Shown one piece after another: positions 1 to 64,000 of a DNA stretch of 64,000 nucleotides. How positions within the stretch are numbered: the stretch's first letter is position 1; each line of letters opens with the position of its first letter. The DNA lies in assembly GCF_022201045.2 (NCBI RefSeq), contig NC_068557.1, forward strand, positions 3,844,001 through 3,908,000, given 5' to 3'. Source of the DNA: Citrus sinensis (taxonomy: Eukaryota; Streptophyta; Magnoliopsida; Sapindales; Rutaceae). The translations under genes and the position numbers were made by a program. The notes under the pieces were generated by a model. It was given only the letters and a program-made list of their open reading frames with translations. It was not told the DNA's origin and did no database searches.

Positions 1-193
1 GGCTAAGGGAAAGGGGGAGAAGCTCTGCTGCGTAAAATATATATGTGGTTGAAGTGGGAGAAAAAAGAAAAAAAAAATTCCTAATCATTTCTTATGCTCA
101 TATCAATGTTGACTTATTATCGAAATATTTTATTACAGTGAAAATATAAGTTTTTTTCCCTCTCTACATTGTATACTTTTTCTGTTTAATTAA

Positions 194-456
194 GAGTGTA
201 TTTAGGATTGATGTGCTGTAACTTTTAAATTACAGATGCTGTGAAAACAAAACTATAATTATGAAACAAAAGTTAGTAATATATAATAAATGTAAATTTT
301 AAATAATAATTTTATTAAAAATATAATAGATTTTTATTATACAAGTGAAAAATCATATCAACACATCTTCTAAGTTATAGTAGCTATTATGTACCAAACA
401 CTTTAATACTGTAACTTTTAAATTATAACTGCTCAACCTTAATTTTAAACGCACTC
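194..456. mobile_element. PIF/Harbinger-like MITE
   Basis: The two ends are inverted copies of each other. The left end reads GAGTGTATTTAGGATT and the right end, reverse-complemented, GAGTGCGTTTAAAATT. A second matched block (TAACTTTTAAATTAC type) lies further inside. The element is flanked by TAA on both sides (191-193 and 457-459), the 3-bp target duplication usual for PIF/Harbinger elements. It has no coding capacity. The family name is inferred from the TSD and ends. Confidence 0.65.
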
Positions 457-543
457 TAAACTATTTATGAAGCAAAAATTTATGAGTTATGTCAATTAAT
501 GAATTCGAATTATAGTTCTGGATAGAAGTAATGCGCAAACAAA

Positions 544-616
544 GACTCCATGGCCCAATGGATAAGGCGCTGGTCTACGGAACCAGAGATTCTGGGTTCG
601 ATCCCCAGTGGAGTCG
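544..616 (+). tRNA. tRNA-Arg (anticodon ACG)
   Basis: A full cloverleaf can be drawn. The acceptor stem GACTCCA (544-550) pairs with TGGAGTC (609-615), and G616 is the discriminator. The anticodon stem CTGGT/ACCAG encloses the loop CTACGGA with anticodon ACG at 577-579. The T arm contains GGTTCGATCCC, which is also the internal B box of the pol III promoter, and the D arm carries the A box. There is no intron. T-runs follow at once. It decodes CGN arginine codons after A-to-I editing of the wobble base. Confidence 0.96.
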
Positions 617-626
617 TTTTCTTTTT
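617..626 (+). terminator. RNA polymerase III terminator of tRNA-Arg
   Basis: TTTT followed by C and TTTTT starts directly after the tRNA discriminator base. This is the normal pol III stop signal on the non-template strand. Confidence 0.85.
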
Positions 627-1629
627 GGTTTTTTTTCTTCTAACTTTTTTAAGCTTTTTAACTGCCTGGGAACAAACAGTTCGGGTTCCCCGAACCGGAT
701 GGAAGAAAACCTGAAACAAACCCTAATTCCAAATTGGAAGAACAAATACTCAAACAGCGACAAACAGCGAAGAGTCCGTCCGTCCGTCCGTCCGTCGCTG
801 CAACCCGTAATTCGACTTCCTGTTGCCATGTACCGGCGCCGCTGAGTACGTTCGTCGTCCTCACTCGTCACGCTGCCTTGCTTCCACTTCGGCTGTCCCA
901 AGGTAAATTGCTGATTTTTTATGTTAAACATAGGCTTCCATGAATGTTGAATTCTTAATTCTTGAGAAAGAACGGATATTTAGGGTTAGGATTTTTATAT
1001 AAAAATGAGAACTTTTTAGCTCATTTTAGGATTTTTTATTGAATTTCCTTGCAACCAATTATCATTTGGTTGCATTATTATGGGGGTCATATGCTTAATA
1101 TGAGGAATGAATTGAATCATTCAGCTAGTGGAGGATTACTTGCCCTGAATTAGAGATCATAAAGCTTGCTAGCAAGGGCCAGGGAGAATTAAATTTCTTT
1201 CATTTGTAATTTATTAACTTCCTAATGATATACTCAAAAAATATATATTTGTAGTCTCACATCCTTGTGAATGGCAAGTGATTCACCCAAAATCCAGCTA
1301 AAGCCTAAATGCTTGGAGACTCGCTCACCACAATGAACAGAACCCTAAACATATTACCTCATTGAATATAACCCGATTGAATTTTTGAGGTTGACCCAAC
1401 TAACAGTTGTTTGGATTTAAATAATTCTCCATCTCAATCAGTGAACTGATTGTCAATTACAGTAAATATGGTGAAGAACAACATCGTTGAACTCTAAGGA
1501 AGGGTACTGGTGATTCTCATTCTGACAAGATGGCAAATTCCCTCACTGAATTGAAACCCTGGCTGGTATAAGGTATAAGGTATAAGGTATAAGGTATCAG
1601 TATCCGTTTTATTTGCATTTTTCCTCAGC
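627..1629 (+). promoter_or_regulatory. Promoter, 5' UTR and 5'-UTR intron of the INTS3-like gene
   Basis: The stretch contains a short CGTC microsatellite (774-796). An untranslated first exon probably ends at 902 (AAG before GTAAAT), followed by an intron at 903-1628 ending TTTTTCCTCAG. The ATG at 1630 lies one base after the acceptor. A TAAGGTA-type tandem repeat sits near the 3' end of the intron (about 1568-1600). Leader introns of this kind are common in plant housekeeping genes. The exon/intron boundaries are inferred from splice consensus only. Confidence 0.55.
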
Positions 1630-3243
1630 ATGGCTTCAAAACTAATTGGAACAGCACCTCGTGAAGCTGAAAATCCTTATGAACTCTCTATAAGGCAGGC
1701 TTTTGATGCTCTTGAATCAAAATTGCGACCTCCTTTTGCTTTAACAGTCCCAAATCCACAAGAATACATGCAGCTCAATAGGGCTATTCTTTACGGGGTT
1801 TTATGTGAACCTCATTTTGCCAAAGTTCATATTAAGCATTTACATGCTATAGTCACTGATGGGTATGCTTTATTTGTGAGTTTGCTTGTTAAAGTTGTTA
1901 AGGAGTTGTATGTTAAACTGTTTGATTCTGTGAAGAATCAGTTGATTTGGGTTACGAAGGAGATGATTAATGTTTCGGCTGTAGGGTTTGATGGTTTGTT
2001 AGTGAGTTTGTTGAGGCAAATTGTTGGTGGAGATTTTAGTGATGGGAATTTGTGGTTGTGTTTTGAGTTGGTGAGCCTGTTTTTGGGTAAATGGGATTGT
2101 TTGTTAGAGGAGGAACCGTTGGTTCTGAGTAGTGCTTTGTATACTTTTCTTCATTTATTAGCTGATCATTGTAGATTATTGACTAATTCAAAGTTAGACG
2201 TGTTGAAGTGTTTAGAGATTGATTTTTGTGTCAAAATGTTGAGAGAGCAGTTTCAGTTATGTTTGAAGATTGGTAGAGATCTTATTCGGCTACTGCAAGA
2301 CTTGGTTCATGTACCTGTATTTCGTGCTATATGGAAAGATTTAGTATTGAACCCGAGTGAGTTTAAGACCCCGGGGTTTTCGGATATTTCACAATTGTAT
2401 CATCTGAGGACTTCGTCCCGGTATTTCTTAACAAGGATCACTCCTGAAATGGAAACTCAATTGCGGTTTTTACTTACACATGTGAAATTGGGTAGCCAAA
2501 AGCGGTATCAGGCATGGTTTGCTAAGAAGTTTCTTTTTGGGCCAGAAAGAGAGACTCTGATAGTTGACATTATACGGTTTATATGTTGTGGACATCACCC
2601 CTCTAATGAAATCATTCAATCAGATATTATTCCTAGATGGGCTGTTATAGGTTGGCTTCTTAAGAGCTGTCAAAAGAATCATGTTGAAACCAATGCGAAG
2701 CTTGCACTGTTCTATGATTGGCTTTTCTTTGATGAAAGTGTGGACAATATCATGAATATTGAGCCTGCAATGTTGCTGATGGTATGCTCAATACCAAGAT
2801 ACATTGACATGACTCACACTCTTCTCGATTTTTTATTCCTTCTCGTGGACAACTATGATGTTGACCGGAAGGATGTTATAGCTAGAGGAGTAAAATCAGC
2901 TTTTGCTACGCTTGTTCATAAAGGAGTAGTTCAGTCATTGGATGTCTTGGTCTCATGTAAAACACTTTCTCCTTATCTGAAAGAGAGGCTACGGAAGATT
3001 CAGGTTTTGGAAGTTGGAGTTCCTAATGAGTTGCATCTGTTACATATTTCTCAGCACTCAATGGAAACTTTCAATTTGCCATCTCCAACACCATGCTCAG
3101 AGACAGAGAGGCAACCAGCAAGAACTGGGGAATGCGGATTGCAAATTAAATCTGCTGATGAACCTATTGCAGTTTCTGATGACTTAGTTATTGCTTGCCA
3201 TTCATCACCCAATAATGGTGTAACCTTTGAGAGTTCAGTTTAA
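1630..3243 (+). CDS. Integrator complex subunit 3 homologue (INTS3 / EMB2739-type)
   Basis: A 537-residue protein from a single coding exon. Residues from about 10 to 470 follow the conserved N-terminal half of INTS3, a helical-repeat scaffold of the nuclear Integrator complex, which cleaves snRNA and other RNA polymerase II transcripts. It is predicted to be helical throughout, with leucine-rich pairs of helices and no signal or membrane segment. The last 60 residues are polar and low in complexity. Human INTS3 is about twice as long, but the plant homologue (Arabidopsis EMB2739, embryo-lethal when lost) is similarly short, so the length is normal. The start is supported by the splice acceptor one base upstream and by an MASKL start. 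No frameshift or internal stop is seen. Assignment rests on recognition of the family, not on a search. Confidence 0.85.
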   Translation: MASKLIGTAPREAENPYELSIRQAFDALESKLRPPFALTVPNPQEYMQLNRAILYGVLCEPHFAKVHIKHLHAIVTDGYALFVSLLVKVVKELYVKLFDSVKNQLIWVTKEMINVSAVGFDGLLVSLLRQIVGGDFSDGNLWLCFELVSLFLGKWDCLLEEEPLVLSSALYTFLHLLADHCRLLTNSKLDVLKCLEIDFCVKMLREQFQLCLKIGRDLIRLLQDLVHVPVFRAIWKDLVLNPSEFKTPGFSDISQLYHLRTSSRYFLTRITPEMETQLRFLLTHVKLGSQKRYQAWFAKKFLFGPERETLIVDIIRFICCGHHPSNEIIQSDIIPRWAVIGWLLKSCQKNHVETNAKLALFYDWLFFDESVDNIMNIEPAMLLMVCSIPRYIDMTHTLLDFLFLLVDNYDVDRKDVIARGVKSAFATLVHKGVVQSLDVLVSCKTLSPYLKERLRKIQVLEVGVPNELHLLHISQHSMETFNLPSPTPCSETERQPARTGECGLQIKSADEPIAVSDDLVIACHSSPNNGVTFESSV

Positions 3244-6224
3244 AATCTTGGATATCTTAGAAATTCAAATAAATTGGCCCTTTCCAAGACCTCGTAACAC
3301 CATGCCTTTCAATGATGGATGTACCCAAATGCTGTAGCAACTCAGTTCTAAGTTTCCTTTACAGCTCAAAAAAGTCGGTGCGTGACAGTTGAGCATCAAC
3401 TTAAGGACTCAGTTTCGCTTCAGTATACAGTCAAGCGTAAGAATGTTGCCTCTAAGAGTTGAGCAGTAAATTATATTTTATCAGAATTTTTGCAGGTTGG
3501 GTTTTACATATTTATTTGAATTTTTTACTGATTAAGTATTTTCTATATAAATAAACAAATTAACAATCTATTGCTAAGGAAAGGAAAATACTGAGTAAAC
3601 TTTTGCCTAGGAAAAGCAAGCCAAAATTGGTTTCATTTTGTATTATACGCACACCTTGTCGTTTTTTCAATCGTCCGTAACAGTTAAAATAATTCTGTCA
3701 TAGTTTATATAGATTTTCTACTCTATATACTTTGATTAACTTCTTTCTTATATAGTACCGCTATTTTCAAGGGAGTATTTTCTTGCTGGTTTCATTGCCA
3801 CAAGCATCTGTTTCACTTAGGTTTCCATTTTAGTATGGTTTGAACTTGGCTTTCTGCAAGTCAGGTACAGAAAAATGATTATTTGTTGTATTAGCTGAAG
3901 ATCCTAACACCAATAGTCCAAAGTCTTCAGAATCTCTGGTGTAATACACCCTTCCAAAACTTGTTGCCTTGTACATGGAAATGTGGCAACAATTTATTGG
4001 TGGGATATGTATCTGGAGAGCTTAAGACATTGAGACATTCTCAACCAAAAGATAGTGAAAGATATTACAATTCTGAAGCAAACAGTTTTGGTTCTGATAA
4101 TAGAACTTTGTGGTCCATTTGTTTGTTTTGCTGGGAAAAATGATTAATTACTTGCTGTCTCAGTGCTAAAGCATCTCAAAATAAAGAGAAATCACATGTT
4201 TTTTCAACAAGGCCCTGCATTATAACAACATGGACTGTTGCTTCATTATGCCAATGCTTGTAATTATTTAGAGAGTTCTAATGATTGACTTTAGAATGGA
4301 ACAATACTATTAAGACGATGTATCTGAAAGAGGGTTAAAATGCTGCAAAAGCACTGCTGTTGTATGTTATTGCTACTTTTGAATAGAAGTTCGTTTCCTC
4401 CTCTTCCCTGTCTAATTTTGATCCTAATCTTTCACTTTTTTATCTTCTAGTTTCTGGCTTTATTATCTACTTAAAAGTCCCCTAGCCTTCTAACCTTAAG
4501 TTTGCATTTTGCAGTTTATGGTCTGGGAATTTTCATCTTCTTTGACTTATAATTGACTTGTTTGTTGCATTTCCAGCACTATGGCTTTAAGATGTCAGAA
4601 CCTAGTGCTTTGCTTATCTTAGAAAATAATTCACATCATAGTAAATCATCTAATTATGCCTCTTTCTTAATCTCAGAGATGCTGGTTCGGACTTATTGAG
4701 AATGCCTCTAGAGCTACTAGGGACATCATAACACTTTGGAGTTGAAGTCAAATTGGTACCTTTACCCCCTTATTCCACCTGTTTGAAATCTTGAAAATTG
4801 TTGAATTGATGAGGTTATAAAGGGAACAACTCCAAGTGGTTTAAGTTTATGCTACACAACACCCGATGGCTTGTGAGCTACATGAGATATGGAGATCAAT
4901 TTGTTGAATAAGCAAGCAGATTTTTGAAGAGGTGTAGAGAAAATACTAGAAAAAGTGACAGAAACTTGAGCTGCACAAGATGAGGTGGCATGTTAATATT
5001 ATTATGGTTAGCAGAGTCTATGACTCATTTCTGCAGTCTAAAGACTGAAATTTGAGTGAAGGGTGAAGAAGACCTGAAAGGGTATTAAGAAAGGAAATTG
5101 AGAGCCAACAAGTTACATGCTGTAAGAAGGAAATTGAGAGCCAACAAGTTACATGCTGTAAGAAGGAAATTGAGAGCTAACAAGTTAGGCTGTAAGCCTG
5201 TAATCCCTGACCAACTAGAGAGGACATTGTCAGCAATGATGATCACTAGCAACAATAGGTATTCTTTTTCTTTGTAAAATATTAGCTGAGATTATGGAAA
5301 CATAATTCTCAGCTAATAGGACATTATGAAAATCCAGAGAATGGCGTCAGCTTATGCATTTTTCAGTAACTTTATTAAGCTCAATAGTAGTTTCCATTTA
5401 TAATGTAAAAATTTTCAGTCATTTTGTTGCTCACTGAACAATTTGCTAAGTACTGTGGTGTTATTCATTTAAAGCTTCTTCTTTTTTTTTTCTTATGAGT
5501 TTTTATGTGGATCTAATACGTGCATGAATTAGCAAAATATTCATTTCAATCTGGCTAATATTAGTAGCCTCAGAAGGATTTTTCGGAGCTGATGGCTTTT
5601 GGTCTGTGTTAAAGTTTTATCCGGGAGGTGTAGGTTCAAGGGCTTTAGTTACTGGGATTAGCGTTTAACATTGAAGGAACACTCAGCTGTTTAACTTCTG
5701 GGTAGTGCAGATGGAGGAGTTGCACTGCAGAATTTTCATTTCTGCATCAGAAAACCAACTATAGACTTGGGATTCCTCTCCACAATCTGCTTTTTTCTTC
5801 GGCAGTCTGAGCATTGATATTTGGTGCACCGGGTTTATCTCTGCATCAGCAGAGTTTATGTGCGGATGATTTGATATTTCAGTAGTCTCTCATTCTGATC
5901 TGTGTCTTCTTTTGATGCTGCCACTGTTGGCTTACAGATTACTATTTCATTGGCCGTTCCCACTCCTACTGAATTTTGCAAAATTGTAAATGTTGGTTTT
6001 TTTTCTCTACCTCAAACCTCTTAGTGGATGATTTTTCTAATTTCTTACAATCTATTACTTATTTCAATAAAATTAATCTACTCTTTATGCTCAGAAATGA
6101 ACAAGGAAATTGCATGTCATTAAGGGAAATAATTCAATATAGACAATATCATAACATTTGTGTTTAGAGCAAAACTATAATACTACAGCAATAAAGGCTA
6201 GGGATGCATGCATCAAATTCAAAT
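3244..6224. other. Gene-free stretch: 3' UTR of the INTS3-like gene and intergenic DNA
   Basis: I see no convincing coding region here. The first few hundred bases probably hold the 3' UTR. The rest is AT-rich unique-looking sequence with a three-copy tandem repeat at 5091-5196. Short open frames (60-63 codons) near 3961 and 5976 have no family features. Confidence 0.6.
5091..5196. repeat. Three-copy 36-bp tandem repeat
   Basis: Units start at 5091, 5127 and 5163. The first two are identical over 36 bases. The third has a substitution and a 2-base shortening. It lies in noncoding DNA downstream of the INTS3-like gene. Confidence 0.95.
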
Positions 6225-7808
6225 TTATTGGCATCTTCTCTTTAGCTGAACTGGAAACCCACCACTCATCTTAAGCTGCAAAGATAGCTTGTAAGGAGGG
6301 TTCATCATCTTCTCTGGAGTAGCACCTCCATTAATGGCTACGATCTCAAACTGATGCAACACCGTTGCAGCAATCAACTTCATCTGCAGATAAGCCATAT
6401 CCTTCCCCAAACACAACCTGGGCCCTCCGTGAAACACCGGAAACTTAAACTGATCACACGGCTGAAACACCCGATCGTCATCCAACCACCTCTCAGGCCT
6501 GAACTCCCTGCAATCCTTTCCCCACACTCTCTCCATCCTCCCCATTGCATAAGCCGAATAATCAGCGAACCACGCTTTTCTCACCCGCGTCCCATCCGGC
6601 CACACATCATCATCCACCGTCAATCTCGAATCAATAGGCACCGGTGGAAACAGCCGCATTGACTCCGACAGAGCAGCATGTAAATAATGCAACTTCTTCA
6701 GCTCATCATAGCTGAAAATCCTGGGCTCGTTACCCGACAACAACTCATTATCCGGAGACTCAATAAGCGAATCCAACTCCGCGCGAATTGCATCCGCGCA
6801 CCTGGGGTGACCGGCGATCAACCAGAAGAACCATGTCAGCGCCGTCGACGTCGAATCTTTACCTGCAAGAATGAAGCTTATAACGATATCTCTCAGAAAC
6901 TTCCTCCTCTGTTCTCCATCTTTAAACTCCATATCCGAGCTCGCGACAATGAATCTTGACAACAAATCTTGGTGATTTTTATCATCATCATCAACACTAC
7001 TAATCTTTAAGCTCCGTTCTTTTGATGCAATAATATCCATAGCGTACTCGTTGATCACATAAATTGCTTCTTTAAAGAGCTTCTCCGGTTCAATATTGAG
7101 CAATCTTTTCGCTTTCCAAAACGCAGCAACTGGGGACATGAATCTTTTCCAGCAAATATCGGTGGCGTCGTTAAATGCTTCAATAAAATAAGAATTTTCC
7201 ACCATAGTAGAAGGATCAACACCGAATGCAACGTTGCACATATTATTAAAAGTGAAATCTTCCAACACTTTTTGCAAATCAATCACCAAGCCCTCGTCGC
7301 AGGCGATGCACAGGGACGGCAAGAGCCGTTCGGTGATCTCAGATTCGACCACGTCCGTTATGAAGTTCTTGAGGGACTTGGTGCTGAACTCGTGGCTGGC
7401 GATCTTGCGCTGGAGAGTCCAGGTGGGTCCGTCGGCGTTGAAGATGCCGTCGCCGAGGAGCTCGCGGAGGACGGCGGAGAAGCGGGAGCCTTTGACGTAG
7501 TTGGGGAAGTTGGTGTGGAGCAAGTGGCGGACATTGGCGGGGTCGGCGGTGGCCACGCCATTGGAGAGGTTGAGGAAGGAGTTGACTTGAATAGTGGAAG
7601 ATGGGGTTCCGGAGAGCTGCTCGGCGACCCAGTCGTGGAAGCGGTGGCGGTTGCGGAGGAATCCGAGGAGGTTTCCGATTATGGGATGGGATTCTGGAGA
7701 TGGGGTTTTGGTTTTGGATTTGGATTTAGAAGAGAAGAAGGAGAAAGTGAAGAGGATGAGAGTGAGAAACGTCAGAAATGGCACCACGGTGCCGTTTAGG
7801 TCCAACAT
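6225..7808 (-). CDS. Cytochrome P450, CYP94 family (fatty-acid omega-hydroxylase type)
   Basis: 527 residues, no intron, the usual size for the CYP86/CYP94 clan. An N-terminal hydrophobic segment (about 8-26) anchors it in the ER, followed by the HPIIGN hinge region (41-46). The C-helix WTLQR is at 130-134 and the I-helix oxygen-binding motif AGKDST at 315-320. The K-helix ExxR is E382-R385 and FRPERW is at 436-441. The heme loop FHGGPRLCLG is at 459-468, with Cys466 as thiolate ligand. All essential residues are present, so it should be active. CYP94 enzymes hydroxylate the omega end of fatty acids or, in CYP94B/C, jasmonoyl-isoleucine. The sequence around the C and I helices looks most like CYP94A/D members to me, but subfamily and substrate cannot be settled here. 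The start is the first Met before the membrane anchor. The C-rich antisense strand creates long open shadow frames. Confidence 0.93.
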   Translation of the reverse strand: MLDLNGTVVPFLTFLTLILFTFSFFSSKSKSKTKTPSPESHPIIGNLLGFLRNRHRFHDWVAEQLSGTPSSTIQVNSFLNLSNGVATADPANVRHLLHTNFPNYVKGSRFSAVLRELLGDGIFNADGPTWTLQRKIASHEFSTKSLKNFITDVVESEITERLLPSLCIACDEGLVIDLQKVLEDFTFNNMCNVAFGVDPSTMVENSYFIEAFNDATDICWKRFMSPVAAFWKAKRLLNIEPEKLFKEAIYVINEYAMDIIASKERSLKISSVDDDDKNHQDLLSRFIVASSDMEFKDGEQRRKFLRDIVISFILAGKDSTSTALTWFFWLIAGHPRCADAIRAELDSLIESPDNELLSGNEPRIFSYDELKKLHYLHAALSESMRLFPPVPIDSRLTVDDDVWPDGTRVRKAWFADYSAYAMGRMERVWGKDCREFRPERWLDDDRVFQPCDQFKFPVFHGGPRLCLGKDMAYLQMKLIAATVLHQFEIVAINGGATPEKMMNPPYKLSLQLKMSGGFPVQLKRRCQ

Positions 7809-8748
7809 TGGGGTTTGCCCTTATCGTTCTCCTGTGAAATGAGAGGAAATTTGGTGCTTTATTTATGTGATGATAACAGGACACCCGACTTTCAATAACG
7901 AAATCCTTCTTGTGACGCATTTTTATTTTATTTCGAAAATTTTACTCTCCTTAAATATATGAAAAAGATCTATATGATGAACATTTTGGACCTCAACTTT
8001 GTTTTGAATGATTGAATCTTTGTTAATTCTTAGAAATTTGAGTCAGTAGTCTTATCAACTTTTTGGGATATTTTTCTAGTGTGTGATTAAATTCTTTGCT
8101 TGTTCGGAATGAAATATTAGTAAATTTGTTTCTAATAGGTAACCCTATTGAAGAAGGTGGATGCGACCATTGGTAAAAAAAAAAAAAAAAATTCATTTTT
8201 GGTATACAATTTTGTGAATAAGATTAATATGATTGTTTTAATTTTTCACCTGATTGAATCATTAATTAAGGTATGGATTTGTAACGCATAATTAAACTGA
8301 TTTGTGTGTAATTCAATTAGTAGTATCTCTAGAGTCACTCAATCAGTAGTATCTCTAGAGTCCACTCCTACCCCATATTACAAGTGAAACAAAAATTGTG
8401 AAGACTACCATTAAAACAATCCAAGTGAGGCTTACAATGTCCATGTGAAATGTGTTCCTATCTCTGTGAATATGAAGAAATTAACTATTCCATTATTGTT
8501 TCCTACTAAAGTAATAATAGTCAACGACGACCCAACAACACCCTTGACATCAACGAGTTTATATCATTAAAATGGTTAAAGGTTTGGCTGTCTCGGTTGG
8601 CTTGTCATATTTAGGCTTTTGGGTGTTGGTGACAAGCAACTAGCTTGATGAAAAGCAGCGCAAACTCGGCATTTGAACCAAATTGAAGCTACATGAAATA
8701 ATTCGCAGTTTATAATCGTAGAGATAACGTTTGATTATTAGTTAAGTG

Positions 8749-8781
<33 letters not shown>

Positions 8782-9186
8782 TCAATTAAAAAGGTTTGGA
8801 TGAGAATGAAAAATCTCACCTACTAAATATCAACTTTTACTCTGACTGACTTCAATTCGAGTTATCGCAGGTACAAAACACATTCACAACCAACCAATAT
8901 ACTTTGGAGCAGTATATACTGGATTGGTGTGTGCACTATATTATACGTTCTTGGGAGAGAAAACTTCAAAGCAAGATGACATTGAAATAAACAGCAATAA
9001 TTTGAATAAAAGAGTAAATTTTTTGGAGGCTTTTTCCAACTTCAGCTAACTTGTTCTGAAATCTTTTGTCATGTCTTTGCTTCTTGTCAACTTACTGGCA
9101 ACTTCACTGAACGTCCCCTTTCTGTCTTTTCTAAGGCCGGCCATTGGTTAATTTCCTCTCATTCTTCATCATACTTTATATCCACC
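7809..9186. other. Intergenic region, promoter of CYP94 on the left
   Basis: AT-rich. It contains an A17 run near 8176, two tandem copies of an approximately 27-bp unit with AGTAGTATCTCTAGAGT (about 8320-8362), and a TG/TA microsatellite (8748-8778). Its left end must hold the CYP94 promoter and its right end the remains of the promoter of the decayed receptor-like gene. I see no gene. Confidence 0.6.
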
Positions 9187-11960
9187 ATGAGCCTTGAGAC
9201 GGCTATTCTTCTTCACCAGCATAATTTCATATGATTATAGATGGTTGGTTTTCTTTTATCAGCTTTTTGTACTTCATTTTCTTCCTCAATTTTCTTCTGT
9301 ATTTTCGGATGGAAGCACCTTTGGCCTCTCTTACAAAGCTGGGAAAATCATGACCGAACCAGTGGCGGATTCTCTCATCCGGTTCGGTACTGGATGGCGA
9401 GAACCGGGTAGAGAAGCTGTACGAAATGCCATAAATTCTTTAACTGCAACAAAGTGTTGGCTCCACTGGTAATGGAGTCCCCTTAAGTGACTTGACTGGG
9501 TTTACTCTCCAGTTCGAGTTGCAGGGAAGTCGCATTTGTTGGGAGAACCTGTGCCTGTCAGTTCGAGCGGATACTTCTAATCTGGGTTGTGGTACGAGCT
9601 TAAAGGTGCCTCCCACAGTTGGGGCTCTCCCCAGGATACCTTATGGTCAAAAACCAAAAAAAAAATAAATTCTTTAACTGCATCTCGATACAACAGTAAG
9701 CGTTCGGAAGTTCCTACCTTGGGAGATTGGTGGGATGTTGTAAGACAGTATAGAGACAGTTCAAATGCTCAAGTTTCTGATAAAGTAGATGTTGATGCTG
9801 AGCGTTTCTTCACAGGAGCTGAACTCAACATGACTTCAGACAAAGTAGCTCAGATTTCACAGGCAGTTTTTAACAAGACTGCTATAGAAAATTTTAGAGG
9901 GAACTTCAATTGTGCTTGAGTTTTTGAAGTGAACAAGAACTAGATTTATCATGTTTTGGTTTCTCATACTGTGAAGTTCATTGTTCAATATCTTTAAATA
10001 GCAGCTATTGCCTATTATGTTGGCTCTCCTAATGGTGATGAGAAGATTGATACCTTGATTGGAAATATGCTGGCGCAAATTGCAGAGGAGGTAACTGACA
10101 GAGATGGAAGAGGATGGATTAGTACTGATGGAAATGGATTGACAATTAGTAGTTCTTGTTTTCCTCCATTTTAAAAGCCAAGAATGGTCCTCCTCAATAT
10201 GTTAATGAAGAGAGGAATATAAGTTTTAATGCAGTTGGTTTGAATGGGTATTGAGACATGCTGCCATATATTTGGGACCAGAAAACCAAGAACTGTGGCA
10301 CCTGCAGAAACCTGCAGCAGCGACGCAGTTGTTCTCGAGCAGCACATAGGAGTTTTGAAGGGAGGAATTGTTGTGAATCATTCTGATGGTATGCAGCCAT
10401 ATGCTCCAAACCAAAAATTTCAGTGGAAAATCAACATTCCGGATGCGATGTTCATAAGCTTTAACTACCTTGCAGTTGCAGCGGGCAGCGATGACCACCT
10501 CCTAGTTTGCCACTCGCGGTGCTCTAGTATTAAATCAAATGATGGATATTGTCTCAAGGACTACAGGATGGACTCAAAAACTTCTGTTGAATTTACATGT
10601 GGCGATCATATTCCCTTTGAATCAAGAGGATGGGAGCTTACCTATACTGCAGGTAACCAAATGCTTTCTTTAATTCAATTAATTAGACAAAACTTAAGCT
10701 ACTATAATTACAATGAAATTTGTAGGACTTTGCGATGGAAGAGAATATGTTTATGATTGTAATGGAGTAATCGGCTACAGTTCATCAATCAGATTTTCCT
10801 GCTGAGAAGGTCTTGGCTGCCAATGGATTCTCCATGGGAAATCTGGTACCGTTCCATCCTTAAATTTCAGTCACATTAACATCTCAAAAGGATCGGATTG
10901 TCTGGCTATATATGATAGCAAAAGGCAGCGGATAACCAACTTCTCTGGACTTTATTCCGGGTCTGACCTCCAGCCAATGAACCCGACTGGCGAGGTTACG
11001 ATTGCGTTCACTACTCCGACGGATAAAGGAGAAGGTTGGTCTGCTAGCTTTTACATTGCTTCTCCTGTTAATCGAGGTGAAAAAAATTAAGGTTGTCATC
11101 ACTATTGTTGTTTCAGCTGTTGTTGCTATAAGTGTTTCAATTGCTTTGGTTACATTAGCTATACTTAAAAGAAGAAGAATGCTTAAAAGCTTTGGGGACT
11201 CAGTTGAGGGCCTAACGCTGATTAAAGGAGATAGAGCAGTTACAAGAAATGTTACTGTGGTAGCAATTAAAGCTAGGAGATATATGGCTTCTCAAACAAA
11301 ATTAGAAGAAGAAATCTTGCTCAAATCCTCTGCTCACCCAAACATTGTTACCTTACTGGGATATCCTCAAGACAGATTCCAAAGAAGATACTTGGTTTGA
11401 GACGGAACCTGAGAGAGAAAGGAGGTACGCTGGACTGGGAAAAGAGGTTGGCAATAGCATTACAAATAATATCTGCAAATCAAATGCTGCGCGTGTACTC
11501 TAAACCACCCATATATCATGGCAACATAACATCCGATTGCATTCTTCTAGATGAATTGTGCAATGCCAAGTTAGCAGGTTTTGGAGCTGCAAATTATTGC
11601 AGCAGCGGCAGTAACAGGCCAAATTGTGAGAGAACATCAGAAATGGCTGAGGATGTATGGAGTTTCGGCATACAATTATTTGAGAACTTATGAGGGGAAC
11701 CTCTAGAAAACAGGCAACTACAAAAGCTTTTCAAGTCAGGACCAGATAAATGACTTCGTTGGTGGCCAGGAGTGCCTTAATCAGCGGCTGGATATATTCC
11801 AAATGAAAAATTCAAGATCATGAGCTTGGCAAAGCTTGGTGAAATTGCAAAATGGTGCATCAGTTGCTGCAGCAATATTTAAGGGAATGAAAATCATCCC
11901 AAGATAGTTGATGTTTTGTCATGTTTGAAGCAGGTGAAACAATTGTTTTCTTCTGTTTGA
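9187..11960 (+). pseudogene. Decayed EXORDIUM-like / CUB / kinase-like receptor gene
   Basis: Pieces in order: a hydrophobic signal-like segment (about 9240-9300); an EXORDIUM/PHI-1-like region (about 9310-10290) with GDWWDVVRQYRD, a GRGWISTDGNGLTI-type block and a C-terminal YIWDQKTKNC block; a first CUB domain (about 10305-10650, Cys-framed, PYAPNQKFQWKI); a probable intron (about 10653-10725); a second CUB domain (about 10725-11085, SDCLAIYD); a membrane helix (about 11093-11170) with a basic KRRR edge; and a kinase-like region up to the TGA at 11958-11960. In the kinase part VAIKARR survives, but the HRD catalytic loop reads YHGNITSDC and DFG reads GFG, so it was a pseudokinase even before decay. 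Lesions include stops after 9918, 10171 and 10250, TGA near 10802, a frameshift at the A-run near 11084, a stop at 11398-11400, a stop near 11690, and a SINE in the EXO exon. Parts were read in all three frames. Domain calls are by eye. Confidence 0.75.
9449..9664 (+). mobile_element. SINE insertion (family 1, copy A)
   Basis: A 216-bp insert flanked by an exact 18-bp target duplication (9431-9448 and 9665-9682, ATAAATTCTTTAACTGCA) and ending in an A-rich tail. It contains a pol III B-box-like CAGTTCGAGTTG. It interrupts the EXORDIUM-like reading frame, which resumes after the second duplication. A homologous element sits on the other strand at 43995-44215. Confidence 0.9.
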
Positions 11961-13016
11961 GTACGAAATGAAGAAGCAAAACAGTAGTAAGTAATAATAC
12001 ATCAAGAGATGAATGAAAATAATTACACAGCTTTATTTTGTTCACATTACTTCCTGTAACTGTTGTATTACATATATATACATCATTGCATGCTGTTAAA
12101 TAATAGTCTTCAGAAATTTTCCTTGGTAAATTTGGTAGATCTACCGAGCATTGCTCAAGGGCGAATCGTAGCAAAGAATAACATGAGACTTACAAAGTTT
12201 GTATCTAAATTTCATATATAAAGTGAAGTATTGAATAATGCTATAAAGGATTAGTTCCTCAGTTCTATAATCTGAAATATTGTTGTAAAGATCCAGTGAT
12301 GATATTAAACTTCAAAGGCTCAGCTCACCTCATCCTAGTATCCATTAGTTTGTAACTTAATAAGTGAAAACCGTATACGTTCAAATTTCAAGTACTCAAT
12401 CTCCCCATAATATTGAGAAGAATGGAGCAAAATTTACCAATGAATCCCTGAGATTTCACCAGTAGATCACTGGGTTACTGTAAGAGGATTCCAAGTTTAT
12501 TCTTGTTTTAGGCTAGTCCCCATTCTTTAATATGTTGAAAACTGGAAGATGCTCATACAGATATTCTTGAAAACTTAATGATAAATAAATATCTGGGTTT
12601 AAATAGAAAAATGAATTAATGCAGTTTTAAACAATAAAATTATCCCATACATATATATCTGGGTTAAATGAAGATATATTTAAATTTTTTGTCAGAATTG
12701 ATGAAATTTCTTACTAGTTCTAACCATTCTATTTCAAAATGCTCATTCAGAACATCTTAAGTTACATTTCACATCAAGTTGACAAGCGGAATACAACCCC
12801 TAGTTATAATCACCACAGTTAAACATCACAACATAGAATTTCACCAAATAAGAAGGTTAATTTCTATGAAATTGTATAAAGCATCCAGAAAGCCAAGATG
12901 ACCACAAAAGACCAATATTCATGATATTCTACTCATACAAACAAGACTTCTGAGTCAAAGGCAAATAATTCTAAGCTGGGGAGAAAAAATTTTTTTTACT
13001 TGATACACCAAGCTGC
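11961..13016. other. Gene-free stretch between the decayed receptor gene and the ROMO1-like gene
   Basis: AT-rich, no coding signal. The right end (about 12780-13016) probably carries the 3' UTR of the minus-strand ROMO1-like gene. Confidence 0.55.
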
Positions 13017-15444
13017 TCAATATGACTTTCCACAGTGTATTAAGCTCCCAGCACCCAAGAAAAGACCAAAAATAGCAGCACTGCCAAGTGTGGTTTGTCC
13101 GATATATCTAATCTTCAGAAGTCCCGGTACCTGCATTTCCCCAGACGCAAAAATTAAATAATTAACTAATGAACTACCCTGTCAATAAAAATAGTGAAAA
13201 TTCTAATTAAAAAATTCTTGTCAGATATCATCGGGTATTTCAACTGGTTTGGAGGTCAAAGGATCACCTTCAGTTTTCTATGCAAATAAACTAGGATGTT
13301 TACCAAAGATAAGAGAACATAGATTTCACACAGACAGTCATTCCCAAAGATGTTGCACATTGACAGTCATTCCTAATAATTGCAATTTTGATTATTTTTC
13401 TACCTACATTCATAGATGTCGATTCCGGTAAGATCTTCATTTTCCATGCACCATCAAACTAGCAAGACGCCCAAGATGAACTAGAGCTGACTTAAATATT
13501 AAGAAATTCGCATCTAGGTTCACCAAGCACAATTCAGCTAGTGATGCCATCCATTGGCAAATCCATCATCAAGCTGGAGGCTTTTCAGTGTACTTTTACT
13601 TTTAATGTCCTCAAGAAATATCCACTCACATTTGATAAAAAACAAACTCAACTGCAGCATCAGCTTGTGGAGACAAATTAGTAGAAAACTGACTCTCTTA
13701 AAAAGTACTACCATGGTTCTACATTGCCATATCATGCTTCACCTATTGATCATTACACTGAAAACTACTTTTCCTGGTTCTTGTCGTGTTTGCAATCAGT
13801 GTCCATAAACTAGTCACCCTAAATTTGAAGCCTTATTCAGAATCATTAACATCCACGGGAAAAAAATGTATATAAAGATAAAAGATGCAATCATTTCATT
13901 AAAAAAACAACAACAATGAAGAAGGAATCCAAAATTAAAAGATAAAAGATGTAATCATTTCAATAAATAACAACAATAATGAAGAAGGAATCCAAAATTA
14001 GATGTGCATTGAAAGTTGCAAGTTGGAAGGGTATACTTGGGATTGGGGTCTAGTGGAATGGAATCATTGGCTATCAAAAATAAGTAGGCGAGTACAGTAA
14101 AACATCTCTACAGTCATAATGTTGAGACCAAATAAATTTAATTATTATGATGAGGTTATAACTTTATAAAGGTGTAGTTACAAAAATTATTGTTTAGACT
14201 TCATTATTGATATAGAGGTAAAATATGCACTACATTAATAATTAATTAATACAGCATGTCAAATCCAATGTATAATAATTGATAAAAGATAAACATAGTT
14301 TCAAAAACTAGTACATGTATCATGTGTTGTTGGGAATATGAACAGCCATCTTAAAAGTCTAAATGTTTGCATTCTCTTTTAATGTTTTCCTTTCAATGTA
14401 AATTCTATAAATTGTATAAAAATATATGCTATACTATAAAGTAATAACTGTAAAGAATAAATCATTGGCCCAAACAACTTCAGAAAAATCTTTTATTTCA
14501 TCCTCAAGCTTTAATATAATATAGCATATATTTTTTGTAATATATTGATAATTATTACAATGTGGAGAAATTCTTTAAGATGGGATCTAAAAAAATTATA
14601 ACTTATTATAATGTAGAGTTTAATATAATTTATAACTGACTGAAAATGGGACCAAAGTTTTTTATAATTACATAAAGGTTATTCCTATATAGAGTATCAC
14701 TATCGAAAAGTTTTACTGTGATTGATAAATATTAGTCACCAAGTATATGCGTACTAAATACTTTAATTGTTATGCTTTCGAAGTCAAGCAGAAGCACAAG
14801 CAGTCCTTAACATACCCGAAGTTCAGAATCGCAACAGATACATACCTTATACCTAATTGCCTCGTATGTTCCGTACACAGCACCTAGATAAAAGAACAAA
14901 AAATCAAGTATAGAAATAATGAATATGCACAATTTTATGAATAGAGAAAATCAGTATCAATCCCACAACTTCCCAACTAATTTCTTCAAATTTCATTGGG
15001 TGCACAAAATTATCGAAACTTCAGACAACAACATTATGCAAGTCTCACTATGAAGAAAGTTATAAGATAACATACGTTAACATGGAATCACATGTTTTAA
15101 CAATTCTTTTTTAACCAACACTGAATAGCATAAAAGTTTCACAATTTCATTGGGGGTGCATATTAATTAAAACCCTAAACCCATGTAACAGCAGACTGAA
15201 AAGAGCCCAATTTAAAATAAAAATTTTAACTTTTAGTGCTTAGACTAACTAAAACAGTTAATCGATTAACACCAAGAATAGGGAAAATTATTAAATCCTA
15301 AATAAATAGCAGTACAGGAGAAGCAAAGCAAATTTGGTTTTACGAAGTTGGAAAAAGAAAAAATTTACCAACAGCACCACCAACGGCGCCGCCGACAGCA
15401 ACGCCGGTGGTTACACGAGCCAGACAACTGGTTTCTCTCGCCAT
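13017..15444 (-). CDS. ROMO1/Mgr2-like mitochondrial inner-membrane protein, three exons
   Basis: Three small minus-strand exons join in frame: 15444-15369, 14883-14846 and 13130-13017 (stop TGA 13019-13017). Donors are GTAAAT and GTATGT; acceptors are CTAG and GCAG. The product is 75 residues. It starts MARETSCLARV and has a glycine-rich first helix (VAVGGAVGGAVGAVYGTYEA), a loop with RYKVPGLLKIRYIG, a second glycine-rich helix (SAAIFGLFLGAGSLIH) and ends HCGKSY. Two GxxxG-type membrane helices with conserved cysteines define the ROMO1/Mgr2 family. In yeast Mgr2 is a subunit of the TIM23 presequence translocase, controlling lateral release of proteins into the inner membrane. In animals ROMO1 is linked to reactive-oxygen signalling. 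The short exons and two introns (485 and 1715 bp) make it easy to miss. All phases agree, and no lesion is seen. Intron 2 contains a MITE and a tandem repeat. Confidence 0.9.
13874..14000. repeat. Two-copy tandem repeat of about 63 bp in ROMO1-like intron 2
   Basis: Two adjacent imperfect copies (about 13874-13936 and 13937-14000) both read AAAGATAAAAGATG near the start and GAAGGAATCCAAAATT at the end. Confidence 0.9.
14095..14718. mobile_element. Emigrant/pogo-like MITE inside ROMO1-like intron 2
   Basis: The terminal inverted repeats are CAGTAAAAC at the left and GTTTTACTG at the right. Matching inner blocks include CTCTA, a GACCAAA / TTTGGTCCC pair and ACTTTATAAAG. CAGTAAAAC ends are typical of Emigrant/Lemi (Tc1-mariner, pogo branch) elements. 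TA precedes the left end, but the right flank has TG, so the TA target duplication is no longer intact. It is an old, diverged copy and noncoding. Confidence 0.6.
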
Positions 15445-15775
15445 AAAACTGACTCTTGTCCCTTTGTTTACTTGGAAGAGCAAATGCTTGGGTTTTCCCC
15501 TTTGCGCCGGTTAAATCAAAATCGCTCCCGGCCTGCTGTGTTCTGTCTATTGATTCGATTGATGTATTGAATGGGCCTTCGGGTCAGATTGATCTTTAAC
15601 CCAAATCAAAATGGGCTTTATTCAACGACTCTGGTTTAAATGTTATTTTTTGACTTTGAATGTCTACCGTTAAAAGTAACGGGGATTTTACATATTTTAA
15701 GTTCGGTTAGAAAGAATAATTTTTAATGAATGACTTGGTTGAATTCTCATTCAAGCAAAACGTGAAAATCTGCAG
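15445..15775. promoter_or_regulatory. Upstream region of the ROMO1-like gene
   Basis: This lies 5' of the minus-strand start codon at 15444 and presumably contains its promoter and 5' UTR. It is GC-richer near the gene, which suggests a transcribed leader. No clear TATA box is seen. Confidence 0.4.
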
Positions 15776-15847
15776 TTCCGTTGCCGGGTATCGAACCCGG
15801 ATCTCGTGGGTGAAAGCCAGGTATCCTAACCGTTGGACTACAACGGA
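15776..15847 (-). tRNA. tRNA-Glu (anticodon TTC)
   Basis: Read on the minus strand, the acceptor stem TCCGTTG pairs with CAACGGA. The loop CTTTCAC gives anticodon TTC. The T arm is CCGGGTTCGATACCCGG and the discriminator is A. The D-arm AGTCCAACGGTTAGGA carries the A box. One C-C mismatch (positions 28:42) weakens the anticodon stem, where other plant tRNA-Glu(TTC) genes have a C-G pair as I recall them. The gene is otherwise complete. There is only a weak T-run downstream. Confidence 0.92.
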
Positions 15848-17470
15848 GTGTTGAAATTTCTAATTTTATTGCAATATATATACTCGATAATGGCATTAAA
15901 GAATGAAAAACCAAAGACTGGGGATAAGCTTTTGTAAGTCTAAAAAATAGTTATAAATAAAACTGTTTTGTTCGTTACTAAGGGCATTACTAATTCAAAT
16001 TAATATTTAATATTTTATTTTTTATTTTCTTGTTTTTTAACTAATAATGTTAATATCGGAATTACAAGGTATATTTAAACTAATAACAAACTAATTATAA
16101 TACTTGAATCCTCTCTTTCACATCTTGGCCTTGATAGAACTTGTTTTAGAATGAAAAGATTGTTGATGCTTAAATCTGCTCGCCTTTGACCGATCAGATT
16201 CCTCAAATCTGCACGCCTTTGACTGATAAGATTCTTTCACCAACGCTTGTGTTATCTATTGTTGCTCAAACCACTGGGATTGGAATCGTCTTCCTTTCTC
16301 TCAATAGACCTGCGCTCACTAAAAACAGATCAGAGACGCCGGTGGTTTTGCCGGCGTAAATCCTCCGATGCTTAAGTTAGCTCAAGGCGTTTACGGGAAA
16401 ACAGTGCAATTTAGATCTAAAAATGGTTTCTAAATTGTTCGGAGTTTGTAAGAAAATGGTCTGATTGCAATTTGACAGCGTTTTCACTCTCTCAATTTTT
16501 TATGTCCTTTTCTTCATCGGTTTCTTCTTCTTTTATAGCCGCTGTCCCACGTTTTCACTCACCCTTCATCCCCCCCTTTCTCGGGTAGTGGTAGCCCCTC
16601 ATGGGATTTTTACTGCTACATTGTGGGCAAACGTGAGATCTCGCATCTCCCGCAACGGTTCTGAGAAAAGTGCAACTACCGTGATTCTGTGGGATCGTGT
16701 TCCCGCTTTTTTGGGGAATTGGTGTCGGCTCAGTATATGATTCTGGTCGGTACATTACCCTGGCCGGTAATCGTCTCTGGTTGTCTCGTGTTTATCCCGC
16801 GTTCTGCTCATACCATTTGGCTGAGGTGATCCATGCCGAGGTAGAAATAGTAGCATGGCCGACCTGTGGCTTTTATGTACTCAACAAAGATGTTGGACCC
16901 AACATCTTTATTGAGATGAGATTGAAAAGATATTGGACCGCCTTGGTAGAGCTTGTTTTTTTATTGAGATTTACATAGAAAGATGTTGGACCCAATACAT
17001 TCAATCAAGAGTTTCTGTTTGATGTGTTTCAAAATTGTTTTTTTTTTATGATTTTACGTTTGATGTACAGCATTGAGAATTTTTATACTGTATCACAAGG
17101 CAAGTTTTGTAGGGGAACTGATTAGTTAATTTCCTGTCTTATGAGGAGATCGGTAGTAAATCTGATTAATTTTTAAAATATATCTTTACTCTCTTTACAA
17201 AATTTGTAAATTTAGACGATGATTCCTGAGTTATGTTGCTTGTCACCTTCTCTCCTTACTTATAATGTGGAAGCCGAGTATTCTTATCGTTTTAGGAGTT
17301 ATATTAAAAACGAAAAAAAAATTGAAAAAGAACAATAAATACAATGCTAAAGCGTGATGTTAAAAATTAAAAATTGAATACAACCACAATTAGCGTACTA
17401 TTTTGGGAGTTATGTTAAAAATAAAAAAACTGGAAACAAACTACAAATACAAATACAATACAGTACTTTT
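15848..17470. other. Gene-free stretch of mixed origin
   Basis: No complete gene is visible. A two-copy imperfect direct repeat with AAATCTGC(T/A)CGCCTTTGAC lies at about 16171-16237. Around 16268-16321 a short stretch reads GIGIVFLSLNRPALTKN, reminiscent of the N-terminal strand of enoyl-CoA hydratases. The 16640-16990 part is GC-richer and repeats AAAGATGTTGGACCC twice, one copy inside a perfect short palindrome (GATGTTGG/CCAACATC). It may be debris of a transposon that captured gene pieces, but no boundaries are seen. Confidence 0.35.
17160..17340. repeat. Repeat copy related to 18435-18612
   Basis: This stretch resembles 18435-18612: both contain TACTCTCTTTA, an AAATTTAG block, a TTCTC/CCTTAC block and an A-rich tail followed by TTGAA. 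The two copies flank the PPR gene fragment on either side. They are diverged. The element type is unknown. Confidence 0.6.
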
Positions 17471-18335
17471 CATGTCAACTATTTTCCACAAAGATTGCTT
17501 CTCTGATTTGTAAACCACATGAAGCTATGAGTCTGCATTGTTAACTAACTCTTAAGATAGCAGCAATTCATCTTTTTCTATGTGACTTAAAAGAATAAGG
17601 CTGGATCCTCTCCCCATTCTCAATCTAGCTACAGTCACGGTTCTTCCTCAACCCAAGCTCCTTCATCATTAATCTTTATCTTTCTTACTTTATCCCATTT
17701 CTTGTCAGGTGCATATATATTTAGTAAAATTTAATAAAAAAAATATAAGTTGATGAATCATCAGGATCTTCTCAATGAGTAATTTTGCAATTTCTTCCGC
17801 AATTCTATATCTCTGTGCAGGTGGCAAGCGTAAAATAGCGTGCTTAGCAACCCAGCATCCTTCCCTGAATTCTGGGGTGCCTTGTAAAGTCCCATAAGCT
17901 TCATCCAATCTTCCAATTCCTCCAAGAAGATCAATCAAGCATGAGTAGTGCTCATTTCTGGGCTTAATATTATACTCGGAAATCATTTGGTTAAAACAGT
18001 AACAACCTTCATCAACCCGTCCAGCACGACTACAAGCTGATGAAAGCAACACTATCAAGTTATGCATTCGATCGATGCATTTCACCGAAAAGCTTCAGAG
18101 CTACTAAAACTCGACCGTGGGACACATAAGCAGTGATCATTGAAGTCCATGATCCAAGATCCCGCTCAGGTGATTCATTAAAATCCTTAAATGCTTCATC
18201 CACTGCGTCACATTTTGCATATACATCGAGGAGAGCCCCAGTGACTAACTCGTTGGCTTCTAGCTCACTCGTAAAGAGATTAGATGATTTTCAATCTCTT
18301 TGCCCTTTTCTAGGGCTGCGCCTGAGCATTAATGC
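17471..18335 (-). pseudogene. 3' fragment of a PPR gene (duplicate of the 20807-22912 gene)
   Basis: It matches the 3' end of the full PPR gene (about 20725-21630), including roughly 80 bases of 3' flank, at high identity by eye. The surviving reading frame at 17705-18085 keeps the NEHYSCLIDLLG segment typical of PPR E-subgroup C-termini. Frameshifts around 17760 and 17850 and a rearranged junction near 18085 break it. It has no start or upstream repeats. It arose by duplication of the gene tail and is not functional. Confidence 0.9.
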
Positions 18336-18434
18336 AATAATATACATTCCAATGGTTGTGTAATTATAAATGATAAATTTCTATGCTGTGATCACAGGAC
18401 ATTAATAACAGAGAACTAAATGAATAAGCAGGCA

Positions 18435-18612
18435 TAGACGAAAAGGATTAATTTTAAAGTATATCTTGTACTCTCTTTAGAAAATTTGACAAATTTAGCC
18501 CATAACTCCTTGGTTGTGTTGGTTAATTGCCACTTTTCTCTTCTTACCTAAAATGTAGAGGATCGAGTCTCCTGATCGTTGTGGGACTGCTATTAAAAAA
18601 AAAAAAAATTGA
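18435..18612. repeat. Repeat copy related to 17160-17340
   Basis: Second member of the pair described at 17160-17340. It ends in a run of about 14 A followed by TTGAATACAACTACAAA, immediately beside the MITE at 18626. Confidence 0.6.
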
Positions 18613-18625
18613 ATACAACTACAAA

Positions 18626-19169
18626 GGATAAAAGGTCATTTAGTCCATGTATTTTAAAATTAGTATTCATTTAGTTCCTATATTTTTTAAAATATTTCGA
18701 AACATACCTATTGTTAAAGTATTGATACCCTACCGTAACTTTTTATTTCTTTTGGCTTACTTTTACAATATTACCCTTTTATAATAATTTTTTTTATTTG
18801 GACATTAATAAAAAAATAATTAAATTATCAATTTAACCCTAAAAAATTATATTAATTTTTAACTGTCAAAAATTTAATTGTCAAACATTGTATGCAAACT
18901 ACCAAGTATGCAAATGGTGCTTGCAAAAAAATTAATATATATTTTTTTATTTTTTAGGGTTAAATTGGTAATTTAATTATTATTTTTTATTAATGTCCAA
19001 ACAAAAAATTATTATAAAAAGGTAATATTGTAAAAGTAACCCAAAAGAAATAAAAAGTAACGGTAGTATCAATACTTTAACGACATGAATGTTTCGAGGT
19101 ATTTTTAAAAATATAAGAAATAAATAGACATTAATTTTAAAATACAAGGACTAAATGAGTTTTTATCCC
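18626..19169. mobile_element. MULE-type MITE with long terminal inverted repeats
   Basis: The element is almost a complete palindrome. Arms of about 240 bp (from GGATAAAAGGTCATTTAGTCC at the left, and the reverse complement GGGATAAAAACTCATTTAGTC at the right) flank a short centre. A 9-bp target duplication AACTACAAA is present at 18617-18625 and 19170-19178. Long TIRs plus a 9-bp duplication point to a Mutator-like non-autonomous element. A related copy occurs at 30070-30998. Confidence 0.85.
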
Positions 19170-19345
19170 AACTACAAATACAATAGTAATGCTCTAATAA
19201 TTAACCTATAGAAAAACCACTGACAATGACTAAACTAACTACCAATACTTGGTGTTAAAATTAATCCTGTAACGTGTAGAACTTCTGCTATAGTTAGGAT
19301 TCCCATGGTACATAGGATTTTACTCAAATAGAAACTGCCCAATAG

Positions 19346-19353
19346 TATATATA
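19346..19353 (+). promoter_or_regulatory. Probable TATA box of the NHL gene
   Basis: TATATATA lies about 110 bases before the ATG at 19461, in the right place for a plant core promoter with a leader of about 75-80 bases. Confidence 0.5.
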
Positions 19354-19460
19354 CTCCTATACATTTAACACATCCAGAAACCAGCTCTTTCGATCGTTTC
19401 TTTTAGTTCATGTGATTTCCCCTTTGTTACATAGTTTCAATCAATTTTTTTTTGGCTTCA

Positions 19461-20114
19461 ATGGATACATATAAACAGAAGATTGATCCAAAAAAACCAA
19501 GACTTAAGTGTAGGTATTTTCTCGAGATAATGGCACTGCTTTGCATAGTGTTGATATACTTTTTTACACCCACAGATCATCTACCAGAAGTTGAGGTAAT
19601 ATCGGTTTCTGTCGATCATTTTAATGTTTCAGCATCAGCAACATCATCGTCACGAATAACTGCGAATTGGAATATTACTTTGTCTATACGAAATCATGAC
19701 AGAGACCATAAATTCACTTATGAGCAGTTTGATGTAGATATATTGCACGGACAAGAGTTTCTGTCAAGCGCAGGAATTGAACCGTTTTATCAGGATGAAC
19801 AACAGCAGGACTTGGTCTATGCAAACATCAGTGCCTCGTCAATATATGTTGCCAATCAAGCTGCTCAGGCAATCGAATATGAGTTGAGTACAATCGGAGC
19901 TGTAAATTTTGTTGTGACCATCAGGGCTAAATCATATATATCTGAATATGTCCCCGAGCCCAAGAACTCCAGATGCAGGGTGGATTATGAAATCCGGGCA
20001 TTGTGTGACAATTTGGAGGTCATATTTTTATCAGACAGCTCTGTTGGAGTAATGTCGAAGCATCTCTCTCCCTTACCTTGCAAAGTGACTAAGGCTTCCC
20101 TTCCAAAGTACTAA
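19461..20114 (+). CDS. NDR1/HIN1-like (NHL, LEA_2 domain) membrane protein
   Basis: 217 residues, single exon. The short basic cytosolic N-terminus (residues 1-18, KKPRLKCR) is followed by one membrane helix (about 20-36, MALLCIVLIYFF). An extracellular LEA_2-like beta domain follows, with several potential N-glycosylation sites (NVS, NIT, NIS) and an ANWNITLSIRNHD block typical of the family. NHL proteins are single-pass plasma-membrane proteins, some induced by pathogens (NDR1, NHL3). The partner and exact role of this one are unknown. The start is the first ATG after the TATA box and fits the usual basic tail. The frame is intact. A segment near 20111-20150 repeats the last coding bases outside the frame. 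Confidence 0.85.
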   Translation: MDTYKQKIDPKKPRLKCRYFLEIMALLCIVLIYFFTPTDHLPEVEVISVSVDHFNVSASATSSSRITANWNITLSIRNHDRDHKFTYEQFDVDILHGQEFLSSAGIEPFYQDEQQQDLVYANISASSIYVANQAAQAIEYELSTIGAVNFVVTIRAKSYISEYVPEPKNSRCRVDYEIRALCDNLEVIFLSDSSVGVMSKHLSPLPCKVTKASLPKY

Positions 20115-20806
20115 GGGATTAAGGCTTACCTTCCAAAGTAGTAAGGGCAATCAATAGTAATCGGAGTTGTGATTTTTTATAAGCTAAATTGTGTCTGGAA
20201 TTTGTTTTTTATTTATTTTTTCCTGATCTTGTGGACAAATTATTAGCATAATTCATATATTTTAAAATTCAATGGATTAGTTTTGACAACACTGAGCAAT
20301 TATTATCTGATACCAAATATCTCAATAAAGAATCTGGCATGAAATATGCCGTATGATTAGCCAGTTAAAATTACAAACAGAATAACTATGACAGTTTTTT
20401 TTTTTAAATGCTTAACATATGACTTGGTAATCACTATTATTCTGTAGTAACTGTCGCTTCAGAGTTGTTGGAACCTCCCGGCTTTCAGAGGAAATACTTG
20501 CCTCATAATTGCTTTCCAAATGCTACCTTACTCAGGTCCAACATCCAGTGTGTCTATAAGATTCCAGATGTTCAAGTACTGTCTCTTCTGTACTTCTGCA
20601 AATAAGCCTTGCAGACCAAGAGGTGGATCAAACACTCCAACAGTAATTGAATGCCTTTCCTTGCCCTCGCGGATCATGAAGGTGAACCGTTTATCTATTG
20701 AAATCTTCTGGATGCAGACTTCATGTCAACTGTTTTCCACAAGGATATTGCTTTTCTGATTTGGAAACCAGATGATGCCATTAGACTGCAGATTTTCTTG
20801 CCAACT
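20115..20806. other. Convergent intergenic region (3' ends of NHL and PPR genes)
   Basis: The 3' UTRs of two convergent genes meet here. A short direct repeat of the NHL gene end (GGCTT(C/A)CCTTCCAAAGTA) lies at 20093-20140. The part from about 20700 is shared with the PPR fragment at 17471. I see no gene. Confidence 0.55.
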
Positions 20807-22912
20807 CTAAGATGGCAGCAATTCATCTTTCTCCATGTGACCAGCAAGAATCGCTAGACATTCATACACCATATCTGCCTGCGGATAAAACTTATCTTCT
20901 GCGAAGAAAGGCTGGATCCTGTCTCCAATCTCAATCCAGCTACAACCAGGGTTCTTCCTCAACCCAAGCTCCTTCATCTTTAATCTTATCTTCCTTACTT
21001 CATCCCATTTCTTGACAGATGCATACATATTGGATAAAACAATGTAAGTTGATGAATCATCAGGATCCTTCTCAATGAGCAATTTCGCAATTTTTTCTCC
21101 CATTTCTATATCTCTATGCAGGCGGCAAGCCGAAAATAGCGTACTTAGCAATCCAGCATCCTCCCTGATTTCTGGGGTGCTTTGTAAAATCCCATAAGCT
21201 TCCTGTAATCTTCCAGCTCGTCCAAGAAGATCAATCAAGCATGAATAGTGCTCATTTCTGGGCTGAATATTGTACTCAGAAATCATTAGGTTAAAATAAT
21301 AACCACCTTCATCAACCCATCCAGCATGACTACAAGCTGATAAAAGTGCAAGGAAAGTAATACTATCAGGTCTTGCATTAGATTGCTGCATTTTACCAAA
21401 AAGCTTCAGAGCTTCTAAAGCTCGACCATGAGACCCATAAGCAGTAATCATTGAAGTCCATGACACAAGATCCCGCTCAGTTAATTCATTAAAAACCTTC
21501 AATGCTTCATCCACTGCACCACATTTTGCATACATATCAAGGAGAGCCCCCATGACTATCTCATTGGTTTCTAGCTTACTCTCAATGATATGATTGTGAA
21601 TCTCTTTGCCCTTTTCTAGGGCTGCCAATTGCGAACAGGCTGGTAAGACACTAGTAAAGGTTACAGCATCTGGTTTTGCACCAACTTCTTTCATGTCACT
21701 ATAGATGGCAAGGGCTTTAAAATAATCTCCAACTGTCACATATCCTGAAATCATAACATTCCAGTAAACTACATCTGTCTTGGACATCTTCTCAAAGACA
21801 TTTTCAGCTGAACTAACTCTTCCACATTTGAAATATAGATCAATGAGTGAGCTGTTTATAAAGACGTCGCCCTGTATTTTGTTTCTTATTATGTACCCAT
21901 GCATGACCTTCCCATGTTTAAGTTGGCCTGATCTAGAACAAGACATTAGTACGCTACTTATAGTGGTCAAGGTGGGTTTAATTCCTTCTTCATTCATCCT
22001 CCAAAAAAGTTTAACGCACGATTTGCTATCACCTCTAGAACTGTATCCTGCAATCAACGCATTCCAAGCAACCACACTTTTTAAGACGGTTTGTTCGAAA
22101 ACTTCTCTAGCCATCTCCAAACAACCACATTTTCCATACATGTCAACGAGAGCCGAGCTAATATAACTATCAGAAACAAACCCATCTTTGATAAACTCTT
22201 TATGGATCTCCTTCCCTCTATCCAAATCCATAAGCCTTGCACACGAAGAAATAACAGTCGTCAACGTCACTGAATTAGGCTGAAACCCTGAACCCCTCAT
22301 TTTCTTAAACAATTCCAATGCTTTCTCAGCTTGTCCATCTTGATAATAACAAGAAATGACCGTATTCCAACTTGCCACATCTCTTTCAGACATCTCATCA
22401 AACATCTTAACCGCACACTCAAAACTATTGCATTTAGCATACATCCCTGCAGTAGAGCTAGCAATTACAACATCCAACAAAAACCCAGTCTTTATCAAAT
22501 GGGTATGTATCATTTTGCCAATACCTACGCTGCCTAATCCCCCACAAGCCTTTAACACACTGGGGTAAGTGTAACTATCAGGTTTTAAATAAGGGTTTTG
22601 CAGTAACATATCAAAGAGCTCAAGAGCATTAATATACATGTAATTCTTGGTGTAAGAGGCCATAAGGCCATTCCATAAAGAGAGGTCTAATGGGTTGTCT
22701 ATGGTCTTGAATACAAGCATCGCATAGTCATAGTTTTGGCAGGAGAAATAGAGATTGATGAGGCTTTTGCACAGGGCAATGTTGTTTTGTAGGCCAAGGG
22801 TGACAACTTTTTGGTGGATGATTTTGCCTTCTTTTAGTGACTTTGAACCAGTGCATGTTCTCAAAAGAGTTAATATCCTTGTTATGTTCATCAAGAACGG
22901 CGACTTAAACAA
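20807..22912 (-). CDS. PLS-class pentatricopeptide repeat protein, E subgroup (At5g27110-like)
   Basis: 701 residues, no intron. Tandem PPR motifs run from about residue 40 to 560 in the P-L-S order, recognisable by repeated (V/I)WN, DMYAKCG, PNSVTL and SACSRAG-like blocks. They are followed by the E and E+ regions (NEHYSCLIDLLGRAGRL, NPGCSWIEI), ending HMEKDELLPS without a DYW deaminase domain. By recognition it is closest to Arabidopsis At5g27110. PLS-E proteins bind specific organellar RNAs and usually recruit a separate DYW protein for C-to-U editing. The target is not predictable from the sequence by eye. A targeting peptide is weak: the N-terminus (MFKSPFLMNITRILTLLRTC) is short and basic. 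A broken copy of its 3' end lies at 17471-18335. The frame is intact. Confidence 0.93.
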   Translation of the reverse strand: MFKSPFLMNITRILTLLRTCTGSKSLKEGKIIHQKVVTLGLQNNIALCKSLINLYFSCQNYDYAMLVFKTIDNPLDLSLWNGLMASYTKNYMYINALELFDMLLQNPYLKPDSYTYPSVLKACGGLGSVGIGKMIHTHLIKTGFLLDVVIASSTAGMYAKCNSFECAVKMFDEMSERDVASWNTVISCYYQDGQAEKALELFKKMRGSGFQPNSVTLTTVISSCARLMDLDRGKEIHKEFIKDGFVSDSYISSALVDMYGKCGCLEMAREVFEQTVLKSVVAWNALIAGYSSRGDSKSCVKLFWRMNEEGIKPTLTTISSVLMSCSRSGQLKHGKVMHGYIIRNKIQGDVFINSSLIDLYFKCGRVSSAENVFEKMSKTDVVYWNVMISGYVTVGDYFKALAIYSDMKEVGAKPDAVTFTSVLPACSQLAALEKGKEIHNHIIESKLETNEIVMGALLDMYAKCGAVDEALKVFNELTERDLVSWTSMITAYGSHGRALEALKLFGKMQQSNARPDSITFLALLSACSHAGWVDEGGYYFNLMISEYNIQPRNEHYSCLIDLLGRAGRLQEAYGILQSTPEIREDAGLLSTLFSACRLHRDIEMGEKIAKLLIEKDPDDSSTYIVLSNMYASVKKWDEVRKIRLKMKELGLRKNPGCSWIEIGDRIQPFFAEDKFYPQADMVYECLAILAGHMEKDELLPS

Positions 22913-23088
22913 CCTTTGACCTTGTCCTTACATGGGGAGTGGAGATTGAGGCTTCATGGTTTACGTATGTAACGCTTTTCGCAACTACTTGCCCTTTATA
23001 AGCAAAATACAACCTACCTTCAATAACAATTTGCATGGGTTGTCCCACCACCTCAAGCGGCTTAAATATTAGGCTCCTTTTCCGGGTT

Positions 23089-25200
23089 AAAGAATGCTTA
23101 AATATGCTACCTACGTTTAAGCTTGACCTGATTTAGGTGTTATTAGTTCAATTATTCGGACTGGAGCGACATCTAGTCTATGAACTAAGATTTGGTGTTC
23201 ACATGAGCTTGAGCTTGTTTTTTGTATCGAATCAACAATTATGATTTGTCTAACATGAGTTCTAGGTAAGTTTTAATTAACTTTTAACCGTTAACTCAAA
23301 AATTCAACTATACATCGAATCGTTATCCCTAATCTATGTCGTAATTAGAATAATTAAAGTTTAAGAATGGCAATGGGACGAGAATCATGACTCCTTGTTA
23401 TTTTTGTAGATGAGTTGAAATATCCTTTAAAATTTCTGATTGAGGCAGCAGATAAAATTAGGGTCTGATCTTCAATCCTGTTAATATATAGATTTATCTT
23501 TAAAATAAATAAAATATTAAGGAGAGAGTATCAATGGATTTTTACATTGAAGAAATTGTTTTTACATACTTTCCTAGCATTCAAACATACAACAAACATA
23601 TTCTAAATCATTTTCTTTAACTGAATACTCCAATTCAAATTTTTGGAGAAATAAGAGTCGGAAATTAAACTATACTTCACCCACTCTTATCTTTCAAAAG
23701 ACAACAAGAAAATAAAGGAAAAAAGATATGGTCCCATGACGTGACCAATGAAACAAATACCGTGGCACTTGGCCTTTTAATAATATGAAAACACATTGGC
23801 TCAATCCATTTGCCTTCTGGGAAAGGACAAATGCAATAATTGCATCTATGGAATTATACTCTTTCTGCGCTGCTTGTGCAAAAAGTCTATTATTCGCCAT
23901 GATTGTGGGAACATATGTCAATAATGCTATCTTATTTAATTAAATTTTTAATAATGTGTTCATATTAATTAATTTTATTATTAATTATTAATTTTTATTT
24001 TGATAATCTATAAAATTATTACATGTAAGATGTCGTATTAATAAGTAGCTTAATTAAAAATTCAAAATTAGTAAGCATAGCATTATTCAAACACATATCA
24101 TAAAAACTAGTAATTTAACATATATATTCAAATTATGGATGGATTCTGACCAATGTTGATACTTCGAACCTGTATTCATTATACTTTTGATATTTTTATT
24201 AGTTCAATTGTTCACACTAAAGCGATATATAGTCTACAAACTAAGATTTAATGTTTAGATGAAGTTGCGATCGTTATATGCATCAAATCAACAATTATGA
24301 TTTATCTAACATGAGTTCCACATAAGTTTTAATTAACTTTTGATCGTTAATTCAATACTTAACACAAATTCAACTACATATCAAATCCTTATTCCTAGTT
24401 AATGTTATGCTTAATATTATTAGGCTATCATTTTATAGGGATAACAATAGGGCGGATTTGGAACAGGAATCGTGATCCCGAACCCCATCCCCAGACCCAC
24501 CTCATAGCTGAAATTTATTATTTTTGGGATGGATCGAGAATATAGTAGAGAATCCTCAAATGGGGCAAGTGATAAAATGCCCAACCTATCAATATGTAGA
24601 TTTTTCTCAGGAGAGAGCGTTGATGTCTCTTTACATTGAAGGAAATTATTTTTATATACTTTGTTAGCATTCAAACATACAACAAACACATGCCAAAAAA
24701 ACACAAAATCCAAAAAGACCTAATAACAGAAAACATACATTTCCAGATCTACGAGATTCAAAGAATTATCAAACCAGCCACATGATCACAAAAATCCAGT
24801 CATTAATCATGTTTATAGATGTATCTACCTAGTGGGTCTTGCAAAGTTTTGATGTTTTCTTTATTTCAAAACTAAAAGAAAAAGAAAAGATCAAAGCTCA
24901 TATTTTAATCTTCTTTTATTCAATTTGTTTTCAAACCTATGAGCAAAAAGTACTGAATTAAAGATCCAACCCGACCTGATTCGTTTATGTGATTTGTATA
25001 TGAAAAATAGCTTCCGGTTCAGTCAAATTTCAACCATTTTTTTTCGGTTGTCACTCGCGTGTACTTTATTCAAATCAGCCCAATAATCCAAATCCCGAAA
25101 GAAATTAATAAGAACTACAAAATTAATATAGACTTTCCCACTCTATATCTTTCAAAGGAAGACAAAAAAAAAAAAAAAACAAGACAGAATTGATACGGTC
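23089..25200. repeat. Duplicated block, copy 1 (upstream of acyltransferase gene 1)
   Basis: This 2.1-kb block is repeated in the same orientation at 61794-64000. Differences are mainly a deletion of about 190 bp in copy 2 (lost between about 23731 and 23905) and a replacement of about 320 bp near 63565-63885. Inside copy 1 there is also an older tandem duplication: 23135-23850 resembles 24190-25300 (shared CATTCAAACATACAACAAACA and GGTCCCAT(G/T)ACGTGACCAA blocks). It is AT-rich and noncoding. It is followed after about 1.1 kb by the intact acyltransferase gene. Confidence 0.9.
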
Positions 25201-26327
25201 CCATTACGTGACCAAATTAAACTGCGCTGGCCCTTGGCATTAATGCATTTGCATTATGGAAAGGAAGAAGGGCCAATAATTAATCAATAATTAATTAGTT
25301 GCCTTGCAATTGTGGGATTCTACTTTTTCAACGCTCCCTGGACAAAGAGTCAACTTGCTATTCCTTATGATCGGGAGAACTTATATTGATAAAACTACGT
25401 TTTGTTTAGTTTGGATTTTGAGTGATGTGTCACATAAATGTTATGTGTATAATATTAATTGATCTTATTATTATTTATTAATTTATTATTTTTACAACCT
25501 ATCCAATAAATAATATAAGTTTTCATATTAATAAATATTTAATTAAGAGATTAATATTTTCTTCTGATCTAAACTGCAAATATCTAAAGTGAATACAAGT
25601 ATATAATATTACTCAAACACATATAACAAAAACTATTAATTTGATATATATGTTCAAATTACATGTCGGATTCCAACTGAATAAGTTTCTATATATATTA
25701 ATTTTGTTTTTAATAAAATTAGTAGCTTAACAAATACAATAATATAATTTACGTTGTATTACAATTTTTTTCCTCCAAATTTTGTTTTACTGATTTTAAA
25801 TTAAACGCAATATCGTAGGATATAATAGACCGAATTTGGATATCAAGTATATACAATGAAAGATTTTCTCAAATGTATCCCGTTGACTCAATAGAGGATA
25901 AACTACCACCCGTACGCAATTTAAACATGTTTTATTTCAAATTTATTGTCGGAACATATGCCAAAAACTAAAATTGACATGTTTAATAAGAACAGTGAAC
26001 CAGTTGATGCTGCCGATGCATAAAGAAAAGTTTGATTTGAGCTGAAATTCATTCCGCAAAACAATATAAATCGTATCGAATATGCTTTACTTATGGATCC
26101 AGCTAATGGTAGCAAAGCCGGCAAACAATGGTGTTTATCAAAGCCGGCAAACAATGCTCCCCTAAATCGAATCGAAAGATAGACATTTAATGGCCAACTG
26201 TCAAGGATGGTGGCAAAGCATTTTCTTTCTTTGTCTCTTTTTGTTCTTCTCTTCAATAAATCTTTCCCTCTTGCCTTTCAAGGTTTGCATAACCCCCCCC
26301 CCCCCCCCCCCCAACAACAAAAAACAA
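25201..26327. promoter_or_regulatory. Proximal upstream region of acyltransferase gene 1
   Basis: AT-rich DNA up to the start codon, containing promoter and leader. Near 26120-26160 AAAGCCGGCAAACAATG occurs twice in tandem. A run of 20 C lies just before the ATG. No clear TATA box was identified. Confidence 0.4.
26293..26312 (+). repeat. C20 homopolymer in the 5' leader of acyltransferase gene 1
   Basis: Twenty C in a row end 15 bases before the ATG at 26328. The length may be uncertain because homopolymers are prone to assembly error. Confidence 0.85.
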
Positions 26328-29273
26328 ATGTCATCAAAATTGCAGCAATTATTCTCAGTGATTCGGAAAACCCCGGAACTAATTGGTCCGGCGAGGCCTA
26401 CAGCTCGTGTAATAAAGCAACTATCCAATTTAGATGACCAACAATGTGTAAGGTTTCAGATTCCAATGATATTCTTTTACAAGAATGATCCTTCGCCTGC
26501 AATGGAAGGCAAAGACCCAGTTAAGGTCATCAGGGAAGCCCTAAGCAAGGCGCTTACGTTTTATTACCCTCTAGCTGGGAGGCTTAAGGAAGTGTCCAAT
26601 CGCAAGCTAATGGTGGATTGCAATGGTGAAGGCGTCTTGTTTACAGAAGCTGAAGCTAACATCAAACTTGAGCAGCTTGAGATTGGTGATGCAATTCGGC
26701 CACCGTGTCCATACTTGCATGAATTACTGTATAATGTTCCAGGCTCTGAAGGCATCCTTGGTTGCCCATTGTTGTTAATTCAAGTAAGTCAGCTTCCCTA
26801 GTAACTTCATTTATAATTGCTTCTATGTATATATATATAACTTCAAAGACTTTGAACTAATTACTCAGTTAATCAACGTATTTTAAAGAGTTATTTTTAT
26901 ATTTTTCACATGTTTTCATATTTAAAATGTTAGGTGCAATTACTATGGAAATAATAACTGTAGGAACATCTTAAGCAATTTTCTAAAGGCAAATTTCCTC
27001 TTAGTTCCGATGATTTGGAACAATTAATTACCCATTTAGTCTTGTATAATTAATTGTAGGAAAATTATTTCTTAATTACCTCAAAATATCAAAAGTATAA
27101 ATGGCAACCATGAGCTTTTGATAATATCTCAGAGCCATAAGAAGTTTTAATTTTATATGAACTAATTACTTTTCCATTAACTCTATTAACTCCCATTAAA
27201 AAATTTAAAATGAAAGATTATTTTGACCTTAAATTCATTGACGAAGGTAAAACAATGCTTTGGGACGGTCTAGGGGTAAAATATTACTTTATTTTAAGTT
27301 ATTTATCTGTGACTAACGAAGTAAAAAAAAAAGTGGTTGATTAATATAAAACTAATACTTTAGGTGGTTTTACAATATTATCATATACACGTTGTAGTTT
27401 TTTGTACTTTTGATATTTTTAAAATGATTGAATGATAATTTTTTTTAATCGTACATCTGAAATTTATCAAAAGTTCTATATCGTTACTTCTATAACTATG
27501 AAATCTGACTGCTCATGAGCAAAATGGTATTTTTCTCTAATATATTTTGAAACTCAAATAAATCTAATACGCAACCCTAAAATAGGAATTATTAAGTAGG
27601 TTGTAACAGCGATAAAAGAGTATTTATTCATTTTGAACTTAGGGACTAAAGAGAAACGTACCCTTATTTATTTTTTTTTTTATTAGAATGGGCTCAATAA
27701 AACGAGCTAAGACAGAACCATACGGGGTTTAGCAACCCCAAATATGTCTTGTAAAATAATTGAATAAATACCCACAGGCGGGCTATCAAAAACCTGTAAC
27801 CCATAAGGGATTGAATGAGCCATACTGGCCATGAAATCTACAGCTGAATTCGCTTCACGAAAGATGTGAGAAAGCGAAACTTGCCAATTCCTGCTTAGAA
27901 GATCCCGAACAGCAACAACTAGAGCATAGAAAACATTAGACACAACCACCTGCTTAGAAATCATCTGGTGACAGGCAATATTGAATTAGTATCTTTTTTC
28001 TTATTTTGACTTTGACTTGTCTTTCTGAGCCCTAATTATTCATGTTATTCTGAATGAGCTACTTTGCGAGACTGACGTGCATCGCCCAAGGCCACATCCA
28101 AAAAGCCAACCCTACGTATACCACAAGGAAGTCCTCTGTCACCCGTTCTAGATAACATCTACCTTCATGACCATAATTTATTTTTTTATGTTTTAATTTA
28201 AAACACATAGAAGAGTACCAAAAGACATGCAAAATGTCTTTTGAATTACGTCCTACTTAACCTAGGTTCCAAGGTGAGATAACACTTCAAAAGACATGCA
28301 AAATGTAAAATGAGTGTAGTGGGTACGAGTCAACATTACGTCTTACTTAACCTTTGAATTTTGTATTTGTTTTCCACTGCGTAATATATAGGTGACCCGT
28401 TTGGCATGTGGAGGATTCATTCTCGCATTGCGCTTGAACCACACAATGTGCGACGCATTCGCTTTGTTGCAGTTCATGAAAGCCATTGAAGATATGGCTA
28501 AGGGCGCAAATGAACCAGCATTGCTGCCTGTTTGGGAACGTGAACTCCTGGGTCCTAGAATCCCACCAAAAATCACATGTACCCACCATGAATACGATGA
28601 CCAAACAGATTCCACTTTGGCCATGAACCCAAATGATCATATCATAAACCATAAATCATTCTATTTTGGCCCCGAAGAAATCACAGCATTAAGAAACCAA
28701 CTCCCACAACATCTTAGAGACGGCTGCTCAACATTTGAGCTATTAACCGCTTGCATATGGAGGTGCCGTACTATTGCACTACAAATAGACCCCGATGAGA
28801 TAGTTCGAGTGACATGTTGTGTTAACATCCGGGGCACAAAATATAACATGAAGCTACCTAATGGATATTATGGGAATGCAATTGCAACCCCAACAGCATG
28901 TTCAACGGTTGGAGATTTGAGTAAATATTCATTGGGATATGCTGTGGACCTGGTAAAGAAAGTGAAGGCAACAGCGAGTGAAGAGTATGTAAGATCTTTG
29001 ATAGATTTTATGGAGATCAAAGGCCGACCGATGCCTGCCGTGAAGGGAAGCTTTGTTGTTTCAGATATAACTCGAGGTGGTTTTGAAGAGATCGATTTTG
29101 GGTGGGGGAAACCTGTGTATGCTGGACCTCCTGAGGCTGTGTTGTTCATGAGCTTCTATATTAAGTATCAAAATAAAGATAGTGGAGAATATGGGACTCT
29201 GGTGCCAATATGCTTGCCGTTGAGAGCTATGAAGAAGTTTGAAGAAGAGCTAAAGAAAATGACTCTCCAATGA
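26328..29273 (+). CDS. BAHD acyltransferase, benzyl alcohol O-benzoyltransferase / alcohol acyltransferase type
   Basis: Two exons, 26328-26783 and 28392-29273, separated by a 1608-bp GTAAGT...AG intron at the position usual for this clade. They give 445 residues. The catalytic HxxxD is HTMCD (169-173) and the structural DFGWG is at 387-391, so both BAHD signatures are intact. PELIGPA near the N-terminus, [20 protein letters not shown] and [15 protein letters not shown] match the benzyl alcohol benzoyltransferase/AAT clade. The enzyme transfers an acyl group from acyl-CoA to an alcohol in the cytosol, making volatile esters. The exact substrates are not predictable. The start MSSKL fits the family; an in-frame upstream extension to 26190 would add an unlikely hydrophobic tail. 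The intron holds a LINE fragment and a small direct repeat. A damaged paralogue lies at 43339-45394. Confidence 0.92.
27668..27968 (-). mobile_element. 5'-truncated LINE fragment (RNase H end plus poly-A) in the acyltransferase intron
   Basis: On the minus strand about 85 codons resemble the C-terminal RNase H-like domain of plant LINE ORF2 ([17 protein letters not shown]). They are followed by a short 3' tail and an A-rich end (T-run on the plus strand at 27670-27681). A coding 3' end with poly-A and a missing 5' part is typical of aborted LINE insertion. I could not find a target duplication. Confidence 0.65.
28219..28371. repeat. Imperfect direct duplication in the acyltransferase intron
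   Basis: AAAAGACATGCAAAATGT and ATTACGTC(C/T)TACTTAACCT each occur twice, about 75-90 bases apart, just before the second exon. The polypyrimidine region of the acceptor lies immediately downstream. Confidence 0.75.
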
Positions 29274-30069
29274 CCCAAGGCCACCTTGATGTAGGAAGAA
29301 GTATAGGGGTCAAATAAATTAAAAATTATCTTTGTTGAGTATAACTATTTTATATATTATTGGAACTTATCTTATTTCGGGATTTATATTTGAGTCAGAT
29401 TATAATTCCATCCAGTTCACTAGTAAAATACTAAGTTTACTTTTTAACAAAAAATTTTTGTCCCAAATTAAGGACCAGTTTGAGATTGCAGTAACTGATG
29501 AAATAAGTCGCTTGCATTGTATGGATGAAATAAGTTGTTAATTAAAAAAATAATTTTAGTAAACTGTATTGTTAGGATAGTTGTATGTTTGACAATTGTA
29601 GTACATGCATTTGGTAATCTTATTATGAAAGAGCTAGTTATTTTAAAATAGATAAGTTCAAATTGTCTTTTATTCATACATTGGAATTTATGAAAAATAA
29701 GATGTAATTATTTTTTTGGTAAAATATTAAGATTATAATAAACATTTTAAAAATGTGTGGTGACTTATTTCATTAATTGCTTAAAAAGCAACCCTTGCTT
29801 GTGAAATTTATGGTCAAAATAGAGAAACTTATGAAATAAACAAATTTAAAAAATTTACTAAACACCACTTTTGTCAAATTTTATGGAATAAGCCTCCTAC
29901 GACATTTTAACCTTAATCCCAAATAGGGCTCAATGGCTTGTTTGAGATCGCAATTGTTGATGAAGGCCCCATTTTATAAGATACTTATTTCATAATTTTT
30001 GACAAAAAAATAGTGTTTGATAAATTTTGTAAAAACTACTTATTTTAAAATTTTCTACATTTTCACTGC

Positions 30070-30998
30070 AACTTTTAAAACATCTCTGTTGTTAAACTAT
30101 TAACACTCTTGTCATAACTTTTGTTCCTTTTGACTAGCTTTTATAATATTACCTCTTACAACAATTTTTTTAGGACATTAATAAAAAGAAAAAAATTAAA
30201 TTACCAATTTAACCCCCAAAAAATAAAATAAAAATAAAAATAATATACGTTAATTTTTGTGGAAGCTCACGTATGTCCCAAAAAAATTAATAATATAAAA
30301 ATTAAATTATGAATTTTTTGGACATTAATAAAATAATTAATATATTAAGTCCTCAGTATAGTATTCAACAAAAAATAATATATATCCTTTCTTATTTTAT
30401 TTTTTGGGGGTTAAATTGATAATTTAATTTTTTTAAAGAAACATTATTATAAGAAGATAATATTATAAAAGTAAGACAAAAGTAACAAAAAGTAATAGCA
30501 TGAGGGGTTATTTCCACCCAGCCCCCAAATGTTTAGAGATTTTCCACCGCGCACCCAGTTCCGTTAATTTGACCCTTATTTTTAATGGAGCAATGTGAAA
30601 TTTAATTAAATGTCTGAAATACCCCTTATCTTGAATTAGAGAAGAATTAAATGAGATAAAATGCTAATTCAATAATTAATATTTACATTAAAAATTCTTA
30701 ATTAAAGGTAATTAATAATAATCCCATCAATTAACTTATCAAATAAATTTAATTTATCATCATCAAATAATATTTAGGGCATGAACTTTCAAATTTACCC
30801 TTTGACTGTTAGAATAAATGGTTAAATTAACGAATTTGGGTGTAGAATGGAAATTGTTGAAACATTTGGGGGCATGGCGGAATTAACCCTAGCATGGGTG
30901 TCAATAATTTAATAGTTGGATGTCTTAATATATTTTTAAAAATATAAAGACTAAATAAGCATTAACTTCAAAATATATGGGCTAAACGAGCTTTAATC
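30070..30998. mobile_element. Old MULE-type MITE interrupted by another MITE
   Basis: It shares arms with the element at 18626-19169 (TAACTTTTTGTT/CCTTTTGRCT, GGACATTAATAAA, AATTTAACCC and inverse copies) and ends GCTAAACGAGCTTTAATC. The left end is eroded. Its right arm is split by the insertion at 30505-30889. Confidence 0.6.
30505..30889. mobile_element. MITE nested in the older MULE-type MITE
   Basis: The terminal inverted repeats extend over about 70 bp (left GGGTTATTTCCACC, right complement GGGTTAATTCCGCC, then GCCCCCAAATGTTT in both). A 9-bp target duplication TAGCATGRG is present at 30496-30504 and 30890-30898 with one mismatch. A 9-bp duplication indicates a Mutator-like mover. It is noncoding. 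Confidence 0.8.
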
Positions 30999-31945
30999 TT
31001 AAGATCAATTTCATTACCATGGCTTTTAATGTTCAATCTACTTATATTTTTTCTATGGTCATGGTGTCTATTGCAACAAGTTTAATCTGAATGTAATGCA
31101 TATTACTTTTTATTTTATTTTATCTGGATGTATTAGTATGAATTTTTATCATATTCTATGTAGCATACTATGAAATTCATTTGATTTTATTTAATTGAGT
31201 TTTTTTTTACTTTATTGTTTTAAAAAAGAAAAAAGGCATTTCTAAATATTGCTAAACATACTCCAAAAAATAAAAGATAATTTAAATTTATGTCTATTTT
31301 AGTCATTATATAGTAAAACAACACTTTCATAATAAAATCTACCAAATGTATGTATACTACTTTTCAAATTCACAACAATCACACTAATATAGTTTACTAA
31401 AACACCAATATATTTTTTTAATTAACAAATTATTTTATCCGCACAGAACAAGCAACTTATTTAATCAACCATCGCAATTCCAAATGACTCGAAATAAGTT
31501 GCTTGTTCTGTACGGATAAAATAAGCTCCTGATTAAAATAGTGGATTGGTGTTTGGTATATTATAGCAGTAGATGTAAGTTTAAAAAGAAAAGTGAATGC
31601 ATGCAGTAAATTTTATTACAAAAGTGTTATTCTATTATTAATTATTAGAATAGGCAAATATTTAAACTGCCTTTATTTAATATACTTGAATTTGTGGAAA
31701 AATAAGATAGTATTGTCTTTTATTAAAATATCAAGATTATAATAGAAATTTTAAAAAGGTGTGACTGCTTATTTAATAAACTACTTATAAAAAATAACTT
31801 TCTACCTATTTTTAAAAGATTAAGTTAGAATCTAGGCACTTATGAAATAAATAATTTTAAAAAATTTACCAAATATTATTTTCGTCAAAACTTATAAAAT
31901 AAGGGGTTTAAATATTTCAATCTCAATCCCAAATAGAACATAAAT

Positions 31946-33019
31946 AGAATGATATATAAAGTAATAGAATATTGGCAATTCAAAATATAATCTAACTAAA
32001 TAACATACGAAGCAATATAATTTTTTATGTGTTTGTAAAACGGTATGGAAAGATTTTCTAACTGGGAGGTTGAAATATCAAATGTATGCTCAATAGATTT
32101 TAATCATAATTGAAAAAAGGATTTTAAGAGAATTTTAGAAGGGTGCTAATATCAAGATGCCCTTTTCTTTCTCTCTCCTTTTTCCATTTTTGAATGCAAA
32201 ATGGTGCTGAAAATATGAAGCATCAAAATTTCAAGATCAAACTAAGCAAAATTAAAATCTTAGAACTTGAACTTGCTTATTTCGACGAAATTGACCATCA
32301 TAAATATATAAATACAGATTGAAAATTAACATGGACATGTGAATAATGGCTGATATTTTTTACTGTTTTAAGCCATAAAAAAGAGTATTTTCAATTTTCT
32401 CTAGCGGTTGTTTTGCAATATCAATGCCAATTGACTATCTACTATTAAAAATACACTATTTTCTAGAGACAAACACAATTTTTAAAAAATTACAGTCGAA
32501 AAAATATAAGTTCTAATTAATTATGCAATTAAAAATATGTTGTGTTAGTAGGAATAAATTATATTTCTAATTGAATTTTAATATTTCCAAGAAGTGATTG
32601 TTAAAATTCATTTTATTCTACTTCATAGTTAAAATGATCATTTTATTAATTGCTTCCAAAAAAATCAAAGAATTAATAGACAAATATATGGTTGAAATTG
32701 ATTTTCTTAATTGCCTATAGGAAAAACAATCAATGAATCAATGGACAAATATTATTTTATATATAATTTCAACAAATACATGTGCAATTTAAACAAAAGT
32801 CAAATAATACAACAAAAGCTACACGACAGTGTCGCTACTGTTTAGCCTAAATTGATTGATAGAACATAAATGACAAATTAGTAAGATAAACAAAAGATAA
32901 AAATATATATTGACACACAAATTATAAAGCTATAGTAGTTTTAATAATTCATAGTTAAGTTATGTTTCAAAAGATAAATAAATTATTGAAATAGTTCTAA
33001 TTATATGTTGAAATTAATT
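31946..33019. other. AT-rich gene-free stretch
   Basis: Very AT-rich with no coding signal. I see no defined element here. Confidence 0.5.
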
Positions 33020-33024
33020 GTATG

Positions 33025-33383
33025 TGTTGGGTTCAGTTATTCTTTGTGAGCCAACTACCCATGTTGAGAACATGAGCGACTTTTAAGGAGAATGAAAAGA
33101 AAATTAATGGTCCAGGGAGAGGGAGAGGGAGGTCGGTTTTTTTCATCTTTTTTTTTGTGTTATTTTGCTTGAGTTATTCCCCTTCGAGTCAACTATTAAA
33201 GTTACTCCTAATCTAACTTAAGCATCGGAGGGTTCTAGCCGGAACCCCCACCGGCGAGTCCTGACCGATTTATGTGATTTTCAGGTTGCAGACTTGAAGT
33301 TCATATCAATATTCAAGCTTGGTTCGTACTAATTTCCCACCATAAACAAATTCAGCTGTTGAGGTCATTTTTTGGCATCAACA
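33025..33383 (+). repeat. 5' LTR of the non-autonomous element
   Basis: Starts TGTTGGGTTCAG and ends GGCATCAACA. It contains a GGGAGA simple repeat. Confidence 0.95.
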
Positions 33384-33384
33384 T

Positions 33385-33408
33385 CTTGGCGCCGTCTGTG
33401 GGGACGGT
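33385..33408 (+). other. Primer-binding site of the non-autonomous element
   Basis: CTTGGCGCCGTCTGTGGGGA begins one base after the LTR. This GC-rich TGGCGCC... start is typical of primer sites in plant Ty3/gypsy-related elements. The priming tRNA was not identified. Confidence 0.7.
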
Positions 33409-34189
33409 ACGAAAAGCCATAAGAAAATGATGAGATTCATTGGATGGGAAATAGGAGGGCAGTATAACAAATTGTTGTTGGCAAGTACAGCTCGAAAGAA
33501 CACTTCTCAGAGGTGAGAATCAGGTTCGATTTCAATTTAATTATTTAGTATAACCGAACCTAAGGGGCGTGAATTACATATTAATCATTGTTTTATTATT
33601 TGTTGATTATGATGGTGTTTCTCGATTCTGAGGTGATTGAACTACTTGTGCAATTTCTTTTCAAACAAATGCTAATTAGCCAAAATTATTTTATTTGATT
33701 GAGAAATAGCTGAGAATTGAGGAGAAATCAAATAACCGATAAGATCAATAACAATGAATTAATGGGTTAATTTGATTGGACCCTATTTGGAGTGGTTTGG
33801 CATTGCTCACTGGGTTCAAAAGCTTAGCATCTTGCTATGTACTAACCAATCCAGTCTTGTAGTTGTGGCTTTGGCGCAAGAGGTGTTTGATAAAATATCT
33901 TAGGGTGTAAGAATTGTTCCGTGACTTTATTTAAAATAATTGAGTAAGATGATTTCTAAAGGTCACAACAACAATATCAGAAGATAGCTAAAAAGCAACA
34001 TTAAGGATGTCCTAGCAACATAAAAAAGGGAAGTAGTTGTGGCAAAACAAGAATTGCAAAACAATGGTCCTACAAGAATCATAAACTGGTATACGACCAA
34101 GAGATTTTTACATTAATTATTTCCAACATACCTTACATTTTTTTTTATATGCTACAAGTTAGTAAATGAAGTAATAGGTTAAATAAAGA

Positions 34190-34609
34190 GTGAAAGCTTC
34201 AATGATCTTGTTCCTGCTAGATATATTTTATTTATTTATTTATTTTTTATCTCGCTTCCAAGTCAAACTGGGTTGGCACCATACAAACTCGAAACTACAC
34301 ATATGCTTGGAATCCCTATACATTTTTCTTTTTTTTCCTTCTTTCAAAATTATATGTCTTGTTTATAAAGAATTGACCAGGAAAATTTTAGTGGCAAGAA
34401 ATTTGCTATTAACAAATGTAAGGAAGGGATTAAAGGGAGAAGCTATAAAGAAAAAGCTTGTGGTTGTTCTTCGGGATTCACTTCGAACCTGCATGGATAT
34501 CATGAATCCATTAAATTTACATTCATGGGAAGAAGAGAATCAAAGCCAAGACTGTGATCCTCAAGAAACCACTCCCCGCAAAGACTCCAATCAGGTGCAT
34601 TTGTTCTAA
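34190..34609 (+). other. Open frame of 139 codons inside the non-autonomous element, uncertain
   Basis: It opens with a hydrophobic stretch followed by a basic middle (KGLKGEAIKKKLVVVLRDS) and a polar end. I do not recognise a family. The segment after codon 75 looks more protein-like than the AT-rich start and could be an exon-like captured piece. It begins at a non-ATG codon or a late Met. Low confidence that it is coding. Confidence 0.2.
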
Positions 34610-36829
34610 ACTTCAGTTCCTCAGGTAATATTTTCACTTAAAGTTTGCCTTTTGGATTGAGACATGAAATTAAAATACTGATTGGTCATTTATTGATAAA
34701 AATTTGGTAAAAGATAAAAATTTTGTAAAACTCTGGCTGTATAGCTTTTTATCAATCTTAATTTTGCATGTAAATCATAAGAGCTATAGTCACAAAAGGT
34801 CTAATATGATATCTTTGAGAGTATAACTATTTTTTAGAACTGATTTATGTTTGCAACACTGAAATTACCAAAAATGCATGAAATGAAGCTACCTTTAATT
34901 TTATGATAATTGCTTGTTGAACATGTCGTGTGGTTATCCTCGCAAGTTACTGCATATACAAGTTAGTATATGCTTACTACATGTTGATGAAATAGCTGAG
35001 AGGAGTTAATAGACAACAAAGTACCATCTCAGGTGCATTTGTTCTAGATTTTAACTCCATCGATTATATTTTCACTTAAAGGCTATTGGTTAGTTGTTTT
35101 GAAATCTCTACTAGCCTAATTTATAATATTGGTTGGTCAATTTATTTTCCTTGTTTTGATAAAAATGGGTAAACTCTAGCTCTGCAATTTTTATCAATAT
35201 TGTTTTTGCATCAGAGCTGTATTAACAAAAGGCTCAACATGATATCTGAAAGATGGCCATTTTAAAGAACCGATTTAGGCTACTAATCCAAATCCTAAAT
35301 GCGTGAAATTATATTGTCTTTAACAATATAGTAACTGAATGTCTGGAACTTGTGTTAGGCAATATAGCGATTATATATTGCGGTTAAACATGTAAATTTG
35401 TTTGCTTAAGAGAACTCTGCCATAAGCCAAGGACTAAAATCCAGGTTCTATTTCAATTTATTTAATATAAGCATGAAACTATTTGAAGAGCTATATATAT
35501 ATGTTTGCTCAACTACTACTTTCGCATGGGAAAATATTAGATATTAGCTATATTTGTTTTCTTGAAACGATGGCTCTAGTTCACATTGCATAATTTCCAA
35601 TAATTGTTGAAAACTGTTAGAAGTATGAAAATGAAATAGCACAAATTTGTTAAGGCCAAGTGTTGGCCATGGCTGATTTTAATCGTGTCTTCGATCACAA
35701 AATCCTCATAGTCGACTAAGGATAGAAAAACATATTGTTTATATATGGTTTGACTTTAAAGCATTTTCTTAACAAGGCTGAAATTTCTTTCTAGTTTCAC
35801 TGATATTTCTTGGGTTATGTTACAACATGAATTATACTACGAGGTGTTGCCGTAAAGTTTCGGATGCAAAGCTAAGCTCACGAGTTGTTGGTGAAATGAC
35901 TTTTCTTATCAAAAATATCAAATACTACAAGCCCCTTGATCATGTGCATTTGTTCTGATTCTTAATTTCGTAGATTACCTTTCAAAGTCAAGTTACTACT
36001 TAAGCTTGAAATGCCTACTAGTTTCGGTTTTTATTCATTGTGATAATGCATGTGTAAATTTGTTAGTCTCATACGCACTAACAACATGATCAGATGCTAT
36101 TCATCCTTGGACAATGTGCTATAAATCTTTGTTAGGAGCGAGTTTGATCTTTAAAGCAAAATTATATTTTTCAAAGGTAAAAAATACCATGAGGAAATAG
36201 TGAACTTCATGGTGATATGCTTATTATCTACCAATTCACTAACCATGATTTATTAGTTTAATTTTGTTAAGCTTACTTCAAGGTTGTGCCTAAAATTCTA
36301 TCCAACTATCAATTGGGTGTGCTTTGTCCAAAGTATTGCAATTGTCTACTATCACGTCTGTAGGCTATACAAATTTCATGGTATTTCTTATCGAATACTT
36401 TTGAAAAGTCAAATGGAATCAGTTAGGGTGAGGGAGACAATGTCACATAGTGTTTGAATATTTTGTGAATTATCTATTTACAGGGTACATCTACTTATGA
36501 TATTTGTCAATAATTGCCTCTATCTAAAGTTCTAAGAATTGGTTATAAAGCATAAGTTTTCGGAATTGGAGATGTCATTGTTTATAAAGCATCCCCATTC
36601 CTCAATTAACTTTTCTGGGATTGCATATTTTACTGATATTACTTAAATTAAATGCTTGAAATGAAGCTACCTTTAATTTTATGATAGTTGATAAAAGTTC
36701 TGGAATTTATTGAACCTGCCGTGTGGTTGTCCTCGTAAGTTATGGCATATACTAGTTAGTTTTACATATGCTTACAACATATTTGATTTCTCAATACTGA
36801 CTTTTGTCCACTTCGACTTCTGCGTTTGA

Positions 36830-37440
36830 TTTTATAATTTAAGATCGACATCTACACATTTGATTCTACAATTTGAGATCTACATCTACATATTTGATTC
36901 TACAATTTGAGATCGGCATCTACATATATGATTATACAATTTGAGATCTACATCTCCATATTTGATTTCACAATTTGAGATCGGCATCTACATATCTGAT
37001 TCTACAAATTGAGATCTAAGTCTACATTTTAGTTCTACAATATGAGATCTACATCTACATATTTGATTCTACAATCTGAGTTCGACGTTTGCATATTTGA
37101 TTCTACAATGTGAGATCTACATCTGCATATTTAATTCTACAATTTGAGATCCAAATCTATATATTTGATTCTACAATTTGAGATCTATATCTACATATTT
37201 GATTTCACAATTTGAGATTGGCACCTACATATCTGATTCTACAATTTGAAATCTAAGTCTACATTCTAGTTCTACAATTTGAGATCTACATCTACATATT
37301 TGATTCTACAATCTGAGTTCGACATTTACATATTTGATCCTACAATGTGAGATCTACATCTACATATTTAATTATACAATTTGAGATCCAAATCTATATA
37401 TTTGGTTCTACATTTTGAGATTACATCTATATATTCGACA
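36830..37440 (+). repeat. Minisatellite of about 34 bp, roughly 18 copies, in the non-autonomous element
   Basis: Units read approximately GATCTACATCTACATATTTG followed by ATTCTACAATTTGA, with point variants such as GATCGGCATC. A second, more diverged repeat with CTTATTGAG(A/G)TC follows at 37480-37860. Confidence 0.93.
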
Positions 37441-37960
37441 TCTACATATTGAGATTGAGGTTGTCATTTTTGATCTTATCGGGGTCCATCTTAATTTAAT
37501 TATTTGATCGAATCTTATTGAGAATAAAGTTGGAAATTTTGTGGAGCTCATTTTGGCCTTATTGAGGTCCAATTGACTTTGTTCTGCTTGCCTTATTAAG
37601 GTCTAGCTTGATAAATTGTTTTTGCCTTGTTGAGGGCCAATGTGAATAAATTGTATGATTCGATCTTATTGAAATTGAGGTCTCTATCTTGGCCTTATTG
37701 AAGTCTAATGTGAATAAATTATTTGATTCGATCTTATTGAGATCGAGGTCGTCATTTTTGGCCTTATTGAGATTGAAGTTGTCATCCAATCTTATTGAGA
37801 TCGGCAGCGAGGTCATATGATCTTATTGAGACTGTGGTCATCGCCTGATTTTATTAAAATCGAGATATTGTGAAGTTGATTTTTTTTCTCTTTTTCTTTC
37901 AGCATTCTTAAGTTTCCAAGACCAATCACAAGTTCTTGATCTTGAAAACTAGGGGACTTA

Positions 37961-38324
37961 TGTTGGGTTCAGTTATTCTTTGTGAGCCAACTACCCATGT
38001 TGAGAACATAAGCGACTTTTAAGGAGAATGAAAAGAAAATTAATGGTCCAGGGAGAGGGAGAGGGAGAGGGAGGTCGGTTTTTTTCATCTTTTTTTTGTG
38101 TTATTTTGCTTGAATTATTCCCCTTCGAGTCAACTATTAAAGTTACTCCTAATATAACTTAAGCATCGGAGGGTTCTAGCCGGAACCCCCACCGGCGAGT
38201 CCTGACCGATTTATGTGATTTTCAGGTTGCAGACTTGAAGTTCATATCAATATTCAAGCTTGGTTCGTACTAATTTCCCACCATAAACAAATTCAGCTGT
38301 TGAGGTCATTTTTTGGCATCAACA
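37961..38324 (+). repeat. 3' LTR of the non-autonomous element
   Basis: Nearly identical to 33025-33383. The GGGAGA tract has one more unit. The duplication GTATG follows. Confidence 0.95.
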
Positions 38325-38329
38325 GTATG

Positions 38330-39894
38330 ACCGTTCTTAGACAATTGGACTAATTTAATAAACAATATTTCAACAATAATTAAATGTTAATTACTAATTA
38401 TCTAATAATTTTTAGTATATGCAATGAATGTTAACTATGAAGTATCTGTTCCAAGTTCCACAATTAGGAGTATAATACAATTATGAAAACTATTAAACTC
38501 CATTCATTAAAATTGCCACTGGAGTACATTAATTTTAAAATTAGCTAGTCTCCATATTGATTCAATAACAATTATGATCATTCATAGATATTATTTCTCT
38601 AATTGCTTAAATATAAAGTACCAATTAGTTCGATAATGAATCTCTAAATTGATTATTAATACAATCGAAAATTAAACATTATAGCAAGTTTCAAGTTTGT
38701 TTATAAGATTGAATGGGATCATAAATTGATTTGATGTTTAGTTGTAAGACATCGTACATTATTTTTATGTTGTAATCAATCAATTGTACTTATAAGTTAA
38801 ATAATGTAATTCAATTTTATTGTTGCACCAAGTAAAACCTTAAGAAAAAGTCAATTCCTTAATAATCATTTTATATATATTGCTAATTACTTCATGGTCA
38901 AGTGGAAGACACTCGCATAATTTTTTTTTTTGGTTAAGGGTTGAAATTCTGTGTTCATTGTAGAATTTAATTTTATTTTAAAATTAAGTACATTAATTAA
39001 TCATTTATTTAATTATCTAGTTCATGTTTGATAAAAATATAGTAAACTAATAAAAAAATTACAATAACTTTTCTGTTAGATGATATCTAATTTTATATTA
39101 TGTTTTCTTACCTTTATACCTTTGCTTTGACTGACCTTGCAAGTTATACTAGCGAAAAATTTATTGGCACTTATGTTGCCTCTTAAAATTGTATATCCTT
39201 TGGATAGTTTTTTCTACTAACTCTTAGTTACCGTTAAATTTTTTTTTTCTATTTCTGACAAAAAATTACAATTATTGAAAATATCATTTTATTTTCAACT
39301 ACATTTTTGAAATGGTAGAAATAATTATACATGTCAAATGGTTACTTACGGTGGTTGTAAACACCAATGACGTTAAAATTTTTCGCTAAAGTAAATTTAT
39401 TATTGACCAATTTTGAAGTTACTTTCAACGGTGTTCTTTTTATTTGAGAAACTAGATAGCTATTTTTGTTTTTATCAGTGTCTTGATCATCAAGTTTGAA
39501 AATTACCCTATTACCAACCATATATATTTAACTATTGTTGAAAATGTTTAGTGAAAAATGACTACATTTTTTTTTGGTAGTGTTGCCACAAAAAGAATGT
39601 AGGTTTGAATCTCCGGGTCCGGGCAATGACTTGATGATATTAGAATGATAACAACATTATTTTCATTTGTATTTTTCAATTTTCAGCATTGATATTGTTA
39701 TTCTTCTCTTCAGACTTTCCCTCTTTAAAAAACTAAAAAAACATAATCTTTCAAAAAATAAAAATAACCCATGTGAGAATAAAAAAAATAAAAGATCAAT
39801 GTTTTAGTATGAGCAAACCAATTATCTAGACTGAAGAAATAGGGGAAAAAAATTAATAATCATGCACATACAAATAAAATAGATTGGAGAGAGA

Positions 39895-39930
<36 letters not shown>

Positions 39931-40632
39931 AAGTGGTGTTAATTATATTTGTATTAATCCTTAAATGTAGTTGTAATAGAATAATGATTTTATGATATTA
40001 ATGAAGAAGTGACAATATTACAACTCAAAATCGATAAATAATCTTTCATGCTTGATAGGCTCAGTTCGACATGAGCCCCAATTCGAACAATTTTAAATCT
40101 GAAACAAACAGGGCCAATCTTGATCTTTGAAACATGTAATACAAAACATTAATATCTCGGGAGCAAAAATTTGAACAAATTTCTAAACTCCACTCACAAA
40201 CCTTTCCTTTTACTGAAATTTTATACGGCAGAAGTTCCCAGAACTTGCAATATCTGAGCTCTAGCTCCCATTCATGATTCACTAGAGAGGAATCCTTTTC
40301 TGAAACAGTAGTTTCGGGTTTTGGTTTATGGTATATTTCATTATTCAAAAAAATAAAAATAAAAATAAAAATAACGTGTACATAAATGCATGATAAAGAT
40401 TTTGACTAAAGTTACATGTCAGTGCAGATGGTCCACCGACCTTTGTTCCGTACGACCTTATCCTCTGAGCTATGAATGGCAGGACGCAGTTTTGATGCTG
40501 TTTATTCACGCGATTTTGAAATAAATAAATAAAAAATGTTAAAAGAGTGGGGAATATGAGAGAAAATGTATTAAAAAAAAAAGAGAGTGGGAATAAAGAG
40601 AGAATAAAATTCTCTCATCTTTGTCTCTCTTT
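38330..40632. other. AT-rich gene-free stretch with a GA microsatellite
   Basis: No gene is seen. Two short stretches have tRNA-derived-looking motifs (near 38895-38955 and 39585-39625, AGGTTTGAATCTCC) that could be old SINE remnants without visible duplications. A (GA)n run lies at 39887-39927. Confidence 0.45.
39887..39927. repeat. (GA)n microsatellite
   Basis: About 20 GA units with one GGGA interruption. Confidence 0.95.
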
Positions 40633-40651
40633 AACATTACATATAAATCAA

Positions 40652-40985
40652 CCACTTGGGCTTAACCTAAGTGGCTAGAGCCACTCATTCACAAATGTGA
40701 GGGAGGGGGTTCGAACCTCCGCAGACGCATTGCAGGAGTTTAATTTAAAATGTTCTTCCTTGGAGCCCAGAGCTTGAGTGAAGACAGTCTTCCTCCCACG
40801 ATGAGAGTTTGACGTCCCTCGAATATTTGAGAGGGTTAAAAATCTGAGCGGTGCCATATCAGCATTAATGTCAACAGGACTCAGTATATATATATGATTG
40901 TACATATTAGTTATACTCTCATGTAATATGAGTTGTAATTTAAATTGTAATTTGAGCAAAAGTCTCATGCCATCAAAAAAAAAAA
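40652..40985 (+). mobile_element. SINE-like retroposon (family 2)
   Basis: A 334-bp insert ending in a run of A, with an exact 19-bp target duplication AACATTACATATAAATCAA at 40633-40651 and 40986-41004. Near its 5' end it has a pol III promoter layout: an A-box-like CCTAAGTGGCTAG and a B box GGTTCGAACCTC at 40709-40720. It is unrelated to the other SINE family in the window. The long exact duplication implies recent insertion. Confidence 0.88.
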
Positions 40986-41004
40986 AACATTACATATAAA
41001 TCAA

Positions 41005-43338
41005 TTATAAGGCCTAAGGAAACATGAATTCATCATTCAATCTAAAGTAACTATTTATTTAATTCTTATCACAAGTGATTTACTATTCTTCATATATATA
41101 ATTATTGTTAAGAGATACATATGAAAATTATTCAAATTAAGGAAGAGAGTACATACATTCCTTTTGAATTTGACAATTACTGTGCTATCTATAAAAACAA
41201 ATTCTTGTATCATGTGTATTTATAACAACAAACGAATAAACACTCAATACTAAAATACATGTGACAATATTTCAGAAGAAGAGAATATATATTTGAGGAG
41301 CACCTATTCTTTCAAATTTGGATCCAATTAGGGGTGGGTGAAAAAATTGTTGCCCTAAAAAAACTGAGCCAGATCGGTTTAGTTTTTTAAAATTAAAAAA
41401 ACCAATCAGTTTATATGAGGAAAAATCAAGAACAAAAAAAGTTAAAAAATAGAAAGAAAATTATGGTTTAAAAAAGAAGAAGAAGAAAGGAACCTAGTTG
41501 GGAACCGAACAATTGATTCGGTTGGGTTCGGATTATTATTTCTATAAAAATTGACGGTTCAATTCAATTTAAAACCAAGCCAAGCCAAACCATCCTCATC
41601 TCTAGATCCCGTGCTAATCTAAGTTGTGTTATTTTATTACTAATGTTTTCATTCGAGAATTTATCATCTTCAAATTGTTCCATTACTTTTGAAAACAACC
41701 CTTTTCTAACAGTTTTAACTAACAATTTTAACACAAAAAAAATGCTGTTTAAATTAATAAAAAATCTTATTTGAGGTCCTTAAAATTCAAAAAAAAAAAG
41801 TCTTCTTAATTTCATCTCCATAAAATCAAAATCGTACCCATAATTTGTCGCATGATTTCAATTGGTTAACAGGGCTGTACGTGGCCAAGGGTTTGGTTTT
41901 GATGGCCGCGTGGCCAAGCTTTTAGTTTCCTTGGCCGCACATGGCCATTTGGTTGCCTTGATCGAGTGGCCACGGGTTTGGTTGCGGTAGCTAAGGGTTT
42001 GGTTTCCATAACCGTGCATGGCCAAGGGGTTTGGTTGCCTTGGTCGCAGTGGCCATGGGTGGGGTTTAGTTGTGTTTGAGTTCTTAGAATTTTCAAAGCA
42101 GTTGTAATCAGTAATTGTTCAAAAGTATTCAAATTTAGAATTTTGGCTTTAAAACTTTGGATTATGGTAGAATCTTCTTAGATTTTAATTTTACTTTAGC
42201 TTTTATTTGTGGATAGTTTATTTGAAATTTTTTATTAACGAAAAATTTGAGAGAGAGAATGTTGCAATTGTAATTTACATTTTATTAAGGGATCTGTTAT
42301 GTTACATTTTATGTAATTTACAACACACTATTCATGTGTGTGAGAGTGTGTGAGTTTAAATTACATGAATGTAACTTAATGTTTGACTTTTATTAAATGA
42401 GATGAATGAACATAAGAAGGTGAGATTTATCAGATGAAAATGAATCATGTTGAGAATTTTGATATTTTGAAATTAAATTAAATTATGCTAAAGTACATCT
42501 TTGTCCTCTAAAATATAAATAAGGGTAACGTTCATTTTATCTAATAATAAATATGAGTAGAAAAATTGAAAGACTTCACTTCTCTTGGTTAATTCAAATT
42601 GTATAGATATTATTTTGCCCTTATAACCATTAAAATCAATGGAAAGATAAAAAATTTTAGAGGGTAACTTGATATTTTTAAAAATAGAGAAGATAATTTG
42701 AAAATAATCAATTAATGTGGAGTAATTCGAAATTTTGCCATGCGTGTAACACATGCATTAATTTTGTCACTTATGCATTAAAAACCTATGAACAGGCAAG
42801 CATTCAATCCTTGTCCCTTTCTTTCAATTGTAAGTTTGCAATTTAGAGCGGTGAACCACTACTCTAAGAAGGATTATGAGGGTAGTAGTCTGAATCTCAT
42901 AACTCAAACTCCCTCAATTAAGTAAAAAATTGTGTGGAGTTAATTTATAAATTTTTCTCCCTCACAAAATGCGAGTGAAAAAGAGACATCTCTCCTTTAT
43001 AAGGGTTATATGTCTGGACATGTACTTAATAAAATTAATGTAATTAGATAAGTTCCAAATTATATATCTAATTATAAATATTAATATAATATCTGTTTTA
43101 ATAACAGTTATAAATATATGTGTCATCTATAAAAAAAAATTTGCAATTTAGAGTCAAGCTACTAGGAATCTTGAGTCAATGCACCATTACGATTTGACAG
43201 GAATTGCATGTGGTGGAGACTTGGTACAATGATAGCCCCCTGGCCCTGCCGCACCATAAATACCATGCAAACACATAAGCACAACTGATTAATTACCACA
43301 CACAGATTCTAAGCCAATAAGCCAATAACTTTTTGAGG
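41005..43338. other. Gene-free stretch upstream of acyltransferase copy 2
   Basis: AT-rich apart from a GC-rich minisatellite at 41877-42062. The last few hundred bases should hold the former promoter of the damaged acyltransferase. A TATA-like ATAAATA lies near 43256. It is not related by eye to the region upstream of acyltransferase copy 1. Confidence 0.5.
41877..42062. repeat. GC-rich degenerate minisatellite
   Basis: About six diverged units of roughly 30 bp built on TGGCCAAGGGTTTGGTT and CCTTGGCCGCG blocks. It stands out from the very AT-rich surroundings. Confidence 0.8.
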
Positions 43339-43873
43339 ATGACCTTGACATTGCTTCAAGAATTCTCAGTTAAACGGCGGGCGCCGGAACTTATTGGCCC
43401 AGCGTTGGCGCCGAAAAGTCATGAAGTGAAGCAACTTTCCGATATCGATGACCAACAAGGTTTATGGTTTCAAGTTCCATTAATATTTTTCTACAAGAAT
43501 AATCCTTCACCTTCGATGAAAGGGAAAGATCCGGTTAAGGTCATCAAGGAAGCCCTGAGCAGGGCACTTGTGTATTATTATCCTTTTGCTGGTAGGCTTA
43601 GAGAAGGGTCCGATGGTAAGCTCATGATAGACTGCAATGGTGAAGGAGTATTGTTTACTGAGGCTGATGCTGACTTCTCACTTGATCAGCTTGGTGATGA
43701 TGAAATTAAGCCACCATGTCCATATTTGGATGAGCTACTTTATGATGTTCCAGGCTCCGAAGGCATTCTTGGCTGCCCATTGTTGTTAATCAGGTGAGTG
43801 ACATTACTTCAAACCGAATTTTAATTATGTATTTATAGATTTTCTTTTTTCTTTTTCTTTTATTTTCTTCTTT

Positions 43874-43908
43874 TTCTTCTTCTTCTTCTTCTTCTTCTTC
43901 TTCTTCTT
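43874..43908. repeat. (TTC)n microsatellite in the intron of acyltransferase copy 2
   Basis: About ten TTC units within a longer pyrimidine tract (43843-43913). Confidence 0.93.
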
Positions 43909-43994
43909 TTTTTGTAGAAATGTTTACTTTGAAAACAACGTTGAAAATTAAATTCTGAAGGGAAATTTTCAAAACCCTCGGTTGTACTTTTATT

Positions 43995-44215
43995 TTTTAT
44001 TTTTTTGTCTTAACCATAGGGTATCTTGGGAGGGCTCCAACTGTGGGAGACACCTTTAAACTCGTACCACAACCTAAATTAGAAGTTCCCGCTTGAACCG
44101 GGAGGCATAGATTCTCCCAACAAAGGGAGACTTTTCTACGACTCGAACTGAGGAGCAAACAAATCAAGCCACTTAAGGGGACTCAATTACCAGTGAAGCT
44201 TACACTTTATTGGCT
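43995..44215 (-). mobile_element. SINE insertion (family 1, copy B)
   Basis: Homologous on the minus strand to the SINE at 9449-9664 (shared GTTGGGAGAA, GGTTGTGGTACGAG, TCCCACAGTTGG and GGATACC-like blocks). It has a B-box-like CAGTTCGAGTC and an A-rich tail. The exact 19-bp target duplication CCTCGGTTGTACTTTTATT lies at 43976-43994 and 44216-44234. It sits in the acyltransferase intron, antisense to the gene. Confidence 0.9.
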
Positions 44216-45394
44216 CCTCGGTTGTACTTTTATTATATTAATTATTTTCCCATCATGTTTCAAAACTCTATAGGAAAAATTTAACTTTCATATCATGTAT
44301 ACTTATCCTGAAGTAAATGATATTACCTGTTGTTTGGTATTTTGGATCTCTCTCATTTAGATTTTATTCGATGAGATTCTCCTCCTTCTGAAATTGCACT
44401 TTTACTTTCTGATGATACCAATGGTTTTCTCTGTTACCGCTTTCTGAATAAGCATATAATTAACCTAGCTTACCGGAGTTCTTATTTGTTTCTAATGAAG
44501 GTGACACGATTGATATGTGGAGGATTCGTACTTGCATTTCGTGGGAACCACACAATGTGCGATGCATTTGGTTTCGTGCAATTCTTGAAAGCCATGGAGG
44601 AAATGGCTTGGGATAATGCAAAGGCACCATCCTTACTTCCAATTTGGCAACGAGAGCTCCTGAACGCAAGAAACCCGCCTCAAATTTCTTGTGTCCACCA
44701 TGAATATGACCAAATAGACCCGATCAAAGCTACCCTGAGAACCAAAAACCCAAGTGACCTAGACCACAAATCACTCTTCTTTGGTCCGAAAGAAATATTG
44801 TCACTTCGAAATCAGCTTCCCCCACATCTTAAAAACTGAACGACATTTGAGCTACTAACTGCTTGCATATGGAGATGCCGTACAATTGCACTTGGATTGG
44901 ACCCAAATGAGATCGTTCGAGTTTCATTCACATTTAATATTAGAGGCAAGCGTTTCAACATGCAGATACCTCAAGGGTATTATGGGAACGCATTTGTGTT
45001 CCCAGCTGTGTGTTCAAGAGTTGATGCATTGTGTGGGAGTCCATTGGGATATGCTGTGGAGTTAGTGAAGGAGGGAAAGGCCAAAGTGAGTGAAGAGTAT
45101 ATAAGATCTGTGGCTGACCTTATGGTGACTCGAGGTCGACCGGTGCCCACAACTATGGGAGATTTGTACTTCATTGTTTCGGACACAACTCGAACTGGAT
45201 TTGAAGAGATTGATTTTGGGTGGGGAAAGCCTGTGTTTGCTGGAATCGCTGGGTGTGCGCTATTCATTAGCTTTTATGTGAATTATCAGAAAAAAAAAAA
45301 TGATGGCGAGTGTGGGATTGTGGTGCCAATACGCTTGCCGTTCTCAGCCATGGAGAGAAGAAGTCAAGAAGATGACTATTTGACCTTTGAATAG

Positions 45395-45752
45395 GAAGTC
45401 TTCCCTAGAGAATTTGGATCAGTGTTAATCAAAGCGATGCTGATCTATAAATGCATTGTGTTATATGTACAAATATAATAATATACGAAAAAATAATGTG
45501 AGACTTGAAAAAGTACCCACATAGATATTAGAATAGATGGGCATCGAATTTAGAATTGTTTGTGTTAGTACTATATATGTATGCTTTGAGTTTGGAAAAA
45601 AATAAAAGCTTGTTTAATTAAGGTATTTTGAAATAAATCAGTGTATTAATCTAATAAATTTTTTATATGTATCAATTTGGGTTATTGGTGCTAAATTATT
45701 TACTTGGACTTATTTTTTTATTTTTATAGTTATTATTTACTTGTACTTATTA
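45395..45752. other. 3' flank of acyltransferase copy 2
   Basis: AT-rich, presumably the former 3' UTR. No other feature is seen. Confidence 0.4.
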
Positions 45753-46125
45753 GAGAATCTTCAAAAGATTTTTCAAATAAAATATTATTATATATTTGAA
45801 GAGCTACATCAGCATTTAAAATTCAAAAGACGCTACAATTAACATTTTTCAAATAAAAAATGATTCTATCTTTTTAATTTTGTAGAGTTGTTTTCTCTAT
45901 CTTCAATCCATATTTTATTACTTTTTATTGGAGAGAAAGAGAAGTGCTTTAATTATCATTTATTTTTTCTTTGAAAAAGTATTTATTTGATTAAAATAAT
46001 ATTAACTTATTTTTATTTGAAGAGTATTTTAGAGAATAACATATTTTTTTATTCTCTTTTTTACCACATAGGTAAGTAAATAGATATTTGAAGAGTAAAA
46101 TTAATAGAATCTTGTGGAGATACTC
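45753..46125. mobile_element. PIF/Harbinger-like MITE
   Basis: Inverted ends: left GAGAATCTTCAAAAGATT, right complement GAGTATCTCCACAAGATT. TTA precedes the left end and TAA follows the right end. GAGNATCTCCA ends are common in this group. No coding sequence. Confidence 0.55.
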
Positions 46126-46734
46126 TAAGGGGTGATTCTATAAATCAAAATGTATTTGTCAAAAACTTTAATTTGCAAATGTAAATTATTGTTTAAGTAC
46201 TTTTTTATCGGATACTAAATCAATTCCTAAAATAAAAAAAAGATGTCAAAAATAATTTAACCTTAATAAACTATTTCAAAATACAGGTATGATAGAAAGT
46301 GACGGAAAAAGCACTATTTGGTAAATCCATTTTTAATTTTCGTTTTCATAGATTCCAAGGTACAGAATAATTGACGCATATCAAAATGTTATAGGTGGGT
46401 GATTTTCATGTGACATGAAATCATAGAGTGTACCATAAAATTTCTCAATCAGTTGACTTGGCTGATCACCAAAGTATGAATGTACCAAAAGTTAGAAAAA
46501 AATTATGGTTTTAAAGCATGCCATTTGTCTTGCAAGTAGCATGGCTCCAACGTTATCCAATAATTAGCATTTGTAATTGGCACCATCCTTAATATTTATG
46601 TGGATTTAAATTTTTCTTTGAAGAGGTAGAAATTTTGATTCCATATTTTAAAACTACTTGAAATTATCATGTGTATATAAATTTTTAAAATTTTCAATTT
46701 TATCCTTATTTAAAATTGAAAGCTCAAACCCTCA
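46126..46734. other. AT-rich gene-free stretch
   Basis: Nothing recognisable. The copia remnant begins abruptly at about 46735, probably at a deletion junction. Confidence 0.4.
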
Positions 46735-48554
46735 TATTTTGTTCGATTGATCAAGTATGCTGCGGATGCCAGTGCTTCTCTCCAATAAAATAGTGGCATG
46801 TGGGCTTGGATTAGTGATACTCGAACAACTTCTAGTAAATGTCTGTTTTTTTGTTCAGCAACGCTATTTTGTTGGGGTGTCCCCACACAAGTGGTTTGAT
46901 GGACAGATCCTTGTAATTTCAGAAACAGTTGAATTGTTGTGCTCATATACTCACCTCCATTATCAGTATGTAGAACTCGAATTTGTGTATGAAATTGAGT
47001 CGTCACCATCTTATGAAATCTTTGAAATATGGAGTTTACTTCATCTTTTGATTTCATCAGAAAAATCCATGTCATTCTGCTACAATCATCAATAAATGTA
47101 ACAAACCAACGAGCACCTTCAATTGTAGAAACTTTAGATGGCCCCTATACATCATAATGTGCTACCATGAAAGGAACTGTATTTTTATTTAAGGACAATA
47201 GAAAAGTAGTTCGATGGCTTTTTGAAAGTTCACAAACATCACATTTAAAGTTACAAACATCAAATTTCAGAAACAAACTAGGAAATAATTTTTTTAAGTA
47301 ACCAAATGACACATGCCCTAAACGTCTATGCCATAACCAAATTTCTGATTTCCCTTTTTTTATGGAACTATCTGCGACTAGTGTGGGGCTTGACTTTCCA
47401 GTGTTTGTTGATGACATCTCCAAGTAGTACAAGTTGCCTCGTCTAATACCATAATCAATTGATTGCTTTGTTTGGATGTCCTTAAACACACAATGATCAG
47501 GCCAAAAAATTACAACACATGATAAGTAATTGATTAATTGAAACACATATAAAAGATTATAATCTAAAGATGGAACAATTAACACAGAGTCTAAATTTAA
47601 TTCATCTGTGAGTCGTAAAGATCATTCCCCAATAACTGAGGTTGTGGTTTCATTTGCAGTGGAAATATATTTTTGTGAAGATGGTTTCAATTGAGAAACT
47701 TGTCGAGAATCAAAAGTCATATGATCAGTTGCCCCAGAATCAATTATCCATGTACTATTAATAACAGGTGCAAGAGTTTTAAGGGCCTTACCTGGACTGA
47801 CAGAGGTTGCGATTTGTACTGAAGATTCTTTTCTAAGATCTGTAGTGGATGTGGATTCAACTATTGTAGTTTTTTATCCATGCTTGGTGTTCTTCTTTCG
47901 AGTATCCCATCAGTCAGGATATCCAATGATTTCAAAACATTGTTATTTCGTATGACCCTTTTTTCTACAATGAGTGCAATGGAGTGATGACTTGTCAACA
48001 AGCTTCCTTTGAGGCTGCTGTCGTGCTATCATAGCAGACGTTTCTGAGTCGACCTTCTTGTTTAGTTTGCTTTGCCGTACATCTTCTCTTCGGATCAGAG
48101 AATAACATTCTTCTAAGTCTGGGATAATATCTTTTCGTAGAATTTCTCCACGAACTTGGTCAAATTCTTCATCTAGCCCAGCAAGAAAAATGTGCACTCT
48201 CAATCTTTCAACAGACCTTCTGTATATTACAACATCTTCTAGATCCTTCATGACCACTTTATCTCGGTGATCAAGTTCTCGAAATATTTCGATCAATTCT
48301 CCATAGAATTTAGAGAGTGGTTGTCCATTTTGCTTGGTAGAGAATGCCTTCTGGTTTAGAGTGAAAACTTGTAATTCATCGCTTCCATCATAGAAGGCTT
48401 TTGATAATGCATCCCAGATTTCGTAGGCTGTAGGAATTCGTAAATATCACTTCATTATCTCCGGAGACATGGATATGAGTAACCATATTTTTACTTTTTG
48501 GTTCTCACTATACCATTTCTCATATTCATTTGAAGATTCCTCAAATGACTTTGT
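46735..48554 (-). mobile_element. Ty1/copia remnant, main part (gag, protease, part of integrase)
   Basis: Read on the minus strand from 48554 down: gag (UBN2-type; FYDGSDELQVFTLNQ, AGLDEEFDQVRGEI), a zinc knuckle CTHCRKKGHTK near 47945, the protease active site TWIIDSGATDHM near 47740, the GAG-pre-integrase WLWHRRLGHVSFGYL (about 47325), and the integrase core with HTDNGGEY and GTPQQNSVAEQKNRHLLE (46800-46960). The frame breaks around 48450, 47890, 47600 and 47100. After NRT at about 46735 homology stops, so reverse transcriptase, RNase H and one LTR are missing. The start of the same gag lies at 61192-61030, beyond the inserted gypsy element. Confidence 0.88.
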
Positions 48555-48559
48555 GCTGC

Positions 48560-49887
48560 TGTTGAGTGTTAGAAAATGCATATTTATAAAGGAGAAAACC
48601 GTCATTTTACATTTCAAGTCTTACTAACAACCCTTACTTTTATGTTTTTAACATTCTTGTGATTTAATTACGTTTGTTTTATTTTAATTAAGTAATTTAT
48701 GTATTTTAGGGGCATTATAGTCATTTCACAATAAAGGAGAGATCAGACGGCAAAACGGACATCACTTTTGAACTCAGGACGGTCGAAAACTTTAGGAAGA
48801 GCATAAAAGGAAAAATGGCACTATTCACATGTACGGTACTATTCACGTATACGGTACTGTATACGTTACTGTTCACAGCACTGTTCACATAGACGGATCG
48901 ATGACGTGGCATTGACTGATGATGTGGCATTGACTGATGAGGTGTCACAATCCTGTTGGACTAAAATTCTTATGTACTGTTGATGGTGACGTGGCAGCAT
49001 ATCAGTGGACGAAAAATCTCGCGTACGGTGCATGCATCACACATGATTATTTTCAACCAAACCGTGTTACTGTTCATCCGGGTCAAACCGTGGACTGTTG
49101 ACTGATGACGTGGCGCAATCCTGAGCGTCCAAACTGTTTTTAATTCGATGACCATAATTTACTCCATGTATCTATAAAAAGGGGGCCTCCCCCCCTAATT
49201 TGATATCTCTGAATCCCTTTTTGGGATCCATTTTCTGTAATTCCTTCTCCATCTTATATTTTCTTCGTATTTTAATAAATTCCCATTTTGCCTCTAGTTC
49301 AATTATGAGTGGCTAATTTTCTTTCAAGCTTGGGTTGAAGGTGAAGTCTCAACATGTGTCATGGGCTTTATTTGGTAAATTTATTTTCTCTTCCCCTCTA
49401 GTTTTTGTGGATGTTTTGACTTCTCGTCGACAAATAATGCTAATCTTGTCTAGTACCGCCTTGGTTTCACCGGCCCTCTAGTACAAGGTTATTATTATTT
49501 GGCACGATAAGCCCTTAGCACCATATTGATTAGAGCGTGGTTCATGAGGTGTGGATTCCCCCCTCATGATTTAATGGCATTAATAATGAATATTTAGCCC
49601 ATGATGCATGTTGATACGGATTCAGATACCCAAGTATGTCAATTTAATAGATTTTCTCTACAATTTATTCTCTCCATTGCAATTCTAATTTTAGAATTTA
49701 TTCTCGCCATTTTAATTTAAGTTTTAGCTTATTCCAAATCACTTCCACTATAAATCCAACCACTCATTTACAAAATTAATTCTACACATAATTAAAATCC
49801 ACCTCCTCGTGGGATCGACACTCGTCACCATTGATCTATACTACAATAGATTCGTGCGCTTGCGAGTACATTAAAATTTGCACAACA
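48560..49887 (+). repeat. 5' LTR of the Athila-type element
   Basis: 1328 bp. U3 contains tandem blocks of GATGACGTGGCATTGACT type (about 48900-48945) and of TACGGTACTATTCACG type (about 48832-48890), then a TATA box at 49172. Confidence 0.95.
49172..49180 (+). promoter_or_regulatory. LTR TATA box (5' LTR)
   Basis: CTATAAAAA followed by GGGGGCCTCCCCCC, a near-palindrome at the likely transcription start. The same arrangement is found at 60308-60316 in the other LTR. Confidence 0.7.
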
Positions 49888-49890
49888 AGT

Positions 49891-49913
49891 TTTTGGCGTC
49901 GTTGCCGGGGAGG
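49891..49913 (+). other. Primer-binding site of the Athila-type element
   Basis: TTTTTGGCGTCGTTGCCGGG starts three bases after the LTR. It matches the complement of the tRNA-Asp 3' end used by Athila elements (TGGCGCCGTTGCCGGGGA) except for one C-to-T change. Confidence 0.75.
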
Positions 49914-50373
49914 TAAGTAATTTTAATTCATAGAATTAATTTTTGTGAATAATTCCATTTAAATTATTTTCTTGTATTTTTTTTATAAAAAAAAGTGAAA
50001 AAAAAGAAAAAAAATTGAATATACATTTAAAGGTTAGTATTTCTTTTCTTTTTCTCTTCTTTAAAATTCTGTAATTTAATTTTCAATTTATTTTTTTTTC
50101 TTTTTAATTTTTGTTTATTTTATTAATTTAATTTTTAGTTAATTTATTTCACGTATTTATTTTTGTGTATTTTTATAGAAAGGTTGTAATAGCGCAATAA
50201 GGTTAGTATCGTAATTTCTTCCTCTTCTTTATTTTTATTTGTTTTGTTCCCATCATTATTTTTATTTGTTTTGCATGCATGGTTGAAGGTCATTATTACC
50301 TAATCTTGAACCTATAGACATTGAATTAGAAAAAACACTTTGCACACAAAAGCACATTAAAAATAAATTTGGA

Positions 50374-52953
50374 ATGGATTTACAAGCACCACAGGAGAGG
50401 CCATTTAAGGATTATTTCAGTCCTTTAGCTAATTTGAGCACATCATGCATAAGATACCCAAATGTAGCTGCTAGGAGTTTTGAACTAAAACCTAGTGTGC
50501 TAAATTGTCTCCCAACATTCTATGGCCTAGAAAATGAGGACCCATATAATCATCTGAGTAATTTTCATGCCATTTGTCAAACTTTTAAATATGAAAATTT
50601 TTCAGACGATGATGTTAAACTCAGATTATTCCCATTTTCTTTAAAGGATAGAGCTCGTTCATGGTTAAATATTTTACCTGCTAATAGCATTTCATCATGG
50701 GAACAAATGGTAATAAAATTTTTGAATAAATATTTCCCAGTGCATAAAACCAATGCTATTCGCAGGGAAATCTCGGAGTTTACCCAGAGAGAGGACGAGC
50801 AGTTTTTCGAAACTTGGGAGCGATTCAATGGGCTACTCTTGAAGTGTCCACATTATGGGTACGAGAAATGGCACCAATGCCAATACTTTTTGGAGGGATT
50901 ATTGCCGAATGTGCAAGAATGACTAATGGCAACAAGTGGAGGAGAACTAATGTCAAAAAGTGCATAAGAGATTTGGGAATTCTTCCAGCGACAAGCAGAT
51001 AATTCCCAACAACGGAGTCGATCACTCAGGAATACTAGAAGAATTAAGGGAGTGAATGAGGTTCACATTGGCGAATCTAGTTCAGAAATTAAAGAAGTCA
51101 AAGCAATAATTGAAGGTCTCTCTCGACAAATAGCATCGTTATCGACTGCTAAATCAACAGAGCCTGACCCTGACTCATATCCAGATCAAGCCAATGCCAT
51201 AGGTGTAATGAGAAAGCCTTCAAATTACAACCCATACTCCAACACATATAACCCTGGATGGAGAGACCACCCAAATTTTTCATGGTCTCAAGGATTCCAA
51301 CAGAATGGACCAGCAGCTCTAGCTCCACCAATGCAACAAATTCCTCAAGTTTCTCAAGCCTCTCAGCCACCATTTAGACCATACAATCAGAACCAGAACT
51401 ACTCTCAGCCCAGACCATGGGAGGATGCATTCCAGAATTTCAAAAATGTTACTCACTCCATGATTGAGCAACAGAACCGTACCATTGATGGATTACGAAA
51501 TGAGTTGAGAGCAGGCTTCAATTCACAAGCCCAATCAGTTTCAAGCCTCGAGAAGATGGTGGGACAACTTGCTTCTTCAGTTCAAACTTTGGCAATGACT
51601 GTTGAGAAAGGCAAATTTCCAAGTCAACCAGTGCCTAACCCTAAAGGAGTACATGAAGCAAGTACCAGTTCACCACAGCAGCATGGAGAGGTCAAAACAG
51701 TCATGACCTTGCGAAAAGGAAAAGAAGTCGACAACAAAGTGGAGATGCCGGTGACAAAAGAAAATCAAATTGTACCTGTGAGTGTTGAGGACTCACCATC
51801 GGAGGAGAAAGAAGAAACCAACCCACGAGAATACGTTCCGAAAGCTCCATTTCCTCAGAGGTTAGCGAAAGGAAAGAAGGGAAAATCCACAGGTGAGATT
51901 CTTGAAATCTTCAAACAGGTAAGTGTTAACATTCCTTTGCTTGATGCTATTAAACAAGTTCCATCTTATGCCAAGTTTCTTAAAGACCTTTGTACTAAAA
52001 AGAGAAATATGCATGTTCAAAAGAATGCATTTTTAACAGAAAACGTTAGTTCTATACTCCAATATAAAATTCCTTTAAAATGCAAAGACCCAGGCTCCCC
52101 CACTATCTCGTGTAGTATAAGGAACCACACAATTGAGAATGCTTTGTTGGATTTAGGAGCTAGTGTAAATTTGTTGCCTTATTCTGTATTTGTGAAACTT
52201 GGACTGGGAGAATTACACCCAACTCCAGTGGTGTTACAGCTTGCAGATCGGTCCACGAAAATACCTCGTGGTATTGTGGAGGACGTGCTTATCTAGGTAG
52301 ACAAGTTTTATTTTCCTGTTGATTTCATTGTAATTGACACTCAACCAATACAGGATTCGAGGAAGCACATCCCCATTATTCTAGGCCGACCTTTCTTGGC
52401 AACTGCGGATGCTCACATTCAATGCAGGACCGGAAATATGCAGTTGTCCTTCGGCAATATGACTATAGAACTGAACATCTTCAACATTGCCAAACAATCT
52501 CACAGTGCAGATGATGGAATTGTTGATGTGGATTTAATTGAAACAATAGTTGATAATACTTTTTTTTCAAACCTTAGTGATGATCCTTTACAAACATGTT
52601 TAACTCACTTTGGTTTGGATTTTGATATTGACAGATCGGTCGATGAGGTCAACGCTTTACTTGACTCAGCACTATCCATGGACACTAATAAATGGAAGTC
52701 AAGAGTTGAACAACTAGCACCATCAGAAAAGAAACTCATTCCATCATATGAATCACCACCGAAACTCGAGCTCAAACCATTGCCCAACACATTGGAATAT
52801 GCATTTTTGGGAGAAGAAAGTACTCTGCCGGTAATCATCTCATCATCCCTAAATGACGAACAAAAAGGTAAGTTGTTGGATGTTTTAAAAGAGCACAAAG
52901 GAGCATTAGGATGGACCATAACGGACATAAAAGGTATAAATCCAGTAGACTGA
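50374..52953 (+). pseudogene. gag and protease region of the Athila-type element
   Basis: Gag starts MDLQAPQERPF at 50374. A retrotransposon capsid domain follows (FYGLENEDPYNHLSNFH, LKDRARSWLN, then WEQMVIKFLNKYFP). A frameshift at about 50919-50922 and a TAA at 50965-50967 break it. The reading then continues from before 51052 to 52296 with a Pro/Gln-rich linker and the aspartic protease motif DLGASVNLLPYS (about 52150). A TAG at 52294-52296 interrupts it. ILGRPFLATADA follows, then the linker to RT, ending at TGA 52951-52953. Only point lesions are seen, so decay is young. Confidence 0.9.
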
Positions 52954-54642
52954 ATGCATTACATTCACCTTGATGAAAATGCTAAATCTACTAGGGAAAT
53001 GCAACGTCGGTTAAATCCTAATATGAAAGAAGTTGTTAGAACTGAAGTCCTTAAGCTATTAGACACATGTATCATTTACCCAATTTATGATAGTTCATGG
53101 GTCAGTCCTGTACAAGTTGTCCCCAAAAAGTCAGGAGTCACAGTAGTTACCAATGCCGATAATGAATTGATACATACTAGAGTAACTACATGATGGCGTA
53201 TATGCATTGATTATAGAAAGTTGAATTCTGTCACATGTAAAGACCATTTTCCTTTACCATTTATCGATCAAATGCTTGATAGATTAGCAGGCCATGAATT
53301 TTATTGCTTTCTAGATGGCTACTCAGGATACAATCAGATCCCCATAACACCAAAAGATCAAGAGAAGACCACTTTCACTTGCCCTTTTGGCACATTTGCA
53401 TATAGGAGAATGCCATTTGGATTATGTAATGCACCTGCTACATTTCAACGATGCATGTTAAGCATTTTTTCTGATATGGTTGAACGATTCCTTGAAGTCT
53501 TTATGGATGATTTTTCTGTCTTTGGTGACTCGTTTGATCAATGTTTACATCATCTAACACTAGTTCTGCAGAGATGTATCGAGAAGAACTTGGTCTTAAA
53601 TTGGGAGAAATGTCATTTTATGGTAAAACAAGGTATTGTTCTCGGTCACATCATTTCGAACAAAGGTATTGAGGTTGGCAAAGCCAAGGTGGATCTCATT
53701 TCTAATCTTCCTCCACCTAAAACAGTCAGAGAAGTAAGATCTTTCCTTTGGCATGCTGGTTTTTATAGACGTTTCATTAAAGATTTTAGCAAAGTTTCTA
53801 GACCCTTATTCAATCTACTTGCTAAGGATGTACCTTTTGTCTTTGATGATTCATGTCTTGTGGCATTTGGAAAATTAAAACAGTTGTTGACATCATCACC
53901 CATCATTCAGCCCTCAAATTGGAGTTTACTATTTGAGCTCATGTGTGATGCATCTGATTATGCAGTAGGAGCAGTATTAGGACAAAGAGTTGATCGAATT
54001 CCCCACGTTATTTACTATGCTAGTATGACATTGAATGATGCACCGTTGAACTATTCAACTACTGAAAAAGAAATGCTAGCAGTAATGTTTGCATTGGAAA
54101 AATTTCGATCTTATCTCATTGGTTGTAAAATAATTATATTCACAGATCATGCTGCTCTTAAATATCTTCTCACAAAGAAATATGCAAAAGCTAGACTAAT
54201 TCGTTGGGTGTTACTTTTGCAGGAACTTGACTTGGAATTCAAAGATAAGAAAGGGACAGAAAATGTTGTGGCGCACCACCTCTCTCGTCTCCATTTTGAC
54301 ACAATTACAGAGCCATTAATATTGAATGAGTCATTTCCAAATGAACAATTAATGAGTGTGGAAGTATTACCATGGTATGCTGATATAGTTAATTATCTTG
54401 TTACAGGTAAACTTCCTGAGCATTGGACCAAGCAAGACAAGGCTAAATTCTTTGTAGAGATAAAGATTTTCTTTTGGGACGACCCGTATTTGTTCAAGTA
54501 TTGTGCAGACCAAATTGTTAGACGATGTGTCCCAGAAAGTGAAATTCAGAATATCCTTTCATTCTGCCATGAACAAGCTTGTGGAGGCCATTTCAGTGAA
54601 ATTCAGCGACTAAAGTTTTACAATGTGGTTTCTATTGGCTAA
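52954..54642 (+). pseudogene. Reverse transcriptase and RNase H region of the Athila-type element
   Basis: RT blocks: VSPVQVVPKKSG, then [43 protein letters not shown], and the catalytic box VFMDD (53497-53511), FMDD being an Athila-type variant of YxDD. RNase H follows ([43 protein letters not shown]), then the integrase zinc-finger region ([10 protein letters not shown]). Lesions are a TGA at 52951-52953 entering the domain, a TGA at 53191-53193 and a frameshift just before 54642. Otherwise the domain residues are present. Confidence 0.92.
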
Positions 54643-54695
54643 CTATATTTCGAGACGCTTATACTTTCTGTTCTTCATGTGATAGGTGTCAACGA

Positions 54696-55664
54696 ATGGG
54701 AAGCATTACAAGAAGGAACATGATGCCACTAAATCCAATTTTAGTGGTTGAGATTTTTGACGTATGGGGTATCGACTTCATGGGACCCTTTCCTCATTCT
54801 TTTGGCCATCAATACATATTGGTTGCTGTTGACTACGTATCAAAATGGGTAGAAGCAATTCCATGCAGAACCAATGATCACAAAGTGGTGATAGGATTTT
54901 TGAAAAGCAACATTGTTTCACGCTTTGGATTCCCTCGAGCAATAATCAGTGATGGTGGTGCCCACTTTTGTAACAAAGCATTCAAAGCTCTTTTAACAAA
55001 GTATTTAATCACACACAAAGTGGCAACCCCATATCATCCGCAAACCAGTGGCCAAGTTGAGATCTCCAATCGAGAAATAAAGCACATATTAGAAAAGACG
55101 GTGAGGCCAGACAGAAAAGATTGGTCATTAAGACTTGATGATGCATTATGGGCATATAGAACGGCTTTCAAGACCCCGATTGGGATGTCACCCTACAGGC
55201 TAGTGTATGAAAAAGCTTGCCACCTACCTATGGAACTCGAGCATCGTGCATATTGGGCCATCAAAAAATTCAACTTTGACATGCAGCAAGCCAGCTCAGA
55301 AAGAAGATTACAACTGGCAGAACTTGAAGAAATTCGCAATGACGCATACGAAAATGCCAAGATTTACAAGCAACGGATGAAAGTCTTTCATGACAAACAA
55401 ATTATGAGAAAATCGTTCACTCCAGGTCAGAAAGTGCTTTTATTTAATTCTCGTTTGCACATATTCTCAGGTAAGTTACGCTCTCGATGGTCTGGTCCCT
55501 TTATTGTTCATACTGTTTTTTCACATGGGGCAATTGAAATTAAGGACCCAAAGAACGGTGTCACGTTTAAAGTTAATGGTCAAAGATTAAAGTCATATCT
55601 AGAGTACCAACCACATGGAGAAGACACCGAAATAAATTTGAGTGACCCACCAGATTTGAATTGA
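54696..55664 (+). pseudogene. Integrase core and C-terminus of the Athila-type element
   Basis: It continues the polyprotein after a frameshift. The DDE triad is visible: D in VWGIDFMG (near 54770), D in IISDGGAHF (near 54950) and E in [13 protein letters not shown] (near 55055). A C-terminal [16 protein letters not shown] domain follows and the frame ends at 55664 without a chromodomain. This segment has no internal stop, but it cannot be made as part of a polyprotein because of the upstream shift. Confidence 0.92.
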
Positions 55665-55786
55665 TTTTTTTTCTTTTCGTTGATTTGATTTTTTTTCTTT
55701 CTTTATATTATTCTTCTGCTAATTGAAATTATTTTTGCATAAGTGTGTTTGTTTAACTATTAAGTTTTCTTTTATCATTTTTAATA

Positions 55787-55981
55787 ATGAGTACCTTACT
55801 TAGACCGTTCCTCCTGAACATTCTTAAACCACTTCAACGTGTCAAAACTCATCTCAAAAGGCAGATTCAATTTTGTAAAACACATCGCATTTGGGCTCTA
55901 CAACCACCAGAGTTAGTAGCCTATGTTGAGGGTTTAGAACGCCAACTCAGTGACATTGAGAGAAGTGTTTACGACATCTAG
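55787..55981 (+). CDS. Small open frame downstream of integrase (64 residues)
   Basis: It starts at an ATG and encodes a basic N-terminus (LKPLQRVKTHLKRQIQF) and an acidic, probably helical end (VEGLERQLSDIERSVYDI) that could form a short coiled coil. I recognise no family. It lies between integrase and the Cys-rich open frame, at the place where related elements may have an env-like gene. It may be real or chance. Confidence 0.35.
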   Translation: MSTLLRPFLLNILKPLQRVKTHLKRQIQFCKTHRIWALQPPELVAYVEGLERQLSDIERSVYDI

Positions 55982-56161
55982 TTGGAGCTAGAGGTAAATT
56001 CAATAAGAGGACGATTTTGATTTTCTTTGTGTGTTTTAATTTGTTTTTCTGTTTGTGTGCTTTAGTTTGTTACCCCGGTGAAGTGGCGAATAACGGTACT
56101 CCGTGACAATCAAGTCGGTTACTTTAGTTTCCCATAATAACTGATATTCTGAGGTGAAGGT

Positions 56162-56620
56162 ATGGACAGAAACGAGATTCTAGCGAAACTTCACAAGCGA
56201 TTCCCTTTACTTCCTCAGAATGCCCTCCTTACAATCTATAAAGCTCGGTCCGAACGCATGCGATTACTCATGAGGAATAACATACCTGCTGACATCCATT
56301 GGTTAATCGAAGCTAAAGTACGATCGACAGGTGAGTTACCTCCAAAATTTATTGCATACATGCCTGGTTGTGGTAAAGGAAATTATGCAAGAAAACGACG
56401 AGCTCGAAGAATTTTTGTTGCTTGTCATAAGTGCGCCAGAATGAGTTGCAATAAAAACCCATGTTCTTTAGGAATGATGTCTGATAACATGGAAGATAAG
56501 ATTCAATTCATTAGAGATGGCTTGAATAAGGAGTCATTGGATGATATCCTTTTGTCTCTTGAAACGTATCCCAGTGGATATGTGCAAGGAGCGATTCTCC
56601 AGTTATGGCCATTATTCTAG
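56162..56620 (+). CDS. Cys-rich basic protein, carlavirus-type nucleic-acid-binding-like, inside the retroelement
   Basis: 152 residues, intact, starting at a clear ATG. The centre has a basic stretch YARKRRARR (75-83) followed at once by a four-cysteine cluster, C88-x2-C91-x4-C96-x4-C101, then SLGMMSDN. A GxGxxxYAxRRRAR arm followed by a CxxC...CxxxxC finger is the signature of the small Cys-rich nucleic-acid-binding proteins at the 3' end of carlavirus and allexivirus-like genomes, several of which suppress RNA silencing or bind DNA. Here the finger loop is shorter. The N-terminal half (helical, RMRLLMRNNIPADIHWLIEAKV) also fits that layout. The C-terminal 40 residues (LNKESLDDILLSLE) do not. 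The similarity is by eye. A host zinc-finger origin is possible. It is not part of known gag-pol. Confidence 0.6.
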   Translation: MDRNEILAKLHKRFPLLPQNALLTIYKARSERMRLLMRNNIPADIHWLIEAKVRSTGELPPKFIAYMPGCGKGNYARKRRARRIFVACHKCARMSCNKNPCSLGMMSDNMEDKIQFIRDGLNKESLDDILLSLETYPSGYVQGAILQLWPLF

Positions 56621-56673
56621 AAAGAGCATGTACGATACAGTCTTGGGAATCTGACTATAAACGACCCTGTTTG

Positions 56674-56708
56674 CCAGTTTGTAAGAAAACTGGATAGGAA
56701 GCCTATCC
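56674..56708 (+). other. Two adjacent perfect hairpins between the extra open frames
   Basis: CCAGTTT/AAACTGG (loop about five bases) and GGATAGG/CCTATCC (loop AAG) lie next to each other and share the GG at 56692-56693. They lie between the Cys-rich and the LOG-like frames. Their function is unknown. Confidence 0.5.
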
Positions 56709-57037
56709 TCGACCCATAGAGGGCGTTCAAGCCGTTTCTGGACGTAAAACCAGAGGAAGATGTGAGCCACAGTCGCAACTACCTGTAAATATCCTTTTAC
56801 TTTATTGTTATTTTATTTCACTATTGTCTTATTGTTTGCATTATTATCTTTAATAATTTTATTACTGTTTGCTTTTTCTTTTTTACTGTTTTCTTTTTGA
56901 CTTGTGAGCCACGTGTTTTATGCGTTATTTGACACTGACATATTACCTCATACACAACCATGACCCACTATCACCAAGACTCTTAAATGTGATATCTTTT
57001 GTCAAGCACTCACAAATTATTTTTGAGAAGTATCGCA

Positions 57038-57706
57038 ATGGCAGCTACTCCCAATAGACAATTCAAGAACATTTGTGTGCTTTCCGGATTTACCTATGGC
57101 AAACATAAAGAGTTCGTTGAGGCAGCCATAGATCTTGGCCGAAGCATAGCAGCGAGAAATTTACACTTGATGTATGGAGGAGGTAATCGAGGGTTATCGA
57201 AAATGATCTCAGAAGCAGCTTTTATCAGAGGCAGCCAAGTGTTAGGCATCATCCCAAGAGTTCTAAAACCATTGGGTAGTTCGTCTGACTCATCAACTGG
57301 AGAAGAGTTAGTCGTCTCAGGTATGCAAGAAAGAATAACTGAAATGCTTAATCATACTGATGCTTTTATTTTCCTTCCAGGAGATCTTGCAACACTAGAG
57401 GCACTTATCACACTAGCATCTTGGGCCCATCTGCACATTCACCAAAAATCAATCGGTTTGTTAAATGTCAATAACTTTTATGATGGCTTTATCGCATTTC
57501 TTAACCATGCAATAAAAAACTATTTCATTCCTTCTAATGTGAAAAAACTTTTTATTTGTGCTCACACTGCTAATGAGCTATTTGATATGTTACAAACTTA
57601 TAAACCGGAGCCGAACCCCTGGACCTTTGTGTTGGAGCGTCCAAATAATGATGGTAACAGTAGCGGCAGTAAGAAGTACAAATTAGATTTAACTCTCCGC
57701 CTGTAA
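57038..57706 (+). CDS. LONELY GUY (LOG)-like protein carried by the retroelement
   Basis: 222 residues from an ATG in good context (CGCAATGGC), with no stop or frameshift. The whole chain follows the plant LOG fold: ICVLSGFTYGKHKEF (family CGSSxGKxxxY), the nucleotide-binding YGGGNRGL (46-53), VLGIIPRVLKP, MQERITEML (96-104, family MHxRKxEM), DAFIFLPGDLATLEALI (108-124, family PGGxGTxxE), SWAHLHIHQKSIGLLNV and NYFIP. LOG enzymes release free cytokinin from its riboside monophosphate. In this copy the His of MHxRK is Gln, the Lys is Ile, and PGGxGTxxE reads PGDLATLEA, so two glycines and the last Glu are changed; Arg99 and Glu121 remain. Activity is therefore doubtful. The extended Ser/Asn-rich C-tail is not typical. 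It sits inside the gypsy element, 417 bases after the Cys-rich frame and 1960 bases before the right LTR. No intron remains, as expected for RNA-mediated capture. Confidence 0.85.
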   Translation: MAATPNRQFKNICVLSGFTYGKHKEFVEAAIDLGRSIAARNLHLMYGGGNRGLSKMISEAAFIRGSQVLGIIPRVLKPLGSSSDSSTGEELVVSGMQERITEMLNHTDAFIFLPGDLATLEALITLASWAHLHIHQKSIGLLNVNNFYDGFIAFLNHAIKNYFIPSNVKKLFICAHTANELFDMLQTYKPEPNPWTFVLERPNNDGNSSGSKKYKLDLTLRL

Positions 57707-57889
57707 ATATTTTCTTCTGTGTTGCACCACCCAGGTGATGTCTTCTACACTCTACTTCTTTCCTTTAAAACATTGAGGACAATGTTTCGTTCTGGTTGGG
57801 GGGAGGGAATAGTCGACAAATGTGGAATCTTGGTTAAGTTTTTACTAATTTTTTGTTGTAGAAACTAACTGTTGCTAACTTTTTGTGTT

Positions 57890-57935
57890 GAAGATGGCTG
57901 AATATGGAGTGTAGTTACTCTAGAAACGCATCTTC
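57890..57935 (+). repeat. 46-bp direct repeat, copy 1
   Basis: GAAGATGGCTGAATATGGAG... is repeated at 58047-58092 with two differences. Each copy begins GAAGATG and ends CATCTTC, so each can form a hairpin. Confidence 0.93.
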
Positions 57936-58046
57936 ATTGTTCAAAAAAAAAAACCAAAAAAAAATTCTTTTTCTTTATTAAGTTTTGATGTTCATTTTTC
58001 TTCTTCTTTTCTCCTCTATAAATATACATTTTCCAACTTTTGAGTC

Positions 58047-58092
58047 GAAGATGGCTGAATATGGAGTGTAGTGCCTCTAGAAACGCATCTTC
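58047..58092 (+). repeat. 46-bp direct repeat, copy 2
   Basis: Second copy of 57890-57935. Both copies are followed by a run of A. Confidence 0.93.
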
Positions 58093-58234
58093 TTTAAAAA
58101 AAAAAAAACCATTTTCTTTTCCTATCATTTTAAGTATAACTTTTCTAATTAGGTTTTCTGCATCATTTTCGCATTTCTTCATGCATATTTTCCTTTAATG
58201 CTTAGAATAGGTTGGGGGGTAGAATGTTGTTTTA

Positions 58235-58235
58235 A

Positions 58236-58318
<83 letters not shown>
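58235..58318. repeat. (TA)n(TG)n microsatellite
   Basis: About ten TA units run directly into about thirty TG units. Confidence 0.97.
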
Positions 58319-58319
<1 letters not shown>

Positions 58320-59652
58320 TTTATTTTAACATTGGATGACTTGATTAATTTCAAATTTTAGTATTTGTATTATCTTTGGTCTTAAGTGATGTTACGTTAT
58401 GTTTGCTACTCTACATGTTGATGTCGGAGACAAATGTGAGTTGCTTGAAGGAATGAACATGTCATAATAAGTACCAAGTGAGTTTTTGAGCCTATTATTT
58501 TTCTTGGAGAATAACCATTTTGCCCACTCTTTATACAGCTTAACAGTTTATTATTTTACACACGATCTCTAAATTGCTTTTGAGTTAATCCTTAAAAAAA
58601 AACTGTAAAATAAAAAAAAAGAAAAAAATGTGTGTTGTTACATTGGGAGGCCCATCTAACTAGTAGATATGGATGATTATTTAGAGCCCTAAAAGATGAT
58701 GGAAAGGCCATCTTTGATCCGTTTGAGCCTTTCTAGCCATCCTTTTTATTAAATATCCATAGTTAACCCTTTTGAGCCTTTAAAAAAAAAAAAATCTTTT
58801 CTTTGTCAACTTATCATCTTGACCCACTCCGATTTGGAGTATTACCCGATGTCTTATAAGTTTCATCACCTATTTATGTTTGAGAAAAATGTAAATAATT
58901 ATTTTGTTCAGTGAAGTTATGCCAAGCAAAACAAAAAAAAAAATAAAATAAAAGTTGTTGTTTCAAAAGAATAAAAATAACAATAATAGGTGAAATCCAC
59001 TTTGCAACGTCCAAAAAAAAAAAATTCTCTGCATTTTTCTCAAACATACATTTTGTTTTCCTTATTTTCCTTCTTTGTTAGCCATATCCCTAGCCTACGT
59101 TACGTCCTAATAAAAGTCCTTCTTGATTTTAGGGAACTATAGTTTGAAGTAGAAGCTAATTATATGGGCTAAAAAGATGTAGTGATGCATAATTAAAAAA
59201 AAAAGAGATAAATAAAGTGGGTTGACTAGCATTTTTGTTTGACTTGAGATTGTATTATTTCTAAGTTGTGGGCATATTTATTTCATCTTGGTGAAAGCAT
59301 GTGATATCACTCCTTTATTATTTTCTCTCTCAATTACCATTCATTGGAATGACTATTTTTATTGGTTTTAATTTCTTTGTGAGAGTGTCACTACTTCCAG
59401 TGAGATTTTGGGGTTTGACATGTCATTCTTGAAAGTAGCTATAACAAAGTCTACTGGGCTAATTCATGTGGATGGTTGATGTGGGTGTGATGTTGCTTTA
59501 GACTGGAGATAATGCTTATACTTTTATTTGATTGCTATCATTAATCTGATTGAATAAACACGAGTGTTTCTAAAAAATAAAAATAAAAACAAAAAAAATC
59601 ATTTTGAATTTGAATTTTGTTTTCGCTTTATTTGCTAGAGACTAACAATAAG

Positions 59653-59666
59653 TTGGTTGGGGGGTG
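59653..59666 (+). other. Polypurine tract of the Athila-type element
   Basis: TTGGTTGGGGGGTG immediately precedes the right LTR. Confidence 0.7.
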
Positions 59667-61024
59667 TGTTGAGTGTTAGAAAATGCATATTTATAAAGGA
59701 GAAAACCGTCATTTTACATTTCAAGTCTTACTAACAACCCTTACTTTTATGTTTTTAACATTCTTGTGATTTAATTACGTTTGTTTTATTTTAATTAAGT
59801 AATTTATGTATTTTAGAAGCATTATAGTTATTTCACAATAAAGGAGAGATCAGACAGCAAAACGGACATCACTTTTGAACTCAGGACGGTCGAAAACCTT
59901 AGGAGGAGCATAAAAGGAAAAATGGCACTATTCACATGTACGGTACTATTCACGTATACGGTACTGTATACGTTACTGTTCACAGCACTGTTCACATAGA
60001 CGGATCGATGACGTGGCATTGACCGATGATGTGGCATTGACTGATGAGGTGTCACGATCCTGTTGGACTAAAATTCTTATGTACTGTTGATGGTGACGTG
60101 GCAGCATATCAGTTGACGAAAAATCTCGCGTACGGTGCATGCATCACACATGATTATTTTCAACCAAACCGCGTTACTGTTCATCCGGGTCAAACCATGT
60201 TACTGTTCATCCGCGTGGTCAAACCGTGGACTGTTGACTGATGACGTGGCGCAATCCTGAGCGTCCAAACTGTTTTTAATCCGATGACCATAATTTACTC
60301 CATGTATCTATAAAAAGGGGGCCTCCCCCCCTAATTTGATATCTCTGAATCCATTTTTGGGATCCATTTTCTGTAATTCCTTCTCCATCTTATATTTTCT
60401 TCGTATTTTAATAAATTCTCATTTTGCCCCTAGTTTAATTATGAGTGGCTAATTTTCTTTCAAGCTTGGGTTGAAGGTGAAGTCTCAACATGTGTAATGG
60501 GCTTTATTTGGTAAATTTATTTTCTCTTCCCCTCTAATTTTTGTGGATGTTTTGACTTCTCGTCGACAAATAATACTAATCTTGTCTAGTACCGCCTTGG
60601 TTTCACCGGCCCTCTAGTACAAGGTTATTATTATTTGGCACGATAAGCCCTTAGCACCATATTGATTAGAGCGTGGTTCATGAGGTGTGGATTCCCCCCT
60701 CATGATTTAATTGGCATTAATAATGAATATTTAGCCCATGATGCATGTTGATACGGATCCAGATACCCAAGTATGTCAATTTAATAGATTTTCTCTACAA
60801 TTTATTCTCTCCATTGCAATTCCAATTTTAGAATTTATTCTCGCCATTTTAATTTAAGTTTTAGCATATTCCAAATCACTTCCACCATAAATCCAACCAC
60901 TCATTTATAAAATTAATTCTACATATAATTAAAATCCACCTCCTCGTGGGATCGACACTCGTCACCATTGATTTATACTACAATAGATTCGTGCGCTTGC
61001 GAGTACATTAAAATTTGCACAACA
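59667..61024 (+). repeat. 3' LTR of the Athila-type element
   Basis: 1358 bp, nearly identical to 48560-49887. It carries an extra duplicated segment of about 30 bp with GTTACTGTTCATCCG near 60173-60215. The TATA box is at 60308-60316. Confidence 0.95.
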
Positions 61025-61029
61025 GCTGC

Positions 61030-61792
61030 TACGAATATATGAGAGTTTTTCTCTTTCTGCAAGATGCATCTCCATTATTTGAGACCAAACATCGTAGTTT
61101 GTCTCAGTGAGGATAATTTCAGCATTAAATACTCCATCAGATTGAACAGATTGAATGACAACATGAGTAGCTTCAATTGGAGTTTTCTCCATTTTTTTTG
61201 TTTTTGGTTTTTTTCTTTTTTTTTTCTAGATTGAAAGAAGAAAAAAAATAACCTTTTTAGATCACAAAAAGACAAGTTGTTTGGCCACTGCTTGACTAAC
61301 AGACATGTCGGGTATAATGGAATATAAACGACATGTCGTTTTAAGCCTACTGCACTTCTGGAGACTAAACATCACGTCATTTTATCTCTAATTTTAAAAC
61401 GACATGTCGTTTTTAATGTAATAAAACAACAACACGTCGTTTTAATACTCCTGCACTTCGGAAATAAAAGCGACATGTCGGTTGACGTTTTCTTCAACCT
61501 CTGGAGCGCGTGAATGATGACAGAGGCACGTGGCTGACTGGCCGTGGCTTCGGGTGGCGCGTGTGAGCACGTGGAAATGTGTTTAAATGTGAAATTTTTA
61601 CAGTTTCCTCACTGGAAACTGAGAAATTTGATGGTAGTATTGGTTTTTTAGGAACACACTCTTGGAAAATTGATGGGATTGTTGATAAATTTGTAAACTC
61701 AAGTTTTTTACATATAGGTGGCTTGTTTCTTGATCGGCATGGATTATGTCTTTGAAAACTTCATTCAATGTCGTTTTATTTGATTCTCAACA
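61030..61792 (-). mobile_element. Ty1/copia remnant, 5' part (LTR-like region and gag start)
   Basis: The gag reading frame starts MEKTPIEATHVVIQS at 61192 on the minus strand and runs with NYDVWSQIMEMHLA to the gypsy insertion point at 61030. The rest is at 48554 and below. Upstream on the minus strand (61300-61792) lies an LTR-like region beginning TGTTGAGAATC at 61792, directly beside the start of the duplicated block. It contains four GACATGTC palindromes and two CACGTG G-boxes (61528-61533, 61569-61574). Exact LTR end and primer site were not found. Confidence 0.6.
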
Positions 61793-61793
61793 T

Positions 61794-64000
61794 AAAGAAT
61801 GCTTAAATATGGTACCTACTACCTATGTTTAAGCTTGACCTGATTTAGGTGTTATTAGTTCAATTATTCGGACTAGAGCGACATCTAGTCTACGAACTAA
61901 GATTTGGTGTTCACATGAGCTTGAGCTTGTCCTTTGTATCGAATCAACAATTATGATTTGTCTAACATGAATTCTACATAAGTTTTAATTGAATTTTAAT
62001 CATTAATTCAATGAAATGTTCAACACAAATTTAATTACACATCAAATCTTTATCCCTAATCTATGTTATAATTAGAATTATTAAAGTTTAGGAATGACAA
62101 TGGGACAAGAATCATGCCCCATCCCTAAACTTGATCCTCAAATTCGTCCTATACTTGAAATTTATTATTTTAGAGATGAATTGAAAATATCTTTTAAAAT
62201 TTATGATTGAGGCAGCGGATAAAATTAGGGTTCGATCTCCAATCCTGTTAATATATAGATTTATCTTCAAAATAAATAAAGTATTAAGGAAAGAATATCA
62301 ATGGATCTTTACATTAAAAGAAATTGTTTTTACATACTTTCCCAGCATCCAAATATACAACAAACATATTCTAAATCATTTTCTTTAACTGAATACTCCA
62401 ATTCAAATTTTTGGAGAAATAAGAGTCAGAAATTAAACTATACTTCACCCACTCTTATCTTTCAAAAGACAACAAGAAAATAAAGGAAAAAAGATATGGG
62501 AACATATGTCAATAATGCTATCTTATTTTAATTGAATTTTTAATAATGTGTTCATATTAATTAATTTTATTATTAATTATTAACTTTTATTTTGATAATC
62601 TATAAAATTATTACATGTAAGATGTCGTATTAATAAGTATCTTAATTAAAAATTCAAAATTAGTAAGCATAGCATTATTCAAACACATATCATAAAAACT
62701 AATAATTTGACATATATATTCGAATTATGGATGGATTTTGACCTATGTTGATACTTCGAACCCTGTATTTATTATACTTTTGATATTTTTATTAGTTCAA
62801 TTGTTCACACTAAAGCGACATATAGTCTACAAACTAAGATTTAGTGTTTAGATGAAGTTGCGTTCATTATATGCATCAAATCAACAATTAAGATTTATCT
62901 AACATGAGTTCCACATAAATTTTAATTAACTTTTGATCGTTAATTCAATACTTAACACAAATTCAACTACATATCGAATCTTTATCCCTAGTTAATGTTA
63001 TGCTTAATATTATTAGGCTATCATTTTATAGGGATAGCAATAGGGCGGATTTGGGACAGGAATCGTGATCCCGAGCCCCATCCCCAGACCCACCTCATAG
63101 CTGAAATTTATTATTTTTGGGATGGATCGGGAAAATAGTAGAGAATCCTCAAATGGGGCAAGTGATAAAATGCCCAACCTATCAATATGTAGATTTTTCT
63201 CAGGAGAGAGCGTTGATGTGTCTTTACATTGAAGGAAATTATTTTTATATACTTTGTTAGCATTCAAACATACAACAAACACATGCCAAAAAAACACAAA
63301 ATCCAAAAAGGCCTAATAACAGAAAACATACATTTCCAGATCTACGAGATTCAAAGAATTATCAAACCAGCCACATGATCACAAAAATCCAGTCATTAAT
63401 CATGTTTATAGATGTATTTACCTAGTGGGTCTTGCAAAGTTTTGATGTTTTCTTTATTGATCAAAGCTCATATTTTTATCTTCTTTTATTCAATTTGTTT
63501 TCAAACCTATGAGCAAAAAGTACTGAATCAAAGATCCAACCCGACCTGATTCGTTTATGTGCTTTGGCTGAAGCCTTTCGGAGGGTCATACTCATACCCC
63601 ACTCAAATTAGTCGGACCTCTCGGATTCAGATGCCTGCGGGGATTGTTCCCGTCCCTACCTTTTCCCTGTGAGTTAGGCAAAGCTTAAATATCATGTTTA
63701 CATTTAACTGCTGCATCATTTGTTCAATAATTGGATTACAGAATAGTAATACAATTATCAATCTCAGGTGTCTCCTATTCAAAAGATCTATGATTTAATT
63801 GTATGCGCTTTTGAATGAAAACTGACAAACTTGATAGTTTTTTTATTCATTCAGTTAATTTTGGGCTGTACAGAATTTCAACCCAATAATCCAAATCCCG
63901 AAAGAAATTAATAAGAACTACAAAATTAATATAGACTTTCCCACTCTATATCTTTCAAAGGAAGACAAAAAAAAAAAAAAACAAAACAGAATTGATACGG
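61794..64000. repeat. Duplicated block, copy 2 (runs off the window end)
   Basis: Same orientation and order as 23089-25200, ending mid-match (AATTGATACGG at 63990-64000 matches 25189-25199). It has a deletion of about 190 bp and about 320 bp of unrelated sequence at 63565-63885. Near-identical short open frames inside both copies (24420-24713 and 63013-63306) reflect this duplication, not genes. Confidence 0.9.

Follow-up and report, generated by a model that had tools for sequence, protein, structure and literature searches.

The window (the whole 64,000-nucleotide stretch of Citrus sinensis DNA that was analysed, C2:3844001-3908000) contains an LTR retrotransposon spanning positions 48560 to 61024, the features of which are collected in Table 1. 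The borders of the element, originally called from matching LTRs and a GCTGC duplication, were confirmed, with LTR ends reading TG...CA and GCTGC present on both sides. Over the 1358 columns of a blastn alignment, the two LTRs show 25 mismatches at 1328 ungapped positions (1.9%) and two gaps that together take up 30 columns. At a substitution rate of 1.3e-8 per site per year, this divergence would put the insertion at less than one million years ago. As had been predicted, the LOG-like frame was located between the integrase and the right LTR, but it shares this region with a second extra gene, the NABP-like one, which had been overlooked.

Table 1. Positions of the element and its features in the window
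Feature	Position	Strand	Basis
Left target-site duplication GCTGC	48555..48559	.	read directly
5' LTR, 1328 bases	48560..49887	+	blastn of both LTR regions; ends read
Primer-binding-site-like sequence TGGCGTCGTTGCCGGGGA	49894..49911	+	read directly
gag and protease region, three separate frames (50374-50922, 51052-52296, 52396-52953)	50374..52953	+	Pfam scan of first two frames
Reverse transcriptase and RNase H	53221..54642	+	PF00078, PF17917, PF17919
Integrase	54696..55664	+	PF00665, E 1.1e-15
NABP-like extra gene, basic stretch and Cys-rich finger, 152 codons here	56162..56620	+	Pfam and relatives
LOG-like extra gene, 222 aa, no intron	57038..57706	+	ORF, Pfam, homologues
Codons of PGDLATLEA, replacing the LOG loop PGGxGT	57377..57403	+	codon pattern, alignment
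Codons of the EAR-like C-terminal tail LDLTLRL	57683..57703	+	codon pattern, selection comparison
3' LTR, 1358 bases	59667..61024	+	blastn; ends read
Right target-site duplication GCTGC	61025..61029	.	read directly

The gag and protease frames matched PF03732 (E 1.5e-19) and, below the family cut-off, PF13650 (E 0.00099). Since gag-pol is spread over five separate frames, the window copy is probably defective and not autonomous. Assignment of the element to Athila is plausible. Within Ty3/gypsy, the Tat clade is marked by an aRH domain (PMC6317226), and among the six ORFs scanned with Pfam (short broken frames left out) reverse transcriptase, RNase H and integrase were present and no second RNase H family was found. 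Neither was the Athila ORF-1 family PF03078 detected in these six ORFs, though it is reported for just 16% of Athila elements (PMC6317226). Upstream of the element, on the minus strand at 46710-48296, lie fragments of another retroelement with a GAG-pre-integrase domain (PF13976, E 4.4e-18) and a weak PF00665 core below the cut-off. Judged by the former domain, these fragments are presumably copia-like. A 161-base direct repeat (82% identical, 61852-62012 and 62789-62949) is also situated outside the element, and inside it, in the noncoding stretch 57890-58100 on the 3' side of the LOG-like gene, a stretch starting GAAGATGGCTGAATATGGAGTGTAG was seen by eye to occur twice, approximately 157 bases apart.

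The LOG-like frame encodes 222 residues from its ATG, or 235 if an upstream TTG is used. The protein scored above the family cut-offs of both PF03641 (E 1.8e-25, 90 against 27 bits) and TIGR00730 (E 4.7e-34, 117.7 against 96.35 bits), and it matched Arabidopsis At2g37210 over residues 7-190 (4e-44), which bears out the proposed family membership and near-full-length colinearity. Over these residues, the identity to the plant LOG enzymes At2g37210 and At5g11950 is approximately 38-40%, but the element protein differs from them in having PGDLAT in place of PGGYGT, around 30 extra C-terminal residues ending in LDLTLRL, and no introns. The score against the NCBI equivalog model for LOG enzymes, NF058542, was far below the cut-off (83.6 against 300 bits), though this is weak evidence since the model serves for naming bacterial and archaeal proteins. 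The lack of introns is what capture from an mRNA would produce. In L073, the one host LOG gene looked at, introns separate the gene into several blocks, and the last exon, read by eye, lacks the LxLxL end. AlphaFold models of the two extra proteins had mean pLDDT values of 37.5 and 47.9, too poor for a check of the fold.

The LOG-like gene is a family gene of the element. Whole-genome searches of the 299.7 Mb assembly (11 contigs) with codon patterns returned 938 exact copies of the GDLATLEA loop (0 in the control) and 1032 of the tail followed by TAA or TGA (4 in the control), the tail pattern also admitting Phe for Leu and Ser for Arg, which supports a multicopy gene. The exact pattern PGGYGTxEE matched once (0 in the control), in a host LOG gene, but may miss other host LOGs because it needs an unbroken exon. 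The PF03641 search yielded 1560 first-look candidates, and each of the 150 best, which were scored, lay above the cut-off and was free of stops inside the match. When the window protein was used as the query, the best 150 of 2101 candidates were 94-100% identical to it and constitute subfamily A, two of them with a stop, while the best 150 of 2106 candidates for a second query, P0100, included two more groups, subfamilies C and B. L070 and P0095 stand for a fourth subfamily, D. With an Arabidopsis LOG as the query, the best 150 of 1758 candidates included long single frames, 41-45% identical, which we read as element copies. In the protein database, the LOG-like protein had 518 matches, and every organism-named one among the 120 matches listed was from Citrus x changshan-huyou.

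Among the loci L001-L068, 47 were full-length, open and correctly stopping, comprising 30 of 30 in A, 8 of 8 in B and 9 of 30 in C, where the proportions for A and B are biased because both were top-scoring picks; the other 21 C loci were not intact. The end of the integrase was found upstream of the LOG-like gene, in the flanking DNA near the loci, for all 30 A loci and three C loci. Further upstream, it was also found in a B copy, with 73% over the full length of the integrase, and in a C copy, as three pieces at 67-78%. All six copies read, which come from subfamilies A, B and C, contain a tract rich in pyrimidines (33-34 of 40 bases by raw count): in the window it lies at 56830-56910, and in L003, L009, L013, L017 and L059 approximately 180-205 bases upstream of the LOG-like gene. 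Such a tract could mark a 3' splice site, in which case the LOG mRNA would be spliced.

Selection on the LOG-like gene was assessed by the NG86 method on ten chosen copies from the four subfamilies, with codon bootstraps for eight pairs. Between subfamilies, dS was 0.51-1.14 and dN 0.12-0.20, giving dN/dS values of 0.15-0.27, and the upper 95% bootstrap bounds were 0.23-0.38 in all eight pairs tried. Within subfamily C the ratio was 0.30-0.63, which is expected if every insertion decays once in place. The noncoding spacer between the NABP-like and LOG-like genes, which is T-rich, partly gapped and possibly constrained itself, showed 76-78% identity when subfamilies A, B and C were compared, corresponding to a distance of approximately 0.26-0.29, lower than dS. 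Measured against this yardstick, the ratio for dN is only about 0.4-0.65, so constraint on the body of the protein may be moderate. Purifying selection, for which a dN/dS well below 1 among copies had been proposed as the test, is thus supported on silent sites, and more weakly against the noncoding spacer.

In an alignment of 14 sequences including At2g37210, At5g11950 and PA4923, the element copies carry PGDLAT where plant LOGs have PGGxGT. The third loop residue was Asp in all 47 intact loci and the fifth was Ala in 46 and Val in one, while PGGxGT was found in none of the 120 LOG homologues listed out of 518 matches. The YGGG loop is kept, and so are, in all 14 aligned sequences, R99 and E121, the arginine and glutamate general to LOGs. 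A loss of the catalytic Glu, which the string PGDLATLEA might suggest, was ruled out, since PGGLGTLEA in the PA4923 LOG identifies the first Glu as the invariant residue, and this Glu is retained. In PA4923, which is likewise named a LOG in the PDB, the first Glu is followed by Ala, so that of the changes only the replacement of the two glycines speaks for a loss of activity. The replaced loop makes LOG activity doubtful, though some could remain given the retained R99 and E121, and judged by the loop the protein is probably no longer a cytokinin phosphoribohydrolase. The suggestion that the element influences local cytokinin or sequesters its precursor is weakened by the replacement of PGGxGT in the copies examined.

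Of the 47 intact loci, to which this count applies (some broken-frame copies also have a broken tail), 46 end in LDLTLRL and one in LDLTLCL, and all have LxLxL within the last 12 residues. The motif was found in the same position in 50 of 56 full-length database homologues (219-225 aa) and, with shorter and longer proteins included, in 83 of 120, both counts among the matches listed (120 of 518). In all six between-subfamily pairs, the last seven codons showed no replacement changes but 1-5 silent ones, while 24-35% of replacement sites differed in the linker immediately before the tail. Given the 24% difference of the spacer, the chance of zero changes at approximately 15 replacement sites is about 0.015 for one pair, which points to selection on the amino-acid sequence of the tail. 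LDLTLRL at the C-terminus conforms to the definition of an EAR motif (LxLxL or DLNxxP, often C-terminal), and DLTLRL differs at a single position from the minimal repression motif of SUPERMAN, DLELRL, LxLxL being the more frequent EAR form (PMC6479872). A precedent for a non-host protein with LxLxL at its C-terminus is the pathogen effector HaRxL21, which binds TOPLESS via a C-terminal LMLTL; this, however, is a secreted oomycete effector with proven binding, while the present protein is the product of a retroelement gene and a putative binder (PMC7446885). The motif by itself does not suffice for binding, as ten other LxLxL effectors tested in the same work failed to bind TOPLESS (PMC7446885). 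The tail is thus a strong lead, not proof, for a putative EAR motif and TOPLESS binder, and TOPLESS/TPR proteins would be its likeliest target.

A homologue of the second extra gene was present upstream of the LOG-like gene in 63 of the 68 loci, and a genome search with the NABP-like protein gave 1802 candidates, the best 150 of which were free of stops inside the match. The window copy has 152 codons, compared to approximately 185 in the intact A copies read, and fell below the cut-offs of PF01623 (E 0.0055, 15.1 against 23 bits) and PF05515 (E 0.022, 17.1 against 20.9 bits), but its relative P0159 was above both. Among 26 relatives scanned at E up to 0.1, PF01623 was hit in 16 and PF05515 in 8, and eight other families were each hit in one or two of the relatives, among them PF03641 via a fused gene model. 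In 40 relatives taken from a profile search and scanned at E up to 1e-3, PF05515 was found in 31 (best 1.1e-8) and PF01623 in 29 (best 1.9e-7), and no other family was detected at that threshold. The profile search returned 1027 proteins at E up to 1, and the 120 matches listed include Citrus, Populus, Acer and Xanthoceras entries, from which it may be that LOG joined an element already carrying the NABP-like gene. NABP-like proteins (e.g. P0257, P0260 and P0302) are abundant in plant databases and homologous to plant RNA-virus proteins.

The dN/dS of the NABP-like gene was 0.18-0.26 for A against B or C, where dS was near saturation (0.92-1.69 for A against the other subfamilies), and 0.29-0.30 for B against C. 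The frame was open in one of five C copies read (L017), the others stopping after 5, 5, 7 and 44 codons. With the NABPs of carla-, allexi- and mandariviruses (PF01623, PF05515), the element protein shares profile-level homology and a basic stretch followed by a Cys-rich finger. The viral cysteine-rich proteins are described as carrying an NLS and a zinc finger, and a citrus mandarivirus member suppresses local silencing (PMC12172455). The element gene differs in sitting in a retroelement, and silencing suppression, known for the one viral protein described there, is putative here (PMC12172455). Transfer could have run in either direction between virus and element. When viral contigs were scanned with the LOG alignment and with the NABP alignment, no relative was found.

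Copy number, retention at dN/dS below 1, the loop change, conservation of the tail and homology of the partner to virus proteins are each supported by the data, and the joint occurrence of retention, loop change and tail suggests a change of job from enzyme to adaptor. We infer that the spliced mRNA of a LOG gene was captured in the distant past by an Athila-like Ty3/gypsy element, which has retained it as an accessory gene, and that the change from PGGxGT to PGDLAT probably abolished cytokinin phosphoribohydrolase activity. The LOG fold, which forms dimers in known relatives, would now be a nuclear scaffold from which EAR tails are offered to TOPLESS/TPR co-repressors. The outcome might be either titration of the co-repressors, relaxing silencing of the element, or their direction to chosen chromatin or otherwise to the benefit of the element, while the co-inherited virus-type zinc-finger NABP may bind element RNA or counter RNA silencing. 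As a whole, a captured LOG repurposed as an EAR-tail scaffold with an NABP partner is the explanation we favour, tentatively. Its more specific form, a two-protein counter-silencing module in which a virus-shared zinc-finger NABP works together with a catalytically dead LONELY GUY engaging TOPLESS, is possible but rather doubtful. In either form, a gene that once coded for a cytokinin-activating enzyme may now serve the element in manipulating its host.

Among the other explanations considered, the most probable is that the protein is an accessory of the element particle or of nucleic-acid handling, its tail docking to an element protein instead of TOPLESS. The position of the gene between the integrase and the 3' LTR, its co-inheritance with a nucleic-acid-binding-type gene and selection on the tail all suit this idea, but the tail comes within one residue of a hexapeptide with known repressor function and the element partner is still only postulated, which leaves the idea unlikely, though a credible contender. 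Somewhat less probable is an active LOG, or one of altered specificity, which would hydrolyse a nucleotide monophosphate and shift local cytokinin or nucleotide pools such that cells divide and the element replicates. The near-full-length family matches, the retained YGGG loop, R99 and E121, and the whole-frame dN/dS below 1 are what such an enzyme would show; PGDLAT in place of a PGGxGT that none of the 120 homologues listed carries, and the score far below the NF058542 cut-off, speak against it, and the conserved tail is left unexplained.

The tail is likewise unaccounted for if the protein poisons or partners host LOG enzymes, forming mixed dimers that lower active cytokinin. This would be consistent with the altered loop and with LOG-like sequence over residues 7-190 (about 40% identical to At2g37210), but the predicted models are too poor for the interface to be judged, and we consider it improbable. 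Lastly, a neutral fragment copied along with the element is largely contradicted and the least credible of all. Most A copies among the matches listed are near-identical and thus young, C copies decay, with 21 of 30 not intact, and the comparison of dN with the noncoding spacer is permissive; a neutral sequence would nevertheless not be expected to give dN/dS of 0.15-0.27 between subfamilies at dS of 0.5-1.1, nor a tail devoid of replacements beside a fast linker. A one-off passenger is similarly not favoured by the copy number and dN/dS, though the spacer comparison is less clear-cut.

The original prediction knew of no described LOG-bearing family, but a LOG (YgdH) domain is already reported in the consensus sequences of LTR retrotransposons from C. 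sinensis and C. clementina, a finding called 'in line with' Steinbauerova et al. 2011 by its authors (PMC9289625). The existence of LOG-bearing Citrus elements is therefore not new. These Ty3/gypsy consensuses share domain, kind of element and genus with the one studied here and very likely represent the same family; the passage on the LOG/YgdH domain says nothing of an altered loop, an EAR-like tail, selection or an NABP-like partner (PMC9289625). The same paper provides a further parallel in the AlkB-type RNA demethylase of orchid Ty3/gypsy elements, likewise a cellular-type domain fixed as an extra ORF in a plant gypsy lineage, though catalysis was shown in vitro for that enzyme, whereas LOG-like activity is doubtful here (PMC9289625). 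What appears to be new, as far as can be judged from the literature searched, is the PGDLAT loop, the EAR-like LDLTLRL tail with silent-only codon changes, and a second gene homologous to virus NABPs. No mention of altered loop, tail or NABP partner was found in the literature searched, mostly titles and the beginnings of abstracts with few subscription journals, and no transposon-borne EAR protein or NABP was described in these titles and abstract openings. We know of no mobile element previously recognised to use the EAR/TOPLESS interface that pathogens use.

If the favoured scaffold explanation is true, retrotransposons would, like pathogens, mimic EAR motifs toward TOPLESS co-repressors, and a hormone enzyme would have been repurposed as a scaffold. 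The accessory genes of plant LTR elements, the roles of which are largely unknown, would thereby gain a concrete, testable function and a link to a plant RNA-virus protein family. Hundreds of element copies are also liable to annotation as cytokinin-activating enzymes in citrus genomes, as UniRef names already do, and such misannotation would distort studies of the LOG gene family. Four annotated Citrus gene models (P0030, P0037, P0078 and P0088) join NABP-like and LOG-like frames, and these are either annotation artefacts or real fusions.
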